Source of the DNA: Oleiharenicola lentus
GTDB lineage: Bacteria > Verrucomicrobiota > Verrucomicrobiia > Opitutales > Opitutaceae
Direction of reading: 5' to 3'
Assembly: GCF_004118375.1 (NCBI RefSeq)
Contig: NZ_SDHX01000002.1
Location: 1,291,001 to 1,355,000, forward strand
DNA: 64,000 bases
A program made the translations under genes and the position numbers. How positions within the stretch are numbered: position 1 is the stretch's first letter; each line of letters begins with the position of its first letter. Shown here piece after piece: positions 1 through 64,000 of this stretch. The notes beneath the pieces are model-generated. The model did no database searches. It saw only the letters and a list, made by a program, of their open reading frames with translations, and had not been told where the DNA came from.

Positions 1-277
1 CCGTCTCGATGATGCGCACGGCGCGCGCGCGGTCACCGGGCGCGTCGCGCTGGAGCAGGCCGAGCGCATACCAGGTGCTTTCGCGGGTGCGGTGCAGACC
101 GGTCTCGCCCGGCGCGGGTGAGCGGGCCAGACCCGCGGCTTCGTCCCAAAAGGTGTCGCCGAAGGCCGTGGCGGCGAACAGCAGTTCGCGCGGGCGGTCC
201 GCCGGCGCAGCCGGGGCCGTCAGCACGGGCGCGAGAAACAGGAGGAGCAGGCACCAGCAGGAACGCAGCGGGGACAT
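1..277 (-). CDS. Secreted protein of unknown function, 5' part only
   Basis: The reading frame starts at an ATG (reverse strand, 275-277) and runs off the left edge of the window, so only about 92 residues are visible. Residues 1-24 form a signal peptide: MSPLRSC, a Leu-rich core, then an Ala-rich cleavage region. The mature part carries a stretch like STWYALGLLQRDAPGDRA followed by an Ile-rich helix, which suggests an all-helical secreted or periplasmic protein. I do not recognise the family with certainty. It lies downstream of, and on the same strand as, the first TonB-dependent receptor, but a strong terminator (327-358) separates them, so it is probably transcribed separately. Confidence 0.7.
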   Translation of the reverse strand, partial: MSPLRSCWCLLLLFLAPVLTAPAAPADRPRELLFAATAFGDTFWDEAAGLARSPAPGETGLHRTRESTWYALGLLQRDAPGDRARAVRIIET

Positions 278-326
278 GGGGTTCTGGGAGGGAGTCAGAC
301 AGGATTGGTGATGCGGGGCGATGCCA

Positions 327-358
327 AGAAAACGGCCCGCCGGGAACGCCGGCGGGCC
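327..358 (-). terminator. Rho-independent terminator after the first TonB receptor
   Basis: On the reverse strand a 10-bp perfect GC stem (arms 334-343 and 349-358, ggcccgccgg/ccggcgggcc) with a 5-nt loop is followed by a T-rich tail (GTTTTCTT). It lies about 30 bases after the stop codon of the receptor at 388-2790. Confidence 0.85.
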
Positions 359-387
359 GCGTAAACCAAACCCAAGCCAAGCAAAAG

Positions 388-2790
388 TTAGAAGCGGGTC
401 GAGAGGCTCAGGTAGATGGTCCGCTTCTGGCCGAAGTAACCGTCGCTGCCCTCGCGATACAGCTTGTCGGTGAGGTTCTTCACGTTGAGCTGCGCCTTGT
501 AGGTGCGGTCACCGGCCTTGAACTTGTAGGAGGCCATCACGTCGAACACGGTGAAGGCGGGGATCTGCACGATGTTGTTGGGATCTTGCGAGAGGTTGGT
601 GCCGTCGTTGTGACGCACGCCACCGGCCAGCGTCAGGCCGGCCAGCGGGCCGTCGGTGAAGCTGTAGCGGTTCCACACGTTGTAGGTGTTCTCGGGGATG
701 CCACCGAAGCGGCGGCCGATGAAGGTCGCATTGTTCGACTTGGTGGTCTCGGCCTCGATGCTGTTGGCCCAGCCGAAGATCAGGCTGTAGTTGTCGGTCG
801 GCGTCCAGTTGAGCTCGAACTCGAGGCCCTTGCTCGCCTCGGCGTTGCCGAAGATGTAATAGGGCGAGCGACCGGCGGCGAGTTCGCGGGCGGTGTCGCG
901 GTAAGCGAGGTTGTCGCGCTCGATGTCGTAGTAGGCGATGGTGCTGGTGAGACGGCCCGCGAGCAGGTCGGCCTTCAGCCCGAAGTCCAGGCTCTGGCTC
1001 TCGACCGGCAGGGAGGGCACGCCGTCGGCATCCAGCTGGAAGTTCGGCTCGATCGACTCGCTGTAGGTGGTGAACAGGGCCAGCGCGGGCGTCACCTTGA
1101 AGAGCGCGCCATACTGCGGCGTCCACGCACCCTTCGCGCCGATGACGTCAAAGGTGGCGAGGCCGCCGTTGGCCGCGCTCTGGCTGGAGTTGGAGACCGG
1201 CTTGTCGTAGGTGATCTTGCCGGTGAACTTGTTGTAGCGGGCGCCGGCGAGCACGTAGAGGCGGTCGTCAAAGAACTGGGCCTGGTCCACGATGAAGTAG
1301 CCGGCGTTGTTCTCGGTGCGCTTGCGGGTGATGCTGAAGGTCTGGCCGCTGGCGGCGAAGACGCTCTCCACGCTGGCCGGGGTGCTGCCACCCGGGAAAT
1401 AATAGGTGACATACTGGTTCGGCACGCCGGTCTTGGTCGAGTTGCCGGGGGAGTCGTTGTAGGTCTTCACCGTGGCGCTGGCGTCGTTGTAGAAGCCCGG
1501 GCGGGTGAAGATCACGCGCTGGTATTCCTGACCGAACTGCACGGTGTGCTTCGTTTTGCCGAGGTCGAAGCGCCAGGTCAGCTTGTTGTCCACGTTGTAG
1601 GAGTCGCGGACGTTGATGAAGCTCTCGGTGCGGAAGCGCAGGGAGCCGTCGGCATAGGGACGCACGTCGCCGTCGGAGGGCTGCAGGCCGGAGGTGTTGT
1701 CGAAGCCGTAGTTGAGCGAGGTCTGCCAGACCAGGTTTTCGTTGATCTTGAGCAGATAATCGAGATCGACGGTCTCCGAGCGCTGCACCTGCCAGGCATC
1801 GCGGGCGAGGGTGGTCTGGTAGCCGTAAGGCGCGAACATGTCGTAGAGCGGGTAGAAGTTCGCGGCGCCAACGGTGCCGGAAAATCCGAGCGTCGTCAGG
1901 TAGGCGCGGTTGGTGGAGTCGGCGGTGGTGGTCTGGCGGTTGATGCCGGCCTGCGCGGCGATCGCGCCGGCGACGCCGTAAACCTTGGAGTTCGCGAGCG
2001 CGCGGAAGGGATAGGCGCTGTTGTAGAAGACCTGGCGGTCGATGGTCTCCACATCGAAGCTGAACTGCTGGTTCGCCGTGGGCTTCCAGATGGCCGAGGC
2101 GCCGAAATAAATCTCGTCCTTGTAGTCGAAGGGGCGTTCGCCGCCCGCATCGATCATGCCGGCGCCGACCCGGACCGCGAGTTTGTCGCTGAGCACCTGG
2201 TTGGTGAAGAACTCGCCCTGGTAGTGGCTCTCGGTGCCGGCGGTGACCTTCACATCGGTGAAGTTGCCGGAGAACTCGGGCTTGGCGGTCACGTTGTTCA
2301 CGATGCCGCCCGGACGCACGGCGCCGAAGAAGATGGCGGCCGGACCCTTGATGACCTCGATGCGGTCCATGTTCCAGGTCGTCATCAGCTGGCGGCGATA
2401 CTGGCCGTTGCGGTAGGAGATCAGGCCGCCGAAGCCGCGGATCGTGACGGCGGACTCGCTGCGGGGGTTGGTGAGCACCCCGGGGACAAAGTTCAGCGCC
2501 TCGCGCATCTCGAACTGGCCGGCATCCTGCATCAGCTCGCCCGTGACGACGCTGATGGCCAGCGGCGTGTCGGCGATCTTGGTGCCGATGCCCGTGGCGG
2601 TGATGGCATTGGTGGCGCGGTAGCCCTCGGCCTTGCTCGAGGTGACGACGAAGCTGTCGAGGGTGAGGATTTCGGAATCGGCCGGAGCGGCCGCGGATTT
2701 GCTTTCCGCAGCGGTCTGCGCAAAAAGGCCGGTGGCGGCCGTGGCCAGGAGACTGGCATGAAGCAGGCGGATGAGAGCGATGGTTCTCAT
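388..2790 (-). CDS. TonB-dependent outer-membrane receptor (paralogue 1)
   Basis: An 800-residue outer-membrane active transporter. The signal peptide is about residues 1-25 (ends GLFAQ). A short linker carries LDSFVVTSSKAEGYRATN, then a plug domain to about residue 170 with motifs PLAISVVTGEL, VTIRGF and RIEVIKGPAAIFFG. A large beta barrel follows and ends in a terminal Phe (SLSTRF), the usual outer-membrane insertion signature. The plug resembles siderophore-type receptors, but no SusD partner or iron gene is nearby, so the substrate is unknown. It is closely similar throughout to the receptor at 2980-5373, which points to tandem duplication. The gene is preceded by an operator-like TCTAACCGTTA site (2902-2916) also found before paralogue 2 and the LacI gene, so LacI control is likely. 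Confidence 0.95.
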   Translation of the reverse strand: MRTIALIRLLHASLLATAATGLFAQTAAESKSAAAPADSEILTLDSFVVTSSKAEGYRATNAITATGIGTKIADTPLAISVVTGELMQDAGQFEMREALNFVPGVLTNPRSESAVTIRGFGGLISYRNGQYRRQLMTTWNMDRIEVIKGPAAIFFGAVRPGGIVNNVTAKPEFSGNFTDVKVTAGTESHYQGEFFTNQVLSDKLAVRVGAGMIDAGGERPFDYKDEIYFGASAIWKPTANQQFSFDVETIDRQVFYNSAYPFRALANSKVYGVAGAIAAQAGINRQTTTADSTNRAYLTTLGFSGTVGAANFYPLYDMFAPYGYQTTLARDAWQVQRSETVDLDYLLKINENLVWQTSLNYGFDNTSGLQPSDGDVRPYADGSLRFRTESFINVRDSYNVDNKLTWRFDLGKTKHTVQFGQEYQRVIFTRPGFYNDASATVKTYNDSPGNSTKTGVPNQYVTYYFPGGSTPASVESVFAASGQTFSITRKRTENNAGYFIVDQAQFFDDRLYVLAGARYNKFTGKITYDKPVSNSSQSAANGGLATFDVIGAKGAWTPQYGALFKVTPALALFTTYSESIEPNFQLDADGVPSLPVESQSLDFGLKADLLAGRLTSTIAYYDIERDNLAYRDTARELAAGRSPYYIFGNAEASKGLEFELNWTPTDNYSLIFGWANSIEAETTKSNNATFIGRRFGGIPENTYNVWNRYSFTDGPLAGLTLAGGVRHNDGTNLSQDPNNIVQIPAFTVFDVMASYKFKAGDRTYKAQLNVKNLTDKLYREGSDGYFGQKRTIYLSLSTRF

Positions 2791-2901
2791 GGGGGGTTAG
2801 GGGCGGGGGGATGGGGACGGCGCGCCCGGTGGTGAACCAGGCAGCAGGGATTCTGCGTCCCGATGTAATTTCACCCGTGATGGCCGGCGAAGGGTTCTTG
2901 G

Positions 2902-2916
2902 TCTAACCGTTAGGAA
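2902..2916. promoter_or_regulatory. Putative LacI-family operator before receptor 1
   Basis: The sequence TCTAACCGTTAGGAA contains TAAC-C-GTTA, a near-perfect odd palindrome. The same 11-base core with flanking GAA occurs at 5484-5498, between receptor 2 and a LacI-type regulator gene. About 12 bases on the 5' side also match (GA-GGGTTC pattern). The site is about 110 bases upstream of the receptor start. Assignment to the LacI protein is inference from position and symmetry. Confidence 0.55.
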
Positions 2917-2923
2917 AAGTCAC

Positions 2924-2958
2924 AAAAAAAGGCCCGCCGGCAACCAGGCCGGCGGGCC
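2924..2958 (-). terminator. Rho-independent terminator after receptor 2
   Basis: On the reverse strand an 11-bp perfect stem (2931-2941 with 2948-2958, ggcccgccggc/gccggcgggcc) and a 6-nt loop is followed by seven T. It ends transcription of the receptor at 2980-5373 and isolates it from receptor 1, whose operator starts 8 bases further on. Confidence 0.92.
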
Positions 2959-2979
2959 GCAAACAGACCCGGCCCCCGA

Positions 2980-5373
2980 TCAGTAGCGGGTCGAGAGGCT
3001 GAAGTAGATGGTGCGGGCGGGGGCGAAGTAGCCGTCGGCACCCTCGCGGTAACGCTCATCGGTGAGGTTTTTCACGTTGAGCTGGGCCTTCACGTTCCGG
3101 TCACCAAGCTTCAGGTTGTAGGAGGCCATCGCGTTGTAGGTGGTGAACGCGGGGAGCCAGACGCGGATGTTCGGATCCTGCGAGAGGTTGGTGCCATCGT
3201 TGTGCTGGAAACCGAAGCCGAGGGAGAGGCCTTTGACCGGGCCCTCCGTGAACGTGTAGCGGTTCCAGAGGTTGTAGGTGTTCTCCGGCTGGGCGCCGAA
3301 GCGGCGGCCGACAAAGAGCGCGTTGTTCGACTTGGTCGTCTCGGCGCGCGTGGTGCGTGCCCAGCCGGCGATGAGGGTGTAGTTGTTGTTCGGCGTCCAG
3401 TTGGTCTCGAGCTCGAAGCCCTCGCTCGCCTCCGAATTGCCGAAGATGTAGTAGGGCGACTTGCCGGTGGCGATCTGCTTGGCCGTGTCGGTGTAGGCGA
3501 GGTTCGCCCGGTCGATGGTGTAGTAGGCGAGCGTCGAGGTCAGGCGACCGTCGTAGAAATCGGCCTTCAGGCCGAAATCCAGCGCCTCGCTCTCAATGGG
3601 CTCGGAGGCGTTGCCGTCGGCGTCGATGGCGAGGTTGGGCTCAATGGACTCGCTGTAGGTCGCGAAGACGCCGAGCTGCGGGAGCAGCTTGAACACAAAG
3701 CCGCCCTGCGGCGTGATGCCGCCCTTGCCCTTGCCGATGTCGTAGTTGGCCAGGCCGCCGTTCTTCGCGCTCTGGCTGGAGTTGGAGACGGGCTTGTCGA
3801 ACTTGGTCCGGTTGGTGAACGAGTTGTAGCGGGCCCCGGCGAGGACCAGCAGGCGATCGTCGAAGAACTTGGCCTGGTCCGCGATGAAGTAGCCATACAG
3901 CGCGTCGTAGCTCTTGCGGTCGATGTTGAAGGTCTGGCCGCTCTCATTGAAGACCTGCACGATGCTCACCGGCGTGGAGCCGCCCGGGAAGAAGTAGGTC
4001 ACGTATTTGTTCGGCACACCCGAGACCGTGCTGTTGCCGGGCGAGTTGTTGTAGGACTGGTTGACCGGATTCAGGTAACCCGGACGGTCGAAGCGCACGC
4101 GCTGGTATTCCTGGCCGATCTGCAGGGTGTGCTTCGTCGGGCCGAGGTCGAAGCGCCAGGTCAGCTTGTTGTCCACGTTGTAGGAATCACGGATGTTGAT
4201 GAAGAACTCCGTGCGGAACCGGACCGAGCCGTCGGCGTAGGGACGGGTGTCACCGTCGGAGGGCTGCAGGCCCGAGGTGTTGTCGAAGGCGTAGTTGAGC
4301 GAAGTCTGCCAGACGAGGTTCTCGTTGATCTTGGCCAGATACTCGAGATCCACGGTGTAGGACCGCTGGACCTGCCGCGCGTCGTTGCTCAGCGAGGTGC
4401 CGTAGTCGATCGGCGCAAACATGTCGTAGAGCGGGTAGAAGTTCGCCGCGGTCGCGGTGCCGGAATAGCCGAGCGTCGTGAGATACGCGCGGTTGGCCGA
4501 GTCCGCGGTCGTGGACAGCCGGTTGATGCCGGCCTGCGCGGCGAGCGCGCCGGGCTGCAGGTAAACCTTGGAGTTCACCAGCGAGCGCACGGGGTAGGAA
4601 CTGAGGTAGAAGCGGTCGCGGTCGATCTTTTCCAGATCGACGCTGATCTGCTGGTTGGGCGTGGGCCGGTAGATGGCGGAAATGCCGGCGTAGAGCTCGT
4701 TGAGATATTCAAAGTCCCGGCTGCCGCCGGTGTCGATGCCGCCGACCCCGACGCGGTAGGCGAACTTGTCGTTCACGACCTGGTTCGTGTAGACCTCGGC
4801 CTTGTAGTAGCTGTCGGTGCCGGCGCTGACCTTCACATCGGTGAAATTGCCGCTGAAGACAGGCTTGGATGTCACCGTGTTGATGATGCCACCGGGGCGG
4901 ACAGCGCCGAAGAAGATGGCGGCCGGACCCTTGATGACCTCGACCTGGTCCATGTTCCAGGTCGTCATCAGCTGGCGGCGATACTGGCCGTTGCGATAGG
5001 CGATCAGGCCGGTGAAGCCGCGGATGACGGCGCGGGACTCGTTGACCGGGTTGGTCAACACGCCGGGCACCATGTTGAGCACTTCGCGCACCTCGTTCAG
5101 GCCGGTGTCTGAAATCAATTCCCCCGTGACGACGCTGATGGCGAGCGGGGTGTCGCCGATCTTGGTGCCGATGCCGGTGGCGGAGATGGCGTTGGTGGCG
5201 CGATAGCCTTCGGCCTTGCTGGAGGTGACGACGAAATCATCCAGCGTGATGACTTCGGAGTCCGCCGGCTTGGCCGCGGGACTGGAATCCTGGGTGGTCT
5301 GGGCAAAAAGGCCGGTGACGGCCACGGCCATGAGGCCGGAATGGAACAGGCGGATGAGAGCGGAAGTTCTCAT
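2980..5373 (-). CDS. TonB-dependent outer-membrane receptor (paralogue 2)
   Basis: A 797-residue receptor with the same architecture as paralogue 1: signal peptide (MRTSALIRLFHSGLMAVAV, ending near GLFAQ), the LDDFVVTSSKAEGYRATN linker, a plug with AVIRGF and VEVIKGPAAIFFG, and a barrel ending in a terminal Tyr (SLSTRY). An ATG 12 codons further upstream also exists. I chose 5373 because it aligns with the start of paralogue 1 and begins the signal peptide. The two receptors are near-identical in some stretches (for example YRRQLMTTWNMD) and differ in others, so they may import related but different ligands. The gene is divergent from the LacI regulator at 5503, and the 129-bp gap holds the shared operator-like site. 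Confidence 0.95.
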   Translation of the reverse strand: MRTSALIRLFHSGLMAVAVTGLFAQTTQDSSPAAKPADSEVITLDDFVVTSSKAEGYRATNAISATGIGTKIGDTPLAISVVTGELISDTGLNEVREVLNMVPGVLTNPVNESRAVIRGFTGLIAYRNGQYRRQLMTTWNMDQVEVIKGPAAIFFGAVRPGGIINTVTSKPVFSGNFTDVKVSAGTDSYYKAEVYTNQVVNDKFAYRVGVGGIDTGGSRDFEYLNELYAGISAIYRPTPNQQISVDLEKIDRDRFYLSSYPVRSLVNSKVYLQPGALAAQAGINRLSTTADSANRAYLTTLGYSGTATAANFYPLYDMFAPIDYGTSLSNDARQVQRSYTVDLEYLAKINENLVWQTSLNYAFDNTSGLQPSDGDTRPYADGSVRFRTEFFINIRDSYNVDNKLTWRFDLGPTKHTLQIGQEYQRVRFDRPGYLNPVNQSYNNSPGNSTVSGVPNKYVTYFFPGGSTPVSIVQVFNESGQTFNIDRKSYDALYGYFIADQAKFFDDRLLVLAGARYNSFTNRTKFDKPVSNSSQSAKNGGLANYDIGKGKGGITPQGGFVFKLLPQLGVFATYSESIEPNLAIDADGNASEPIESEALDFGLKADFYDGRLTSTLAYYTIDRANLAYTDTAKQIATGKSPYYIFGNSEASEGFELETNWTPNNNYTLIAGWARTTRAETTKSNNALFVGRRFGAQPENTYNLWNRYTFTEGPVKGLSLGFGFQHNDGTNLSQDPNIRVWLPAFTTYNAMASYNLKLGDRNVKAQLNVKNLTDERYREGADGYFAPARTIYFSLSTRY

Positions 5374-5483
5374 GAGTGGGTTAGGGGCGTGGTGTTGGGG
5401 AAGGGGCATCCGGTAAGGGCACCGGACGCCGGGAAACTGGCCCTAGGTGCGATTTTTCCCTCGCGGAGGCGACGGGTTCGTTT

Positions 5484-5498
5484 TCTAACCGTTAAGAA
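5484..5498. promoter_or_regulatory. Putative LacI-family operator in the divergent receptor 2 / regulator gap
   Basis: The sequence TCTAACCGTTAAGAA matches the site at 2902-2916 in 14 of 15 positions and is centred on TAAC-C-GTTA. It lies 5-19 bases upstream of the LacI start codon and about 110 bases upstream of receptor 2. It could therefore serve autoregulation and receptor control together. Confidence 0.55.
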
Positions 5499-5502
5499 TC
5501 GC

Positions 5503-6534
5503 ATGCCCAAGCCCCCGACGATTCGCAGTCTCGCGCTGCAACTTGGTCTCTCCGTCGCCACGGTCTCCGAGGCGTTGCGCAACAGCCCGCGCGTGCAGGA
5601 GAAAACCCGCCTGCGCGTGCAGCGCGCGGCCGACCAGGCGGGCTACCGGCCGAACCCGCTGCTCGGCGCCACGCTCTCGGCGTTGCGCCGCTCGCGCCAC
5701 CAGGGCTTCAGCGGCGTGCTCGCGCTGGTGGACGTGAGCCCCGACGGCGGCACCGACCTCATGCTGTTCCACCGCGAGGTCGCGCGCGGCGCGGAGAAGC
5801 GCGCGCAGGAACTGGGATTCCGCACCGAGCTTTTCTGGGTCGGCCCCAAGGCGCCGGCGCTCTCGGTGGCCCGGCTCAACGGCGTGCTGCGCGCGCGCGG
5901 CATCCACGGTGTGATCTTCCTGCCCTTCGACCGCCGGCAGGATTTTGTGAACTTCGACCTCTCGCAGACGGCGGCCGTCGGCATGGACCACCGGCTGCTC
6001 AACCCGAGCCTGCACACGATCCAGCCCGACCACTACCTTTCGATGCGGCGGGCCCTGGAGATCCTCACGCAGCGCGGCTATCGGCGCATCGGCCTCTGCC
6101 TCGAGGCCCGCAAGGACGAGCGGGTGGATCACAAGTGGAGCTCGGGCTTCATCTCGTTTTATCGCGTCAGCGGCCACAAGCTCGAGGTGCCGCCGCTGAT
6201 CGCCCCGAAGCTGGAACCGAAGGTATTCAGCGCCTGGTTCAAAAAACACGAGCCCGACCTCATCATCGGCCACGAGCAGGGCGTGGTGGACTGGCTGGCC
6301 GCGCAAAAACTCCGTGTGCCGGAGGACGTCGGTTTCTTCCGCATCAACGTCACCGAGCGCTCCAAACCCTGCGCCGGCCTCGACCTGCTGCCCCAGCAGC
6401 TGGGCGCCACGGCGGTGGAAACCGTGGTCGGCATGCTGCACCGCCGTGAACAGGGCTCGCCGCCCTGCCCCACCAGCATCTCGATTGACGCCGTCTTCGC
6501 GGACGGACCGACGCTCAAGCCCGCCGCGGGCTGA
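5503..6534 (+). CDS. LacI-family transcriptional regulator
   Basis: A 343-residue DNA-binding regulator. Residues about 5-28 (TIRSLALQLGLSVATVSEAL) form the LacI helix-turn-helix, followed by the hinge region (RVQRAADQAGYRPNPLL). The rest is a periplasmic-binding-protein-like effector domain (VAVGMD and LGATAVETVVGML segments). An open frame extends upstream, but ATG 5503 sits exactly at the usual LacI N-terminus. The effector is probably a sugar or other small ligand; I cannot tell which. The gene is divergent from receptor 2 and shares an operator-like motif with both receptors, so it likely represses receptor transcription and its own. Confidence 0.93.
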   Translation: MPKPPTIRSLALQLGLSVATVSEALRNSPRVQEKTRLRVQRAADQAGYRPNPLLGATLSALRRSRHQGFSGVLALVDVSPDGGTDLMLFHREVARGAEKRAQELGFRTELFWVGPKAPALSVARLNGVLRARGIHGVIFLPFDRRQDFVNFDLSQTAAVGMDHRLLNPSLHTIQPDHYLSMRRALEILTQRGYRRIGLCLEARKDERVDHKWSSGFISFYRVSGHKLEVPPLIAPKLEPKVFSAWFKKHEPDLIIGHEQGVVDWLAAQKLRVPEDVGFFRINVTERSKPCAGLDLLPQQLGATAVETVVGMLHRREQGSPPCPTSISIDAVFADGPTLKPAAG

Positions 6535-6590
6535 CGGCGCCGGCGGCCGGATGCGTCCGGCGGCATGGTCCGGACGTAGTTTTGGCATCC

Positions 6591-7400
6591 ATGTCCCCGC
6601 TGCCGCTCATCGCCCTTGCCCTCGCCGGCCTCTGCGTGCTCTTCGCGCTGCTCTGGCTGGTGTGCCGGCGGCTCGACAACTACGGTTTTGTGGACGTGGC
6701 CTGGGCCTACGCGTTCGCGCCGCTCGCCGTGTTTTATGCCTGGTTCGGGCCGGGTTGGTTCCTGCGGCGTTTCACGCTCGCGGCCATGGGCGTGCTGTGG
6801 AGCGTGCGGCTCGGTTCGCATCTGCTGAAACGCGTCGCGGCCCACCACCCCGTCGAGGACGGCCGCTACGTGCAGTTGCGCAAGGACTGGGCCGGCAACT
6901 TCGGCCCCAAGATGGCCGGTTTCTTCCAGCTGCAGGCCGCCTCCGTCGTGCTGCTCGGCCTGGCATTCCTGCTGCCGGTGTTCAACACGGCACCGCGCTT
7001 CCACCTGCTTGAAATCATCGGCGTGTGCCTGTGGTTTGTCGCGCTCTACGGTGAAGCCATCGCCGACGCCCAGCTCGCGGCCTTCAAGCGCAACCCGGCG
7101 AACAAGGGCCGCGTGTGTGACGTCGGCCTGTGGCGCCTCAGCCGGCATCCCAACTATTTCTTCGAGTGGCTCGTGTGGGTGGCCCTGTTCGTCTTCGCCC
7201 TCGCTTCGCCCCGCGGCTGGGTCGCGGTCATCGGACCGGCGAGCATCCTGTTTCTTCTCCTGCGCGTGACCGGCATCCCGCTCACCGAGGAGCAGGCCGT
7301 CCGCTCCAAGGGCGACGCCTACCGCCGCTACCAGCAAACCACCAGCGCCTTCATCCCATGGTTCCCGAAACAACCCGCCTCCGCCCTGACCGCCCGCTGA
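6591..7400 (+). CDS. DUF1295 / steroid 5-alpha-reductase-like membrane protein
   Basis: A 269-residue integral membrane protein with about six hydrophobic segments, starting MSPLPLIALALAG. The C-terminal part has the conserved DUF1295 signature: GLWRLSRHPNYFFEWLVW, then IPLTEEQAVRSKGDAYRRYQQTTSAF. This fold is shared with steroid 5-alpha reductases and isoprenylcysteine methyltransferases; a reductase role on a lipid is plausible but not shown. The next gene, 56 bases on, encodes a cyclopropane-fatty-acid-synthase-like methyltransferase, so the pair probably acts on membrane fatty acids. An in-frame TTG 9 bases upstream is possible, but the ATG fits better. Confidence 0.85.
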   Translation: MSPLPLIALALAGLCVLFALLWLVCRRLDNYGFVDVAWAYAFAPLAVFYAWFGPGWFLRRFTLAAMGVLWSVRLGSHLLKRVAAHHPVEDGRYVQLRKDWAGNFGPKMAGFFQLQAASVVLLGLAFLLPVFNTAPRFHLLEIIGVCLWFVALYGEAIADAQLAAFKRNPANKGRVCDVGLWRLSRHPNYFFEWLVWVALFVFALASPRGWVAVIGPASILFLLLRVTGIPLTEEQAVRSKGDAYRRYQQTTSAFIPWFPKQPASALTAR

Positions 7401-7456
7401 CTTCTGCGCCCCGCCCCGGCGGTGAAGCTGTCCGGCCGGCGCAACCCGATTTGTCC

Positions 7457-8476
7457 ATGATCGACCGCCTGCTGGAAAAAAACCTCCTGCCCGACTGGCT
7501 CATCCGCCTCGGCATCCGCCGGCTGCTGCGCCTGCGGCTGCGCGAGATCGCCCATCCCTCGCCGGAAATCCAGGTGGCGCAGTTTGCCGAGTCGCTGCGC
7601 GGGATGCCGATCGCGATCAACACCGCCGAATCCAAGGAGCAGCACTACGAGGTGCCGACCGCCTTCTACCAGCGTTGTCTCGGTCCGCGGTTGAAATACT
7701 CCTCCTGCTTCTATGAACGCGGCAGCGAGACGCTGGCGCAGGCCGAGGATCGCATGCTCGCCCTCACCTGCGAGCGCGCCCGGCTGGCCGACGGCCTCGA
7801 CATCCTCGAACTCGGCTGCGGCTGGGGTTCGCTCACGCTCTGGATGGCGGAGCATTACCCCCGCGCCCGCATCATCGGCGTCTCCCACTCCCGCACCCAG
7901 CGCGAGCACATCATGGCGGAGGCGAAGCGGCGCCATCTCGGCAACGTCGAGATCATCACCTGCGACATGAACGACCTGGACCTGCTGCCCAGCGCCTTCG
8001 ACCGCGTGGTCTCGGTCGAGATGTTCGAGCACATGAAGAACTGGCCGCGCCTCCTGGGAAACGTCGCGCGCTGGCTGCGCGCGGAGGGATTCTTCTTCGC
8101 CCACGTCTTCACCCACGCCCGCTTCTGCTACCACTTCGAGGTCCGCGACGAGACCGACTGGATGAGCCGGTATTTCTTCACCGGCGGCCTGATGCCCGCA
8201 CACGCGCTGTTCCCGCAGTTTCAGGACGACCTCCAGCTCGTGCAGGACTGGAAGGTCAACGGCCGCCACTACGCCCAGACCGCCGAGCACTGGCTGCGGA
8301 ACATGGACGCACACCGCGCCGAGATCATGCCGCTCTTCGAGCAGACCTACGGCGTGCAACACGCCACCAAGTGGTGGGCTTACTGGCGGGTGTTCTACCT
8401 CGCCTGCGCCGAGCTGTGGTGGTTCCGCGACGGCGAGGAATGGCACGTCAGCCACTACCTGTTCCGCAAGCCATGA
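7457..8476 (+). CDS. Cyclopropane-fatty-acid-synthase-like SAM methyltransferase
   Basis: A 339-residue methyltransferase of the CFA synthase family. The signature EQHYEVPTAFY (about residues 61-71) is the family's substrate-side motif. ILELGCGWGSLTLWMAEHYP (about 116-135) is the SAM-binding loop, and VVSVEMFEHMKNWP follows. It is shorter than typical CFA synthases (about 380-420 residues) because the N-terminal lipid-binding extension is reduced. Family enzymes transfer the SAM methyl group to unsaturated acyl chains of phospholipids, giving cyclopropane or methylated chains. The gene follows the DUF1295 gene closely and overlaps the next gene by four bases (ATGA), so the three form an operon. 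Confidence 0.88.
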   Translation: MIDRLLEKNLLPDWLIRLGIRRLLRLRLREIAHPSPEIQVAQFAESLRGMPIAINTAESKEQHYEVPTAFYQRCLGPRLKYSSCFYERGSETLAQAEDRMLALTCERARLADGLDILELGCGWGSLTLWMAEHYPRARIIGVSHSRTQREHIMAEAKRRHLGNVEIITCDMNDLDLLPSAFDRVVSVEMFEHMKNWPRLLGNVARWLRAEGFFFAHVFTHARFCYHFEVRDETDWMSRYFFTGGLMPAHALFPQFQDDLQLVQDWKVNGRHYAQTAEHWLRNMDAHRAEIMPLFEQTYGVQHATKWWAYWRVFYLACAELWWFRDGEEWHVSHYLFRKP

Positions 8477-9222
8477 AGCTCCTCCGGGCCGGACTGCTGG
8501 GATCCCTGCTGGCGGCCACCGTGGCGGCTGCCGACGTGGACGCCCTGCTCCGCGAGGCGCAGGCCGCCGAGGCGCGGCTCGATTCGCGCCGCGCCCTCGA
8601 GCTGTTCCTGCAGGCTGACGCCGCCAAACCGGACGACGCGTTCATCCTGCAGAAAATCGCGCGGCAATATTCGGACCTCACCACCGAGCAGGCCGCGGTG
8701 GAGGAAAAGAAGCGTTACGCCCAGACCGCGCTCGACTACGCGCTGCGCGCTGTCGCCCGGGACCCGCAAAACCCGGTGAACGTGCTCTCGCTCGCCGTCT
8801 GCCACGGCAAGCTCGCCGTTTACAGCGACACCCGCACGAAGGTCCGCTACTCGCGGCTCGTAAAGGAAGAGGCCGAGCGCGCACTCACGCTCGATCCGAA
8901 CTACGCCTGGGCGCACCACATTTTGGGCCGCTGGCACCACGAGGTCGCCTCCCTCGGAGTCACCGCGCGCTGGGCCGTGCGCCTGTTCTACGGCGGTCTG
9001 CCCGACGCGTCGCCCGAGGAGGCCATCCGGCATTTGGAACGGGCCGTCGAACTCGAGCCCGGTGAACTCAACCATCACCTTGAGCTCGGCTTCGCCTACG
9101 CTGCCGCCAAGCGGCAATCCGACGCCGAGAGGGCCTGGCAGCGCGGTCTCGCCATGCCCGACCGCGGCCGCCACGACACCGCGGCCAAACAGCGCGTGCG
9201 CAACGCCCTGGAACCCCTCTAG
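8473..9222 (+). CDS. TPR-repeat periplasmic protein, lipid-operon member
   Basis: A 249-residue protein with an N-terminal signal peptide (MKLLRAGLLGSLLAATVAAAD) followed by TPR-like helix pairs: RRALELFLQADAAKPDD, ALRAVARDPQNPVNVLSLA, AERALTLDPNYAWAHHILG and ERAVELEPGELNHHLELGF. The layout resembles RMD/FAM82-type TPR proteins. It likely works as an exported scaffold or binding protein; no catalytic residues are evident. The start codon overlaps the stop of the methyltransferase gene (ATGA), indicating translational coupling. A role linked to lipid modification is inference from the operon only. Confidence 0.82.
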   Translation: MKLLRAGLLGSLLAATVAAADVDALLREAQAAEARLDSRRALELFLQADAAKPDDAFILQKIARQYSDLTTEQAAVEEKKRYAQTALDYALRAVARDPQNPVNVLSLAVCHGKLAVYSDTRTKVRYSRLVKEEAERALTLDPNYAWAHHILGRWHHEVASLGVTARWAVRLFYGGLPDASPEEAIRHLERAVELEPGELNHHLELGFAYAAAKRQSDAERAWQRGLAMPDRGRHDTAAKQRVRNALEPL

Positions 9223-9244
9223 CCCTGAATCCCTGCGGCCCGTC

Positions 9245-10132
9245 TTACACCAGGACGAGCACGATCGCCACGAGCATCAGACCGGCGCCGATCAGGCGGT
9301 TGCGCAGCACGCCAGGTTCCTGATGCTGCTCCTGGCTGTGGAACCAGTGACCGATCGCCCAGACGACGGCGACGCTCACCAGGCCCCGCGCGCTATAGAC
9401 GATGTTCACCGCCGTAGCACCGCCCCAGATGCCGATGGCCAGCACGATGCCGGCGTTGTTCACCGCCATCAGGCCGGAGCCGACGCCCACCCACTTCCAC
9501 GCCGAGACGGTCATGGCGCGCAACGGCGCGCTGAACACCGGGATCAGCGCCAGTGAGTAAATGCCCACCCAGCCGAACATCGCCGGGGCAAATGCCGTCG
9601 CCCCCCAGCCGGGCGCCCATTTCTGGATGCAGACGTCGCCGAGACCGTAAAACGAAGCGCTCAGCCACGCGAGGAACACCGTCCGACCGATGTGCCGCGT
9701 TCCACGCAGGCCCGGGCCCAGATGGAGCAGCAGCACCGCCGCGGCACTGAGCCCGGCGCCGATCCACCAGCGCAGCGGCATCGCGCCGGCGTTGAGCAGC
9801 ACGGTGAACAACGCGACCATGATGACCTTGGTGCCCATCACCGGGGTTGTGACCGTCACGTCGCCGTGCTTGAGCGCGAGGAACATGCAGGATTGTCCGA
9901 GCAAAAAGAAACCCGCGGCGAGCGCCGGCTGCCAGTAGAGCGTCAGGTCCACCACCGGGCGGCCGGCGGCAAGCCAGATGGGCAAGAAGGCGAGGCATGC
10001 CGTCCAGTTCGCCACAAAGGTCGTGCGCCACACGCCGACGCCAAGCTCGGCCGCCCGCTTGAAGGCGAGCGCCGCCAACACATAGGTGAAGGCGCAGGCC
10101 AGCGGGATCAGCAGATGCCAGGAGAAGGTCAT
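9245..10132 (-). CDS. EamA/DMT-family transporter
   Basis: A 295-residue membrane protein with about ten hydrophobic helices in two repeated halves, as in the drug/metabolite transporter superfamily. The start is MTFSWHLLIPLACAFTYVL. Each half has Gly/Ala-rich helices (GFFLLGQSCMFLALKHGDV; GSGLMAVNNAGIVLAIGIW). The substrate cannot be predicted. The gene converges with the TPR gene 22 bases away. Upstream is the terminator of the thioredoxin gene, so it has its own transcript. Confidence 0.85.
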   Translation of the reverse strand: MTFSWHLLIPLACAFTYVLAALAFKRAAELGVGVWRTTFVANWTACLAFLPIWLAAGRPVVDLTLYWQPALAAGFFLLGQSCMFLALKHGDVTVTTPVMGTKVIMVALFTVLLNAGAMPLRWWIGAGLSAAAVLLLHLGPGLRGTRHIGRTVFLAWLSASFYGLGDVCIQKWAPGWGATAFAPAMFGWVGIYSLALIPVFSAPLRAMTVSAWKWVGVGSGLMAVNNAGIVLAIGIWGGATAVNIVYSARGLVSVAVVWAIGHWFHSQEQHQEPGVLRNRLIGAGLMLVAIVLVLV

Positions 10133-10140
10133 TGCCCGGC

Positions 10141-10166
10141 AAAAAGCCGGACCCGCGGGTCCGGCT
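10141..10166 (-). terminator. Rho-independent terminator after the thioredoxin gene
   Basis: The perfect palindrome agccggacccgcgggtccggct (split here as agccggaccc / gcgggtccggct, 10145-10166) is followed on the reverse strand by a five-T run. It lies about 40 bases after the stop of the gene at 10203-10691 and just before the next start codon. Confidence 0.8.
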
Positions 10167-10202
10167 CAAATCTAATCGGTTCCGATCAAGGGTGAAGCCC
10201 GC

Positions 10203-10691
10203 TCAGAGCGCTTTCTTCAGGATCGCCTCGTATTGCTCGTGGTCCATTGCCCCGCTTTTCTCGTGCAGGATCTTGCCGTCGCGCCCGATGAGGAAGGTGG
10301 TGGGAATGGAGTTGAACCCGCCGAAGGCCTCGACCGCGGTGTTGTCGCCCATGACAACCGTGTAGTTCAGGGCGTTTTGCTCGACGAATTTCTGGACATG
10401 CTTCGGTCCCTTCTGGTCGAGCGATACGCCGACGATGACCACACCATCCTTGCCGTATTTCTTCTGCATCTCGATGTAGCCCGGGATCTCCATCCGGCAG
10501 GGACCGCACCAGGTGGCCCAGAAGTCCACGACGACGACCTTGCCCTTGAGGGCGGCGAGGCTGACGTCCTTGCCGGCGAGATCCTTGAACGTGAGAGCCG
10601 GGGCGGCCTGGCCGACGACGGAAGCGGAGGCGACCGCGCCCAGCAGCGCGAAACTGGCGGCGACAAAAAGGGAACGAAGCAGGTTTTTCAT
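10203..10691 (-). CDS. TlpA/ResA-like exported thioredoxin
   Basis: A 162-residue exported thiol-disulfide protein. The signal peptide is about residues 1-23 (MKNLLRSLFVAASFALLG). A thioredoxin fold follows with the active-site motif WCGPC at residues 61-65 (VDFWATWCGPC), the cis-Pro loop SIPTTFLIG, and the TlpA/AhpC-TSA pattern (VVGQAAPALTFKDLAGKDVSL). Such proteins reduce disulfides in periplasmic targets, including apocytochromes. A strong terminator follows the gene. The LysR gene upstream is on the same strand but 64 bases away. Confidence 0.92.
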   Translation of the reverse strand: MKNLLRSLFVAASFALLGAVASASVVGQAAPALTFKDLAGKDVSLAALKGKVVVVDFWATWCGPCRMEIPGYIEMQKKYGKDGVVIVGVSLDQKGPKHVQKFVEQNALNYTVVMGDNTAVEAFGGFNSIPTTFLIGRDGKILHEKSGAMDHEQYEAILKKAL

Positions 10692-10755
10692 GGGTGCGAG
10701 GTGAGAGGTCCGGCGAACCGGTTTTGTTCCCGACGAAGAAAGGCCGGCACCGTCG

Positions 10756-11664
10756 TCAGACCTTGGATGCGGCCTCGGCGGCGGCGCCCTCGGTGGCGAG
10801 CATCTCGACGAACTTCTTCATGGCCGGCGTGAGCACCCGGCCCTTGCGGTGGAGGATGGCGAGCGGACGGGTGAACTCCTTGCCCTTGAAGGGAATGATC
10901 GCGAGCGTGCCCTGCCGCAGCTCTTGCTGGACGGTGGCCTGCGGCACAATGGCGATGCCGTGGTCGATCTCCACGGCGCGCTTCACGGTCTCGATGTTGT
11001 CGAACTCCATGACCGGCGTGATCTCGAGCTTGTTGTCGCGGAAGATCGAGTCCACGGCCTTGCGGGTCGGGATGTCGGGGTCGAAGCCGATGAACTTGTG
11101 GCCGGCGAGCGTCTTCAGGTCCACGTCAGTCTGCTTGGCCAGCGGGTGGTTCGGGTGCGTGATGAGCACGAGCCGGTCGTTGCGGAAAGGCAGCATCTCG
11201 ATCTGGCGCTGCTTCTGCGGGAAGGCCACGAGGCCGAAGTCCACGGCGTTGTGGAGGATATCCTCATAGACGAGGTTCGAGCGGCGGTATTCGATGCGGA
11301 CGTTGACCGACGGGAAGGCCTGGAGGAAGCGCTTCACGTAGGGCGGCAGCTCGTGCAGGCCGATCGAGTAGATGGTCGAGATGCGGATCGTGCCGCTGAT
11401 GACCTTCTTCATCTCCTGGAGCTCGCTCTCGAGCTTCTCATACACATGCAGGATTTCCTTCGCCGCCTCGTAGATGCGCTGGCCTTCGCGGGTCAGGTTG
11501 AACTGCTTCTGGCTCCGGTCGATCATCAGCGTCTTGAAGTTGCGCTCCATCGCGCGCGCCTGCTGGCTGACCGCCGACTGGGTGATACCGTTGAGTTTCG
11601 CAGCCTTGGAAAAGCTCTTGGTTTCGACCAGATCCGCGAAGATTTTGAAGTTCTCGATTTGCAT
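10756..11664 (-). CDS. LysR-family transcriptional regulator
   Basis: A 302-residue LysR regulator. The N-terminal winged helix-turn-helix is MQIENFKIFADLVETKSFSKAAKLNGITQSAVSQQ in outline (about residues 1-35). The coinducer-binding domain has NHPLAKQTDVDLKTLAGHKFIGF and DHGIAIVPQATVQQELRQGTL. The chosen ATG (11664) starts the canonical MQIENF; nine codons of upstream open frame were dropped. The protein is of the CysB-like general type, but the effector is unknown. It is divergent from yggS across 71 bases. A small palindrome overlaps its own start codon (11662-11676), a possible autoregulatory site. Confidence 0.92.
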   Translation of the reverse strand: MQIENFKIFADLVETKSFSKAAKLNGITQSAVSQQARAMERNFKTLMIDRSQKQFNLTREGQRIYEAAKEILHVYEKLESELQEMKKVISGTIRISTIYSIGLHELPPYVKRFLQAFPSVNVRIEYRRSNLVYEDILHNAVDFGLVAFPQKQRQIEMLPFRNDRLVLITHPNHPLAKQTDVDLKTLAGHKFIGFDPDIPTRKAVDSIFRDNKLEITPVMEFDNIETVKRAVEIDHGIAIVPQATVQQELRQGTLAIIPFKGKEFTRPLAILHRKGRVLTPAMKKFVEMLATEGAAAEAASKV

Positions 11665-11676
11665 ACGTCGTGTATG
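11662..11676. promoter_or_regulatory. Short palindrome over the LysR start codon
   Basis: The sequence catacgtcgtgtatg has perfect 5-bp arms (CATAC/GTATG) around a 5-nt centre, 15 bp in total. The spacing resembles LysR-type binding sites, and the position over the regulator's own start would suit autorepression. This is a weak, position-based call. Confidence 0.3.
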
Positions 11677-11735
11677 TTGCAAACCCAGCATAACGCTAAC
11701 TTATCGCCAATCCATCTTAAAAGAGCCGCTCATAG

Positions 11736-12428
11736 ATGTTTATCGATTACGAGACCTTCCGCCTGCGGGCCGACGCATTGCAGGCGCGAATAGCCGCCAC
11801 CTGCGCCGCGATCGGCCGCCATCCCACCGAGGTCGCGCTCTTGCCCGTGACCAAGACGCACCCGGCGGCCGCCGCCGAGTATGCGGCGCGGCACGGCTTT
11901 GCCGCCGTGGGGGAGAACCGGGTGCAGGAGGCCATGGAGAAACGGCCGCAGGCCCCCGCCACCCTGCGCTGGGAACTGATCGGCCACCTCCAGTCCAACA
12001 AGGCAAAACTGGCCGCCACCCATTTCGACCGCATCCAGAGCGTGGACAGCGAGAAGCTGCTCACCGTGCTCAACCGCGCCGCCGGCGAGCTCGGGAAAAG
12101 GCTGCCCGTGCTGCTCCAGATCAACGCCGGCGATGACCCGGCCAAGTTCGGCGCCGAGCCCGCCGACGCCGCCCGCCTGCTCGACGCCGCGCTCGCCCAA
12201 CCCCACCTGCAGGTGGACGGCCTCATGACCATCGCCCCGCTCTCCGACGATCCGGCCGTCGCCCGCCGGACCTTTGTCCGGCTGCGCGAGATCCGCGATG
12301 ACCTGGCGGCGCGAACCCGTGCGCCCCTGCGCGAACTCTCCATGGGCATGACCGGCGACCTCGAAGCCGCCATCCGGGAAGGGAGCACCCTGGTTCGCGT
12401 CGGCACCGCGCTTTACGGCCCGCGTTGA
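11736..12428 (+). CDS. yggS: YggS/PROSC-family PLP-binding protein
   Basis: A 230-residue pyridoxal-phosphate homeostasis protein of the alanine-racemase-like fold. The PLP lysine is in LLPVTKTHPA (Lys40). Other family signatures are GENRVQEAMEK, WELIGHLQSNKAK, VDSEKLL, GLMTIAP and LSMGMTGDLEAAIREGSTLVRVGTALYG. The protein binds PLP without known catalytic turnover and buffers the cofactor and amino-acid pools. It is divergent from the LysR regulator. Confidence 0.95.
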   Translation: MFIDYETFRLRADALQARIAATCAAIGRHPTEVALLPVTKTHPAAAAEYAARHGFAAVGENRVQEAMEKRPQAPATLRWELIGHLQSNKAKLAATHFDRIQSVDSEKLLTVLNRAAGELGKRLPVLLQINAGDDPAKFGAEPADAARLLDAALAQPHLQVDGLMTIAPLSDDPAVARRTFVRLREIRDDLAARTRAPLRELSMGMTGDLEAAIREGSTLVRVGTALYGPR

Positions 12429-12515
12429 CTGTCTGCCGTAAGGCCAGAAAATTTTTGGGGTGGCCCGACATTTTCCCCGTTGCGCCGCCCTGCCGCCGGG
12501 CTTGTCTATGAGGCC

Positions 12516-13382
12516 GTGGAAACAAGCGGATTCACGCCCGAGCAAAGAGCCACCTTCGCCCGCCTGCTGGACGACACGTCGCCCGCGGTGCGGCAGTCGC
12601 TGCTCGCGCACTTCATGAAACACGGCCACCACAGCGTGGAGTTTCTCCGCCAGCTCGCGAGCCAGTCCGACCGCACGCTCGCCGCGCATGCCGGCTGGTT
12701 TCTGCGGGAGCTCGACTACTCCGACCCCGTGACGGAGTTCCGCGGCTTCATCCGCTCGCTCAACTACGAGCTCGAGACCGGCGCGCTGCTGCTCAGCCGC
12801 ACCATCAACCCCGACATCGACATCGGCGCCTGTTGTGCCCGGCTCGACTCGATGGCCGCCCGTTGCCGCGAACTGATCGCCGAACCGGCCAGCGTGCGCG
12901 AGAAATGCCGCGTGATCAGCCGTGTGCTCTTCCACGAATACGGCCTGCGCGGCAACACCGACCACTACGCCGATCCGCTCAACAGCTACCTCGACCAGGT
13001 GTTGATCCGCCGCAAGGGCATCCCCATCTCGCTCTCGATCGTGTATCTGCTCGTGGCGGAGCGCCTCGGCCTCTCGCTCGAGCCGGTCGGCCTGCCCGGG
13101 CACTTCGTGGTGGGCTGCTACGCCGAGCAGCTGCCCTTCTACATCGACCCCTTCAACTCCGGCAGCTTCATCAACGCCGGCGAGGCCGTGGACCTGCTGC
13201 GCCGGCAGAGCACCCATCCCACCATCGCCGACCTCGCCCCCACGCCCGTGCGCGAGGTCCTCTGCCGTTGCTGCCGCAACCTGGTGAACCACTACTCCGT
13301 CGCCAACGATCCCGACCGCGCGCGGCTCTTCGCCGAGTTCGTCGCCGAGTTCGAGGCCACCTACGAGCGGCACACGACGTGA
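12516..13382 (+). CDS. SirB1-like transglutaminase-fold protein
   Basis: A protein of about 288 residues related to the SirB1/transglutaminase-like family. Residues show RCRELIAEPASVREKCRVI, LFHEYGLRGNTDHYADPLNSYLDQVLIRRKGIPISLSIVYLL, then LPGHFVVGCY and FYIDPFNSG. The conserved RKGIPISL and PGHF segments are typical. The usual catalytic Cys position of true transglutaminases (before ISL) is occupied by Pro/Ile here, as in other SirB1 proteins. The start is uncertain: GTG 12516 (used here) precedes the conserved TPEQRATFARLL region, while TTG 12480 would add 12 residues. The molecular role is unknown. Confidence 0.8.
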   Translation: METSGFTPEQRATFARLLDDTSPAVRQSLLAHFMKHGHHSVEFLRQLASQSDRTLAAHAGWFLRELDYSDPVTEFRGFIRSLNYELETGALLLSRTINPDIDIGACCARLDSMAARCRELIAEPASVREKCRVISRVLFHEYGLRGNTDHYADPLNSYLDQVLIRRKGIPISLSIVYLLVAERLGLSLEPVGLPGHFVVGCYAEQLPFYIDPFNSGSFINAGEAVDLLRRQSTHPTIADLAPTPVREVLCRCCRNLVNHYSVANDPDRARLFAEFVAEFEATYERHTT

Positions 13383-13448
13383 TTTTTCGATTTTGCACGC
13401 CACCGGTTCCGCTGCCTCAATCGAAAATCTGAAATCAAAAATCGAAAA
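13381..13448. repeat. AT-rich inverted repeat at the aroE start
   Basis: The segment atttttcgattttg at the left is answered on the right by caatcgaaaatctgaaatc and aaaaatcgaaaat, an AT-rich inverted repeat in an otherwise GC-rich region. It spans the stop of the SirB1-like gene and the first codons of aroE, so part of it is translated if the TTG start is right. It could form an RNA hairpin over the aroE start. Confidence 0.5.
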
Positions 13449-14355
13449 TGACGGAGTCCTGACCCTCGCCGACCTGGACGGCTGGTCGCACCCCGGTCCC
13501 GCCCTGGCCGTGCTCGGTCACCCGATCAAACACTCGGTGAGCCCGGCGATGCACAATGCCGCGCTCGCCGCGATGGCGGCACACGACGCCCGCTTTGCCC
13601 CGTGGAAGTATTTCCGCTTCGACATGCCACCCGCGCAGCTGCCGGCGGCTCTCGCCCAGCTGCACGCCGCCGGCTTCCTCGGCCTCAACCTCACCGTGCC
13701 GCACAAGGTGCTGGCCGTTGGGCTTGTCGCGGAAATCGATCCCGCCGCCCGGGCCATCGGCGCGGTCAACACGCTCCGCCGCACGGCAACCGGCTGGAAG
13801 GGGTTCAACACTGACGGCTACGGCCTGGCCACCGCCCTGAAGACCGACCTCGCCCTCGATCTCGCCGGGGCGCACGTGGTGCTGCTCGGCGCCGGCGGAG
13901 CCGCCCGCGGTGCGGCCGTGGAATGTCTTCAGCGCCGGTGCGCCTCACTCCGCATCGGCAACCGCACGCGCGCCAATCTCGATACGCTGCTTGCGGCGCT
14001 GCGCCCGCTGGCGGGCGACACGGTGCTGGAAGGATTTGATCCCACGGAGCCGCCGGCCGCCATGCCCGCCGGAGTCGTCGTGGTGAACGCGACCTCCGCC
14101 GGGCTGCAGCCGGGCGAGCCCGCGCCAATGGATTTGCGCCGCCTCCCGCCGGGCGCCAAGGTTTACGACATGGTCTACAACCCGCCGCAAACCTCGCTGT
14201 TGCGTGACGCCGCCACCCTCGGCCTGCCGCACGCCAACGGCCTCTCGATGCTCGTCCACCAGGGCGCCCGCGCGCTCGAGATCTGGACCGGCGCCGCCGT
14301 GCCCGCCGCCGTGATGGACCTGGCCGCCCGGACCGCCCTCGGGCTGCGCGCCTGA
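13393..14355 (+). CDS. aroE: Shikimate dehydrogenase
   Basis: Catalyses NADP-dependent reduction of 3-dehydroshikimate to shikimate in aromatic amino-acid synthesis. The substrate site is GHPIKHSVSPAMHNAAL and GLNLTVPHKV (the catalytic Lys is in VPHK). The cofactor domain has VVLLGAGGAARGAA and GNRTRAN, with VNATSAGLQPG and YDMVYNPPQTSLL near the C-terminus. No ATG or GTG is available between the previous stop and the conserved domain, so TTG 13393 is the only reasonable start (320 residues). The first 23 residues lie in an AT-rich inverted repeat and look non-native, which may mean the repeat replaced the original 5' end. The next gene starts 10 bases on. Confidence 0.92.
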   Translation: MHATGSAASIENLKSKIENDGVLTLADLDGWSHPGPALAVLGHPIKHSVSPAMHNAALAAMAAHDARFAPWKYFRFDMPPAQLPAALAQLHAAGFLGLNLTVPHKVLAVGLVAEIDPAARAIGAVNTLRRTATGWKGFNTDGYGLATALKTDLALDLAGAHVVLLGAGGAARGAAVECLQRRCASLRIGNRTRANLDTLLAALRPLAGDTVLEGFDPTEPPAAMPAGVVVVNATSAGLQPGEPAPMDLRRLPPGAKVYDMVYNPPQTSLLRDAATLGLPHANGLSMLVHQGARALEIWTGAAVPAAVMDLAARTALGLRA

Positions 14356-14365
14356 GCCGCATCGC

Positions 14366-15277
14366 ATGACTTCCGAACTCCAAGCCATCAGCGAACAGTT
14401 CCCCTGGTTCTTCCCGCTCTGGGCGGGAATCTTCGGCGCCTGCATCGGCAGCTTTCTCAACGTCTGCATCTACCGCATCCCGAAAAACGAATCGGTCGTG
14501 TCGCCGCCCTCGCATTGCGGCTGCGGCCAGCGGATCGCGTGGTATGACAACCTGCCGGTGCTGAGCTGGTTCATCCTGCGCGGCAAGGCGCGCTGCTGCG
14601 GCCGGCCCTTCAGTTTCCGCTATCCCGCCATCGAGCTGCTCACCGCCGCGTTGTTCGTCGCCTGCTGGCTGCTTTTTCCGCCGGGCAAAGCCGTCGCGGG
14701 GGCGGTGCTCTGCAGCCTGGTGATCTGCGCGCACTTCATCGACCACGACCACATGATCATCCCCGACGCCTTCACCATCGGCGGGGCGGCCGTGGGGCTG
14801 TTGCTTTCGTTCTTGCTCCCGGCCCTGCACGGCCAGCTGCACGAGCTGTGGTTCATCGCCGGCATGCGGGCCCTGCTCGACTCCGTGCTCGGCCTCTTCG
14901 TCGGTTCCGCGCTCGTGCTCTGGATCGCGCTCTTCGCCGAGGTCATCCTGCGCAAGGAGGCGATGGGCTTTGGCGACGTGAAATATCTCGGCGCGCTCGG
15001 AGCTTTTGTCGGCTGGCAGGGCGCGGTCTTCGGCATGTTCGGCGGCGCCATGCTCGGCTGCGGGTGGTTCATCGCCGCCTATGCCTGGCAGAAGATCACC
15101 GGAAAAAAGTCGCCGGTCGCCCTGCCCGCGGAAACACCCGAGGGCCAGCCCGCCGAACTCGGCCTCGGCGTGCACGTGCCCTTCGGGCCCATGCTCGGCC
15201 TCGCGGCGCTCATCTATTTCTTCTGGGCCCACCGCTGGGTGGACCCGTATTTCTTCGAGCTGAAGCTACTGTTTTGA
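14366..15277 (+). CDS. Type IV prepilin peptidase (A24 family)
   Basis: A 303-residue membrane protease and N-methyltransferase that processes type IV pilin-like precursors. The N-terminal part has GACIGSFLNVCIYRIP and a Cys-rich cytoplasmic domain (HCGCGQRIAWYDN and KARCCGRPFSFRYP) like the zinc-binding domain of PilD. The two catalytic aspartates are in FIDHDHMIIPD and EAMGFGDVKYLG. Seven to eight hydrophobic helices are visible. It follows aroE in the same direction and overlaps the end of the opposing small gene by 12 bases. Confidence 0.93.
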   Translation: MTSELQAISEQFPWFFPLWAGIFGACIGSFLNVCIYRIPKNESVVSPPSHCGCGQRIAWYDNLPVLSWFILRGKARCCGRPFSFRYPAIELLTAALFVACWLLFPPGKAVAGAVLCSLVICAHFIDHDHMIIPDAFTIGGAAVGLLLSFLLPALHGQLHELWFIAGMRALLDSVLGLFVGSALVLWIALFAEVILRKEAMGFGDVKYLGALGAFVGWQGAVFGMFGGAMLGCGWFIAAYAWQKITGKKSPVALPAETPEGQPAELGLGVHVPFGPMLGLAALIYFFWAHRWVDPYFFELKLLF

Positions 15278-15490
15278 ACCCGGCGGCGAAAACCCCGGCG
15301 GCACGTTGCCCTGGCGGCCTTCGACGAGGATTTGGAGCAGTTGCGCGAGCGCGGTCTCGCGCGTGATGCCGCGCTCGGCCGCGAGCTGATCGGCGCGCTT
15401 CAGGAGCTGGCGCGCCATCGTCGCGGCCTGTTCGGGCGAGGCGCCGAGGCGCTCGCAGATGACGGTGATTTTTTTGACTTCGTCAGACAC
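15266..15490 (-). CDS. Small conserved helical protein, unknown function
   Basis: A 74-residue soluble protein (MSDEVKKITVICERLGASPE). Residues 1-60 are predicted helical with regular charge spacing, followed by a Gly/Pro tail. Its ATG overlaps the last 8 bases of the ygfZ gene, so the two are translationally coupled on the reverse strand. No family is recognised. It is supported by the coupling and by a composition unlike a shadow frame. Confidence 0.6.
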   Translation of the reverse strand: MSDEVKKITVICERLGASPEQAATMARQLLKRADQLAAERGITRETALAQLLQILVEGRQGNVPPGFSPPGSKQ

Positions 15491-16352
15491 GGCGGAGAAT
15501 TTTTATCCCGCGGCCATGCGGCGCGAGGCCGAGGGGTGCGGCGGGATCGAGATGCACGAGCGAGAGCATGGCCATCGCGAGAAACTGGCCGCCCTCTGTC
15601 GCGCCCGAGCGAACTTCGCCGGCTTTGCGTTCGCCCTGGAACAGCGCCGTGCCCGGCGCGGGCGGCGCACCGTCACCCTCGATCAGGTGCAACGCGCGCC
15701 GCACCTGGCCGAGGTTTTTCAACCGCGCGATGACTTCCTGCCCGAGGTAACAGCCCTTCGTGAAGGAAATCGCCACCTCGTCGAGCGCGCCTTCGGCGGG
15801 AAGGTCGCGCGGGCCGATGTCCGTCGGCACGGCGGGCAACGCGGCGCGCAAACGCGCGAGTTCCGCCGTGTTCCGATCCGCGGCCCCCGCAGCGGCGGAA
15901 AGCTGCGCCGCCACCTCGCTCGCGTGTGCGACGGGCACGATAATTTCCTGCGCCGGGGATCCCGCCCGGCGGCTGACGAATATCTGCGCTCCGGCAGGCA
16001 GCGTCAGGACGGGCGTCGCGCCTCCCCAGACGAGCCAGTTGGCCCACTCGGCCGTCTCATCGCGCAGTTCCACCTCGTCGGCGATCAAGTAGGCCTCGAG
16101 CCGCGCCAAGAGCACGGCGGCGCTGGCCGAAAAACAAATCACAAGGTAATCGTTGGCGGCCAATCGGATAACATGGCTGTCGGCCAGGACTTTGCCCTTC
16201 TGATCGAGCCACAATCCGTAGATTGCCCCCTTTTCGGCGAGTTTCAGATCCTGTGTGAACTGCCCCTGCAAATAGCTATTAGCGTCAGGGCCTTGAACGC
16301 GGAGGACAGCTGATGCGTTTTTTAAATCATTGGTTGGCAGATAGTAAATCAC
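15483..16352 (-). CDS. ygfZ: YgfZ/GcvT-like folate-binding protein
   Basis: A 289-residue protein of the GcvT fold used in iron-sulfur cluster assembly and repair. The N-terminal half has VQGPDANSYLQGQFTQDL and GLWLDQKGKVLADSHVI. The hallmark KGCYLGQEVIARLKNLGQVRR, with the conserved Cys, is at about residue 215. The start is GTG at 16352 (MIYYLPTND). It is divergent from the tandem RNA elements and the DAHP synthase gene, and followed by a coupled small gene. Confidence 0.92.
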   Translation of the reverse strand: MIYYLPTNDLKNASAVLRVQGPDANSYLQGQFTQDLKLAEKGAIYGLWLDQKGKVLADSHVIRLAANDYLVICFSASAAVLLARLEAYLIADEVELRDETAEWANWLVWGGATPVLTLPAGAQIFVSRRAGSPAQEIIVPVAHASEVAAQLSAAAGAADRNTAELARLRAALPAVPTDIGPRDLPAEGALDEVAISFTKGCYLGQEVIARLKNLGQVRRALHLIEGDGAPPAPGTALFQGERKAGEVRSGATEGGQFLAMAMLSLVHLDPAAPLGLAPHGRGIKILRRV

Positions 16353-16425
16353 AGCAATTTGCAGTCTAGTGTTGGCATGGGACCAGCTTTATCAAGGAAG
16401 TTCTCTGAAAGGTCCTGCGAAGCAT

Positions 16426-16453
16426 TTGACGGAGCTAAGGAACCACGTATTCC
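16426..16453 (+). promoter_or_regulatory. Candidate promoter for the tandem RNA
   Basis: A TTGACG hexamer (16426-16431) and TATTCC (16448-16453) are separated by 16 bases. This would start transcription near 16460, just before the first RNA copy. The region is much more AT-rich than its surroundings. Confidence 0.4.
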
Positions 16454-16466
16454 TTCCGTTATCCAA

Positions 16467-16559
16467 TTTATCACTTCTCCCGCCTAGCGGGAGTTTTGGG
16501 GTAACTAAGAAAGCAATGGCCGGTCGTCTAGGGGTAGGCGACCGGCCTTTTCTTTGCCC
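16467..16559 (+). ncRNA. Candidate structured small RNA, copy 1 of a tandem pair
   Basis: A 93-nt element. It has a first hairpin CTCCCGC-CTA-GCGGGAG (16477-16493), a single-stranded linker with GGGGTAACTAAGAAAGCAAT, and a 13-bp terminator hairpin (arms 16518-16530 and 16535-16547, loop GGGG) followed by TTTTCTTT. Copy 2 lies 175 bases on and differs at five positions. Four of those are in stems and keep pairing: a C-G pair becomes A-T, a T-G wobble becomes T-A, and a C-G becomes T-G. It is AT-rich relative to its neighbours. No coding frame fits. It could be a free small RNA or a transcription attenuator for the aroG gene downstream. I do not recognise it as a known RNA family. Confidence 0.75.
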
Positions 16560-16641
16560 CAGTGAGGAAAAGGATGTTCTTACCAAAACCGCGAAGCACG
16601 TGAAGCAGCGCGGGAACAAAGGTTCGCCCCACCAGTCACAC

Positions 16642-16734
16642 TTTATCACTTCTCCTGCCTAGCGGGAGATTTGGGGTAACTAAGAAAGCAATGGCCGGTC
16701 GTATAGGGGTATACGACCGGCCTTTTCTTTGCCC
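16642..16734 (+). ncRNA. Candidate structured small RNA, copy 2 of a tandem pair
   Basis: The second 93-nt copy, 88 of 93 positions identical to copy 1. The first hairpin is CTCCTGC-CTA-GCGGGAG with one wobble. The terminator hairpin (arms 16693-16705 and 16710-16722) is a perfect 13-bp stem with loop GGGG and tail TTTTCTTT. It ends 70 bases before the GTG start of the DAHP synthase gene. The 82-base spacer between the copies is not repeated. No promoter is evident between this terminator and aroG, so aroG transcription may have to read through it. Confidence 0.75.
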
Positions 16735-16803
16735 AGGGCCAGAATGCGTCACGGGCAAGCCGAGGCTTGCTCCGCCCGGGGCGCTTCGCAGGGTTGGCCC
16801 CCT

Positions 16804-17859
16804 GTGCAGAAAACATCGGACATCAATGTCGTCGAGACGCGGGCCCTTCCCTCCCCGGCCGCCCTCCTGAAGGAAATCCCCAAAACCGAGGCCCAGGCCG
16901 AGTTCATCGCCAAGGCCCGTGCCGAAATCCACCGGCTCATTTTCACCGACGACAAGCGCTTCCTCCTGATCATTGGCCCCTGCTCGATTCACGATGTCGA
17001 CGCCGGCCGCGACTACGCCCGCCGGCTCGCCGCCCTCGCCCGCGAAGTATCCGACCGCATCATGATCGTCATGCGGGTGTATTTCGAAAAACCCCGCACC
17101 ACCGTCGGCTGGAAGGGCCTGGTGATGGACCCGCACCTCGACGGCTCGCACGACATCGCCGCCGGCCTGCGGCTTGGGCGCACCTTTCTCCGCGACGTGC
17201 TCGACCTCGGTCTGCCGACCGCCACCGAGTTTCTCGACCCGATCACCCCGCAATACGTGGCCGACCTCGTGTGCTGGGGCGCCATCGGTGCCCGCACGAC
17301 CGAGTCGCAGACCCACCGCCAGATGGCCTCCGGCCTCTCGATGCCACTCGGCTTCAAGAACGGCACCGACGGCTCGATCCAGACCGCCATCAACGCCATC
17401 AAGGCCGCCGGCCAGCCCCAGACCTTCCTCGGCATCAACCTCGACGGTGCCTCCTCGGCCATCGTCACCCGCGGCAATCCCAACTGCCACGTCGTGCTCC
17501 GCGGCGGCAGCGCGGGCCCCAACTACGCGCCCGACCACATCGCCCGCACCGAAGCCATCCTCGAGAAGGCCGGCCTGCCCAAGTCCATCCTCGTGGACTG
17601 CTCGCACGACAACTCCGCGAAGAAACCCGAGCTCCAGCCCGACGTCATGCGCGCGCTGCTCGCCCAGATCACCGCCGGCAACCGCTCCATCATGGGCGCC
17701 ATGGTCGAGAGCAACCTCGGCGCCGGCAACCAGACCTTCCCTCAGCCCAAGGAAAACCTGAAATATGGCGTGAGCATCACCGACGGCTGCATCGACTGGG
17801 CCGCAACCGAGGCCATGGTGCGCGAGATCTACGCCACGCAGGCCCCGCTCTTCCGATAA
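16804..17859 (+). CDS. aroG: 3-deoxy-7-phosphoheptulonate synthase, class I
   Basis: A 351-residue DAHP synthase. It condenses phosphoenolpyruvate with erythrose 4-phosphate as the first step of the shikimate pathway. Signatures are LLIIGPCSIHD, MRVYFEKPRTTVGWKGL, EFLDPITPQY, WGAIGARTTESQTHRQMASGLSMPLGFKNGTDG, HVVLRGG and DCSHDNSAKKP, all as in the E. coli AroF/G/H type. GTG 16804 (MQKTSDINVVE) was chosen because it aligns with the E. coli AroG N-terminus; an in-frame ATG at 16744 would add 20 unlikely residues. The leader carries two tandem terminator-bearing RNA elements, which suggests regulation by attenuation. Confidence 0.95.
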   Translation: MQKTSDINVVETRALPSPAALLKEIPKTEAQAEFIAKARAEIHRLIFTDDKRFLLIIGPCSIHDVDAGRDYARRLAALAREVSDRIMIVMRVYFEKPRTTVGWKGLVMDPHLDGSHDIAAGLRLGRTFLRDVLDLGLPTATEFLDPITPQYVADLVCWGAIGARTTESQTHRQMASGLSMPLGFKNGTDGSIQTAINAIKAAGQPQTFLGINLDGASSAIVTRGNPNCHVVLRGGSAGPNYAPDHIARTEAILEKAGLPKSILVDCSHDNSAKKPELQPDVMRALLAQITAGNRSIMGAMVESNLGAGNQTFPQPKENLKYGVSITDGCIDWAATEAMVREIYATQAPLFR

Positions 17860-17964
17860 GGCGACCCACTGTCGCGCAGCACCCGCGCTAAATCCGCCCA
17901 CGCTTCCGCAATTCGTGCGTTCCCCGCCGCCGCCTTTTCTGCTTAACTCCGCCCCACTAATCCC

Positions 17965-18948
17965 ATGAAAGCCCCCATCCGTGTTGCAGTCACCGGCGCC
18001 GCCGGCCAGATCGGTTACGCTCTCCTCTTCCGCATCGCCTCCGGCGCGATGTTCGGACCCGACCAGCCGGTCATCCTCCAGCTCATCGAGGCCCCCGTCG
18101 AGAAAGCCCTCCAAGCCCTCCAGGGTGTCGCCATGGAGCTCGATGACTGCGCCTTCCCGCTGCTCAAGGGCATCGTGCAGACCTCCGACCCCGCCATCGG
18201 CTTCAAGGACGCCAACTGGTGCCTGCTCGTCGGCGCCAAGCCCCGCGGCCCCGGCATGGAGCGCGCTGACCTCCTCAAGGACAACGGCAAGATTTTCATC
18301 GCGCAGGGCCAGATCATCGACGCTGTCGCGGCGGCCGATGCCCGGATCGCCGTCGTCGGCAACCCGGCGAACACGAACTGCATGATCGCCGCCTCGCAGG
18401 CCAAGCGCCTCCCGCCCGAGCGCTTCACCGCCATGGTGCGCCTCGACCAGAACCGCGCCCAAACCCAGCTCGCCAAGAAGGCCGGCGTGGATCTGACCGC
18501 GGTGAAGGACATCTTCATCTACGGCAACCACAGCCCGACCATGTTCCCGGCCTTCGCGCACGCGACGATCAACGGCCAGCCCGCCGCCAAGGTCATCAAC
18601 GACGACGCCTGGCTGCAGGGCCCGTTCTGCGAGACCGTCGGCAAGCGCGGCGCCGCCATCATCGCCGCCCGCGGCGCCTCCTCGGCCGCTTCCGCCGCCA
18701 ACGCCCTCGTGGACCACGTCCGCTCGCTCGTGACGCCCGGTGCCATCCACTCGATCGCGGTGAAGTCCAACGGCCTCTACGGCTTCGACGCCAACGTCTG
18801 GGCCGGTCTCCCCGTCCGCACGACGACCCCCGGCAGCTACGAGGTCATCACCGGCTACGCCATGGACGACTTCGCCAAGTCCAAGATCGCCGCCACCAAC
18901 AAGGAACTCGTGGACGAGCGCTCCTTCGTGGCCGACATGATCAAGTGA
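17965..18948 (+). CDS. mdh: Malate dehydrogenase
   Basis: A 327-residue NAD-dependent malate dehydrogenase of the LDH/MDH type 2 group (cytosolic-like). The Rossmann motif [19 protein letters not shown] is at the N-terminus. Others are [30 protein letters not shown], the substrate and catalytic segment [14 protein letters not shown] and the catalytic His in [13 protein letters not shown]. Oxidises malate to oxaloacetate in the TCA cycle. It has its own terminator at 19004-19030. Confidence 0.96.
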
Positions 18949-19003
18949 CGCGAAGCGTCATCCTGATCCCGCCCGCGCGGGAGAAGGATCTGGTTCTCAC
19001 CCC

Positions 19004-19030
19004 AAGGCGGCCCACCCGGGCCGCCTTTTT
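19004..19030 (+). terminator. Rho-independent terminator after mdh
   Basis: A 10-bp stem AAGGCGGCCC/GGGCCGCCTT (19004-19013 with 19018-19027) runs directly into a T run, 56 bases after the mdh stop. Confidence 0.85.
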
Positions 19031-19036
19031 CTTGTT

Positions 19037-19088
19037 GGGGCGTGGCTTGACCACGCCCTGCGCGGGCGGACTCAAGGTCCGCCCCTAC
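19037..19088. repeat. Two-hairpin extragenic repeat (CTTG/CAAG loop type)
   Basis: GGGCGTGG-CTTGA-CCACGCCC is followed by GGCGGACT-CAAG-GTCCGCC and CCCTAC. It is a member of the family also seen at 28242, 30360, 39891, 42993 and 52971, in which the loops are constant and the stems differ. Confidence 0.7.
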
Positions 19089-19093
19089 AAAAT

Positions 19094-19798
19094 TCACAGC
19101 AACCCCGCCAGCACCCGGTCCTTCGTCAGCGCAAACGCCGAGCGCACCGCGAGGAACGCCGCGATCATTTCCCGCGGCGAACCGGCGCGCGGAAACCGCA
19201 TCTCCAGCGTCGCGCCGTCGCACACGACTTCCGCCGCCACACCTTCCACCGTCAGCACGCAGTGCCGGCAATCCGAGGGATAACTCACCTTCAGCGGGTC
19301 GTCCGCCGGCCGCGCCTCGATCGCATCGATCACCGCCTCGACCTTCACGCCCTTCGCGAGCGTGAAGACGATCGTCGAAAAGGTTCCCGCGAACAGCCGG
19401 TCGAACTCCTCCCGGTGGACGAGTTCACCGTCGCGCAGGCTGTGCAGCGTGCGGGTGATGCGGAACGCCGCCGGGTCGTCTCGCTCCAGCGCATAGGCGA
19501 TCTCCAGCGTGAAATCCTTCGCCGTGAGCACCGCCACCGGACTCGTCACGTCGAGGCTCAGGTCCGCGCGTTTGTAGCCGAGCGCGGCCTTGGCGCGCTG
19601 AAAATAGTCTTCGCCCTCCTCGGTGAGCTCAGCGGCGCAAAGTTTGCCGAGAAACGCCGTGGTCACGGCGTTCACCGCATCCGGCACCGTGTGGTGCGGC
19701 TTGCGAAAGCCCGCGAGATTTTTCACCGCGCCCGCGCCGTGGCCGAGCAGGCTGACGGCGGCGACATAGGTTGGAGGTGGCTCCGGCGCTTTGGGCAT
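19094..19798 (-). CDS. Conserved hypothetical protein
   Basis: A 234-residue soluble protein without signal peptide or membrane span, starting MPKAPEPPPTYVAAVSLLGH. It shows alternating beta/alpha segments (LSLDVTSPVAVLTAKDFTLEIAYALE; GTFSTIVFTLAKGVKVEAVIDAIEA) and a conserved-looking SYPSDCRHCVLTVEG with two Cys. I do not recognise the family. It converges with mdh, and a UUCG-capped terminator of the upstream small membrane gene lies just behind it. Confidence 0.65.
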   Translation of the reverse strand: MPKAPEPPPTYVAAVSLLGHGAGAVKNLAGFRKPHHTVPDAVNAVTTAFLGKLCAAELTEEGEDYFQRAKAALGYKRADLSLDVTSPVAVLTAKDFTLEIAYALERDDPAAFRITRTLHSLRDGELVHREEFDRLFAGTFSTIVFTLAKGVKVEAVIDAIEARPADDPLKVSYPSDCRHCVLTVEGVAAEVVCDGATLEMRFPRAGSPREMIAAFLAVRSAFALTKDRVLAGLL

Positions 19799-19838
19799 GG
19801 CCCGCGAGTGAGGCAGGCCTGCCAGATGTCCGCCAACG

Positions 19839-19868
19839 AAAAACGGCGGCCCCGAAGGACCGCCGTTT
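19839..19868 (-). terminator. UUCG-capped terminator after the small membrane gene
   Basis: On the reverse strand a stem AAACGGCGGTCC / GGGCCGCCGTTT (one G-T pair) closes on a TTCG tetraloop and continues into five T. It lies between the genes at 19883-20146 and 19094-19798. Confidence 0.85.
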
Positions 19869-19882
19869 CATTCCCGCGCACC

Positions 19883-20146
19883 TCAGGCCGTGACGACGTT
19901 CGGCTCCTTGGTGCGGAAAAGTTTCACGAGACCGATGACACAGAGCACCGGGATCCAGATCGGCGCGAGCGCCACCACGAGCGCGAGGGCGACGGCGACG
20001 AAGGCCGCGACGAGCGAGAGACCGATGGATCCGAGCACCGCGGCGGCGATGAGGCCCACGATGGCGCCGAGGAAGAGCACCGGGCTGAGCTTGATGGCGA
20101 TCACCAGCAGGGCCGCCACGAGGAGGATTTTGAGGAAAGTTTTCAT
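19883..20146 (-). CDS. Small membrane protein, unknown function
   Basis: An 87-residue protein that is almost entirely hydrophobic: MKTFLKILLVAALLVIAIK, then two to three further Ala/Val/Leu-rich helices, and a charged C-terminal tail (VKLFRTKEPNVV). The ATG at 20146 was chosen over a longer frame because it starts the first helix. A strong terminator follows. No family is recognised. Confidence 0.65.
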   Translation of the reverse strand: MKTFLKILLVAALLVIAIKLSPVLFLGAIVGLIAAAVLGSIGLSLVAAFVAVALALVVALAPIWIPVLCVIGLVKLFRTKEPNVVTA

Positions 20147-20195
20147 AGGTAGTCCAAGAACACGGACCACCCGGAAAAAGTTGCAGCCCGGCCGC

Positions 20196-21326
20196 TCAGG
20201 CCGCGTCACGCAGCGAAAGCAGATCCTGCTTGAGGCCGACGACGACACCCTCCACCGCCGAGGAAATGCCCGCGATGTCGGGGTTTGCGCCGGTTTCCTC
20301 GGCGATCACCGCCCACACCGGTTGTGCCTCCAGGTCGCCGTCGGATTCCTCCAGACGCGTGCCGCTGAAACCGAGTCCGTAGAACTTCGCGAGGTAGTTG
20401 GCCACGCTCACCACCGCCACCGTCAGGCGGTGACCCTCCGCCCGCGCCGGTTCGGCGTGATCCGCGATGGCGGCGATAACCTCGCCGGGCAGGCCGCTCT
20501 GTTGTGCGAAAATCACCCCGGCCTCGCTGTGCCCGACACCGAAGCACACGGCCTCCAGCGCATCGAGCCGGCCCTCGCTGCTCCAAGCCTTGTCCATGAT
20601 CGCACGGTAGGCCTCGGGTGCGACGGTCGAGAGCACGATCTTGCCCACGTCATGCAGCAGGGCCGCGAGGTAAAGCTGCTGGCCGGCTTCGCGCCCGAGC
20701 TGCTTTTCAATTTCCTCCGCGATGGCTGCCGTGGCCAGGGCGTGCATCCACAGGTGGCGCCAGTCCACGCCGCCTTTCGTGTTATGCGCGTCGCGCATCA
20801 TGAAGAGCGCATGCGAAAGCGTGTTCACCCGCTGCAGACCGAGCATCTGCACCGCGGTCGCGACATCCTCGATCCGCTGCTCCGAGGCGACGAACGCGGA
20901 ATTGGCCATGCGCAGCACGCGCACACACAACGCCGGATCCTTCTCGACCGCAGCCACCACTTCCTCGATCGCCCCATCGCTGCGCGCCGCCGCCCGCAGG
21001 AAGCCCTGCGCCAGCGCCTGCAACGAGGGGATCTGCTGCAGCGTCGCGAGCTTCGCCAGCGTGCTGGCCCGCAGCGCGGGTTGTGCCACAGGAATAAACG
21101 GCGCCCGTGTCACGCCGACCGGTGATCGCGACCACGACGGCACCATGGCGGGCGGCGCCATGGCGGGCGGCGCCACCGGTTCGGCTTCAACCGCCCGTGC
21201 GACCGACGGTGCATCCTCGGTTTTAGCCAACGGTTCCACCCGGGCAGGTGTCGGTGCCGCCGGCTTGGGCCGGAGGAAGAACCGCACCCACCAGCCGCGA
21301 AAAAAGGCTGACAGGGCCGCTGACAT
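20196..21326 (-). CDS. HDOD-domain signalling protein
   Basis: A 376-residue protein. The N-terminal 100 residues are low-complexity (Pro/Ala-rich) after a short aromatic/basic start (MSAALSAFFRGWWVRFFLRP). An HDOD domain follows from about residue 110 with LQQIPSLQALAQGFLRAA, KDPALCVRVLRMANSAF, VQMLGLQRVNTL and LAALLHDVGKIVL, which keeps the HD pair. HDOD proteins act in bacterial signalling and stress or motility control, with uncertain catalysis. The longer frame would overlap the divergent NUDIX gene, so ATG 21326 was used. The gap to that gene is 61 bases. Confidence 0.85.
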   Translation of the reverse strand: MSAALSAFFRGWWVRFFLRPKPAAPTPARVEPLAKTEDAPSVARAVEAEPVAPPAMAPPAMVPSWSRSPVGVTRAPFIPVAQPALRASTLAKLATLQQIPSLQALAQGFLRAAARSDGAIEEVVAAVEKDPALCVRVLRMANSAFVASEQRIEDVATAVQMLGLQRVNTLSHALFMMRDAHNTKGGVDWRHLWMHALATAAIAEEIEKQLGREAGQQLYLAALLHDVGKIVLSTVAPEAYRAIMDKAWSSEGRLDALEAVCFGVGHSEAGVIFAQQSGLPGEVIAAIADHAEPARAEGHRLTVAVVSVANYLAKFYGLGFSGTRLEESDGDLEAQPVWAVIAEETGANPDIAGISSAVEGVVVGLKQDLLSLRDAA

Positions 21327-21387
21327 GAGGATTGGGAGTGACACCTCTATCGGCTCGCTGACATCCCCTCTTGAGCCACCGGCACGC

Positions 21388-21798
21388 ATGAGCGCCCCCC
21401 CCGAATCGAAACCGCCCGTCCCCGTCGTTTGTGCCGTCATCGAGCGGGAAGGCCATGTGCTTGTGGCCCAACGGCCCCCGCACAAGCTCCTGCCTCTGAA
21501 ATGGGAGTTTCCCGGCGGCAAGGTCGAGCCCGGCGAAAATCCCGCCGACGCCATCATCCGCGAGATTCGCGAGGAACTCGGCTGCGAAATCCGCGTCACC
21601 CGCGCGCTTCCGCCCTTCATCCACGACTACAAAACCGTGGTCATCGAGATGATACCTTTCGTTTGCGTGTTGGCACCCGGCACCTCTGAGCCGCACCCGC
21701 ACGAGCACGTCGCGATCGCTTGGGTGCAGCCCGCAGCGCTGCGCGGTTACGACCTCGCTGCGGCCGACTGGCCGGTCGTGGACGCGTTGCTCCACTGA
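21388..21798 (+). CDS. MutT-like NUDIX hydrolase
   Basis: A 136-residue NUDIX enzyme. The Nudix box is complete at residues 44-66: G-x5-E-x7-REIREELG (GGKVEPGE, then REIREELGCEI). The N-terminal VVCAVIEREGHVLVAQRPPHK and LPLKWEFPGGK match the MutT/CTP-pyrophosphohydrolase group, so it likely cleanses oxidised nucleotides such as 8-oxo-dGTP. It is divergent from the HDOD gene. Confidence 0.9.
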   Translation: MSAPPESKPPVPVVCAVIEREGHVLVAQRPPHKLLPLKWEFPGGKVEPGENPADAIIREIREELGCEIRVTRALPPFIHDYKTVVIEMIPFVCVLAPGTSEPHPHEHVAIAWVQPAALRGYDLAAADWPVVDALLH

Positions 21799-21826
21799 TA
21801 GCATAAAGGTCCTGATGGGCGGGCAC

Positions 21827-21854
21827 TTGTCCTTTCCAGGCTTCTGGTTATATC
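21827..21854 (+). promoter_or_regulatory. Candidate sigma-70 promoter before the DUF2911 gene
   Basis: TTGTCC (21827-21832) and TATATC (21849-21854) are separated by 16 bases in a locally AT-rich stretch, 21 bases before the ATG at 21876. Confidence 0.45.
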
Positions 21855-21875
21855 CTACCCACCCTTCCCCTTCCC

Positions 21876-22754
21876 ATGACTACCCATCTGTTCCGCCGCG
21901 GCCTGGCCGCGTTTGCCGTGTGTGCCCTGGCCTCGGGTCTTTTCGCCCAGGCCCCCAAGATCAACTTCCCCGACGCTAGTCCGAGCGTCGCCATCACGCA
22001 GCGCGTCGGCCTCACCGACATCCAGATCAACTACAACCGCCCCGGCGCGAAGGGCCGCAAGGTTTACGGCGGCCTCGTGGCCTACGATCACATCTGGCGC
22101 ACCGGCGCCAACACCGCCACGAAGGTCTCCTTCAGCACGCCCGTGAAGCTCAACGGCACCACCATCCCGGCCGGCACCTACGAACTCTTCACCATTCCCG
22201 GCGCCACCCAATGGACCGTGATCATCCACAAGAACATGTCCCAGTGGGGCGCCTACACCTACGACGAGAAAAACGACGTCGCCCGCTTTCAGGTCGTGCC
22301 CGTGGAGATGGATGATCACGTCGAGACCCTCGACATCAGCGTCAACGACATCCGCGACGAGTCGGCCACGCTGAACATTTCCTGGGAAAAGACGCGCGTC
22401 CCCATCGCCGTCACGCTCGACGTGAAGTCCACGCTCGTCCCCCAGATCGAGGCCGTCATGGCCGCGGGCGAGCAACTCCCCCCGAACGTCTACGCCCGCG
22501 CCGCCATGTATTACCTGGAGAACCACCTCGACCTCAAGAAGGCCGCGGCGTGGATGGACGCTGCCCTCGCCGCCCAGCCCGACGCCTTCTACCTCGTTTA
22601 CCGCAAGGCCCTTATCCTCGAAGCCATGGGCGACAAGGCCGGCGCCATCGCCACCGCGCAGAAATCCCTCGAAGCCGCCCAGAAGGCCCCCAGCCCCGCG
22701 CTGCGCGACGAATACGTCGGCCTCAACCAGGCTCTCATCGACCGTCTGCAGTGA
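21876..22754 (+). CDS. DUF2911 exported protein with C-terminal TPR
   Basis: A 292-residue exported protein. The signal peptide is about residues 1-25 (ends GLFAQ). A DUF2911 domain follows (SPSVAITQRVGLTDIQINYNRP, then KGRKVYGGLVAYDHIWRTGANTATK and IPAGTYELFTIPG). A C-terminal helical part (residues about 205-292) has a TPR-like pair (DLKKAAAWMDAALAAQPDAF; GDKAGAIATAQKSLEAAQ). The function of DUF2911 is unknown. Its stop overlaps the next ATG by one base, so it is coupled to the PIG-L gene. Confidence 0.88.
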   Translation: MTTHLFRRGLAAFAVCALASGLFAQAPKINFPDASPSVAITQRVGLTDIQINYNRPGAKGRKVYGGLVAYDHIWRTGANTATKVSFSTPVKLNGTTIPAGTYELFTIPGATQWTVIIHKNMSQWGAYTYDEKNDVARFQVVPVEMDDHVETLDISVNDIRDESATLNISWEKTRVPIAVTLDVKSTLVPQIEAVMAAGEQLPPNVYARAAMYYLENHLDLKKAAAWMDAALAAQPDAFYLVYRKALILEAMGDKAGAIATAQKSLEAAQKAPSPALRDEYVGLNQALIDRLQ

Positions 22755-25393
22755 TGACCGCCGGCGCCCCGACGCGCATCGCCGCGTGCATCCGTTGGAA
22801 CCGGGGCGCCCTCGCCCCGGTTCTCGCCTTCGCCAGTCTGCTCGCCTGCGGCCCGGGTCGGGCCGAGGAGGCCGGCCGAGTCCCGGCCATCGTCCAACAG
22901 CTGCGCACCTTTGCCAACACCGGCACCGTGCTGCACGTCGCCGCCCACCCCGACGACGAGAACACGCAGCTCATCACCGCCATGGCCCGCGGCCGCGGCT
23001 ACCGCACCGCCTACCTCTCGGTCACCCGCGGCGACGGCGGCCAGAACGAGCGCGGCCCCGACTTCGCCGAGAAACTCGGCGTCCTCCGCACGCAGGAACT
23101 CATCGCCGCCCGCAAGCTCGACGGCGGGCGCCAGTTCTTCACACGCGCCATCGACTACGGTTACTCCAAGTCGCCCGAGGAAGCCCTGCGCATCTGGGAC
23201 CACCAGGCCGTGCTCGGCGACGTCGTGCGCGTGATCCGCACTTTCCGCCCCGACGTCATCATCACGCGCTTCCCCATCCCGCCCGGCAGCGGTGGCCACG
23301 GCCAGCACACCGCCTCGGCCATGCTCGCAGTCGAGGCCTTCAAGCTCGCCGCCGACCCCGCCGGCTACCCCGAACAGCTCAAGGAAGGGCTCCAACCCTG
23401 GCAGGCCAAGCGCATCGGCTGGAACGGCTGGGGCAACAACCCGAGCCCGCTCAAGGGCCCGACCATCCAGTTCGACATCGGCGGCGCCGACCCCGTGACC
23501 GGCGTGCCCTTCGGCACGATCGCCAACCAGAGCCGCGGCATGCACAAGACGCAGATGCTCGGCGTCTTTTCCGAACGCGTCGGCAGCCCCGGCCAGAATT
23601 TCCAGAACTTCCAGCTCCTCGACGGCGAGCCCGCCACGACCGACATCATGGATGGCGTGGACACCACCTGGGCCCGCATCCCCGGCGGCGCCGCGCTCAT
23701 CCCGCTCATCGACGACGTCATCGCGAAGTTCAACCCCGCCGACCCCGCCGCCAGCGTGCCGGCGCTGCTCGCGATCCGCACGAAGCTGGATGGCCTGAAA
23801 TCACCCGATCCGCTGCTGCAGGAAAAGCGTGGCGACCTCGACCGCATCATCGCCTCCTGTCTCGGTCTCACGGTCGAAACCACCCTCCCGCAAGCCGAGG
23901 TCGTAGCCGGAGAAAAGCTCGCCTTGCGCCATGACGTCGCTGTGACCGGCTCCGTTCCAGTCAAGTGGGTCTCGGTGGACTATACTCGTTTGCCGCTGGA
24001 TTTCGCATCGGAAAAGTTGAAGATCTCCAAATCGCTGAAAGACCCCGATCAGGTCGAGTGGGTCACCGTCCGTCAATCGCACCTATTCGCCAAAATCGAG
24101 GTCAACGCCGTGATCCCTGCGGGGTCACCCATGGTCCGGGAGTCCAAGCAACCTCTCCCCGAATGGCTGCCAGTCAGCCAGCCCTACTGGCTGCGAGAGG
24201 AAGGCACGGCGGGTATGTTCCGGGTTGATCAGGTCCACCTGATCGGCACGCCTGAAAACCAAGCCGCCTTTCCCGTCGACTTTGTATTCGAGGTCGGTGG
24301 TGAACAGCTCGTCCTTTCCGACGAGCCCGTGCAGATCGTCGCCGGCGCCCCCGAGGCCCAGCAACGCCGCCGGCTCGCCGTCATCCCGCCGGTCTCGCTC
24401 GGCTTTGCTCATGACATCGAGCTCTTCGCCCCCGGCTCCACCAAGGAAGTGACCGTTGCAGTAACCGCCGCGCGCGCCGGTTCGCGCGGTTCTCTGCAAC
24501 TCGCCGCGCCCGCGGGCTGGACGATCACCCCGGCCAAGCGGTCCTTCGAACTCGCCACAGCCGGCGACAAGGTCGCGCTGACTTTCAGTGTCACCGCCCC
24601 GGCCAAGGCCGGTCGCGCGAGTCTCGCGGCCATGGCCGAAGTCGGTGGTGCCACCTACGGCACCGAGCGCCTCGTGCTCGATTACCCGCACCTGCCCGTG
24701 CAACTGCTCCAACGCCCGGCGCACACGCATCTCGTCGCCGTTGACACCCAGATCCGCGGCCAGCGCGTCGGCTACCTGCCGGGCGCGGGCGACAGCACCG
24801 TCGAAAGCCTCACGCAGCTCGGCTACGAGGTCGTCACGCTCACCGGCGCCGATCTCAACCCCGCCAAACTCGCCGGCCTCGACGCCGTGGTCCTCGGCGT
24901 GCGCGCTTCCAATGACCGCGCCGATCTGGCCGCCAACTTGCCGGGGCTCTTCGCGTGGGTCGAGGCGGGTGGCACCGTCATCGCCCAATACAACCGCCCC
25001 AACAACCTCAAGGCCACCACGCTCGGGCCCTACGAGCTCTCCATCGACGGCCCGGCTCCGCGCCTGCGCGTGACCGACGAGGACGCCCCTGTCACCTTCC
25101 TCGCCCCGGACCATCCGGTGCTCAACGTGCCCAACAGGATCACGTCCGCCGATTTTGCGGGCTGGGTGCAGGAACGCGGCGCTTACTTCCCGAGCAAGTG
25201 GGACGAGGCGCGCTACACCGCCATCCTCGCCATGAATGATCCCGGCGAGGCCCCGCTCCGCAGCAGCCTGCTCATCGCCCAGCACGGCAAGGGCTGGTTT
25301 GCTTACACCGGGCTCTCGTTCTTCCGCCAGCTGCCCGCCGGCCACCCTGGAGCCCACCGGCTCTTCGCCAACCTCGTGTCACTGGGGAAATGA
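22754..25393 (+). CDS. Large exported PIG-L (LmbE) deacetylase with GATase-like C-terminus
   Basis: An 879-residue exported protein. After the signal peptide (to about residue 37) comes a PIG-L/LmbE N-acetylglucosaminyl deacetylase domain with the zinc motif AAHPDDE (65-69) and a later His in GGHGQHTAS. The middle (about 400-660) is made of beta-sandwich-like segments (VTAARAGSRGSLQLAAPAG). The C-terminal part (about 680-879) looks like a class I glutamine-amidotransferase/ThuA fold (GYLPGAGDSTVESLTQLGY, LAGLDAVVLGVRA, WVEAGGTVIAQYN). The catalytic domain belongs to the same superfamily as BshB, encoded 5 kb downstream on the same strand. A role in cleaving an N-acetylated amino-sugar compound, perhaps linked to bacillithiol turnover, is inference. 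Confidence 0.9.
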   Translation: MTAGAPTRIAACIRWNRGALAPVLAFASLLACGPGRAEEAGRVPAIVQQLRTFANTGTVLHVAAHPDDENTQLITAMARGRGYRTAYLSVTRGDGGQNERGPDFAEKLGVLRTQELIAARKLDGGRQFFTRAIDYGYSKSPEEALRIWDHQAVLGDVVRVIRTFRPDVIITRFPIPPGSGGHGQHTASAMLAVEAFKLAADPAGYPEQLKEGLQPWQAKRIGWNGWGNNPSPLKGPTIQFDIGGADPVTGVPFGTIANQSRGMHKTQMLGVFSERVGSPGQNFQNFQLLDGEPATTDIMDGVDTTWARIPGGAALIPLIDDVIAKFNPADPAASVPALLAIRTKLDGLKSPDPLLQEKRGDLDRIIASCLGLTVETTLPQAEVVAGEKLALRHDVAVTGSVPVKWVSVDYTRLPLDFASEKLKISKSLKDPDQVEWVTVRQSHLFAKIEVNAVIPAGSPMVRESKQPLPEWLPVSQPYWLREEGTAGMFRVDQVHLIGTPENQAAFPVDFVFEVGGEQLVLSDEPVQIVAGAPEAQQRRRLAVIPPVSLGFAHDIELFAPGSTKEVTVAVTAARAGSRGSLQLAAPAGWTITPAKRSFELATAGDKVALTFSVTAPAKAGRASLAAMAEVGGATYGTERLVLDYPHLPVQLLQRPAHTHLVAVDTQIRGQRVGYLPGAGDSTVESLTQLGYEVVTLTGADLNPAKLAGLDAVVLGVRASNDRADLAANLPGLFAWVEAGGTVIAQYNRPNNLKATTLGPYELSIDGPAPRLRVTDEDAPVTFLAPDHPVLNVPNRITSADFAGWVQERGAYFPSKWDEARYTAILAMNDPGEAPLRSSLLIAQHGKGWFAYTGLSFFRQLPAGHPGAHRLFANLVSLGK

Positions 25394-25410
25394 AGCGTCC
25401 CAATCCCTTC

Positions 25411-25495
25411 AACCACTCATCCACACTCATGGAGACTAATCACCGGAACGTCCTGATGGATTTCATTAGTGGCCCATTAGTGTGATTTAGTGGTT
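25411..25495. repeat. Imperfect inverted repeat with ATTAGTG units
   Basis: The left arm (25411-25442) starts AACCACTCATCCACACTCAT. The right arm (25462-25495) reads CATTAGTGGCCCATTAGTGT and ends TTTAGTGGTT. The arms are imperfect reverse complements, and the right arm holds three ATTAGTG-like units. It sits in the gap before the small membrane gene and may be a dispersed extragenic element. Confidence 0.6.
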
Positions 25496-25507
25496 ACGCC
25501 TTCGAGC

Positions 25508-25645
25508 ATGCCCACTCCCGAACCCCCCGACGACTCCCCTGGCGTGCCCGGTTTCCGCACCTGGCGCGGGGTCTATATTTTCGTCTTCGTGTGCTTCCTC
25601 GCGGTCGTCGCCGCCCTGACGGTGTTCACGCACTATTTCGGATGA
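25508..25645 (+). CDS. 45-residue single-span membrane protein coupled to the symporter
   Basis: The frame encodes MPTPEPPDDSPGVPGFRTWR followed by one hydrophobic helix (GVYIFVFVCFLAVVAALTVF) and a short THYFG tail. Its stop overlaps the ATG of the symporter by four bases (ATGA at 25642), which means translational coupling. It is probably a small accessory subunit of that transporter, as known for some secondary carriers. The topology (acidic/Pro-rich N-terminus, one helix) is seen in the sequence; the partner role is inference. Confidence 0.75.
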   Translation: MPTPEPPDDSPGVPGFRTWRGVYIFVFVCFLAVVAALTVFTHYFG

Positions 25646-27372
25646 ACTCGATCGACTGGCTCGTGCTGCTCGGAACCATGCTCGGCATCGCCGGGTATGG
25701 CATGTGGCGCACGCGCCATACCGATCACCTCGACACCTACCTGAAGGGCAACCAGACCACCGGCTGGTTCACCATCGGTCTCTCGGTCGCTGCCACCCAG
25801 GCGAGCACCATCACCTACCTGTCGCTGCCCGGCGTGGCTTACGAGAACGGCATCGCTTTCATCCAAAACTATTTCGGCCTGCCGCTGGCGCTGATCCTCG
25901 TGTGCGCCGTCTTCCTGCCCATCTACCGGAAACTCGGCGTTTACACCGCCTACGAGTATCTCGGCAAACGCTTCGACCAGCGCACGCGGCTCTTCGGGGC
26001 CGGTGTGTTTCTCCTGCAACGCGGCCTGCAAAGCGGCATCACGATCTACGCTCCGGCCATCATCCTCTCCACGGTGCTCGGCTGGCGGCTGGACGTGATC
26101 ATCGTTGGCATCGGCCTGGTTGCGATCATCTACACCGTCACCGGTGGCAGCGCGGCGGTGAACCTCACCCAGAAGTGGCAGATGGCCGTGATCTGGATCG
26201 GCATGCTCTCCGCCTTCGGCATTTTGCTCGCGCGCCTGCCCGACCACGCCACCGCCATCGCCGGCACGATGGGCAAGCTCGAGGCCGTGGACTGGTCGCC
26301 CGACCCGGACAAGCGCTACACGTTCTGGAGCGGTCTGCTCGGCGGCTTCTTCCTCTCGCTTTCCTATTTCGGCACCGACCAGTCGCAGGTGCAGCGCTAC
26401 ATCGGCGGCGCCGCGCTGCGCGAGGGCCGGCTCGGCCTGATGTTCAACGCCGTGCTCAAGATCCCGATGCAGTTCTTCATCGTGATGCTCGGCGCGCTGC
26501 TCTTCGTGTTCTACCAGTTCACGCCCGACGCGCCGGTGGTCTTCAACCAGGCCGCCTGGCAGCAGCAGGCGCAGGGCCCCCGCGCCGCCGAGTTCCGCGC
26601 CCTGGAGGAACGCTACGCCGCCGCCCACGCCGACCAGCTCACGAAGATCAAAACCTGGACCGCCGCCCGAGAATCCGGCAATGAGGCGGCCCTCGACACC
26701 GCTCAGCAGGCGCTGCAGGCAGCGCAAATAGCCGCCCAGTCCGTCCGCCAGGAAGCCCGCGCCGCCCTCCAGGCCGCCGCGCCCGAGGCCAAGAAGACCA
26801 AGGACTCCGACTTCGTCTTCATCACCTTCATTCTCACCCAGCTCCCCCACGGCCTCATCGGGCTGCTGCTCGCCGTGATGTTTGCCTCGGCGCTTTCCTC
26901 CAAGGCCGGCGAGCTCAACGCCCTCGGCACGACCACCACCATCGACCTGTGGCGCCACTTCCGCCCGCTCGCCGAACACGATGAGGCCAAGAACGTCCGC
27001 GCGGCCAAATGGTTCACCGCGATGTGGGGTTGCTTCGCCATCGCCTTCGCCCTCTTCGTAAGCTTCCAGGAAAACCTCATCGAGGGACTGAACATCGTGG
27101 CCTCCATCTTTTATCCCACGCTGCTCGGCCTGTTCATCGTGGCCTTCTTCTTCAAACGGGTCGGCGGCACCGCGGTCTTCTGGGCCGCCCTCGCCGCGCA
27201 GGCCGTGGTGCTTGGCATTTTCTTCGCCGGCAAGGTCTGGCCCGCCCACGAAATCGGCTACCTCTGGCTCAACCCCATCGGTTGCGCCGCCTGCGTGTTC
27301 TTCAGCCTGCTGTTCCAGGCCGTGCTGCCGGCTCGCGCACCATCTTCGCCCTCGAGCACACAGGCCCTATAG
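25642..27372 (+). CDS. Sodium:solute symporter (SSS family)
   Basis: A 576-residue sodium-coupled transporter with about 13 membrane helices. Family motifs include TTGWFTIGLSVAATQASTITYL near the N-terminus, then VYTAYEYLGKRFDQRTRLFG and LSYFGTDQSQVQRYIGG. Between about residues 300 and 400 there is an unusual soluble, Gln/Ala/Glu-rich, probably coiled-coil insertion (QQQAQGPRAAEFRALEERYA and following). The substrate is unknown. It is coupled to the 45-residue protein upstream, and bshC begins 47 bases after it, so it may move a bacillithiol-pathway compound or sugar. Confidence 0.92.
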   Translation: MNSIDWLVLLGTMLGIAGYGMWRTRHTDHLDTYLKGNQTTGWFTIGLSVAATQASTITYLSLPGVAYENGIAFIQNYFGLPLALILVCAVFLPIYRKLGVYTAYEYLGKRFDQRTRLFGAGVFLLQRGLQSGITIYAPAIILSTVLGWRLDVIIVGIGLVAIIYTVTGGSAAVNLTQKWQMAVIWIGMLSAFGILLARLPDHATAIAGTMGKLEAVDWSPDPDKRYTFWSGLLGGFFLSLSYFGTDQSQVQRYIGGAALREGRLGLMFNAVLKIPMQFFIVMLGALLFVFYQFTPDAPVVFNQAAWQQQAQGPRAAEFRALEERYAAAHADQLTKIKTWTAARESGNEAALDTAQQALQAAQIAAQSVRQEARAALQAAAPEAKKTKDSDFVFITFILTQLPHGLIGLLLAVMFASALSSKAGELNALGTTTTIDLWRHFRPLAEHDEAKNVRAAKWFTAMWGCFAIAFALFVSFQENLIEGLNIVASIFYPTLLGLFIVAFFFKRVGGTAVFWAALAAQAVVLGIFFAGKVWPAHEIGYLWLNPIGCAACVFFSLLFQAVLPARAPSSPSSTQAL

Positions 27373-27419
27373 GGCACATAAGGCTTATAGGCCCCATCTT
27401 CTCTCACTCTCACTTTCAC

Positions 27420-28199
27420 TTGCCCTCCCCCGTCATCTGTTTCGGCCAGCAACCCTGCGGGTTTTTCCCGCGGCGGTTTCTCTATGCCAAGTTCATGACC
27501 GCCCGCCGGCTGCAGGCGGAGCTTGGCGGTGAGATCGTGTTTTTCTACCACGACAGCGACCACGACCCGCGCGAGACCCAGACCGTTCTCCGCCACCGCA
27601 AGACCGGCGAGCCTGCGACGCTCAACTTCACCTTCGCCAACAAGGTCCAGCGCAAGTGGTCGCCGCTCTACGCCAAGCGCATCCCGGCCGACTGGGCCGC
27701 CAACACCGCGCGCCAGCTCGGTGCCTACGTCTCCCCGGCCGCCACCGAGATCTTCAAGCGCACCGCCGCCGCCCAGGTGGGCACCGTCGCCGACTTCTGC
27801 CTCGAAATGTATCGCGGCCTCGGCCTGCTCGACGGCGTGCGTGTCGTCCGCTCCGGCGACCCCGCCGTGCGCCTTGCGGGCTGCGCCGTGGATGACTGCT
27901 TCGTGGACGTCACCCACGAGGGCGAGACCGTCCGCGCCCGCCAGATGCCCGACGGCACACTCTGCCTGCACGAGGGCGGCGACGCCTACGTGAAGCTGCC
28001 CGCCTGCGCCTTCACCCCGGAACAGATCAGCCCAACGCGGGACAGCCGCCTGCGCTGGATGCAGTCCATCATCCACTGCACCCACTACATCGCCGGCGCC
28101 GGTGAACAGGCCTACCTGAACCCGGCCGACGCCCCCGACATCACCTTCGTGCGCCGCGACGAGATCGACCGCTCCGACGAAGCCTGGGCGGACCTTTAG
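27420..28199 (+). CDS. bshC: Minimal BshC-like bacillithiol cysteine-adding enzyme
   Basis: A 259-residue protein that keeps the BshC core but is about half the usual length (about 540). Near the N-terminus CFGQQPCGFFPRRFLYAK (about 7-24) matches the BshC GQQ-x-G-L ... LYT-x-HK motif, followed by a TA-x-x-L helix. VFFYHDSDHDPRET (40-53) matches BshC VFW-AGEDHDF-E. Near the end, ISPTRDSRLRWMQ and YIAGAGEQAYL (223-233) match the LRP...Q and GGPGE-AY segments. BshC adds Cys to GlcN-malate to make bacillithiol. The TTG start 27420 was chosen because an ATG at 27495 would cut off the GQQ motif. bshB and bshA follow, which supports the call. Confidence 0.82.
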   Translation: MPSPVICFGQQPCGFFPRRFLYAKFMTARRLQAELGGEIVFFYHDSDHDPRETQTVLRHRKTGEPATLNFTFANKVQRKWSPLYAKRIPADWAANTARQLGAYVSPAATEIFKRTAAAQVGTVADFCLEMYRGLGLLDGVRVVRSGDPAVRLAGCAVDDCFVDVTHEGETVRARQMPDGTLCLHEGGDAYVKLPACAFTPEQISPTRDSRLRWMQSIIHCTHYIAGAGEQAYLNPADAPDITFVRRDEIDRSDEAWADL

Positions 28200-28241
28200 G
28201 AGCGTGGCCGTTTCGGCTTCGCTCAAGGCCCCTAGCCTGTC

Positions 28242-28286
28242 GTGGGGCTCGTCCACGCCTTGGGCGCGCACAAGGCGCGCCCCTAC
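28242..28286. repeat. Two-hairpin extragenic repeat (CTTG/CAAG loop type)
   Basis: A shorter, degraded first hairpin (GTGGGGCTCGTCCACGCC) is followed by GGCGCGC-ACAAG-GCGCGCC and CCCTAC. It lies in the gap between bshC and bshB. Confidence 0.65.
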
Positions 28287-28346
28287 TTGAGGGCAACATT
28301 CCCGGTTTGCGCCGTATCCGTTTCCTCCGTTACCTCCTTTGCAGCC

Positions 28347-29081
28347 ATGAAAACCGCCCCCACCCCGCCTGAACGCACTCCGCTCGTCGCCTTCGGCGCG
28401 CACCCCGACGACATCGAGTTCGGCTGCGGCGGCATCATCGTCCGTGAGACCCGGGCCGGCCGCCCTGTCCATCTCGTGGTCTGCTCGCGCGGCGAGGCCG
28501 GCACCAATGGCTCGCCCGCCCAGCGCACCAAGGAGGCCGAGGCCGCCGCGAAACATCTCGGCGCCACGCTCGAATTTCTCGAACTCGACGGCGACGCGCA
28601 CCTCGAACTCAAGTCCGCCCACGCCGTGAAACTCGCCGCCGTGCTCCGCCGGGTGCGCCCGGCCCTCGTGCTCGCGCCCACCGTCGAGCAGAACCAGCAT
28701 CCCGACCACTGGCGCCTGGGCACGCTGGTGCGCGACGCCACGCGCCTCGCCCGCTACGGCGGCCTGGCCGAGCTGCGCGACCTCACGCCCCACGCCATCG
28801 GCGAACTGTTCTTCTACGCGCTTGGCCCCGGCGCCGAACCCCGCACCACCCCGCCGGTGCTCATCGACGTGTCGGCGCCCGAGGTCATGACCGCCTGGAA
28901 GGCCGCCATGGAGGCCCACGCCTCGCAGATGAAGACCCGCAACTACGTCGAACTGCAGCTCGACCGCGCCCGCGTCCACGGTCTCAACGCCGGCGTCGGC
29001 CATGCCCAGCCGCTCTGGCCCAACGACCCGCTGGTCTTCGCCTCCCTCGCCCCGCTCACCCGCGCGGCCCACAAGTTCTGA
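28347..29081 (+). CDS. bshB: Bacillithiol deacetylase BshB (PIG-L family)
   Basis: A 244-residue zinc-dependent deacetylase, cytoplasmic (no signal peptide). Zinc ligands are in FGAHPDDIEFG (His19, Asp22) and NQHPDH (His118, with His121 near). It removes acetyl from GlcNAc-malate to give GlcN-malate in bacillithiol synthesis. The start MKTAPTPPERTPLVAFGAH leaves a short leader before the core. It lies between bshC and bshA on the same strand, which fixes the assignment; other LmbE roles (sugar deacetylation) are less likely. Confidence 0.88.
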   Translation: MKTAPTPPERTPLVAFGAHPDDIEFGCGGIIVRETRAGRPVHLVVCSRGEAGTNGSPAQRTKEAEAAAKHLGATLEFLELDGDAHLELKSAHAVKLAAVLRRVRPALVLAPTVEQNQHPDHWRLGTLVRDATRLARYGGLAELRDLTPHAIGELFFYALGPGAEPRTTPPVLIDVSAPEVMTAWKAAMEAHASQMKTRNYVELQLDRARVHGLNAGVGHAQPLWPNDPLVFASLAPLTRAAHKF

Positions 29082-29211
29082 GTTCCCCTTTTCCGGCACA
29101 AATAGCGCAATAAATCCTCGGCCGGCATTTGCATCTTGGTCGCTTTGTGTGCCTTTTGTGACCGCTCTTCTATAGGTCTCTCGTCCCTCGTCTCTGGTCC
29201 CTTCCATCTTC

Positions 29212-30351
29212 ATGTCTGACCGCCCGCTCCGCCTCGGCATCATCTGCCACCCGTCCGTCGGGGGCAGCGGCATCCTGGCGTCCGAACTGGGTGAGGAACT
29301 GGCGCAACGCGGCCACGAGATCCACTTCATCAGCCACGCGGCGCCGTTCCGCATGCCGCGCGACCACCCGCGCATCCGGTTTCACCCGGTTCAGGTCAAC
29401 GACTACGACCTGTTCAAGTATCCCGACTACACCCTGCCGCTCTCGGTGAAGATCGCCGAGGTCAGTCGCGCGCACCGGCTCGACGTGTTGCACGTCCACT
29501 ACGCCGTGCCTCACGCCACCGCCGCCATGCTCGCGATGTCCATGCTCCCGGTGTTCGAGCGCCCGAAGGTCATCGTCACGCTGCACGGCACCGACGTGAT
29601 GCTGCTCGGCTGCGACGCCGGCTACGGCCCGGCCATCCGCCACGCCCTCGACCAGGCCGACGGCGTCACGACCGTGTCGCAGTTTCTCCAGCGCGAGATC
29701 AAGGCCCATCTCGACTTCCACGGCCCCGTCGAGGTCATCCCCAACTTCTTCGCCCCGCAGCCGCCCACGCGCACCCGCGACGCCGTGCGCGCTGAACTCG
29801 GTCTCGCCGACGGCGAGGCGATGGTGCTGCACACCTCCAATCTCCGCCCGGTCAAACGCACCGACCTGCTCCTGCAGACCATCGCGCAAATCCGCCCGCG
29901 CGAATCCTTCAAGCTGGTCGTGCTCGCCGGCGGCAAGACCGCCCCGTTTCTCGCCGAGGCGGCCCAGGCCGGCCTCGGTGATCGCATCGTCGTGCGCGAG
30001 AACGTCACCGCCATCGAGGACTATCTGCACGCCGCCGATCTCGCGCTGTTCACCTCCGAGATGGAGAGCTTCTGCCTGAGCATCCTCGAGGCCATGACCT
30101 TCGAGTGCCCGAGCGTGGCCTTTGCCGTCGGCGGCATTCCCGAGGTCATCGAACACGACAAGCACGGCCTGCTGGCGCCCTTCGGCGACACCACGGGCCT
30201 GGCCCGTCACGTTGAGTCCCTCCTGACCGCCCCCGCCCGCCGCGCCGCCCTCGGCAAAGCCGGCCGCGAGCGTGCCGTCGCTTTTTTCTCCGCCGACCGC
30301 ATCGTCAGCCGGTATGTGGACTACTACCGGCAGGTGGGGATCCGGACCTAG
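29212..30351 (+). CDS. bshA: N-acetyl-glucosaminyl L-malate synthase BshA
   Basis: A 379-residue GT4 glycosyltransferase that joins GlcNAc from UDP-GlcNAc to L-malate, the first step of bacillithiol synthesis. The N-terminal IICHPSVGGSGILASELGEELAQRGHEIHFIS matches B. subtilis BshA closely (in outline CYPSVGGSG...GHEIHFI). Other shared segments are DVLHVHYAVPHA, TLHGTDVMLLG, LHTSNLRPVKRTD and FAVGGIPEVIEHDKHGLL. The gene ends the co-directional block; a repeat hairpin follows. Confidence 0.93.
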   Translation: MSDRPLRLGIICHPSVGGSGILASELGEELAQRGHEIHFISHAAPFRMPRDHPRIRFHPVQVNDYDLFKYPDYTLPLSVKIAEVSRAHRLDVLHVHYAVPHATAAMLAMSMLPVFERPKVIVTLHGTDVMLLGCDAGYGPAIRHALDQADGVTTVSQFLQREIKAHLDFHGPVEVIPNFFAPQPPTRTRDAVRAELGLADGEAMVLHTSNLRPVKRTDLLLQTIAQIRPRESFKLVVLAGGKTAPFLAEAAQAGLGDRIVVRENVTAIEDYLHAADLALFTSEMESFCLSILEAMTFECPSVAFAVGGIPEVIEHDKHGLLAPFGDTTGLARHVESLLTAPARRAALGKAGRERAVAFFSADRIVSRYVDYYRQVGIRT

Positions 30352-30359
30352 GATTGCTT

Positions 30360-30419
30360 TGTAGGGTCGTCGCTTGCGACGACCTAATGCACGAGGTCGG
30401 CCCAAGGGCCTACCCTACA
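30360..30419. repeat. Two-hairpin extragenic repeat, full-length member
   Basis: A 60-base element with TGTAGGG and CCCTACA ends. It contains GTCGTCG-CTTG-CGACGAC and then GGTCGGCC-CAAG-GGCCTACC, between bshA and the GH127 gene. It may also act as a bidirectional terminator-like structure, but no T run follows. Confidence 0.75.
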
Positions 30420-30439
30420 GGGACAGAGAAAATCGATCC

Positions 30440-32833
30440 CTACTCCACCTTCACCAACCTCACGCCATAGATGGAGGCGGTGCGGTTCTTTTCCTTGGCG
30501 GCGAATTTTACGGTGAGCGGGCCGGTCGCGGCTAGGTCGGCGGGCACCGCGTAGGTGACATCGACAAAGCGGTCTCGCTGCTCGCCTTTTAGCTCAACCG
30601 TCGCGATGATGCGGTCGTTCACCAGCAGGTCGAAACTGCGGCCACGCTCGCCGCCGTCGTAGGTGACGATCAGCTCCAGTCCTGTGGCCACGGAGCCGGT
30701 AACCGCCGGGACATTCAACTTGTAGGCAAACCAGCCGCCGGTGGCCTCGCGCGACCGGCGGCCATGCAGCGTGCCCGAGCGCGTGGCTTCGCCGGCGAAA
30801 CCGTGCTCAACCTCCGACTGCTGCTCGCCCGGGGCGACGAAATCCAGCGTGCGCGCCTCCAGCGCCAGCCGCGCGCGCTCCGATGCCTCCAGCGCGGCGA
30901 CAACTTCCGGGTATTTCTCCGCCGAGACCGTCCGCCAATAGAGCATGTAGCGGGCGTCATGCACGCGGAAGAACGGCACCAGCTCCAGGCTGCCGAATTC
31001 CTGCGGCTTGATCACGTCGGCGGCCGTGAAGGCCAGCGCTCGCCCTGGAACCGGCCGGATGGCGGCGACGAGCTTGGTCTCGTCCCCCACGAGCATTGGC
31101 GCGCGGTCGAGCGGCAGATACGGTCCGGGCGCGATGTGCCCCATGCGGCCGTCGTTGGCCACGAGGCCTTCAAGCCCGTCGGTGCCGGTCCGGGCCGCCA
31201 GCACGATCGGGCCGTGCAGCACGGCGGCGTAGTCTAAACCGTCCGGCAGGCGCTCAAGCGTCGTGCGCATCGGCAGCGCGATCTCCACGCGGTCGCCGTC
31301 ACGCCACTCACGTTCGATTTCCAGATAGGAAGCGGGCGCCGTCAGAGCCTGAAAGGTCTGGCCGTTAACCGTGACGACCGGGCGTTCGCACCAGCCGGGA
31401 TGTCGGACGCGCACGGCGAAGCGCTGCGGCTTCGCCGTCGAAACGACCAAGCTGGTCCTCTCTGCGTCGGGGAATGCCGTCTCCTGCCGCACCCGCACGC
31501 CGCGCTCGGTCCAGTCGAGTTCAGAGGCCACGAAGAGGTTCACGAACAGAGCGTCGTTGTCCGCCGAACGGCCATAGATGAAGGCGCCGTATTTGCCGTG
31601 GTTTTCCATGCCGGTGCCGACGCAGCACCAGAAGCAGACCTCGGGTTGTGAATACACGCGATAGTGCCGCGGACGGATCGGCGTGAAATAGACGTAGCCG
31701 CCGTGGCCGGGGTGCTGCGAGGCAAGGATGTGGTTGTAGAGAGCCCGCTCGTAGTAGTCGGCGTAGCGCGCGGCCGGCTCGGCGCGGAACAACGCCTCGG
31801 TGAGGCGGAGCATGTTGTAGGTGTTGCAAGACTCCGGGCCCTCGCGCGACTCGAGCAGGGCCGAGAAATCCTCGGTCGGGTTGAAGTGCTCGCGCTCGCT
31901 GTTGCCGCCGAAGGCCACGCCGCGCGGACCGCTTACGCGGGTCCAGAAAAAGCGCGCCGCGTCGCGCCAGGAGGCATCCCCGCCGAGCTCCGCAACCCGC
32001 GCGAAGCCGATGACCTTCGGAATCTGGGTGTTGGCGTGCAGGCCAGTGAGTCGGTCCTCGTGCCGGAGAAGCGGATCGAGGATCGCGCGATGGGAAAACC
32101 GCTGGGCTAGGCGCAGGTACTTCGCATCGCCGGTGATGGCGTAAACATCGGCCAGCACCTCGTTCATCCCGCCGTGCTCGGTGCCGAGCATGGCCTGCAT
32201 CTGCTCGTCGGTGAGCCGGGCCAGCAAAGTGTCACACCAGTCCGCGAGGCGCACGAGCACATCGCGAGCCTGGGTGCTGCTGGCGAGCAGCCAGGCGTCG
32301 CGCAGGCCGGCGAAGAGCTTGTGCTCGTTATACCATGGCACCCAGGCGCCGTTCAGGCTGAAGCTCTGGAAATTGTGGCGACCCGCGGCGATGTCGTTCC
32401 AGAGCGTGCGTCCGCGCGGAATGCCGCCGACATAGCCGTCACCTCCGGCCTGCTGGCACTCGGCCAGCCCGGCGACCAGCGCGTCGAGTCGCCGCTGCCA
32501 TTCGGCGCCACCGCCCGTCGCAACTTCCTGCGCCAGCGCGGTGAGATAGTGGCCGGCGCTGTGGCCGGAAAGACCCATGCTTTCCCAGTTGGGATACTTC
32601 GGTTTCGGCGAGGGCAGGCCCGCTTCGATCCGGAACGGAGCCAGCAGGCGATCCACGTCGTGGGCGAGCAGATAGCGGCGGTTGACCTCCTGCGCGTGCT
32701 TGAACGGCCCGTCGAGCAACCGCACCCGCGCCAGCGGAAACGTCTCGGCCTGTCGCGCCACCGGCACCTCGGCCTGCGCCGACGCCATCAACCAGAAACA
32801 ACCAAGCACGACCGGCACGCGGAGAGTTCTCAT
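30440..32833 (-). CDS. GH127-like beta-L-arabinofuranosidase
   Basis: A 797-residue exported enzyme of the GH127/DUF1680 family, an (alpha/alpha)6 barrel plus beta-sandwiches. The signal peptide is about residues 1-22 (ends ASAQA). Catalytic features include ESCNTYNMLRLTE and the Cys-rich zinc/nucleophile segment CFWCCVGTGMENHGKYG near residue 410. It is longer than the core family, and about 150 C-terminal residues form an extra beta domain (YDGGERGRSFDLLVNDRI). GH127 enzymes remove beta-L-arabinofuranose from plant glycans. The start at 32833 begins the signal peptide. It is divergent from the GH29 fucosidase gene. Confidence 0.88.
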   Translation of the reverse strand: MRTLRVPVVLGCFWLMASAQAEVPVARQAETFPLARVRLLDGPFKHAQEVNRRYLLAHDVDRLLAPFRIEAGLPSPKPKYPNWESMGLSGHSAGHYLTALAQEVATGGGAEWQRRLDALVAGLAECQQAGGDGYVGGIPRGRTLWNDIAAGRHNFQSFSLNGAWVPWYNEHKLFAGLRDAWLLASSTQARDVLVRLADWCDTLLARLTDEQMQAMLGTEHGGMNEVLADVYAITGDAKYLRLAQRFSHRAILDPLLRHEDRLTGLHANTQIPKVIGFARVAELGGDASWRDAARFFWTRVSGPRGVAFGGNSEREHFNPTEDFSALLESREGPESCNTYNMLRLTEALFRAEPAARYADYYERALYNHILASQHPGHGGYVYFTPIRPRHYRVYSQPEVCFWCCVGTGMENHGKYGAFIYGRSADNDALFVNLFVASELDWTERGVRVRQETAFPDAERTSLVVSTAKPQRFAVRVRHPGWCERPVVTVNGQTFQALTAPASYLEIEREWRDGDRVEIALPMRTTLERLPDGLDYAAVLHGPIVLAARTGTDGLEGLVANDGRMGHIAPGPYLPLDRAPMLVGDETKLVAAIRPVPGRALAFTAADVIKPQEFGSLELVPFFRVHDARYMLYWRTVSAEKYPEVVAALEASERARLALEARTLDFVAPGEQQSEVEHGFAGEATRSGTLHGRRSREATGGWFAYKLNVPAVTGSVATGLELIVTYDGGERGRSFDLLVNDRIIATVELKGEQRDRFVDVTYAVPADLAATGPLTVKFAAKEKNRTASIYGVRLVKVE

Positions 32834-33029
32834 GGGGTGAAGAGAGCTGGCATTTAACTTCCGCCCCCACCTCAGGGCAAGGACGGCAGTCAGCATCCCC
32901 ACTGGACCGTCACACCGAAACCAGGATTCGGTCTGGAGGCCGCCTCACTGAACCATATAAACACCCCTGTCGTTGTTTGAGCCCCTACACCGGTCCACCC
33001 CTTGACCGAATTTGATTACCCCTCCGCCC

Positions 33030-34457
33030 ATGAAAACCCGCGCCTCTTTCTTTCTGATCTTTGCCGTGCTTGCGGTGCTTGCCGGTTCACTGTCGGCGGC
33101 CGATGCCGCCAAGGCCGACCCCGAGAGTCGCGAGGCCAGGGAACAGCGCCTCGCGTGGTTTCGGCAGGACAAGTTCGGCCTGTTCATCCACTGGGGGCTC
33201 TACTCCATCCCGGCGGGTTACTGGAAGGGACAGCGTTCCCCCGGCATCGGCGAGTGGGTGCAGCACCGCCTGAAAATCCCCAATGCCGAATACGCCGACC
33301 TCGCCCGGTGGTTCAATCCAGTGCGCTTCGACGCCGACGCCTGGGCCCAGCTCGCGCAGGACGCCGGGATGAAATACGTCGTCATCACCTCGAAGCACCA
33401 CGACGGCTTTGCGCTCTTCCGGTCCGCCGCCAGCCCCTTCAACGTCGTGGACGCCACGCCGTTCAAGCGCGACGTCGTCGCCGAGCTTGCCGCCGCCTGC
33501 GCCAAGCGCGGCCTGCGCTTCGGCGTCTATTATTCACAGTCGCAGGACTGGCACGAGCCGGGTGGCGCGGGCAACAACTGGGACTTCCCCGGCAACGACA
33601 CCAAGGAAAAGAGCGGCGCCTTCGACCGCTACCTGCAGGAAAAGGTCGAGCCCCAGCTGCGCGAATTGCTCACGAATTATGGCCCGATCTGTCTGATCTG
33701 GTTCGACACGCCGCAGCTCATGAACGGTGTGAGCCAGGCGCACCGCGGCAAACGCCTGACCGACATCGTCCGCTCGCTGCAGCCCGCCACGCTGATCGAC
33801 GGCCGGCTCGGCACGGTCGGCGACTACCAAAGCACGGGCGACAACGTCATCCCGCCCAAGGCGAGCGACGCCGCCTTCGAGGTGCCGGCCACGCTCAACC
33901 ACACCTGGGGCTACCGCAGCGACGACCACAACTGGAAGTCGCCCGGCGAACTTATCTTCAAGCTGGTGGACATCGTGTCCAAGGGCGGCAACTACCTGCT
34001 CAACGTCGGCCCCACCGCCGAGGGCGTCATCCCGCAACCCAGTCAGGACAACCTGCGCGAGGTCGGCGCGTGGCTGCGCGTGAACGGCGAGGCGGTCTAT
34101 GGCACCGGCCGTTCGCCCTTTGGCGAGGAGTTCGGCGAATACGCGACCAACCTCAAGGATCGCGCCGGCCAGCCGGTCTTCCTCGGGTTCAACGACTGGC
34201 GCTGCACCACGAAGCCCGGAAAACTCTACTTCACGCTCTTCAAGGTCGAGCGCGACGGCCCGCTCGGCGTCTTCACGTTGCCCGCCTTCAAGAACCGCAT
34301 CTCGTCCGTTTATGCGCTGACCGACGCCGGCCGCACGCCGCTCGAGGTGAAAACGCACGCCGACGGCCGGCGCTTCTTCCACCCCGAACGCTGGGTCAAC
34401 GACTCGATGGGCACGGTCTATGTCGTCGAATACGAGGGCGATCAGATCGAACGCTGA
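33030..34457 (+). CDS. GH29 alpha-L-fucosidase
   Basis: A 475-residue exported fucosidase. The signal peptide is about residues 1-23 (SLSAADA). GH29 motifs are WFRQDKFGLFIHWGLYSIPAG, YVVITSKHHDGFALFRS, GVYYSQSQDWHEPGG, the nucleophile region ICLIWFDTPQ (Asp), HTWGYRSDDHNWKS and GGNYLLNVGPTAEG. It removes alpha-linked L-fucose. The gene is the only plus-strand enzyme at this end of the cluster, sharing a 196-bp divergent promoter region with GH127. Confidence 0.93.
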   Translation: MKTRASFFLIFAVLAVLAGSLSAADAAKADPESREAREQRLAWFRQDKFGLFIHWGLYSIPAGYWKGQRSPGIGEWVQHRLKIPNAEYADLARWFNPVRFDADAWAQLAQDAGMKYVVITSKHHDGFALFRSAASPFNVVDATPFKRDVVAELAAACAKRGLRFGVYYSQSQDWHEPGGAGNNWDFPGNDTKEKSGAFDRYLQEKVEPQLRELLTNYGPICLIWFDTPQLMNGVSQAHRGKRLTDIVRSLQPATLIDGRLGTVGDYQSTGDNVIPPKASDAAFEVPATLNHTWGYRSDDHNWKSPGELIFKLVDIVSKGGNYLLNVGPTAEGVIPQPSQDNLREVGAWLRVNGEAVYGTGRSPFGEEFGEYATNLKDRAGQPVFLGFNDWRCTTKPGKLYFTLFKVERDGPLGVFTLPAFKNRISSVYALTDAGRTPLEVKTHADGRRFFHPERWVNDSMGTVYVVEYEGDQIER

Positions 34458-34519
34458 GAAATGGCCCTTCCCGAAAAGAAAGCCCAGTCTTAAGTTTTGC
34501 GCCTACGACAGCTCCGCGC

Positions 34520-37523
<3,004 letters not shown>

Positions 37524-37540
37524 GACGGGAAGAGTTGGGT

Positions 37541-38734
37541 TCAGCGGAACAGGCGCGTGGTGAATTCGCGGAGGTTGCGGCGCTCGGTCAGCCAGACGTG
37601 GCCGGTGCCTTCTGACACGTAATAGGCGTGTTTGATGCCGAGCTCCGTGAGCCGGGCATGGAAACCGTGAAATCCGGTCATCATGCGCTCGGGTTCGGCG
37701 CCGCCATGGCCGAGGAAGAGCAGCTTGGTGCTCGCGTTGAACTTCGCGGCATCGGCGAAGACGCCGCCGTAATAGGTCGCGGGATCGGCGATCGTGCCGC
37801 CGGTGCCGCTCAGGCCGCCGATGGAGGCGAAGAGGCCGGGTTGGCGCAGGCCGATCATGAAGGCCTGGCCGCCGCCCATCGAGAAACCGGCGATGGCGCG
37901 GTGTTCGCGATCGGCGATCGTGCGATAGTTGGCGTCCACGAGCGGAATCACGTCCTGCAGCAGGACCTGCTCGAAGGTGCCGAAGCGCGCGATCGTGCGG
38001 GCCTGCATCTCCGCCGGCGAGAGGTTGGCGTTGGCGCCGGGGCCGAAGGGCACCTCGGCCTCGCCGGGTTTCACGGCGTAGCCGCGCTCCATCACGATGA
38101 GCATCGGCTTCGCCTGCCCGGCGGCGATGAGGTTGTCCATGATCTGGGCCACGCGGCCCTGAATGGGCCAGGCGCGCTCGTCCTCGCCGCCGCCGTGCTG
38201 GAGGTAGAGCACGGGATAACGCGCGTCGCGGTTTTGGTCGTAGCCCGGTGGCGTGTAGAGGAAGAACCGGCGCGGACCCTGCGTGACCTTGGAGTGATAC
38301 CAGCGTTCGCGCACCTCGCCGTGCGGCACGTCCTGCGACTGATAGTAGGCGCCGGCGTCGCCCGGCTCGGGGATCTCGAGGCCGCTGGTCTGCTTGCCCG
38401 TGCCGTAGAAGGTCTCGCTGCCCGGGTCGTTGACCGCCACGCCGTCGATCACGAGCCAGTAGTAATGGAAACCCGGCACCTGCGGCTCGGTCGTCACCGT
38501 CCAGAAGCCCTCGGCGTCCTTCACGGCGTCGAAGGTCTGGTAGATGCGGAACTGCACGCGCTGCGCCTCGGGTGCCTTCACACGGAAGACGACGCGGTTG
38601 TCGGGCAGGAGCCGCGGGTAGGCAACGCCGGGAATGTTGGTTGCAGCCGGCACGCCGGGCGCCGGTTCGGCGGCGAGGACGGTCTGGGGCAGACCGGTCC
38701 CGAGGAGACAAAGGGCAAGGATGAGCGGGCGCAT
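37541..38734 (-). CDS. Two-domain CE1 esterase with N-terminal CBM48-like domain
   Basis: A 397-residue exported protein. After the signal peptide (to about residue 21) is a beta-sandwich (VVFRVKAPEAQRVQFRIY), the esterase-associated E-set/CBM48 type. A CE1 alpha/beta hydrolase follows with FFLYTPPGYDQNRDARYPVLYLQHG in outline, nucleophile GFSMGGGQAF and His in GTGHVWLTERR. It is paralogous to the esterase at 41764-42951. The gene lies 17 bases after GH97 in transcription order and 4 bases before the next gene's stop, so co-transcription is likely. Confidence 0.87.
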   Translation of the reverse strand: MRPLILALCLLGTGLPQTVLAAEPAPGVPAATNIPGVAYPRLLPDNRVVFRVKAPEAQRVQFRIYQTFDAVKDAEGFWTVTTEPQVPGFHYYWLVIDGVAVNDPGSETFYGTGKQTSGLEIPEPGDAGAYYQSQDVPHGEVRERWYHSKVTQGPRRFFLYTPPGYDQNRDARYPVLYLQHGGGEDERAWPIQGRVAQIMDNLIAAGQAKPMLIVMERGYAVKPGEAEVPFGPGANANLSPAEMQARTIARFGTFEQVLLQDVIPLVDANYRTIADREHRAIAGFSMGGGQAFMIGLRQPGLFASIGGLSGTGGTIADPATYYGGVFADAAKFNASTKLLFLGHGGAEPERMMTGFHGFHARLTELGIKHAYYVSEGTGHVWLTERRNLREFTTRLFR

Positions 38735-38738
38735 AAGC

Positions 38739-39842
38739 TTAGTTGGTTTTGATTTTCACCTGCCAATGGGTGGCGACGGTGCGGAGTTCGGCGAGGGTGA
38801 GGGGGATGACGGCGCCGTGCTTGGGACGCTCGAAGTTGGTGCCCTTCATCACGCCCTCGTTGAAGCGACCAAGGTGGCGGAAGGTTTTGAAGTCCTCGGT
38901 CTCGCTGAAGCCCATGTTGTTGGGCCGCGCGCCATAGACATCATACATGAGCACATAGGTGTTCGTGCCGGTGCGCTTGAAGATGTTCGGCGCCTCGGTG
39001 TCCACGGTCTCGGGATCGATGCGGTCAGGCGTCGGGGTGTAACCATCGGCGAGGCGGGCGGAGGAGGCGTAACGGATCTTGGCGCCGGCAACGTAGAACA
39101 TGTGCCAGGTACCGTCCACGAGCGTGAGGTCGGCGTCGATGCCGCCGATGCCGGGGATTTTTTGCGGCACGGTCACGAGCTTGGTGAACGCCTCGTCGGC
39201 GTGGGCCCAGAAGATGTTGGCGTGCTTGTTGCCGTAGCGGATCGTGAAGTAGACGACCATCTTTCCGGCAACGGGATCGTAAGTCGTCTGCGGCGCCCAC
39301 GCACAGTCGATGTCGCCGAGCTCGGGGAAGGCCAGGTCCACGCGAAAGATCGTGTGCGTCCAATGGATGAGGTCCCAGGATTTCATCAGCACGAGGGCGC
39401 GGTTGTTGCCCCAGCCGTATTTCTCCTCGGGGCGCTGCCAGCGGGTGTCGCGATGGCCGGCGCGCTGGCCGAAGATGTGGAGGTCGGTCATCGCGAGGTA
39501 GAACGCCCCGTCGGGCCCGCGCGCGATGTGCGGATCGCGCACGCCTTTCTGCTCAGCGAGCGCCGCGCCGGCGAAGACCGGATCGCCGCCGTTCACGTCG
39601 GTGAAGGTCGTCCCGTCGCGACTGATCGCGAAATACGCCGAATGCGTCTGGTCCTTGAAATACACCATGAGGTAGCCGCCCATATCCTTCTCCGATCGCG
39701 AGCCCGCGGTGGCGGGTTTCTCGAGCGAGGGCACGATGACCGTGCCCACCGGACGGCGCGAGGGCGCGGGTGCTGCCGGGGCTTGGCCGAAAGCGGTGGC
39801 CGCCGCGAGGGCGGCGAGGAGGAGGCAGGAGAAGTGTTTCAT
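38739..39842 (-). CDS. GH43-like glycosidase (arabinosidase type)
   Basis: A 367-residue exported five-bladed beta-propeller. The signal peptide ends near AFGQA. The catalytic base Asp is in GVRDPHIARGPDGAFYLAMT and the acid Glu in VDTEAPNIFKRTGTNTYVLM. The rest shows blade repeats (GGIDADLTLVDGTWHMFYVAG). Substrate class is arabinose- or xylose-containing glycan by family. The next gene starts 4 bases on. Confidence 0.82.
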   Translation of the reverse strand: MKHFSCLLLAALAAATAFGQAPAAPAPSRRPVGTVIVPSLEKPATAGSRSEKDMGGYLMVYFKDQTHSAYFAISRDGTTFTDVNGGDPVFAGAALAEQKGVRDPHIARGPDGAFYLAMTDLHIFGQRAGHRDTRWQRPEEKYGWGNNRALVLMKSWDLIHWTHTIFRVDLAFPELGDIDCAWAPQTTYDPVAGKMVVYFTIRYGNKHANIFWAHADEAFTKLVTVPQKIPGIGGIDADLTLVDGTWHMFYVAGAKIRYASSARLADGYTPTPDRIDPETVDTEAPNIFKRTGTNTYVLMYDVYGARPNNMGFSETEDFKTFRHLGRFNEGVMKGTNFERPKHGAVIPLTLAELRTVATHWQVKIKTN

Positions 39843-39851
39843 GGGAGAATT

Positions 39852-39949
39852 TGTAGGGCGAGGTCTCCGAACTCCGCTGTGGTTTCTTTTGGAGGGTCGG
39901 CGCTTGCGCCGACCTTGTGCGCGAGGTCGCCGCAAGCAGCGACCCTACA
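39852..39949. repeat. Compound extragenic repeat, both hairpin types
   Basis: The first part (39852-39878) is of the CTCCGA-loop type, TGTAGGGCGAGGT-CTCCGA-ACTCCGCT. The second (39891-39949) is of the CTTG/CAAG type: GGAGGGTCGGCG-CTTG-CGCCGACC and GGTCGCCGCAAGCAGCGACC, ending CCCTACA. Confidence 0.75.
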
Positions 39950-39988
39950 CAATCAGGCGGGATTCGGAGACCCCACCCGACAATGAGC

Positions 39989-41545
39989 TTACTGCGCCCA
40001 GGCCGCGCCTTCGGGGGTGCGACGCCAGGCAAAGTAGGAGTCGAGCACGGCGAGCGCGTCGGCGCTTGGCACGGGGCCGGGTTGCGCGGTGTTTTTGAAA
40101 TACATCACACGGCGGTCGCTGTCGGTGTAGCGCGGCCAGGCAGGCACGCCGGGGCCGTTGGGGTCCCCGCGCTTGGCGAAGTTCGTCCAGTAGGTGGACA
40201 CAGTGTCGGAGATGGCCCAGTCGCCCGGCGTGAGCTTGGCGTCGTTGCGGTCGTGGGTCTGGAACACATAGGGCACATCCACGCCGTGCGGCATGCCGTG
40301 GTCGGCGGACGGACCGTCCGCGGGACGCGCGGGATGCTGGTCGAAGTAGTAATAGAAGACCTTCGTCCGCCCGGCGCGGGCCTGGAGTGTCGCCCAAACC
40401 CAGGTATGCCAGCCGAAGGCGGCGTCACGCATGAGGTCGCGCGCGGTCTTCGGGACGGTCGTGGCCGTGGCGGGATAGGCGGCGAGCAGTTTTTCGGCGA
40501 AGGGGCCGTAGCGCTTCTCGACGTTGGCGCGGTATTCCTCGGGCGTTTTCTCGCGCGCGAAACTCAGGCCTTCGTCAGAGTTGATGCCGACGAGGATGTC
40601 CACGGCGTTGTATCGACCGGCCTCGTAGAGCTTGTGCTGGTCATCGGGGATGATGAAGCCGTCCACGATGGGCCAGGCGGCACCGCTCCCCCACCCGGCC
40701 GGGAGTTTGTCGGGTGGCAGTTTCCGCAGCTCGGCGATCGACGAGACACCAGCCTTCTGGACGAAGGCGACACCCGAGGCCTCGGCCTGCGCGAGCGTGC
40801 GCATGTTTTCGCCCGGATAGGTCGTCGGACGCGTCGGGCCGAAGGAACCGCCGCTCTGCGAGATCGCGCCGCGAAAGAGTCCTTTGGCCTCGGGCGACGC
40901 GCAGAGCATGCTGACGGAGATGCCGCCGGCGGATTCGCCGAAAATCGTGACCTTTGCGGGGTCGCCGCCGAAGGCAGCGATGTTGCGCTGCACCCACTTC
41001 AGGCCGGCGATCTGGTCCATCAGGCCCCAGTTGCCGGACGTCTTGCGTCCGGTTTCGGCGCTCAGCTCCGGATGCGCGAGGAAACCGAGCGGGCCGACGC
41101 GGTAGTTGATCGTGACCAGCACGACGCCCTTGCGCGCGAGGTGCTCGCCGTTGTGGACCGGCGTCGAGGTCGAGCCGAAGGAGAAACCGCCGCCATAGAT
41201 CCACACAAGCACGGGGAGCTTGTCGCCGGGCGACTTCGCCGGCGTCCAAACGTTGACGTAGAGACAGTCCTCGCTGACGCCGCCCTTGCCGTCGCCCTGG
41301 TAGGGATCGGGGCCGAACTTGTCGGCGGCGCGCACGCCCTCCCACTTTGCGGCGGGCTGCGGCGCGCGCCAGCGGAGATCGCCGACCGGCGGCACCGCGA
41401 AGGGAATGCCTTTGTAGACGGCGAGGTCCTTTTCGGTCACGCCCTGCACGAGACCGGTGTCGGTCCGGACGGGCGCGGGAGCCTGGGCGAAGCCGAGCGT
41501 GGCGGCGGCGAGGGCGAAGAGGGCAATCAAGGCAGGGGTTTTCAT
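39989..41545 (-). CDS. Type B carboxylesterase
   Basis: A 518-residue exported esterase. The signal peptide ends near GFAQA. Family signatures are GIPFAVPPVGDLRWRAPQP, SEDCLYVNVWTPA, VLVWIYGGGFSFGS and the nucleophile elbow FGESAGG. The charge-relay Glu is in GINSDEG, and the His is in GMPHGVDVPYVF. It hydrolyses carboxylic esters, here probably glycan acyl groups, though family members have wide substrates. It has its own leader with a repeat on each side. Confidence 0.9.
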   Translation of the reverse strand: MKTPALIALFALAAATLGFAQAPAPVRTDTGLVQGVTEKDLAVYKGIPFAVPPVGDLRWRAPQPAAKWEGVRAADKFGPDPYQGDGKGGVSEDCLYVNVWTPAKSPGDKLPVLVWIYGGGFSFGSTSTPVHNGEHLARKGVVLVTINYRVGPLGFLAHPELSAETGRKTSGNWGLMDQIAGLKWVQRNIAAFGGDPAKVTIFGESAGGISVSMLCASPEAKGLFRGAISQSGGSFGPTRPTTYPGENMRTLAQAEASGVAFVQKAGVSSIAELRKLPPDKLPAGWGSGAAWPIVDGFIIPDDQHKLYEAGRYNAVDILVGINSDEGLSFAREKTPEEYRANVEKRYGPFAEKLLAAYPATATTVPKTARDLMRDAAFGWHTWVWATLQARAGRTKVFYYYFDQHPARPADGPSADHGMPHGVDVPYVFQTHDRNDAKLTPGDWAISDTVSTYWTNFAKRGDPNGPGVPAWPRYTDSDRRVMYFKNTAQPGPVPSADALAVLDSYFAWRRTPEGAAWAQ

Positions 41546-41591
41546 CGGGAAAATTGAGGGTGCATGGGTATGTTTATTTCAAACACAGACC

Positions 41592-41684
41592 GTCATTCTG
41601 AGCGTAGCGAAGAATCCAAGGGGCGGACGTCTCCTGTTGGGTTGTCGTATGTGCACCTGGATCCTTCGCGGGGCTCAGGATGAC
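41592..41684. repeat. CTGAGCG-type dispersed inverted repeat
   Basis: The left arm GTCATTCTGAGCGTAGCGAA continues GAATCC and is matched in inverse orientation by GGATCCTTCGCGGGGCTCAG continuing GATGAC at the right. Repeats with the CTGAGCG...GCGAAGGATCC theme are widespread in bacterial chromosomes. The element fills the 218-base gap before the type B esterase gene. Confidence 0.7.
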
Positions 41685-41763
41685 AGGGATGGGAGTTTTG
41701 CAGGGTGTGACGCGTGTCCAGGTCGCTCGTGAAGGTAGAGTTCTGCTGATCGAGAAAATCCCC

Positions 41764-42951
41764 TCATTTCTGGCGCCAGAGGTTGGGCAGGAAGCGTTCA
41801 TGGAGGAGGTGGCGCCAGGTGGCCCAGTCGTGGGCGCCGTTGCCGCCGACGTAATACTCGTGCTTGATGCCGTGCTTCACGAGGGCCTGGCGGAGGTTCT
41901 CGCTGCGCTCGCCCATGCGGCCGTTGTTCTCGCGCGTGCCCAGACCCACGAAGAGGTAGGCAATCTTCGCGTTCACGTCAGGCGTGTTGAGGAAGGTGGC
42001 GAAGGATTTCTCGGTGTCGAAATCGCCGGCGCTGAGCACGCCAAAGTTGGCGAACAGGTCGAGCGAGTTGAAGCCGACGTACATCGTGTGGCGCCCGCCC
42101 ATCGAGAGTCCGGAAAGCGCGCGGCCCCGGGGATCGCGGCGCACGGAATACTCGCGCTCCACGAGCGGGATGACGTGCGAGCGCAGCTCGGCCTCGAATT
42201 TCTTGAAGGTCAGCTCGGTGTGCTTCGGATGGTTGCGGTGCACGACCTGGTTGTTGGGGATCACGATGACCATCGGCTCGGCCTTCTTCTCGGCGAGCAG
42301 GTTGTCCATGATGAAGTTCACGCGGCCGTCGTAGATCCAGTTGTGCGGGAGCTCGCCGCTGCCGCCGACGAGGTAAAGCACCGGGTAGGTCTTGGTGCGG
42401 TCGTAGCCGGGCGGCGTATAGACGAAGAGGTCGCGCTCACCCGCGGTGACGTCGGAGTGGTAGATGTGCCGCGTGATCGTGCCATGCGGGACGGGGCGCG
42501 CGTCGTAGTAGGCCGGGCCGTCGCCGTGAACGATGAGTTGGCTGTAAGGCGGCATGCCGGTGAAGGCCGCCTGCGTGTTGCTCGGGTCGACCACCTGCAC
42601 GCCGTCAACGCGGATGAGGTAGGCATACATGTCGGGCGGCAGCGGCCCGAGCGTGAGTGTCCAGATGCCGTCGGCGCCCTTGGTGAAGGGAAGCGTCTCG
42701 CCCCAATTGCGGCCGAGGGCGGCGAGCACGGCGCCGTTCAGCTCGACGTTCTGTGCATCGGGCGCCTTCACGCGGAACGTCACGGTGCGGTCAGCGTGGA
42801 CCTCGGGCGAGTTGAGCGGCGCGCTGAAGGGCACGAGGCCCTCGGCGTTGCGCTGCGGGTCCCAGTCGAGATTCACGTTGGCTTGCTGGGCGCGGATAAA
42901 TCCGGGTGCAAGCAGGGCGGCGGCGAGGGTGAGCGTGAAGAGGGGTTTCAT
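41764..42951 (-). CDS. Two-domain CE1 esterase with N-terminal CBM48-like domain (second copy)
   Basis: A 395-residue exported protein paralogous to that at 37541-38734. After the signal peptide (ends near IRAQQ) is a beta-sandwich (VTFRVKAPDAQNVELNGAVL), then the CE1 hydrolase: LFVYTPPGYDRTKTYPVLYL, nucleophile GLSMGGRHTM and His in GGNGAHDWATWRH. It probably removes acyl or feruloyl groups from arabinoxylan-like chains. Mid-cluster position, own leader. Confidence 0.87.
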   Translation of the reverse strand: MKPLFTLTLAAALLAPGFIRAQQANVNLDWDPQRNAEGLVPFSAPLNSPEVHADRTVTFRVKAPDAQNVELNGAVLAALGRNWGETLPFTKGADGIWTLTLGPLPPDMYAYLIRVDGVQVVDPSNTQAAFTGMPPYSQLIVHGDGPAYYDARPVPHGTITRHIYHSDVTAGERDLFVYTPPGYDRTKTYPVLYLVGGSGELPHNWIYDGRVNFIMDNLLAEKKAEPMVIVIPNNQVVHRNHPKHTELTFKKFEAELRSHVIPLVEREYSVRRDPRGRALSGLSMGGRHTMYVGFNSLDLFANFGVLSAGDFDTEKSFATFLNTPDVNAKIAYLFVGLGTRENNGRMGERSENLRQALVKHGIKHEYYVGGNGAHDWATWRHLLHERFLPNLWRQK

Positions 42952-42959
42952 TGGAGGGG

Positions 42960-43051
42960 TGTAGCGCGGGGTTCGGAGACCACGCCCGATTATGTAGGGT
43001 CGCTGCTTGCGGCGACCTCGCGCGGAGGTCGACCCAAGGGCCGACCCTACA
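42960..43051. repeat. Compound extragenic repeat, both hairpin types
   Basis: The TCGGAG-loop hairpin TGTAGCGCGGGGT-TCGGAG-ACCACGCCC (42960-42987) is followed by a full CTTG/CAAG element (42993-43051) with TGTAGGG and CCCTACA ends: GGTCGCTG-CTTG-CGGCGACC and GGTCGACC-CAAG-GGCCGACC. Confidence 0.78.
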
Positions 43052-43052
43052 C

Positions 43053-44600
43053 TTATTGCTTCAGGGCGATCTCCAACTGGGTGAAGGAATGCGCCGGGAA
43101 GGTGTGGGCGAGGCGGTTGCCGGTGAACGCGAGGTCGGTGGTGACGGTGCGCACCTGCTCCGCGGTGGCGGTGTTGGTGGCGGCGGTGGAATCGGCGTTG
43201 ATGAGGTGCACGCGGCCCTTGCCGGTGTAGGCGCCGGACTGGAGCTCGACGTCGGCGGCGATGGCGTCGGTCTCGCTGCGGTTCACCACGTTGACCAGCA
43301 GCTTGCCGTCGGCCGCATTGAGCACGGCGGTGACGTCGAGCGTGGGAATGTCCTTGAACGCCTTGTTGCTGTAAGTGGCGCAGCGCAGGTGGACGTCGAG
43401 CGCGGTGCCGCGGCAGTGGTTCGAGTAGAGGAAGAACGGATAGTAAAGCGAGGTCTTGTAGCCGCCCTCAGGGGTGATGCCGGTGAGGCTGGTCAGGAAG
43501 GTGAGGTTGGCCATCTTGACGATGTCGGCGTGGCGGATGAAGGCGTTCAGGTGCTGGGCCAGCAGCAACGGGCCGGCGAGGGTGTTGCCCCGTGCCCCGT
43601 ATTCGTCGAACGAGATGTAGATCGGCCGGTCCGTCTCGGATTTGACCATGGCCTTCTGAATCTGGCCCTTCGTGACCTGGATGATCCGGTCGATCTCCAT
43701 GCCGAGGGACATCTCGTCGGCGAAGGTCGGTTTCTCGATGCCGCGCAGGACCTGGAACACGTATCGGTGCAGGGAAATGTAGTCCACGTAACCGGCCATC
43801 TGATCGAGCACGTAGTCGTTCCAGTCGGTCCAGCCGTCCTTGGGGTCGTAGCGTTTCGTGACGAGCGGGTAGTTCGACGAGCCGGCGGCGACCAGTTTGA
43901 TATCCTTGTCCACCGCGCTCATCATCTTGGCGGCCTCGATGGCGAACTTCGTGTAGTCCTCCTTGTTCTTGTAGCCGAGCTGCCACGGACCGTCGGGTTC
44001 GTTGCCGAGGGCCCAGTATTTCACCTTGAAGGGCTCGGGGTGGCCGTGCTTCACGCGCAGGTCGGCGTAGCGCGTGCCGGCCGGCGCGTTGCAATACTCC
44101 ACCCAGCGCGCGGCCTCGTCGATCGTGCCGGTGCCGGCGTTGATGCAGATAAAATTCTCCGCCCCGACCAGGTTGCAAAAGGCCACATACTCGTCGGTGC
44201 CCATCTGGTTCGATTCCTTGCGCGTGCGCGACAGGTCGAGCGAGACCGGGCGGGCGGCCTTCGGGCCGATGCCGTCCATCCAGTTGTAACCCGACACGAA
44301 ATTGCCGCCGGGCCAGCGGACGGCCGTGACCTTCAGCTCCTTGATCTGCTGCAGATATTCCTTGCGGAAGCCGTTCTCGTCGGAGTGCGGCGAGGCCGGA
44401 TCATACAGCGGGCCATAGACGATGTCGGGGCGATCGCCGCGGGAGAGCGGCTCGAGGAAGCTGCCGTAGATGTTGGGGTCGATCGCGCTGATGGTGCGGT
44501 CGAGGTCGATCTTGATAAGAGCGGGCTCACCGGCCGAGAGGCGGCCGAGGAGCACTCCGGTCATCAGGAAGGAGCCGAGCAGGAGGGCGGATTTTTTCAT
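43053..44600 (-). CDS. GH51 alpha-L-arabinofuranosidase (short form)
   Basis: A 515-residue exported GH51 enzyme. The signal peptide is about residues 1-23. Acid/base Glu is in KYWALGNEPDGPWQLG and nucleophile Glu in ISFDEYGARG. Other family segments are IYGSFLEPLSRGD and VRWPGGNFVSGYNWMDGIGP. It removes terminal alpha-L-arabinofuranose from arabinan or arabinoxylan. A second GH51 of different length lies at 50908-52899. Confidence 0.92.
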   Translation of the reverse strand: MKKSALLLGSFLMTGVLLGRLSAGEPALIKIDLDRTISAIDPNIYGSFLEPLSRGDRPDIVYGPLYDPASPHSDENGFRKEYLQQIKELKVTAVRWPGGNFVSGYNWMDGIGPKAARPVSLDLSRTRKESNQMGTDEYVAFCNLVGAENFICINAGTGTIDEAARWVEYCNAPAGTRYADLRVKHGHPEPFKVKYWALGNEPDGPWQLGYKNKEDYTKFAIEAAKMMSAVDKDIKLVAAGSSNYPLVTKRYDPKDGWTDWNDYVLDQMAGYVDYISLHRYVFQVLRGIEKPTFADEMSLGMEIDRIIQVTKGQIQKAMVKSETDRPIYISFDEYGARGNTLAGPLLLAQHLNAFIRHADIVKMANLTFLTSLTGITPEGGYKTSLYYPFFLYSNHCRGTALDVHLRCATYSNKAFKDIPTLDVTAVLNAADGKLLVNVVNRSETDAIAADVELQSGAYTGKGRVHLINADSTAATNTATAEQVRTVTTDLAFTGNRLAHTFPAHSFTQLEIALKQ

Positions 44601-44611
44601 GGGGTAGAAGC

Positions 44612-44643
44612 TGTAGGGTGGGGTTCGGAGATCCCACCCTACA
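44612..44643. repeat. Single TCGGAG-loop hairpin repeat
   Basis: TGTAGGGTGGGGT-TCGGAG-ATCCCACCCTACA is a 13-bp stem with one G-T wobble. Against the 50673 and 50879 members the stem carries a T-A pair in place of C-G, so pairing is kept while the sequence changes. Confidence 0.8.
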
Positions 44644-44649
44644 ACGAAA

Positions 44650-45624
44650 TCACTTGGCCGCTTGTGCCTTCAGGAAGCCGTTGTGGTCGAGCCAGTGGGT
44701 GAAGGGTTCGAACCAGTAGTAGGTGGGATGACCGGGATAACCCATGCCGAAGCCGTGGCCGCCGTCCTGATAGAGATGGAATTCCACCGGCTTCTTGGCG
44801 TCATACCACGACTTGATCAGGCCGAACTGGCCGTTGAAGAGGAAGTCGTTGGCGGCAATGGCCACGAACAACGGCGGGGCATCTTTCGGCACCTCGACCG
44901 GGCCCATGCCGCCGTAGATCGGGGCGATGAAGGCCAGCTTCATGGTCTTGGAATTGAGCGTGCAGTGCATCGTCAGCCCCGCGCCGGCGGAGAAACCCAT
45001 CATGCCGATGCGGCTGGTGTCCACGCCCCACTCCTTGGCGCGGGAAAGAATGAGCGCATAGGCGGCCTCGGCGTCGGCCAGCTGGTTGGTGAGGTCCGGG
45101 CGCGGCGGCCGCGGGGGCTCGGCCGCGGCCGGAGCCGCTCCGCCGGCGGCCCCCCCGGCGGGCGGGGTCACGGCGGCGAAGGTGCGGTTCATGGATTGCT
45201 GGAGGCCCTCGATCGTGGGCGGAGTTGGGATGAGGCGATACTTGAGCACGAAGGCGGCGACGCCCCGGTCGTTGAGGGCCTTCGCGATCTTCCAGCCCTC
45301 GTTGTTGATGGACAGCCAGCGGAAGCCGCCGCCGGGCGCCACGATGACGGCGGTGCCGTTGGCCTTGGCCGGATCGGGCAGATAGGGCGTGAGCGTGGCG
45401 GTGGTGACGTTGCGCACCATCGGTTCGCCCCACTGGCGGAACCAGCTTTCGGAGGCCGGTTGGTTCTCGACGCCGCCCGTGCCGAGCACGATGGCGTTCG
45501 GCTCCGGAATGGGATCCAGCGGGTAGATGGTGCCGTCCTGCGCAAAGGCGGACACGGCGAGGGTGAGCAAAGCGGCCAGCGCGGAGGCTCTGGCCAGTTT
45601 CAGGAACGAGGCGGGCATGGACAT
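44650..45624 (-). CDS. Alpha/beta hydrolase, acetyl-esterase-like
   Basis: A 324-residue exported esterase. The signal peptide ends near AFAQD. Motifs are VIVAPGGGFRWLSINNEG (oxyanion region), nucleophile GMMGFSAGAGLTM and His in QDGGHGFGMG. Residues about 150-172 form a low-complexity Ala/Gly/Pro insertion (AGGAAGGAAPAAAEPPRPPR). Related enzymes deacetylate xylan or other glycans. Two strong palindromic operator candidates lie 310-390 bases upstream. Confidence 0.88.
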   Translation of the reverse strand: MSMPASFLKLARASALAALLTLAVSAFAQDGTIYPLDPIPEPNAIVLGTGGVENQPASESWFRQWGEPMVRNVTTATLTPYLPDPAKANGTAVIVAPGGGFRWLSINNEGWKIAKALNDRGVAAFVLKYRLIPTPPTIEGLQQSMNRTFAAVTPPAGGAAGGAAPAAAEPPRPPRPDLTNQLADAEAAYALILSRAKEWGVDTSRIGMMGFSAGAGLTMHCTLNSKTMKLAFIAPIYGGMGPVEVPKDAPPLFVAIAANDFLFNGQFGLIKSWYDAKKPVEFHLYQDGGHGFGMGYPGHPTYYWFEPFTHWLDHNGFLKAQAAK

Positions 45625-45935
45625 GGCGGGGTTGGGGGGCGGGTTTGCAGTTTGCGATGAACGCAGGGGAAGGCTGACCGACCGCGGGGCAAAGCTAGGG
45701 AATTTGCTGCGGGCGGACCTGCAAAAGACTGGGAGCAGGCATAGGATTTTAATCCGCGGGCGGCAAACCGGCGCGCAGGATTACCGTTCAGTGAACTGAG
45801 GGAAGGCATCACGGTGAAAATCGCGCCGCATCGAAACGTGGAGCCGGTCGCCGCCGCGTAAAATAATGGCGTCTCCAAGATCGCCGCTTCCGGCGTAAGG
45901 TAGCCCGGTTCGTGCTCCCACCGAGCAACCCGGCG

Positions 45936-45956
45936 AATGTTCGTAATACGAACATT
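45936..45956. promoter_or_regulatory. Twin operator candidate 1 (21-bp palindrome)
   Basis: Perfect 10-bp arms AATGTTCGTA and TACGAACATT around a single central A. The other copy (centre T) lies 54 bases away, centre to centre (about five helical turns). Confidence 0.7.
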
Positions 45957-45987
45957 GGTCGGGGAACGTTACTCTGGGACACCCGGC

Positions 45988-46012
45988 CCAATGTTCGTAT
46001 TACGAACATTGG
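45988..46012. promoter_or_regulatory. Twin operator candidate 2 (25-bp palindrome)
   Basis: The same arms, extended by two bases to CCAATGTTCGTA and TACGAACATTGG, around a central T. Perfect symmetry over 25 bp. Spacing to copy 1 suits cooperative binding of a dimeric regulator. Confidence 0.72.
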
Positions 46013-46222
46013 CGGGTGGAGTTGTGGTGTGCGGGCGGCGGAAAAGCCGAACCGATGGAAATGGTGGGCAGGGGTTGGGATCAGGCCGACTTGGATGACA
46101 TCGACCCTGGGCGCGAGACACGCTGCGGGACGTTCGCGCCGGGGCTTTCGCTCATTGCTCCAAGCACTGGAGGGCTGGCCTTACGGCGTGCCCGCCCGCT
46201 AAGACGCGGGGTCTCCCTCGAA

Positions 46223-47074
46223 TCAGCGTGCTGGCACGGCGACACGCAGAAGCGGCCGCATCTTCTCCGCGTAGCGCCGGCCGAGCTCGCGGTAACCCGC
46301 GGGGCTGAAGTGCAGCTTGTCGCCGACCGCTTCACAACCGTCGGAGGAAACGAAGTGCGCGGTCGGGATGAGCTTGGGCAGGTCGGCGATGACGGGGTTC
46401 ATGCTTGCGCATTTGCCCTGCTGGTCGGCGGGCACCAGGCCGCCCACGAGCAGCGGCACCTCCGCGGCGTTCAGGCCGAGGTCGGCGAGCAGCTTTTCAT
46501 AGACCGCCTTCACCTTGGTGGACCACGCGGGGTCGCCGACGTTGGACTCGCCCTGGTGCAGGAGAATGCCGCGGATGACGCCCGACTGCTGGGCGACGCG
46601 CGCCATGTCCACGAGGCGCTGGTAGGGATTGCCGGCGTAGGCGTTGAGCGCGCCCTTCATCCACGCGGGCGCGTTGGGGATGTATTCGGGAAAAGCCTCC
46701 GGGTTGAAGAGTTCGATCTTGCAACCGCCGACCGAGACGTTGACCACGCCGACGCGATGATCCGCGGGCAGCGCGGCCACGAGCGTGCGGCCGAAATAAT
46801 CCGCCGGGCTCATGCCGGAATTCGGGCGGCAGAGCGGCGGCACGGCCGGATACCATTTGCCCTGCTCGCGACCCAGCGCAGGGAAATCCACCGCGGCCAG
46901 CACCTGGAAACGGGGTTCCGCGTAGGACTTTTCCTCGGCGGGAATACCGGGGAAGCCTTCCATGTTCGACTGCCCGAGGCAGAGGAACACGTGGAAATTC
47001 TTGTCTTGGGCGCGGGCGACGGCGCCCGCGAGGAGCAAACCGGCCAGCAGCAGGCGGCAGAGCGAGGTTTTCAT
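46223..47074 (-). CDS. SGNH/CE6-like carbohydrate acetyl-esterase
   Basis: A 283-residue exported esterase. The signal peptide ends near ARAQD. The SGNH-type elements are VFLCLGQSNMEGF (nucleophile Ser in GQSNM), a central NVSVGGCKIELF, LLHQGESNVGD (oxyanion Gly/Asn) and the C-terminal Asp-His pair in VGDKLHFSPAGYRELG. This is the sialate-O-acetylesterase/CE6 family, which acts on acetylated sugars or xylan. Its start is 8 bases after the stop of the ThuA gene, so both are one transcript. Confidence 0.9.
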   Translation of the reverse strand: MKTSLCRLLLAGLLLAGAVARAQDKNFHVFLCLGQSNMEGFPGIPAEEKSYAEPRFQVLAAVDFPALGREQGKWYPAVPPLCRPNSGMSPADYFGRTLVAALPADHRVGVVNVSVGGCKIELFNPEAFPEYIPNAPAWMKGALNAYAGNPYQRLVDMARVAQQSGVIRGILLHQGESNVGDPAWSTKVKAVYEKLLADLGLNAAEVPLLVGGLVPADQQGKCASMNPVIADLPKLIPTAHFVSSDGCEAVGDKLHFSPAGYRELGRRYAEKMRPLLRVAVPAR

Positions 47075-47082
47075 GGAAAAAA

Positions 47083-48414
47083 TCAGAGGACGCGAAACAC
47101 GCGGATGATGACGGTGCCCGCGCGCGGTCCGCCGGCGATGGAGCTGACGAACTGCGACTGGTTGAGCCAGGCGTGCGGGCCGTCCGGCGCCTCGAAGCGC
47201 AAGGCCGTGCGCATGTAGGCGCCGCCGGCGGCGATGACACCCTGGTTGCGCACAATGATGACGGTGCCGTCTTCGGCGCGCACCGAATAAAGCGCGTCGG
47301 CCTCGACCACGCCGTCGGGCCGGATCGTCTGCCAGTCGGCCCCGCCGGGCAGAATCGTGCCGCGCAGCCTCGGGCCGGCGAACGTGCCGCCGGTGATGGG
47401 AATGTAGAGCCGGCCGCCGCGCGGCGTCGGGCCGACGTTCACCGGCGCGTCGATGGACACGACCGCCTCATAGACAAACTCGGTCTGCAACGGCGCGACC
47501 ACGGGCGGCGGCAACGAGATCTCGCCGCGGACGGAGATTTTTTCCGCCGTGGGAAAATCCGCCGGCACGGGGAAATCGGGGGTGCGGCCGGCGAGCCACT
47601 GGAGCGCGCGGACCACCACGGTCTGCAGGCCGGCGCACCGCATGCGCGCAGGCTGCGTGTCGCCCTTCCACACGTGGCCAAAGGTCGAAGTATAGACGCG
47701 GCCCTTCCCGTAGGCAACGGTCCACTCGAGCGGCCACGACTGCTGCGTGCGCGGGTCATGGCCGTGGGACAGCACCTCGAGGTTCTGCGCCGGACCGCGC
47801 GCGAAGTAATAGACCTCGATGTCGGGCGTGAGCCATTCGCGGGGCAGGCCGGCATGGATCGGGTGGTCGCCGAGGCGTTTCACGACCGTATCAAGGCGGG
47901 CGCCGTGGCCGGTGTCGCCGCCTTCCCCCGCCGGAATGCGCACGACTTTCCCATCCGGCCCGACCGCGAGCGCCCAGCCGAAGTCGCGTTTCCGCCAGCC
48001 GAGGCCGATCATCTCGTTGTAGGCGGGCCAGCCGGCGAAGGCGTTGTTGCCCGCGTGCCACACATAAACGCCGCCGCCCTGGCGCACGTAGTTTTCAAAA
48101 TCCTCCTCCACCGCGCGCGGCCAACGCGGGCCGCCGCCGAGATCGTTGCAGGTCTGGATGACGACATCGTAATCGGAAAACTTGGGCCGCCACGCGTCCC
48201 AGCCCGGCGCGTCCTTTGTGGGCGGCGCGGTCGAGACGCTCACGTCGAACAAGCACGTCGGTTCCAAGATGCCGCGGATGAGCGCGGTGGTGAGCTGCCA
48301 GTCGTGGTTGCTGTAGCCGTCCACGAGCAGCACGCGCACGCGCGACCCGGCAGCAAAGCCGGAAAGGGCGAGGAGCAAATAAACCCAACACGCGACGACG
48401 GCGCGTTTCTTCAT
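47083..48414 (-). CDS. ThuA-like domain fused to DUF3237
   Basis: A 443-residue exported protein. The signal peptide is MKKRAVVACWVYLLLALSG. The N-terminal two-thirds are ThuA-like (class I glutamine-amidotransferase fold): VLLVDGYSNHDWQLTT, YDVVIQTCNDLGGG, YVRQGGGVYVWHAGNNAF and YGKGRVYTSTFGHVWKGD. The C-terminal part (about 300-443) is DUF3237: EFVYEAVVSIDAPVNVG, then YIPITGGTFAGPRLRGTILPG and DWQTIRPDGVVEADALY. ThuA relates to trehalose and disaccharide use; DUF3237 is uncharacterised. The combination is unusual. ATG 48414 was chosen; an upstream ATG at 48426 is possible. A 15-bp palindrome lies just before it. Confidence 0.85.
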   Translation of the reverse strand: MKKRAVVACWVYLLLALSGFAAGSRVRVLLVDGYSNHDWQLTTALIRGILEPTCLFDVSVSTAPPTKDAPGWDAWRPKFSDYDVVIQTCNDLGGGPRWPRAVEEDFENYVRQGGGVYVWHAGNNAFAGWPAYNEMIGLGWRKRDFGWALAVGPDGKVVRIPAGEGGDTGHGARLDTVVKRLGDHPIHAGLPREWLTPDIEVYYFARGPAQNLEVLSHGHDPRTQQSWPLEWTVAYGKGRVYTSTFGHVWKGDTQPARMRCAGLQTVVVRALQWLAGRTPDFPVPADFPTAEKISVRGEISLPPPVVAPLQTEFVYEAVVSIDAPVNVGPTPRGGRLYIPITGGTFAGPRLRGTILPGGADWQTIRPDGVVEADALYSVRAEDGTVIIVRNQGVIAAGGAYMRTALRFEAPDGPHAWLNQSQFVSSIAGGPRAGTVIIRVFRVL

Positions 48415-48426
48415 GCAGGGGGGCAT

Positions 48427-48441
48427 ATCTGCGCGGCAGAT
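48427..48441. promoter_or_regulatory. Short palindrome before the ThuA gene
   Basis: ATCTGC-GCG-GCAGAT, perfect 6-bp arms, 13 bases before the chosen ATG. It could be an operator or a translation-blocking hairpin. Weak call. Confidence 0.3.
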
Positions 48442-48552
48442 TTCAGGATGGCGGTCATGGGGTGGGGCAAACGGCAAATAACTCAACCGCCACAAACGAC
48501 CGCGTTCGAACTGTGCGTTGCTATCACTTTGGACGGAATCCCGGGGGCGGGC

Positions 48553-50655
48553 TTACTCTGCTGCGGCTTCGGTCCAGACGAGCACGGTGCCGTCCTTGCG
48601 GGTCGGCGACGTGCCGGGCCAGTCGGCGCCGTAGGGCTCGCCGGTGGTGGGGTCGAGGCCGACGAAACGATTCGTCTTCAGTGAGAGCAGCATGCACTGG
48701 CGGTCGCGCAGCATGTCCTGCCACATGAACAGGCTGGCCGCGGATTCCTGCTTCATCGGGCGCACGTCGGCGGAGAGGCCGGCGCCGACGACGGTGAGCC
48801 AGCCGCTGCCGTCCATCACTTCGAGCGCGACGCGGCCTTGGCCGCGATCGTGCACCCGGAAGCGCGCCTGCGCGCCGCTCGCCGGCTTCGAGCCGGGTTG
48901 CGCGGAGTGCAGCATGCCGTGCGGGTTGGCCCAGACGACGCTGCCGTGGGCGAGGTTCGTAAACGTGACGACCTTGCCAAGCGGGATGTTCTGCGAGCGG
49001 TCGGCGAGCGGCTCTTCCACCGTGAAGCTCGCGAAGTCGGCGTGGCCGCCCTCCTGGCCCGCGGTGTTGAACGCGAAGAGCCCGAGGCGCGTGCCCTGGA
49101 AGGTCTTCAGCTGATACGGCAGGCGGATCAGGCCGCCGATTTCGGTGAAGGTCTTCCCATCGATGCTGTAGCTGAAGCGCGCGAAGTCCTCGTCGTAATC
49201 GCCGGTGGCGCGCAGCCAAACACGAGGTGCGGCGAGCGGTTGCTCGATGGTTTCGTTCTTCAACTGCTCGTAGAAGCGCAGCACGTGGCCCGCGTCGGTG
49301 CGCACGACGCCGAGCGTGGCGAAAGGCATGTTGACCAATGCGAGACCGGCGGTGTCGCCGGGACGCAGGCCGGAGGCGTCGAGCTCGGCGGTGGCCACGG
49401 ACACCGGACCGATGACGCGCTGCGTGAGCGTGTTTTTCGCCCAGAGGAACTGCGAGGCGGGCAGCGTGTGCAGGCGAAGCGCGCCGGGCTGGGCGGTGAG
49501 CGACCATTTCGCGTTCACCGGGTTGTGGTTCCATTGCCAGACGGGCAGCAGCTTCGGGGCGGTGAAGTCGTCGCTGCGCTGATAAGGTGCGTGTGGTTCG
49601 ACCTTCGCGCTGACGGCGGGCTTGGTCCACGTGCGCGGGGTGCGGCCGAGGTTGCTGGGCAGGCCGAAATACGGCCACCCGTCCTGCCACGTGACGGGCG
49701 AGAGCGCGGTGGTGCGGCCGACAGAACGGAAATCCATCATCGAGAAGCCCCACCAGTCGCCGTTGGGCAGGTCCACGAGGCCGCCTTGGTGCAACGGCAC
49801 GGCGCCGTGCTGGTTGCCGCCGGGAGGCGTGAGTTTGAAGGTGTCGCCGGGTTCCGGCACCTTCATGCCGAGGCCGATGGGATTAAGCAGCCAGCCGCGC
49901 TGGGTGCCGAGGGTTTCCTTGGCGGCAATAACGGCGGTCTCGTAGGGCCCATGCACGCGGTCGGCGCGCGCGGCCTGCATGCGGCCGGTGGGCGCGTAGT
50001 TGGCGCTGATGATGAAATACTTGCCCTTGATCTTGTAGATGTGGTGACCCTCGCCCATCGCGTGGCCGCGCGAGATGACGACGCGCTCGCTGCCCTCGAT
50101 GAAGCCGCTGAGGTCGGGCTTGAACTCGATGACCTTCACCTCGTCATACCCGTAAACCGCGTAGATGCGTCCGTCGTCGTCGAACAGCACGGACAGGTCG
50201 TGGATGCCGGTTTTGATGGAGCGGTGCGCCCACGGGCCGGCGGGGTTGGTGGCGGTGAAGACCTGCAGGCTGTGGCCATTGACGTTGGAGAAGAGGTAAA
50301 ACTTCCCGTCGTGGTAGCGAATGCACGGCGCCCAGATGCCCTGGCCGTAGGCCTCCTTGCCGCCCTCGAGGTTGAAATCGGGTCCGAGTTCGAGGCGGTC
50401 GAAGGCGTAGCTCAGAAATTTCCAGTTCACGAGGTCCTTGGAGTGCAGGACCACGAGGCCGGGCATCGCGTGCATCGTGGTGCCCGCGAGGTAGAAGTCC
50501 TCGCCCACGCGGATCAGGTCGGGATCGGAGAACTCGTCGTAGAACAGCGGGTTCGTGTAGGTGCCGTTGCCGTTGTCGGCGGTCCAGGAAGCCTCGGCGA
50601 GCGCCGAGGAGGAGAGCGTGAAGGCGAGTGTGAGGGTGGCGAGGAGGCGAAGCAT
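48553..50655 (-). CDS. GH43 xylosidase/arabinosidase with extra C-terminal domains
   Basis: A 700-residue exported enzyme. The signal peptide ends near ALAEA. The GH43 propeller covers about residues 25-330: base Asp in FYDEFSDPDLIRVGEDFYLAG, middle Asp near HDLSVLFDDDGRIYAVYG and acid Glu in GHAMGEGHHIYKIKGKYFI. A beta-sandwich of the GH43 C2 type (FLWAKNTLTQRVIGP and on) follows. The last 130 residues form a further beta-trefoil-like domain (LSLKTNRFVGLDPTTGEPYG). It removes xylose or arabinose side chains. The start was chosen at the signal peptide. Confidence 0.9.
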   Translation of the reverse strand: MLRLLATLTLAFTLSSSALAEASWTADNGNGTYTNPLFYDEFSDPDLIRVGEDFYLAGTTMHAMPGLVVLHSKDLVNWKFLSYAFDRLELGPDFNLEGGKEAYGQGIWAPCIRYHDGKFYLFSNVNGHSLQVFTATNPAGPWAHRSIKTGIHDLSVLFDDDGRIYAVYGYDEVKVIEFKPDLSGFIEGSERVVISRGHAMGEGHHIYKIKGKYFIISANYAPTGRMQAARADRVHGPYETAVIAAKETLGTQRGWLLNPIGLGMKVPEPGDTFKLTPPGGNQHGAVPLHQGGLVDLPNGDWWGFSMMDFRSVGRTTALSPVTWQDGWPYFGLPSNLGRTPRTWTKPAVSAKVEPHAPYQRSDDFTAPKLLPVWQWNHNPVNAKWSLTAQPGALRLHTLPASQFLWAKNTLTQRVIGPVSVATAELDASGLRPGDTAGLALVNMPFATLGVVRTDAGHVLRFYEQLKNETIEQPLAAPRVWLRATGDYDEDFARFSYSIDGKTFTEIGGLIRLPYQLKTFQGTRLGLFAFNTAGQEGGHADFASFTVEEPLADRSQNIPLGKVVTFTNLAHGSVVWANPHGMLHSAQPGSKPASGAQARFRVHDRGQGRVALEVMDGSGWLTVVGAGLSADVRPMKQESAASLFMWQDMLRDRQCMLLSLKTNRFVGLDPTTGEPYGADWPGTSPTRKDGTVLVWTEAAAE

Positions 50656-50672
50656 GGGAGAAGGGAGATTGT

Positions 50673-50703
50673 TGTAGGGCGGGGTCTCCGAACCCCGCCT
50701 ATA
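50673..50703. repeat. Single CTCCGA-loop hairpin repeat
   Basis: TGTAGGGCGGGGT-CTCCGA-ACCCCGCCTATA, the inverse orientation of the TCGGAG type, 18 bases upstream of the GH43 start. Confidence 0.75.
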
Positions 50704-50736
50704 TCGAATATTTGATAGGCCGACGGAGGTTTTCAC

Positions 50737-50837
50737 CACACCCCGCCCTGCGGGCACCCCTCTCAAGAGGGGATTTTTTCGCTGCGAAAGTGCGGGTCCC
50801 CTCTATGTAGAGGGGTGGCGCGAAGCGACGGGGTGTG
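50737..50837. repeat. Composite 101-bp nested inverted repeat
   Basis: Terminal arms CACACCCCG (50737-50745) and CGGGGTGTG (50829-50837) enclose two hairpins. The first is CCCCTC-TCAA-GAGGGG followed by ATTTTTT, which could act as a plus-strand terminator. The second is CCCCTCTA-TG-TAGAGGGG. Together with its neighbours it fills the 252-base gap before the GH51 gene. Confidence 0.72.
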
Positions 50838-50878
50838 TAGAGTGGGCATTGCTGCATGTGAAATATGCAGGCTCCAAA

Positions 50879-50905
50879 GGCGGGGTTCGGAGACCCCGCC
50901 CTACA
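50879..50905. repeat. TCGGAG-loop hairpin repeat
   Basis: GGCGGGGT-TCGGAG-ACCCCGCC followed by CTACA; the left TGTA end is replaced by other sequence. It ends two bases before the GH51 stop codon. Confidence 0.7.
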
Positions 50906-50907
50906 GG

Positions 50908-52899
50908 TTACAGGTTTGAGATGCGGAAGATCGTGAGCGAGTTGGCGGGGGCTTCGTAGGTGAAGTCGGCGGAGAGCGGCACGGTCTCCGTGACGGGGGC
51001 GACGGCCGGCGGGGCGCCGTCGGTGTTGACGACGTCGGCATCGGCGCCGCCGAAGACGGTGCGCTGTGCGGTGGCGGGCAGTTTCTTTGCGCCGGCGAGC
51101 TTGAGCGCAACGGGCTGGGCGGTGGCCTCGCCGTTGACGATCTTCACGATGAGATCGCCGCTCACGCTGTCGCGCACGGCGGAGGCGGTGAGCTTCGCGC
51201 CCGCGGGACCGGCTTCGAGCGCCACCGGCAGGGCGGCGTCGCCCATGTTGTGGCCGAAGAGCTTTTGCACGGTGTAGTTCAGGCTCGGGAAGACCTCGGT
51301 GGCGTTGAAGTAAATCATGTCGGGATGCCACTGTGTATGCTGGCGGCGGGCGAGCAGCGGCGCGTAGGAGGCGAGCAAGACGACATCGCCGTTGCGCTCG
51401 AGGCTGGTGAGGTGCGCGGCCTCGGCGATGGCGGTGCGCAGGGTGTTGCGGCGGTCCTTCTCGTGCGCGGCGTATTCGCCGAGATAAACCTTAGGGCCCT
51501 TGCGGTCGTAGTGGTCGTAGCGGGCGAGGTTGTCCCACATCCACTGCGGCGGGACGTAGTAATGCTCGTCCACCAGCGCGAGGTTCAGCTCGCGGGCAAA
51601 GGCCCAGCCTTGGTCGAAATCCTCGCCGCTCGCGAAGGGCCCGGAGGTGCCGATGACGGTGATCTCCGGATGCTTTTCCTTAAGCACGGCGTTGATCATC
51701 GCGAAGCGCTCCTTGAAGTCGGGCGTGATGGCGTCCTCGTTGCCAACGCCGAGATATTTCAGGCCGAAGGGCTCCGGATGGCCGGCGGCGGCGCGCACCG
51801 CGCCCCACTGCGAGGTGGCCGGGCCGTTGGCCCACTCGATGAGGTCGAGCACGTCCTGAATGTAGGCGGGCATCTGCTCCAGCGGCAGGCCCTCCTGGCC
51901 GCGGCCCGGCGAGTGGCCCGCGTGCTGGCAGCACACGCCGGCGGTCACGACGGGCAACGGAATCGCGCCGATGTCCGCGCAGAACTGGAAGTATTCGAAA
52001 TACCCGAGGCCCATCGTCTGGTGATAACCCCAGGAGTTGCGCGCGGCGCGGCGCTGCTCGACCGGACCGACGGTGTCCTTCCAGTCGTAGTAGGCGTGGA
52101 TGCCCGTGCCGTGCACGAGGCAGCCGCCGGGGAAGCGTACGAAACGCGGCTTCAGGTCGGCGATGGTCTGCGCGAGGTCGCGGCGCAGGCCGTTGGCGCG
52201 TCCCTTGAACGTGTCGCGCGGCAGCAGCGAAACCATGTCGAGGGCGAGCCCGCCCTGGTCGTGCGCGAGAAGGACAAAGCGCGCCTCGGGGTCGGAGCGC
52301 GACGGCGTGAGCGTGGCGGTGTGCTTGGTCCACGCGCGGCCGGAGACCGTGAACTTCGCCTCGGCGAGCACGCTGCCGTCCTTGGCCTCGAGACGGACGG
52401 TCACGGGCATCGGCTTCGACTGGTCACCCGGGCCCCACATGATGCCCATGTAGGCCTGGTAGGCCCAAAACGACGCCTCGTAGGCCTTGCCCGCCTCGAG
52501 TGGCAGTTGGTCGAAACCGCGGTTGGCGAGCCCGACGCCGGTGCCGGGCTTGGTGACGGTGAGGATGAGGTAGTGGGGATTGTTGACGTGGACCGGCCGC
52601 GAGTTGCCGAGTCCAAGGTGGCCCTCGCCCTCGCCGGTCTTGACGAGGTCCCAGAAGGAGAACGGTCCCCACTTGGCCTGCTCGGTCGGGCTGTATTCGA
52701 AGGAGCGGTTCTGGATCAGTTCGGCGTAGAGTCCGCCGTCGGCCGCGTAGTTGAGGTCCTCGAAGAAGATGCCGAAAAGTTCCGGGCTGATGGGCTTGGC
52801 TGGGGCGGCGAGATCCACCGTGAGTGTGCGCGGCGCGGCGGCGAAAACGGAGGCGGTGAAAGCAGCGGCGAGCAGACAGGCGGGGGTAAGGCGCTTCAT
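50908..52899 (-). CDS. GH51 alpha-L-arabinofuranosidase (long form)
   Basis: A 663-residue exported GH51 enzyme with an N-terminal carbohydrate-binding-like beta-sandwich (about 60-230, with FSFWDLVKTGEGEGHLGLGN). The signal peptide ends near VFAAA. Catalytic acid/base Glu is in KYLGVGNEDAITPDF and nucleophile Glu in KVYLGEYAAHEKDRR. The segment RFVRFPGGCLVHGTGIHAYYDW is typical of the family's long, membrane- or cell-wall-acting forms. It differs from the GH51 at 43053 in length and sequence, so the two may split linkage types (side chain versus terminal). Confidence 0.92.
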   Translation of the reverse strand: MKRLTPACLLAAAFTASVFAAAPRTLTVDLAAPAKPISPELFGIFFEDLNYAADGGLYAELIQNRSFEYSPTEQAKWGPFSFWDLVKTGEGEGHLGLGNSRPVHVNNPHYLILTVTKPGTGVGLANRGFDQLPLEAGKAYEASFWAYQAYMGIMWGPGDQSKPMPVTVRLEAKDGSVLAEAKFTVSGRAWTKHTATLTPSRSDPEARFVLLAHDQGGLALDMVSLLPRDTFKGRANGLRRDLAQTIADLKPRFVRFPGGCLVHGTGIHAYYDWKDTVGPVEQRRAARNSWGYHQTMGLGYFEYFQFCADIGAIPLPVVTAGVCCQHAGHSPGRGQEGLPLEQMPAYIQDVLDLIEWANGPATSQWGAVRAAAGHPEPFGLKYLGVGNEDAITPDFKERFAMINAVLKEKHPEITVIGTSGPFASGEDFDQGWAFARELNLALVDEHYYVPPQWMWDNLARYDHYDRKGPKVYLGEYAAHEKDRRNTLRTAIAEAAHLTSLERNGDVVLLASYAPLLARRQHTQWHPDMIYFNATEVFPSLNYTVQKLFGHNMGDAALPVALEAGPAGAKLTASAVRDSVSGDLIVKIVNGEATAQPVALKLAGAKKLPATAQRTVFGGADADVVNTDGAPPAVAPVTETVPLSADFTYEAPANSLTIFRISNL

Positions 52900-52970
52900 G
52901 GGCGGGAGAGTGTTGGCTGTGAGACGGAAATTTCGAGCGACGGAAAAGGGGACCGTAACGTGGGGGCTTT

Positions 52971-53024
52971 TGTAGGGGCGTGGCTTGTCCACGCCCGCGG
53001 GTGCGCACAAGGCGCGCCCCTACA
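52971..53024. repeat. Two-hairpin extragenic repeat, full-length member
   Basis: TGTAGGGGCGTGG-CTTG-TCCACGCCC, a spacer, then GGTGCGCA-CAAG-GCGCGCC and CCCTACA. It ends just before the stop codon of the GH43-like gene at 53025. Confidence 0.78.
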
Positions 53025-54041
53025 TCAAGGCTTCAACTCCCCCTTCAGCCGCAGCGTGGAGCCGAGGTCCTCAACCTCGAAGAACCGGGCGCGCTCGACG
53101 CGGCGGTTGGGCTGGTGGATCACCATCACGAGGCGGCCGTCGAAGGTGTTGAACAGCATCGGGTGCCCGCCGTCGTCGGTCCAGAGCGGTTCGGCCTGCT
53201 GCTCCCACGGACCAAACACGCTGCCGCTCTTCGAGCGCGCGAGGCCGACGGCGTATTTGCTCGGCCCGTAGCTCGACCAGAGCATGAGCAGCGTGCCGTC
53301 CTTGGTGCGGTGCAGCCAGTTGCCGTCGCTCACGTAGGCGTGGTAGCGCTTGCCCTGGTAGAGTTCGCCGATGTCGCCGCGACAGCGCACCCACGGGCCC
53401 TCGGAGGCCGAGAAAAGGAACTTCGGCTCGCCGACGGCTTTTGCGAGATCGTCGCTGAGACGCACGATATCGAAACTGCCGTCGGTGATTTGCGCCCATT
53501 CGTGACAGAAGACCATGTAGGGCACGCCGTCCTCGACCCACAGGCTGCCGTCGAGTGCCATCCAGTCGGGCGGGGTCTGCGGGCCGCGCCCCAGCGGCTT
53601 GAAAGGCCCGAGCGGCGAATCGGCCACGAGGATCTCGGTGCCACGCTTCACATTCTGCGGACGGCCGGCGGGCGTCGGCAGCGTGTCCTTGGACGTGATG
53701 GTTACGAAGAGGTAATACTTCCCACGATACTCATGCACCTCCGGCGCCCACACCGTTTCGCGGCCCCAGTGGTCGGCGGGCACTTCCCACACGGGCACGG
53801 GATCCTCCCAGGTTTCGAGATCCTTGGTTTTGAAAACCATCACGGCCTTGCGCTCGATGTTGCCGTCGAAGATGCCCGACGTCGTCGTGCCGTAGATGTA
53901 GTAGGTCTGCGAGGCCGGATCGGGCAGCACGAACGGATCGCGGATGCGGACCTCCGCGCGTTGCACGGTGGCGGAGGCGGTCACGGCGAAGCCGCAGAGA
54001 AAGACGAACAAGGTGAACGCACGGACGCAAAACAGGGACAT
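53025..54041 (-). CDS. GH43-like glycosidase, compact form
   Basis: A 338-residue exported five-bladed propeller. The signal peptide ends near TASAT. The base Asp is in VRIRDPFVLPDPASQTYYIYG, with ETVWAPEVHEYRGKYYLFVT next. Acid-side Glu is probably in SASEGPWVRCRG. Without accessory domains it is shorter than the other two GH43 proteins. Likely an arabinosidase or xylosidase. It is divergent from the GH95 gene across 179 bases. Confidence 0.82.
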   Translation of the reverse strand: MSLFCVRAFTLFVFLCGFAVTASATVQRAEVRIRDPFVLPDPASQTYYIYGTTTSGIFDGNIERKAVMVFKTKDLETWEDPVPVWEVPADHWGRETVWAPEVHEYRGKYYLFVTITSKDTLPTPAGRPQNVKRGTEILVADSPLGPFKPLGRGPQTPPDWMALDGSLWVEDGVPYMVFCHEWAQITDGSFDIVRLSDDLAKAVGEPKFLFSASEGPWVRCRGDIGELYQGKRYHAYVSDGNWLHRTKDGTLLMLWSSYGPSKYAVGLARSKSGSVFGPWEQQAEPLWTDDGGHPMLFNTFDGRLVMVIHQPNRRVERARFFEVEDLGSTLRLKGELKP

Positions 54042-54220
54042 GGGGCGGAGGGGTTGGATGCTTCGGATGACTCCGGCCAGAGAAACAGGGGCTGTCCCGG
54101 CTAGCCAGCATCAAGGCCGCATCCAGCCTGGGCGCGGGTATTCCCGGGGGAGAGATGGAAATTCTGTCCGGCGGCGCGATGAGGGCTGGAAATTGGCGGC
54201 GTTCTGGTTTCCAAAAGGCC

Positions 54221-56548
<2,328 letters not shown>

Positions 56549-56702
56549 GGTGGGAGCCAATCCGGTTTAACCCAGAGGTCGCAGAGAACACGGAGCGCAG
56601 GGTGGCGCCCGTTGCCTGTTTCTACGAACCGGCGGGCCTTGAGCCTGTCGAAACGACTCCTGAACGCGCGGAGGGCGCCCGCACCACCACGAATTACGGC
56701 AC

Positions 56703-56761
56703 GGAGGGCAGGTCTCCGCTCCGGCCGCATCCAATCCGGTCGTTGCGGAGACCGACCCTCC
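56703..56761. repeat. Compound GGAGGG-ended repeat
   Basis: GGAGGGCAGGT-CTCCGC-TCCGGCC and the inverse GGTCGTTGCGGAGACCGACC (loop GCGGAG) lie between GGAGGG and CCCTCC ends. The gap (56549-56773) also has a CCTTGAGCCTGTCGAAACG motif, a known dispersed theme. Confidence 0.65.
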
Positions 56762-56773
56762 AAAACTACCGCC

Positions 56774-57412
56774 TTACTGCTCTGCGATGCGCAGGTTGCG
56801 GAACTCGACCTTCATCTCCACGCCGCCGTGGATTTGGAGGCCGAGCGGGGCGGCGCCGGAGAACTTGGGGTCGGTGTATTCCGAGGCCTTGGTGCCGTTG
56901 ATCCAGCAGGTGAAGGTGTCGCCCTTCGCCTGAATCCGGAACGTGTTCCACTGGCCTTCGGGGTGCATGAGCTCCTTCGCCGTCTTGGCCTGGCCGGCCT
57001 CGGGATAGGCCGGTTTGCCGCCGGTGTAGAAGCTGCCGGTCATGTCCACGCGGAGGCTGCCCGAGACGCCGAGCTGCAACTGGAGGCGGGGCTGGCGCAT
57101 CTCGATGCCCGTGTCCACGCCACGGGGCGTGGTCGTGGTCCAGCGCACATCGAACTCCAGGACAAAGTCGCCGTAGGCCTTTTCCGTCCAAAGATAGTGC
57201 CCGGTCTTGGCCGCATCGTTTTCGCCGACGAGCACGCCGTCCTCAATCCGCCAGAACGCCGCCGCGCCCTCGCGCTTGAAGCCGCTCAGATCCTTGCCGT
57301 TGAACAGCGGCACCCACTGCGGCTCCGTAGCCGCACCCTCCGATGCCGCGCGGACGGGGGCGAGGAGGACGACGAGCAGGAGGGGCAGGACCGAGCAAAA
57401 TCGTGTTTTCAA
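56774..57412 (-). CDS. DUF1080 (3-keto-disaccharide hydrolase-like) exported protein
   Basis: A 212-residue exported beta-sandwich. The start is TTG 57412 (L-K-T-R-F-C-S), because no ATG or GTG precedes the signal peptide (SVLPLLLVVLLAPVRAA). DUF1080 motifs are WVPLFNGKDLSGFKREG, FWRIEDGVLVGEND, YLWTEKAYGDFVLEFDVRW, NTFRIQAKGDTFTCWING and LGLQIHGGVEMKVEFRNLRI. The family, common in planctomycetes and verrucomicrobia, resembles concanavalin-like glycan-binding or keto-disaccharide hydrolase folds. It ends the carbohydrate cluster. Confidence 0.85.
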   Translation of the reverse strand: MKTRFCSVLPLLLVVLLAPVRAASEGAATEPQWVPLFNGKDLSGFKREGAAAFWRIEDGVLVGENDAAKTGHYLWTEKAYGDFVLEFDVRWTTTTPRGVDTGIEMRQPRLQLQLGVSGSLRVDMTGSFYTGGKPAYPEAGQAKTAKELMHPEGQWNTFRIQAKGDTFTCWINGTKASEYTDPKFSGAAPLGLQIHGGVEMKVEFRNLRIAEQ

Positions 57413-57490
57413 AGGAAGCGGGGTTGCGGCTGGCCAGATAGTATCGCGCGGTTTTCGCCAACCACAACCCCTCAGGTGGCGAGCCGATCG

Positions 57491-57525
57491 GTGGTGGTGA
57501 GGGGAGTTGAACCCCTGCGCCCCGG
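57491..57525 (-). repeat. Inverted copy of the ssrA 3' end
   Basis: On the reverse strand this reads CCGGGGCGCAGGGGTTCAAC continuing to TCCCCTCACCACCAC. It matches the last part of the tmRNA (57955-57989) at all but two bases, in inverse orientation. It is followed by no matching 5' half, so it is not a second tmRNA or a tRNA. Confidence 0.72.
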
Positions 57526-57599
57526 TGCTTGCATTCTGCCACGCCGGGGGGCAAGTTACCCGACCTGTTCTTTGACGGCGCACGACGTCAGCGGTCCTC

Positions 57600-57628
57600 T
57601 TGTCACCTGTGACTTGATCCTTGTTACT
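57600..57628 (+). promoter_or_regulatory. Candidate tmRNA promoter
   Basis: TTGTCA (57600-57605) and GTTACT (57623-57628) are 17 bases apart, placing transcription start within a few bases of the mature 5' end at 57638. A small palindrome GTCAC-CT-GTGAC (57602-57613) overlaps the -35 part. Confidence 0.5.
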
Positions 57629-57637
57629 TTCCCTTTT

Positions 57638-57989
57638 GGGGGTGTTCCGGATTCGACCCTTGGTTGGAGTGCGCGGCTGCCTTTGGAGAGTCGGGGGACT
57701 CTCTTTAATCCACCCTCGAAAAAACAAACGGCAACAACGAAGAAATGCTCATGGCGGCTTAATGCCCGTCACGTTCTCACTCTGACTCCTGCTAGGGGCT
57801 GAGAACGACGACAGCAGGAATAGCGGTGAGGGCCATCGTGACCTCGCCGCCGTATCTTCAACCACGGTTGGCTGGTCGGGGAGCGCGCGTTGAAGCGCCC
57901 CGGTCGGCGAGATCAAACCAACGCTATAAAGGTAGATGCCGTGCGCGAAGGCCCGGGGCACAGGGGTTCAACTCCCCTCACCTCCACCA
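57638..57989 (+). ncRNA. ssrA: tmRNA (transfer-messenger RNA)
   Basis: A 352-nt one-piece tmRNA that rescues stalled ribosomes and tags the nascent protein. The 5' end GGGGGTGTTCCGGATTCGAC is the family signature. The acceptor stem is complete: GGGGGTG pairs with CACCTCC (57979-57985), then ACCA (57986-57989). The T-arm is CAGGGGTTCAACTCCCCT. The tag frame reads ACA-AAC-GGC and on to TAA at 57760-57762, encoding (T)NGNNEEMLMAA, with the hydrophobic LMAA end that proteases recognise. The exact resume codon (ACA at 57724 or the next) is inferred. A terminator follows at 58002. Confidence 0.96.
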
Positions 57990-58001
57990 TTTGCTCCCGC
58001 A

Positions 58002-58030
58002 GCCCGCGCCCGACCGGCGCGGGCTTCTTT
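58002..58030 (+). terminator. Rho-independent terminator after ssrA
   Basis: A 9-bp stem GCCCGCGCC/GGCGCGGGC (58002-58010 and 58016-58024) with loop CGACC is followed by TTCTTTG. It begins 12 bases after the tmRNA 3' end. Confidence 0.8.
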
Positions 58031-58256
58031 GTCGGCGCCGCTCCCCGCATGGTTTCCCCGGATGCAAAAAGTCCGTTAACCCCGCGGCTCGCGCGGACCG
58101 GCGCCCCCAAGTTCCGCCGCGGACGGAACTTAATCGCCGGCCGGCTGTTCGTAGTCAGGACGCCGGACCGCGGCGCGGGCGCACCATTTATCGGTGTGCA
58201 TCCCGCGCTGACATCGGTTGAACTGCTCCCCGCGAGTCCGACACCTCCTCCTTCCC

Positions 58257-60140
58257 ATGAACAAGCATTCGAAATTCTCCCTCCCCGCGTGGCTGCGCAC
58301 CCTGTGCCTGGTGTCCCTGCTGGCCGGTCTGCCCGGCTTCGCCGCAGCGAACACCGCCGCCGACGTGATCGTCTCGACGACCCCCATGAAGCTCGTGGCC
58401 GAGGGCGCCGGCGTGCACGGCCAGCTCGCGGTGGCCAAGGAGGTCATCAGCCCCGAAACCGGCGGCGACCTGGTTTACACGATCACGGTCGAGCCGTTGC
58501 ACGGCCGCGTCGGCCTGGCCGGCGGCGACGACGAGGATTTCTACAAGAACAAGAGCGGTCGTCTCGGTTATTTCGCCTACCAGCCGCGCGAGGCCTATGT
58601 CGGCGAAGACTCGTTCACCTACACCGTGCGCAACGAAACCTCGGGCCTGGTCTTCCAGAACCGGGTCGTGATCGAGGTGAAGCCCGCCGCTCCGCTCGTG
58701 CTCGAAACGCTGGTCATCACCGCGCCCCGCGAGCGCGCGCTCGCCGAGCACGCCGTCGCCATCACCACCCGGCCCAACATGTCCGTCACCCGCCAGGTGC
58801 CCAGTCATGCGAACTTCCTGCCCGCGGACGCCCGCGCCGCCCTCGCCGACCCTCGGGTCGCGTTTGTCCTGGCCGAGGAGGCCCGCCCGCAGCACGGCAC
58901 GGCCCGCCTCGACCGCGCCACCGGCCAGCTGACCTACAACCCGAACCCCGGCTTCATCGGCGAGGACCGCTTCAACTACTACACCTTCGACGAGCACAAC
59001 CCGGCCGTCGGCATGGAGAACGTCGTCATCGTCTCCGTCGAACCCATCCGCGAGCCGAAGCACATCACCGCGGACCGCACCAAGAGCCGCGAGGTGGACC
59101 TCGTGTTCGTGATCAACAACTCGCCCTCGATGGCCCAGCACCAGGCGCGCATCGCCGAGAACCTCCGGCGCTTCCGCTCGCTCTTCGACGAGCGCGACCT
59201 CGACTACCGCATCGGCGTGCTCACGACCGACTTCGTCAACGCCGACGCCGGCCGCCGCGACCGGCAGTATTTCAAGAAGGTCCGCTCCGTGCAGCTCGAC
59301 GCCGCCGGCAACCCCGTGCTCGACCGCAAGCAGCGGCCGAAACCGGCCACCAAGCAGGTGGCCAGCAACGGCTCGCTCGTGACGCTGCCCGTGCTGCCGC
59401 AGCCCTGGGTCACGCCACAGACGCCCGACGGCGTGTTCGCCGAGCTCGTGAAGGTCGGCACCAACGGCGACAGCAACCGCACGGCCTTCACGTCGGTGTA
59501 TAATTTCGTCGCCCGATACCACAGCAAGGAGCACGCGTTCCTGCGCCCCGATGCCACGACCATCGTGGTCTATTTCATGGATGAGGAGGAGACCCGCATG
59601 GCGGTCTGGAAGGAATTGGCGAAGCCGACGGCCGAAGGCACGCGCGAGGCGGAGTGGATCCAGAACGGCAAGCTGCCCGAGCTCCTCAACCAGTTCAACG
59701 CCCGCAACCCCGAGAAGCGCCAGACGCTCGACGGCTACATCAACTACTGGGTGTTGCGCCCCTTCATCATCGTGAAGGGCAACAAGCGCGGAAAGATCGA
59801 GATGCACGCCGTGGTTTCGCCCGGCAACGTCTCGCACCGCCGCGCGGCCGAGCTCACCGGCGGCACGGTGCTGAACATCAACAGCGACTTCTCCGCCCCG
59901 CTCGCCGAACTCGGCGACCGCATCGCCGACACCGTCGCCGTCGCCCTCGACCCGGTGCCGCCCGGCTCAACCCTCTACAAGAAGAGCCTGCGCGTGCTCG
60001 TGAACGGCCAGGAAGTGAAGCCCGACTCCGCCAATGGCTGGGTTTACGACGAACTCACCCACAGCATCCGTTTCCAGGGCGCCGCCAAGAAACAAGCCTT
60101 CGCCGCCAAGATCGACATCCGCTACGAGGAACACCACTGA
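58257..60140 (+). CDS. Exported vWA-like protein with Ig-like repeats
   Basis: A 627-residue exported protein. The signal peptide is about residues 1-31 (AWLRTLCLVSLLAGLPGFAA). Two Ig/cadherin-like segments follow (YFAYQPREAYVGEDSFTYTV; LTYNPNPGFIGEDRFNYYTF). A von Willebrand A-like domain starts near residue 280 (EVDLVFVINNSPSMAQHQ). There the metal-site motif is NNSPS instead of DxSxS, so the first metal-binding Asp is Asn. Later segments TTIVVYFMDEEETR and VSPGNVSHRRAAELTGG complete the domain. It is likely a surface or periplasmic binding protein. The role is unknown. The upstream 267 bases after ssrA hold the terminator and no other gene. Confidence 0.82.
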   Translation: MNKHSKFSLPAWLRTLCLVSLLAGLPGFAAANTAADVIVSTTPMKLVAEGAGVHGQLAVAKEVISPETGGDLVYTITVEPLHGRVGLAGGDDEDFYKNKSGRLGYFAYQPREAYVGEDSFTYTVRNETSGLVFQNRVVIEVKPAAPLVLETLVITAPRERALAEHAVAITTRPNMSVTRQVPSHANFLPADARAALADPRVAFVLAEEARPQHGTARLDRATGQLTYNPNPGFIGEDRFNYYTFDEHNPAVGMENVVIVSVEPIREPKHITADRTKSREVDLVFVINNSPSMAQHQARIAENLRRFRSLFDERDLDYRIGVLTTDFVNADAGRRDRQYFKKVRSVQLDAAGNPVLDRKQRPKPATKQVASNGSLVTLPVLPQPWVTPQTPDGVFAELVKVGTNGDSNRTAFTSVYNFVARYHSKEHAFLRPDATTIVVYFMDEEETRMAVWKELAKPTAEGTREAEWIQNGKLPELLNQFNARNPEKRQTLDGYINYWVLRPFIIVKGNKRGKIEMHAVVSPGNVSHRRAAELTGGTVLNINSDFSAPLAELGDRIADTVAVALDPVPPGSTLYKKSLRVLVNGQEVKPDSANGWVYDELTHSIRFQGAAKKQAFAAKIDIRYEEHH

Positions 60141-60223
60141 GCAGAGCGGAAGCACGGAGATGCGTCGTGAATCCCGCTTTGCGGGAGGAGCAGCGCGAGG
60201 CTGGCCGCGAGTGAGTCTCCAAA

Positions 60224-60250
60224 GGCGGCCGGTGCGGAGACCGGCCCTCC
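60224..60250. repeat. GCGGAG-loop hairpin repeat
   Basis: GGCCGGT-GCGGAG-ACCGGCC followed by CTCC, the same loop theme as elsewhere with a different stem, between the vWA-like gene and the YkgJ-type gene. Confidence 0.65.
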
Positions 60251-60277
60251 ACGAAAGGAAGCGCGACTCGGTTGCGC

Positions 60278-60817
60278 CTACTTTGCGGACGGCTGCGGCG
60301 GCCGGGTGTAGAATTTGTCGTGCGCGAGGAGTTTCAGGCGGTGCACGGCGAGGCTCAGGTCGGCGAAGGTCGCAAGCGCGGCCGGGTCGGCGGGCTGTTC
60401 CTCCATGCGGCATTGCATGCGGAAAAAGCGCTCGCCCAGGGCGCGCTGTTCGTCGGTGTCGCCGAGCTGAAGCAGGAGCTTCCGCACCCGGTCGGCAAGG
60501 CGCCGGGCTTTTTTGACCTGCCGCAGCGCGGCGGCGGGGTCGGTACGGCCAGCCTGCATTTCCTTGAAAACGCCGCACTCAAAGATGCGGCATTGGCGGG
60601 GCCGGTCCGCGTAGAGCCGGCAGGTGCGGTCCGCGCAGAGGGCCTTGCACGGCTGGGGAAAACGCCCGACAGGATTGCGGCCGCGGGAAAGGGTAACCGG
60701 CAGGCCCAGGGATTTCAGCCGCCGCACATCGTCACCGGGTTCGAGCTGCACGCCGTCGAAGAGCGTGCCGTCGCAACACAGGCCGCAGGCGAGGCAGAGT
60801 TGTTCGCTGGAAGTCAC
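60278..60817 (-). CDS. YkgJ-family cysteine cluster protein
   Basis: A 179-residue protein of the YkgJ/UPF0153 type. Residues 8-15 give CLACGLCCDG, and later Cys are in PCKALCADRTCRLYADRPRQCRIFEC, together a likely zinc or iron-sulfur site (in outline C-x2-C-x2-CC ... C-x-x-x-C ... C ... C). The C-terminal half is helical (QVKKARRLADRVRKLLLQLG). The function of the family is unknown. It stands alone on the reverse strand. Confidence 0.87.
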   Translation of the reverse strand: MTSSEQLCLACGLCCDGTLFDGVQLEPGDDVRRLKSLGLPVTLSRGRNPVGRFPQPCKALCADRTCRLYADRPRQCRIFECGVFKEMQAGRTDPAAALRQVKKARRLADRVRKLLLQLGDTDEQRALGERFFRMQCRMEEQPADPAALATFADLSLAVHRLKLLAHDKFYTRPPQPSAK

Positions 60818-60896
60818 GCTCCAGCATCCGGCGGCCGCGGGGCGGAGGGCAAGCCCGGCCGGGCCCGAGGCCGGACGACTCCGAGTCAGGCCGGAT

Positions 60897-61922
60897 TCAG
60901 CCCGCGCGCCGCGCGAGCGTCTTGAAACGCCGTTGCGCGTGGGCGGGCCAAGTTTGGCGCAGACGCGCGGCGACCAGCAGCATCAGGGTGGTGTCATCGA
61001 GTTCGGGGCCGAGCAGGCGCACGCGGGCCCGCACCTGGCCCAGGGGCTTGCGGAGGAAGCGGGCATCCCGCAGGTGCGCCTGTTGCCCAGGCGGAAAAGC
61101 GAGATGGCTGAAGAGCACGTCGTCGGTGTTTTCCAGCCAGGCCGCAACTTCCGTCTGGCCGTGCGTGCGCAACCGCAGGGTCAGCGCGGACCGCGCCGCA
61201 CGCGCGGCGGCAGCCGCGGTGGCCGCGCGCAGCGAGGCGAAGCCGTCGGCCACGACGTGGACCAGCGCCGGCGGGACCTTGTAGAGGAGCTGTTCCTCCA
61301 ACGTGCCGAGACAGACCTGAAAGCGGGCGCCGGGAAAATGGCGGTGCACGGCGCGGGGGAGATCCGGTTCGCTGCCGCCCACGACAATCTCCGCGGCCGG
61401 CAATCCGCGCCGGCGCAGGCCGGCCAACAGACCGGTCCACGGTTCCGCGCCCGGCGGCACGGCGGCGACGCCCAGCACCTCCAGGCCGCCGCGCGCATCG
61501 ACGCCAACGGCAATCTGCACCGTCGTCTCGCGCGGCCCGGAAGGCGGTTTCTGGGTGAATGTGACCGCCTGCAAAAACAGACTGGTGCGCGGACGCGCGA
61601 GCGCCCGCTGGGTCCAGGCGGTGATCTCGCGGGCGACGGTGCGGGCCCGCGCGGCCAGCTCGGGCAAGCCCGAGTCCGCACCGAAGAGCCGGCACGCCGC
61701 GAGTTCCGCCTGCGCGGGGGAGACCCCGCCGTGAAAAAGCGCGAGCACCGTTTCCTCGAGGCCGGTGCGCCCCTGGTCGTAGCGTTGAAGGATGTCGTTC
61801 ACCGTGGCCGAGAGCGGAGTGGCTGGCGTGGACTCGGATGCAAACGCCGCCACCGGGCGGGTGGGTGATGCGGCGCGCCCGGGCCGGGAGATCAGGCGGG
61901 AGGAAGCGGTGACCGGCGGCAT
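60897..61922 (-). CDS. Domesticated IS256-type transposase derivative lacking catalytic Asp
   Basis: A 341-residue protein whose central part follows the IS256/mutator transposase pattern. Residues 138-175 (AVGVDARGGLEVLGVAA ... PWTGLLAGLRRRGL) and 196-205 (FPGARFQVCL) match the family. At the first catalytic Asp (LYLDG type) it has FLQA (Gln118); at the second (VSDG type) it has VGGS (Gly183). The third (Glu near the C-terminus) is not evident. The frame is intact, GC-rich and free of stops, with no terminal inverted repeats in view. ATG 61922 was chosen; a TTG 51 bases upstream would extend it. It is probably an exapted, non-transposing DNA-binding protein, though a recently dead element is possible. 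Confidence 0.75.
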   Translation of the reverse strand: MPPVTASSRLISRPGRAASPTRPVAAFASESTPATPLSATVNDILQRYDQGRTGLEETVLALFHGGVSPAQAELAACRLFGADSGLPELAARARTVAREITAWTQRALARPRTSLFLQAVTFTQKPPSGPRETTVQIAVGVDARGGLEVLGVAAVPPGAEPWTGLLAGLRRRGLPAAEIVVGGSEPDLPRAVHRHFPGARFQVCLGTLEEQLLYKVPPALVHVVADGFASLRAATAAAAARAARSALTLRLRTHGQTEVAAWLENTDDVLFSHLAFPPGQQAHLRDARFLRKPLGQVRARVRLLGPELDDTTLMLLVAARLRQTWPAHAQRRFKTLARRAG

Positions 61923-62052
61923 GCCACGAGTCACGCAGCGGACCCGTGGCGAGCAAGATGACAGAGGTCCCAATCGCGCGTATAGCCTAGGTCATAGCCG
62001 CGGCGGGCGAAACATCTTGCGCCGGGATTCCGCGTGCGGGATTTTTTGCCGC

Positions 62053-64000
62053 ATGCCCCCTCCCCGTGCCAGGCCGTGCGCACCCGCCGGCAGAGCACAC
62101 GAACGATCCGGAACGCCGGACCGAAGCGCCTTCCGTCGTCCCGGCCGGCTGGGCCTTGGTCTCGCCGCGCTGTGCCTGGTCCTGACCGGCGGGCGGGCCG
62201 CCGATCCGGCGCCGGGCGGCGAACTCGGCCTGCCGTTCACGCGCTTCTATTCCTTTGAGGAAATCGGCAACGCCTCGCGCGGCATGCGCCTCGACTTCGA
62301 CCCGCTGGGCCGCATCGCGGTGACCCGCGCCGGCTCCTGCATCGTGCTCAACGACACGAGCTGGATCGACATCGCGGACCGCGTGGGCAACGGCCGGGTG
62401 ATGGAGCGGCTGGTCTTCAGTCCCACGAAGGACGCCTTTTACGGGGCCTTCGGCACCTGGGGTCACGCCCGGATGGAAACCGGCCGGCTGCGGCCGCAGG
62501 CCCTGACACCCGCCGATGCGCCGGCCTGGGCGCTGAAATCAAACTTCAACGAGCTGCTCGCGCTCCCCGAGGGCACCTATTTTGCGAGCCTCAACGGCCT
62601 CGTCTATTGGGACCGCGCCAGCGGCCGCCAAAGTTTTCTCGAGATCCCCGGCGTGGCCCGGCTGTTCCACCACCGCGGCCAACTCTACGTCTCCTCCTAC
62701 GCCAAGGGCCTCTGTGCGGTGGACGTCGTCCGCGGGACGGTGCAAATGATCCGCGAACCGGTGCCCGAGGGCGCGGAGGTGGACCAGGTGGCGGCGTTCG
62801 ACGCGGGGCGGGTGATCACCGCGAATGTCGCCGGATTGCTGCGGTTTTTCGACGGCCGGGATTTTTCCGCCTTCCCGGGCCCGTTGGGCGAACAGGCCCT
62901 GGGCCGCGTGGGCGCCCTGGTGCGGCTGCCCGACGGCAATCTCGCCGTGGCGGTCAACGGCAGCGGCGTCCACATCGTGGCCCCCGACGGCCGCGTCCTG
63001 CTGGCGCTGACCACCTCGGAGTATCAGCGCGTGACCGATCTCGCCTCGCGGGAGGACGGCGTGCTCTGGGTGGTGACGGAAACCGGCATCGAGAAAATCC
63101 TCTACAACAGCCCGCTCACCGTGTTCGGCCAACGGCAGGGCCTGTCACTGAGCTGGCCCCAGCTGGTGCGCTGGAACGATCGCATCGTGGTCGCCTCCGG
63201 CGGGCGGCTCTATGCGGCGATGGATGGACGCCCCGGCGAGACCACGCGTTTCCAGCTCATGGGCGAGCAGCCCGCTTCCGCCGTCTGGGCGGTCGCCACC
63301 GTGGGCGAAGAGCTGATCGTCGGCACCTACCAGGGCATCCACGTGCGCCGGCCGGGCGGGAAATTCGAGACGGTGCTGACCGGCATGGACGTTGCGCGGC
63401 TGGTGCCGGTGAACGACGTGCTCTACGCGCTCGGCGCCACGGAAATCACCGTGTTGCGCCGCACGGACGGGGTCTGGAAGGAATGCGCCCCGCGCGTGCC
63501 GGGCGTGGGTTACCCGATGATCGTGCACGGGTCCCGCCACGCCGCGTGGATGGAACTGGGCCCGAACCGCGCCGCGCGCGTGCGCCTGCACGACGGCCGC
63601 CTGCATGTGCGCGTGTTCGACGAATTTCCCTGGAAAGCGTCGCGCTGGATCAATGTCGGCTGGGCCGGCGACACGGTGGTCCTCACGGGCCTGCCGGACG
63701 GCCGCGTTTATTTCGACGAGGCGAGCGAGACCTTCATCCCGCGCCCGGAGCTGGGCCGGATGCTCGACCTGGCGCCCTTCCCGCTGAACCGCTTCCGGCA
63801 GGACGAGTCCGGCACGATCTGGGCGACGCATGACGACGGGTTGCTGACCCTCCGGGTGGAGAACGGGCAGCCGGTGTTCGACACCGGCAGCTTCGGTCGC
63901 ATCAACGACCGGTTCCCGCTCGTGCAGCTGCTGCCCGGCGACGACGTCTGGCTGCTCACCGGGCAGTCGATCTACCACCTCAACCGGCATTTCGTGGCCG
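62053..64000 (+). CDS. Propeller-type sensor protein, 5' part (runs off the window)
   Basis: An open frame from ATG 62053 to the right edge (649 codons visible, no stop). A basic leader (MPPPRARPCAPAGRAHERSG) and a hydrophobic segment (LGLGLAALCLVLTGG) form an export signal. The mature part is a beta-propeller of two-component-regulator type: FDPLGRIAVTRAGSCIVLND, GLLRFFDGRDFSAFPG, GALVRLPDGNLAVAVNGSG, LASREDGVLWVVTETG and ESGTIWATHDDGLLTLRVEN. Such N-terminal propellers are sensor domains of transcription regulators or kinases, and the expected C-terminal transmembrane and output domains are outside the window. Confidence 0.82.
   Translation, partial: MPPPRARPCAPAGRAHERSGTPDRSAFRRPGRLGLGLAALCLVLTGGRAADPAPGGELGLPFTRFYSFEEIGNASRGMRLDFDPLGRIAVTRAGSCIVLNDTSWIDIADRVGNGRVMERLVFSPTKDAFYGAFGTWGHARMETGRLRPQALTPADAPAWALKSNFNELLALPEGTYFASLNGLVYWDRASGRQSFLEIPGVARLFHHRGQLYVSSYAKGLCAVDVVRGTVQMIREPVPEGAEVDQVAAFDAGRVITANVAGLLRFFDGRDFSAFPGPLGEQALGRVGALVRLPDGNLAVAVNGSGVHIVAPDGRVLLALTTSEYQRVTDLASREDGVLWVVTETGIEKILYNSPLTVFGQRQGLSLSWPQLVRWNDRIVVASGGRLYAAMDGRPGETTRFQLMGEQPASAVWAVATVGEELIVGTYQGIHVRRPGGKFETVLTGMDVARLVPVNDVLYALGATEITVLRRTDGVWKECAPRVPGVGYPMIVHGSRHAAWMELGPNRAARVRLHDGRLHVRVFDEFPWKASRWINVGWAGDTVVLTGLPDGRVYFDEASETFIPRPELGRMLDLAPFPLNRFRQDESGTIWATHDDGLLTLRVENGQPVFDTGSFGRINDRFPLVQLLPGDDVWLLTGQSIYHLNRHFVA

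Follow-up and report, generated by a model that had tools for sequence, protein, structure and literature searches.

A multicopy family of putative small RNA genes with a twin GGGGU motif and several promoter types in the Opitutaceae and sister families

Two tandem repeats in a 64,000-nt stretch of the Oleiharenicola lentus genome (hereafter the window) belong to a conserved, structured RNA family whose members carry a twin GGGGU motif and promoter-like elements far above control levels. Judging from sequence features, the two repeats are probably independent genes for one trans-acting multicopy sRNA of about 95-105 nt; transcription and action in trans are predictions. The RNA is laid out as a 5' hairpin, a linker with GGGGUAA that would be exposed, and an intrinsic terminator whose loop would present a second GGGGU. 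The features of the locus are as follows.

15483..16352, minus strand: YgfZ/GCV_T-like protein gene, divergent neighbour (Pfam GCV_T, 1.9e-14; conserved context)
16426..16453, plus strand: sigma70-type promoter of copy 1 (TTGACG 16426-16431, 16 nt, TATTCC 16448-16453)
16439..16463, plus strand: possible ECF-like promoter remnant of copy 1 (GGAAC 16439-16443, 16 nt, TATC 16460-16463; several same-genus relatives have AGTC there)
16467..16559, plus strand: putative sRNA gene, copy 1 (covariance-model matches of 113.6 bits and 98.4 bits with two models, fold, covariation)
16477..16493, plus strand: 5' hairpin of copy 1 (7 bp, 16477-16483 with 16487-16493, loop CTA)
16494..16517, plus strand: linker of copy 1 with the first GGGGTAA (GGGG 16498-16501), taken as single-stranded and nearly invariant in 47 homologues
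16518..16555, plus strand: intrinsic terminator of copy 1 (13 bp, 16518-16530 with 16535-16547; loop UAGGGGUA with the second GGGGU; T-run 16548-16555)
16613..16637, plus strand: ECF-like promoter of copy 2 (GGAAC 16613-16617, 16 nt, AGTC 16634-16637)
16642..16734, plus strand: putative sRNA gene, copy 2 (covariance-model match of 109.2 bits, fold, identity to copy 1)
16652..16668, plus strand: 5' hairpin of copy 2 (8 bp through 16651 and 16669)
16693..16730, plus strand: intrinsic terminator of copy 2 (loop UAGGGGUA, then a T-run)
16729..17859, plus strand: DAHP synthase gene, downstream neighbour (Pfam DAHP_synth_1, 1.3e-80; conserved context)

Tandem copies and structural conservation

An earlier sequence-only reading had placed a tandem repeat at 16467-16559 and 16642-16734, spaced 175 nt from start to start, and had described a 7-bp hairpin, a linker, a 13-bp terminator with a GGGG loop and five differences between the copies, all of which were reproduced. 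The copies were identical at 88 of 93 positions, and the match extended over 96 nt (16464-16559 against 16639-16734; 94% identity). The differences, copy 1 against copy 2, are C-T at 16481/16656, T-A at 16494/16669, C-A at 16528/16703, G-T at 16537/16712 and G-A at 16538/16713. Four of them lie in stems and, as had been claimed, pairing is kept, since all three affected stem pairs survive; nevertheless, only one pair is compensatory in the strict sense, being changed on both sides (C-G to A-U), and the other two change to or from G-U. The fifth difference, T to A at 16669, makes an eighth hairpin pair possible in copy 2.

The folding z-scores of the two copies were -5.3 and -5.9, and none of 200 shuffles of each was equally stable. 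Terminator-like signals were called on the plus strand at the hairpins of both copies, and also on the minus strand at that of copy 2. In the single-sequence fold of copy 1, part of the linker pairs with the 3' end. From the promoter placement, the true 5' end of copy 1 may lie a few nucleotides upstream of 16467. The listed start of the DAHP synthase ORF is mechanical and overlaps copy 2, and the real start is probably further inside.

The proposal of a structured RNA with compensatory change was borne out by an alignment of 47 homologues, in which 940 of 940 cells paired and 9 of 20 pairs were double-sided (shuffle mean 3.2; none of 500 shuffles as high). Sliding the partner by 1-3 columns in this alignment lowered pairing to 33-51%. 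Because hairpin 1 is nearly constant (six of seven pairs unchanged), the covariation evidence comes mostly from the terminator. In a wider set of 32 rows, 11 of 13 terminator pairs showed double-sided changes, 98.6% of 416 cells paired, and the covariation score was 0.577, compared with 0.165 in shuffles. Four same-genus rows with a one-base longer hairpin were left out of alignment A3 because the aligner shifted them; of the 21 sister-family copies, alignment A5 excludes seven that have an inner hairpin or a strongly diverged body and two that nearly duplicate others. Such an extra inner hairpin lies between the linker motif and the terminator in some sister-family copies.

The terminator loop was UAGGGGUA in 30 of the 32 rows and UUGGGGUA in the other two, with GGGG in all 32; the loop-side U-A pair was constant in 32/32 rows and the closing A-U in 30/32. 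GGGGUAA or a close variant was kept in the linker, and across the sister families this motif outlasts the wider linker. Loop A varies, so that the conserved sites are the GGGGU of the linker and that of the terminator loop. Among 81 paralogues and sister-family copies, weak matches included, GGGGT stood in the 3' hairpin loop of 80, and the linker carried GGGGT in 66, a near variant in 12 and neither in three, all weak matches; these counts are partly circular because the models that found the copies contain the motif, whereas no such circularity affects the contrast of freely changing stem and fixed loop.

Distribution and relation to known RNAs

Homologues were found by covariance-model searches, a check that the sequence-only reading had suggested. 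The first model, from 47 copies, was run on 288 genomes of the phylum and matched 25 of 25 genomes of the family and 16 of 18 in the rest of the order. Outside the order it matched 1 of 245, and this match (G257) was dropped as chance, its hairpin having no GGGG loop. The second model (R2), built from 32 copies of wider range, was run on 286 genomes of the class and matched 30/30 from the window's family, 21/22 from six sister families and 1/234 elsewhere. The lone outside match (G602, E = 0.009) is at chance level, since E-values are per genome and about three such matches are expected among 286 genomes. The sister families covered by the RNA models were f2-f6 and f62, in an order that also includes f106-f122. 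Moreover, a single copy used as query matched 197 of 200 same-family genomes at E <= 0.01, covering all 49 genera. A scan for the exact core returned at least 119 stretches and, among the matches listed, records were labelled Opitutus, Lacunisphaera, Cephaloticoccus, Ereboglobus, Didemnitutus and Rariglobus.

The pair of copies is real in the window, but the family is more than a pair: it is multicopy and has several promoter types. Model R2 matched one to seven loci per genome, and near-identical multiple copies occur in many genomes, not in all. Tandem arrays of two or three copies were found at L043, L045, L119, L120, L123, L128 and L232. As a defining trait, however, the tandem arrangement fails, because among 10 other same-genus genomes nine had one match and one had none.

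Within the window's own genome, BLAST returned the window copies as the only two strong matches and eight more at E > 0.3, which is chance level. One weak match, C1:363618, is probably a distant relative, with similar copies in two same-genus genomes. The three sites are L319:1501-1587 (minus strand; G000:C1:363618-363704), L126:4001-4083 (minus strand) and L325:3001-3089 (minus strand); they carry UUAGGGUAA, a terminator with a CAGGGGUG-like loop and an ECF-like promoter, and the L319 copy adjoins a tRNA-like stretch. The weak matches C1:196270 and C1:642946 were not convincing. The latter (L321, about 1501-1526; G000:C1:642946-642971) is a lone hairpin with the same UUAGGGGUAG loop and no T-run.

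A contig labelled Parcubacteria (L244, LBRC01000022.1) holds an Opitutaceae-like copy with no TTGAC upstream and with a same-genus-like downstream flank, possibly through misassembly. Two contigs of a bin labelled Akkermansia muciniphila (L282, CAMCZZ010000001.1; L300, CAMCZZ010000029.1) probably come from a mislabelled genome of the window's family.

The sequence-only reading had not recognised this RNA, and none of 4227 Rfam families reached its gathering score at this locus; at five loci with diverged copies, likewise, no Rfam family reached gathering score. The only weak match, with Rfam scanned to E 10, was suhB/mmgR (RF00519; 12.3 bits against a gathering score of 41, E = 8), which was rejected; the two RNAs have a two-hairpin outline and a U-rich end in common. 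The sole Rfam match at gathering score in the window was tmRNA at 57638-57989; this tmRNA gene lies on the plus strand and has the tag GNNEEMLMAA. Among the open-access papers listed, we found no report of this RNA or of regulatory RNAs of the group, and the main text of the ncRNA surveys among them did not contain "opitut".

In general build, the nearest known RNAs are multicopy sRNAs. LhrC1-5 of Listeria monocytogenes is described in the retrieved part of PMC4132741 as a stress-induced multicopy sRNA of 111-114 nt that binds mRNA through a repeated single-stranded or loop motif. Near-identical copies in many genomes and a motif repeated in a single-stranded stretch and a loop are shared with our RNA; by the same partial account, however, the LhrC motif is UCCC/CU-rich and also occurs in loop A, and all five copies need LisRK, whereas the Opitutaceae sRNA is G-rich, has two sites and has several promoter types. 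A second parallel is FopS/GibS of Bacteroides, multicopy paralogous sRNAs that appear with the RRM protein RbpB in the sections of PMC11697453 available. Paralogous copies are common to both cases and, as in Bacteroides, RRM proteins are encoded and Hfq was not found in the window genome; FopS differs in its length (about 65-70 nt), 5' seed and sigmaABfr promoters according to those sections, and the two RNAs are set side by side by description, not by sequence. We regard the Opitutaceae RNA as a new putative sRNA family whose general kind is known; its G-rich twin motif and its range of promoter types are unusual.

Genomic context and promoter-like elements

The commonest setting (class A) is between divergent YgfZ-like and DAHP synthase genes, often with malate dehydrogenase next. 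With paralogues and sister families included, the DAHP synthase cluster was present at 34 and the YgfZ cluster at 32 of 104 clustered loci. Class B, 11 copies in 10 loci, lies directly upstream of a PIN-PhoH gene; the window genome has no copy between its small upstream ORF and phoH. The nine copies of class D lie about 50-185 nt downstream of a GH3-family gene in 8/9 loci; in the ninth (L326), a 6-kb stretch contained no GH3 gene, and a sigma54-type promoter was present. The eight GH3-linked copies (L327-L333 and L339) each have a sigma54-type promoter as well. In one sister family, the sRNA lies between DciA/thymidylate synthase and DNA polymerase IV genes. Beside these genes, L120:4001-4640 (minus strand) holds three copies in a row, two of them with the inner hairpin.

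These settings bear on whether the RNA could instead act in cis on the DAHP synthase gene, which belongs to aromatic amino acid synthesis, as a leader or attenuator whose terminator would open in response to a signal. The RNA does immediately precede that gene in many loci of class A, and within the window's family a same-strand downstream gene is often present in class A. However, copies also stand before PIN-PhoH genes, after GH3-family genes and before genes on the opposite strand. In 10 of 17 sister-family loci, counted manually on a mechanical gene map, the next downstream gene was on the opposite strand. In addition, the terminator stem changes pair by pair, and inspection by eye showed no corresponding change in other parts of the aligned RNA, so that a conserved antiterminator partner is not apparent. 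We therefore regard a leader as very improbable. Because promoter and terminator are free-standing, neighbours vary and no antiterminator is visible, a trans-acting RNA is the most likely reading.

That the repeats are mobile or REP-like DNA elements, rather than RNA genes, is less probable still and in our view hardly credible. They are multicopy and contain hairpins, as such elements would, but they keep a strand-specific order of promoter, hairpin, linker, terminator and T-run, occupy fixed places beside the same genes across genera, and had no match in plasmids, phages or viral contigs (the last scanned for the exact core only).

The promoter patterns, drawn up after inspection of some of the same upstreams, were counted in 141 distinct upstream regions against 18,092 control windows from the same loci. 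TTGAC (sigma70) was present in 84 (5.8 expected), an ECF-like pattern in 18 (0.49 expected) and the sigma54 pattern TGGCA-N7-TGC in 12 (0.21 expected); since the upstreams share ancestry, this excess does not tally independent events. TTGAC was also present in 6 of the 18 ECF-like and 2 of the 12 sigma54-like upstreams, and 35 of the 141 fit none of the three patterns. The ECF-like pattern was defined as GGAAC, GAA(A/C/T)C or (C/T)GAAC, then N16, then (C/A)GTC. The tally omits upstreams shorter than 80 nt, duplicates, G257 and the weak matches L334, L336 and L337. It replaced a looser tally of 124 upstreams, in which TTGAC was counted 81 times against 10.1 in shuffles and the ECF-like pattern 22 times against 1.6.

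The sigma54 pattern follows the known consensus, and CGTC is known as an ECF -10 element. Of the 11 class B copies, 8 have the ECF-like pattern, and all 9 class D copies have the sigma54 pattern. For the -35 box, the consulted portion of PMC8103513 gives GGAACTT (RpoE) and ATTGAAACCTTT (SigW). A sigma54 gene is present in the window genome. The promoter types are pattern matches from which we infer the acting sigma factors. Members of the family would thus share one RNA but be switched on by different sigma factors (housekeeping, ECF-type and sigma54), in which case several signals would feed one regulator. At the sequence level, own promoter and own intrinsic terminator give the members the makeup of stand-alone sRNA genes. 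If the assignments hold, the sigma70, ECF-like and sigma54 copies would offer a clear example from nature of several signals that converge on a single RNA.

The two window copies differ in this respect. At the places that match the sigma70 elements of copy 1, copy 2 has GTGAAG (16600-16605) and GTTCGC (16622-16627). Among the 142 distinct upstreams of strict-core copies, 140 had TTGAC, the exceptions being window copy 2 and L311. In the same genus, TTGAC and GGAAC-N16-AGTC occur together on one copy at L012, L016, L020, L021, L183 and L187. The simplest reading would be that a dual promoter was divided after duplication, so that in the window housekeeping input would come through copy 1 and ECF input through copy 2; if true, the tandem would be a case of promoter splitting after duplication. 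Against this, other genera have the spacer GGAAC with AATC, so mere clade inheritance may be involved; the same-genus relative L011 has TATC, as copy 1 does; and the AGTC overlaps with ATCA, a sequence often present close to the expected start.

A rather unlikely alternative is that copy 2 is a decaying duplicate with no function or promoter of its own. It lacks TTGACG and the matching -10, and the rarity of upstreams without TTGAC among strict-core copies fits decay. However, its RNA keeps all pairs, including the two-sided change, although the upstream has diverged to near random: 55 of 94 columns agree in an alignment of the two 85-nt upstreams (shuffle mean 48.8, maximum 56 of 300). RNAs that are 95% alike below upstreams near shuffle level point to selection on the copy 2 RNA, or to gene conversion. 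Copy 2 also retains GGAAC-N16-AGTC, as do L012, L016, L020 and L021. In the close relative L303, a single copy combines the copy 1 upstream with the copy 2 terminator; as L303 is a metagenome bin, this chimeric copy may be a collapsed repeat.

Possible modes of action

For a trans-acting RNA, its LhrC-like build leads us to lean towards base-pairing through GGGGU(A). We tentatively propose, by analogy with LhrC and at slightly less than even confidence, that the GGGGU(A) sites pair with C-rich (UACCCC-like) mRNA sites, using G-rich seeds and no Hfq. Hfq was found in none of 70 genomes of the order, including the window's, in a search whose control was detected in 5 of 14 named genomes. Being near-universal and having two fixed motifs, the RNA would offer a direct way into sRNA action in a group without recognisable Hfq, and could serve to capture its partner.

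Tests for target sites on this basis were weak and returned no positive result. TACCCC was not enriched in 540 start regions, mostly of genes neighbouring the RNA (16 occurrences, rank 16 of 30 permutations), and several longer matches were the RNA itself read backwards. GTTACCCCAA, the perfect antisense to the linker, had 70 sites in 13 same-genus genomes compared with 40 for the reversed control, and the RNA genes account for part of this surplus. When 30 of the 70 loci were inspected, seven were the RNA, and none of the other 23 recurred at a gene start. A resemblance between the linker and the 3' end of the 16S was weighed by eye only and dropped.

The main rival to base-pairing, possible but less probable, is a sponge, in which an RNA-binding protein would be captured at the two GGGGU(A) sites, much as CsrA is by CsrB/RsmZ. 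Displaying one short motif twice, here in a linker and in a loop, is characteristic of titrating RNAs, and titration explains the repeat equally well as base-pairing does. Across the sister families the motif is kept better than the linker around it, which also fits a protein site. The candidates would be RRM proteins: the window genome, in which alone RRM genes were sought, encodes three RRM_1 proteins (L162:1285-1728, minus strand; L163:1339-1725, minus strand; L164:1345-1824, plus strand), two of them with long glycine-arginine-rich tails, and no Hfq was found there. Titrating RNAs with a repeated motif are also discussed in the portion of PMC4132741 that was available, and RbpB, an RRM protein, binds multicopy sRNAs in Bacteroides (PMC11697453, in part). 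Furthermore, UUAGGGGUA contains UAGG and would thereby resemble the preference of human hnRNP A1, both RRMs of which prefer UAGG, with the SELEX motif UAGGGA/U (PMC5503513, from the excerpt retrieved). On the other side, the main-class linker motif UUGGGGUAA has no AG core, and RRM specificity is not readable from these sequences.

A more inclusive model, which we consider unlikely, would make the family an order-wide, Hfq-free hub. Paralogous twin-GGGGU RNAs, driven by different sigma factors, would titrate or load hnRNP-like RRM proteins, and the window duplicate would have split a dual promoter (sigma70 to copy 1, ECF to copy 2) with compensatory changes holding the RNA constant.

The CsrB/RsmX-Y-Z RNAs carry a repeated short motif in loops and linkers and are encoded by several redundant genes. 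The Opitutaceae sRNA differs from them in that its loop does not present GGA but is GGGG closed by A-U. The window genome does have a CsrA gene, and the ORF adjoining it is one that, by eye, we take to be FliW-like.
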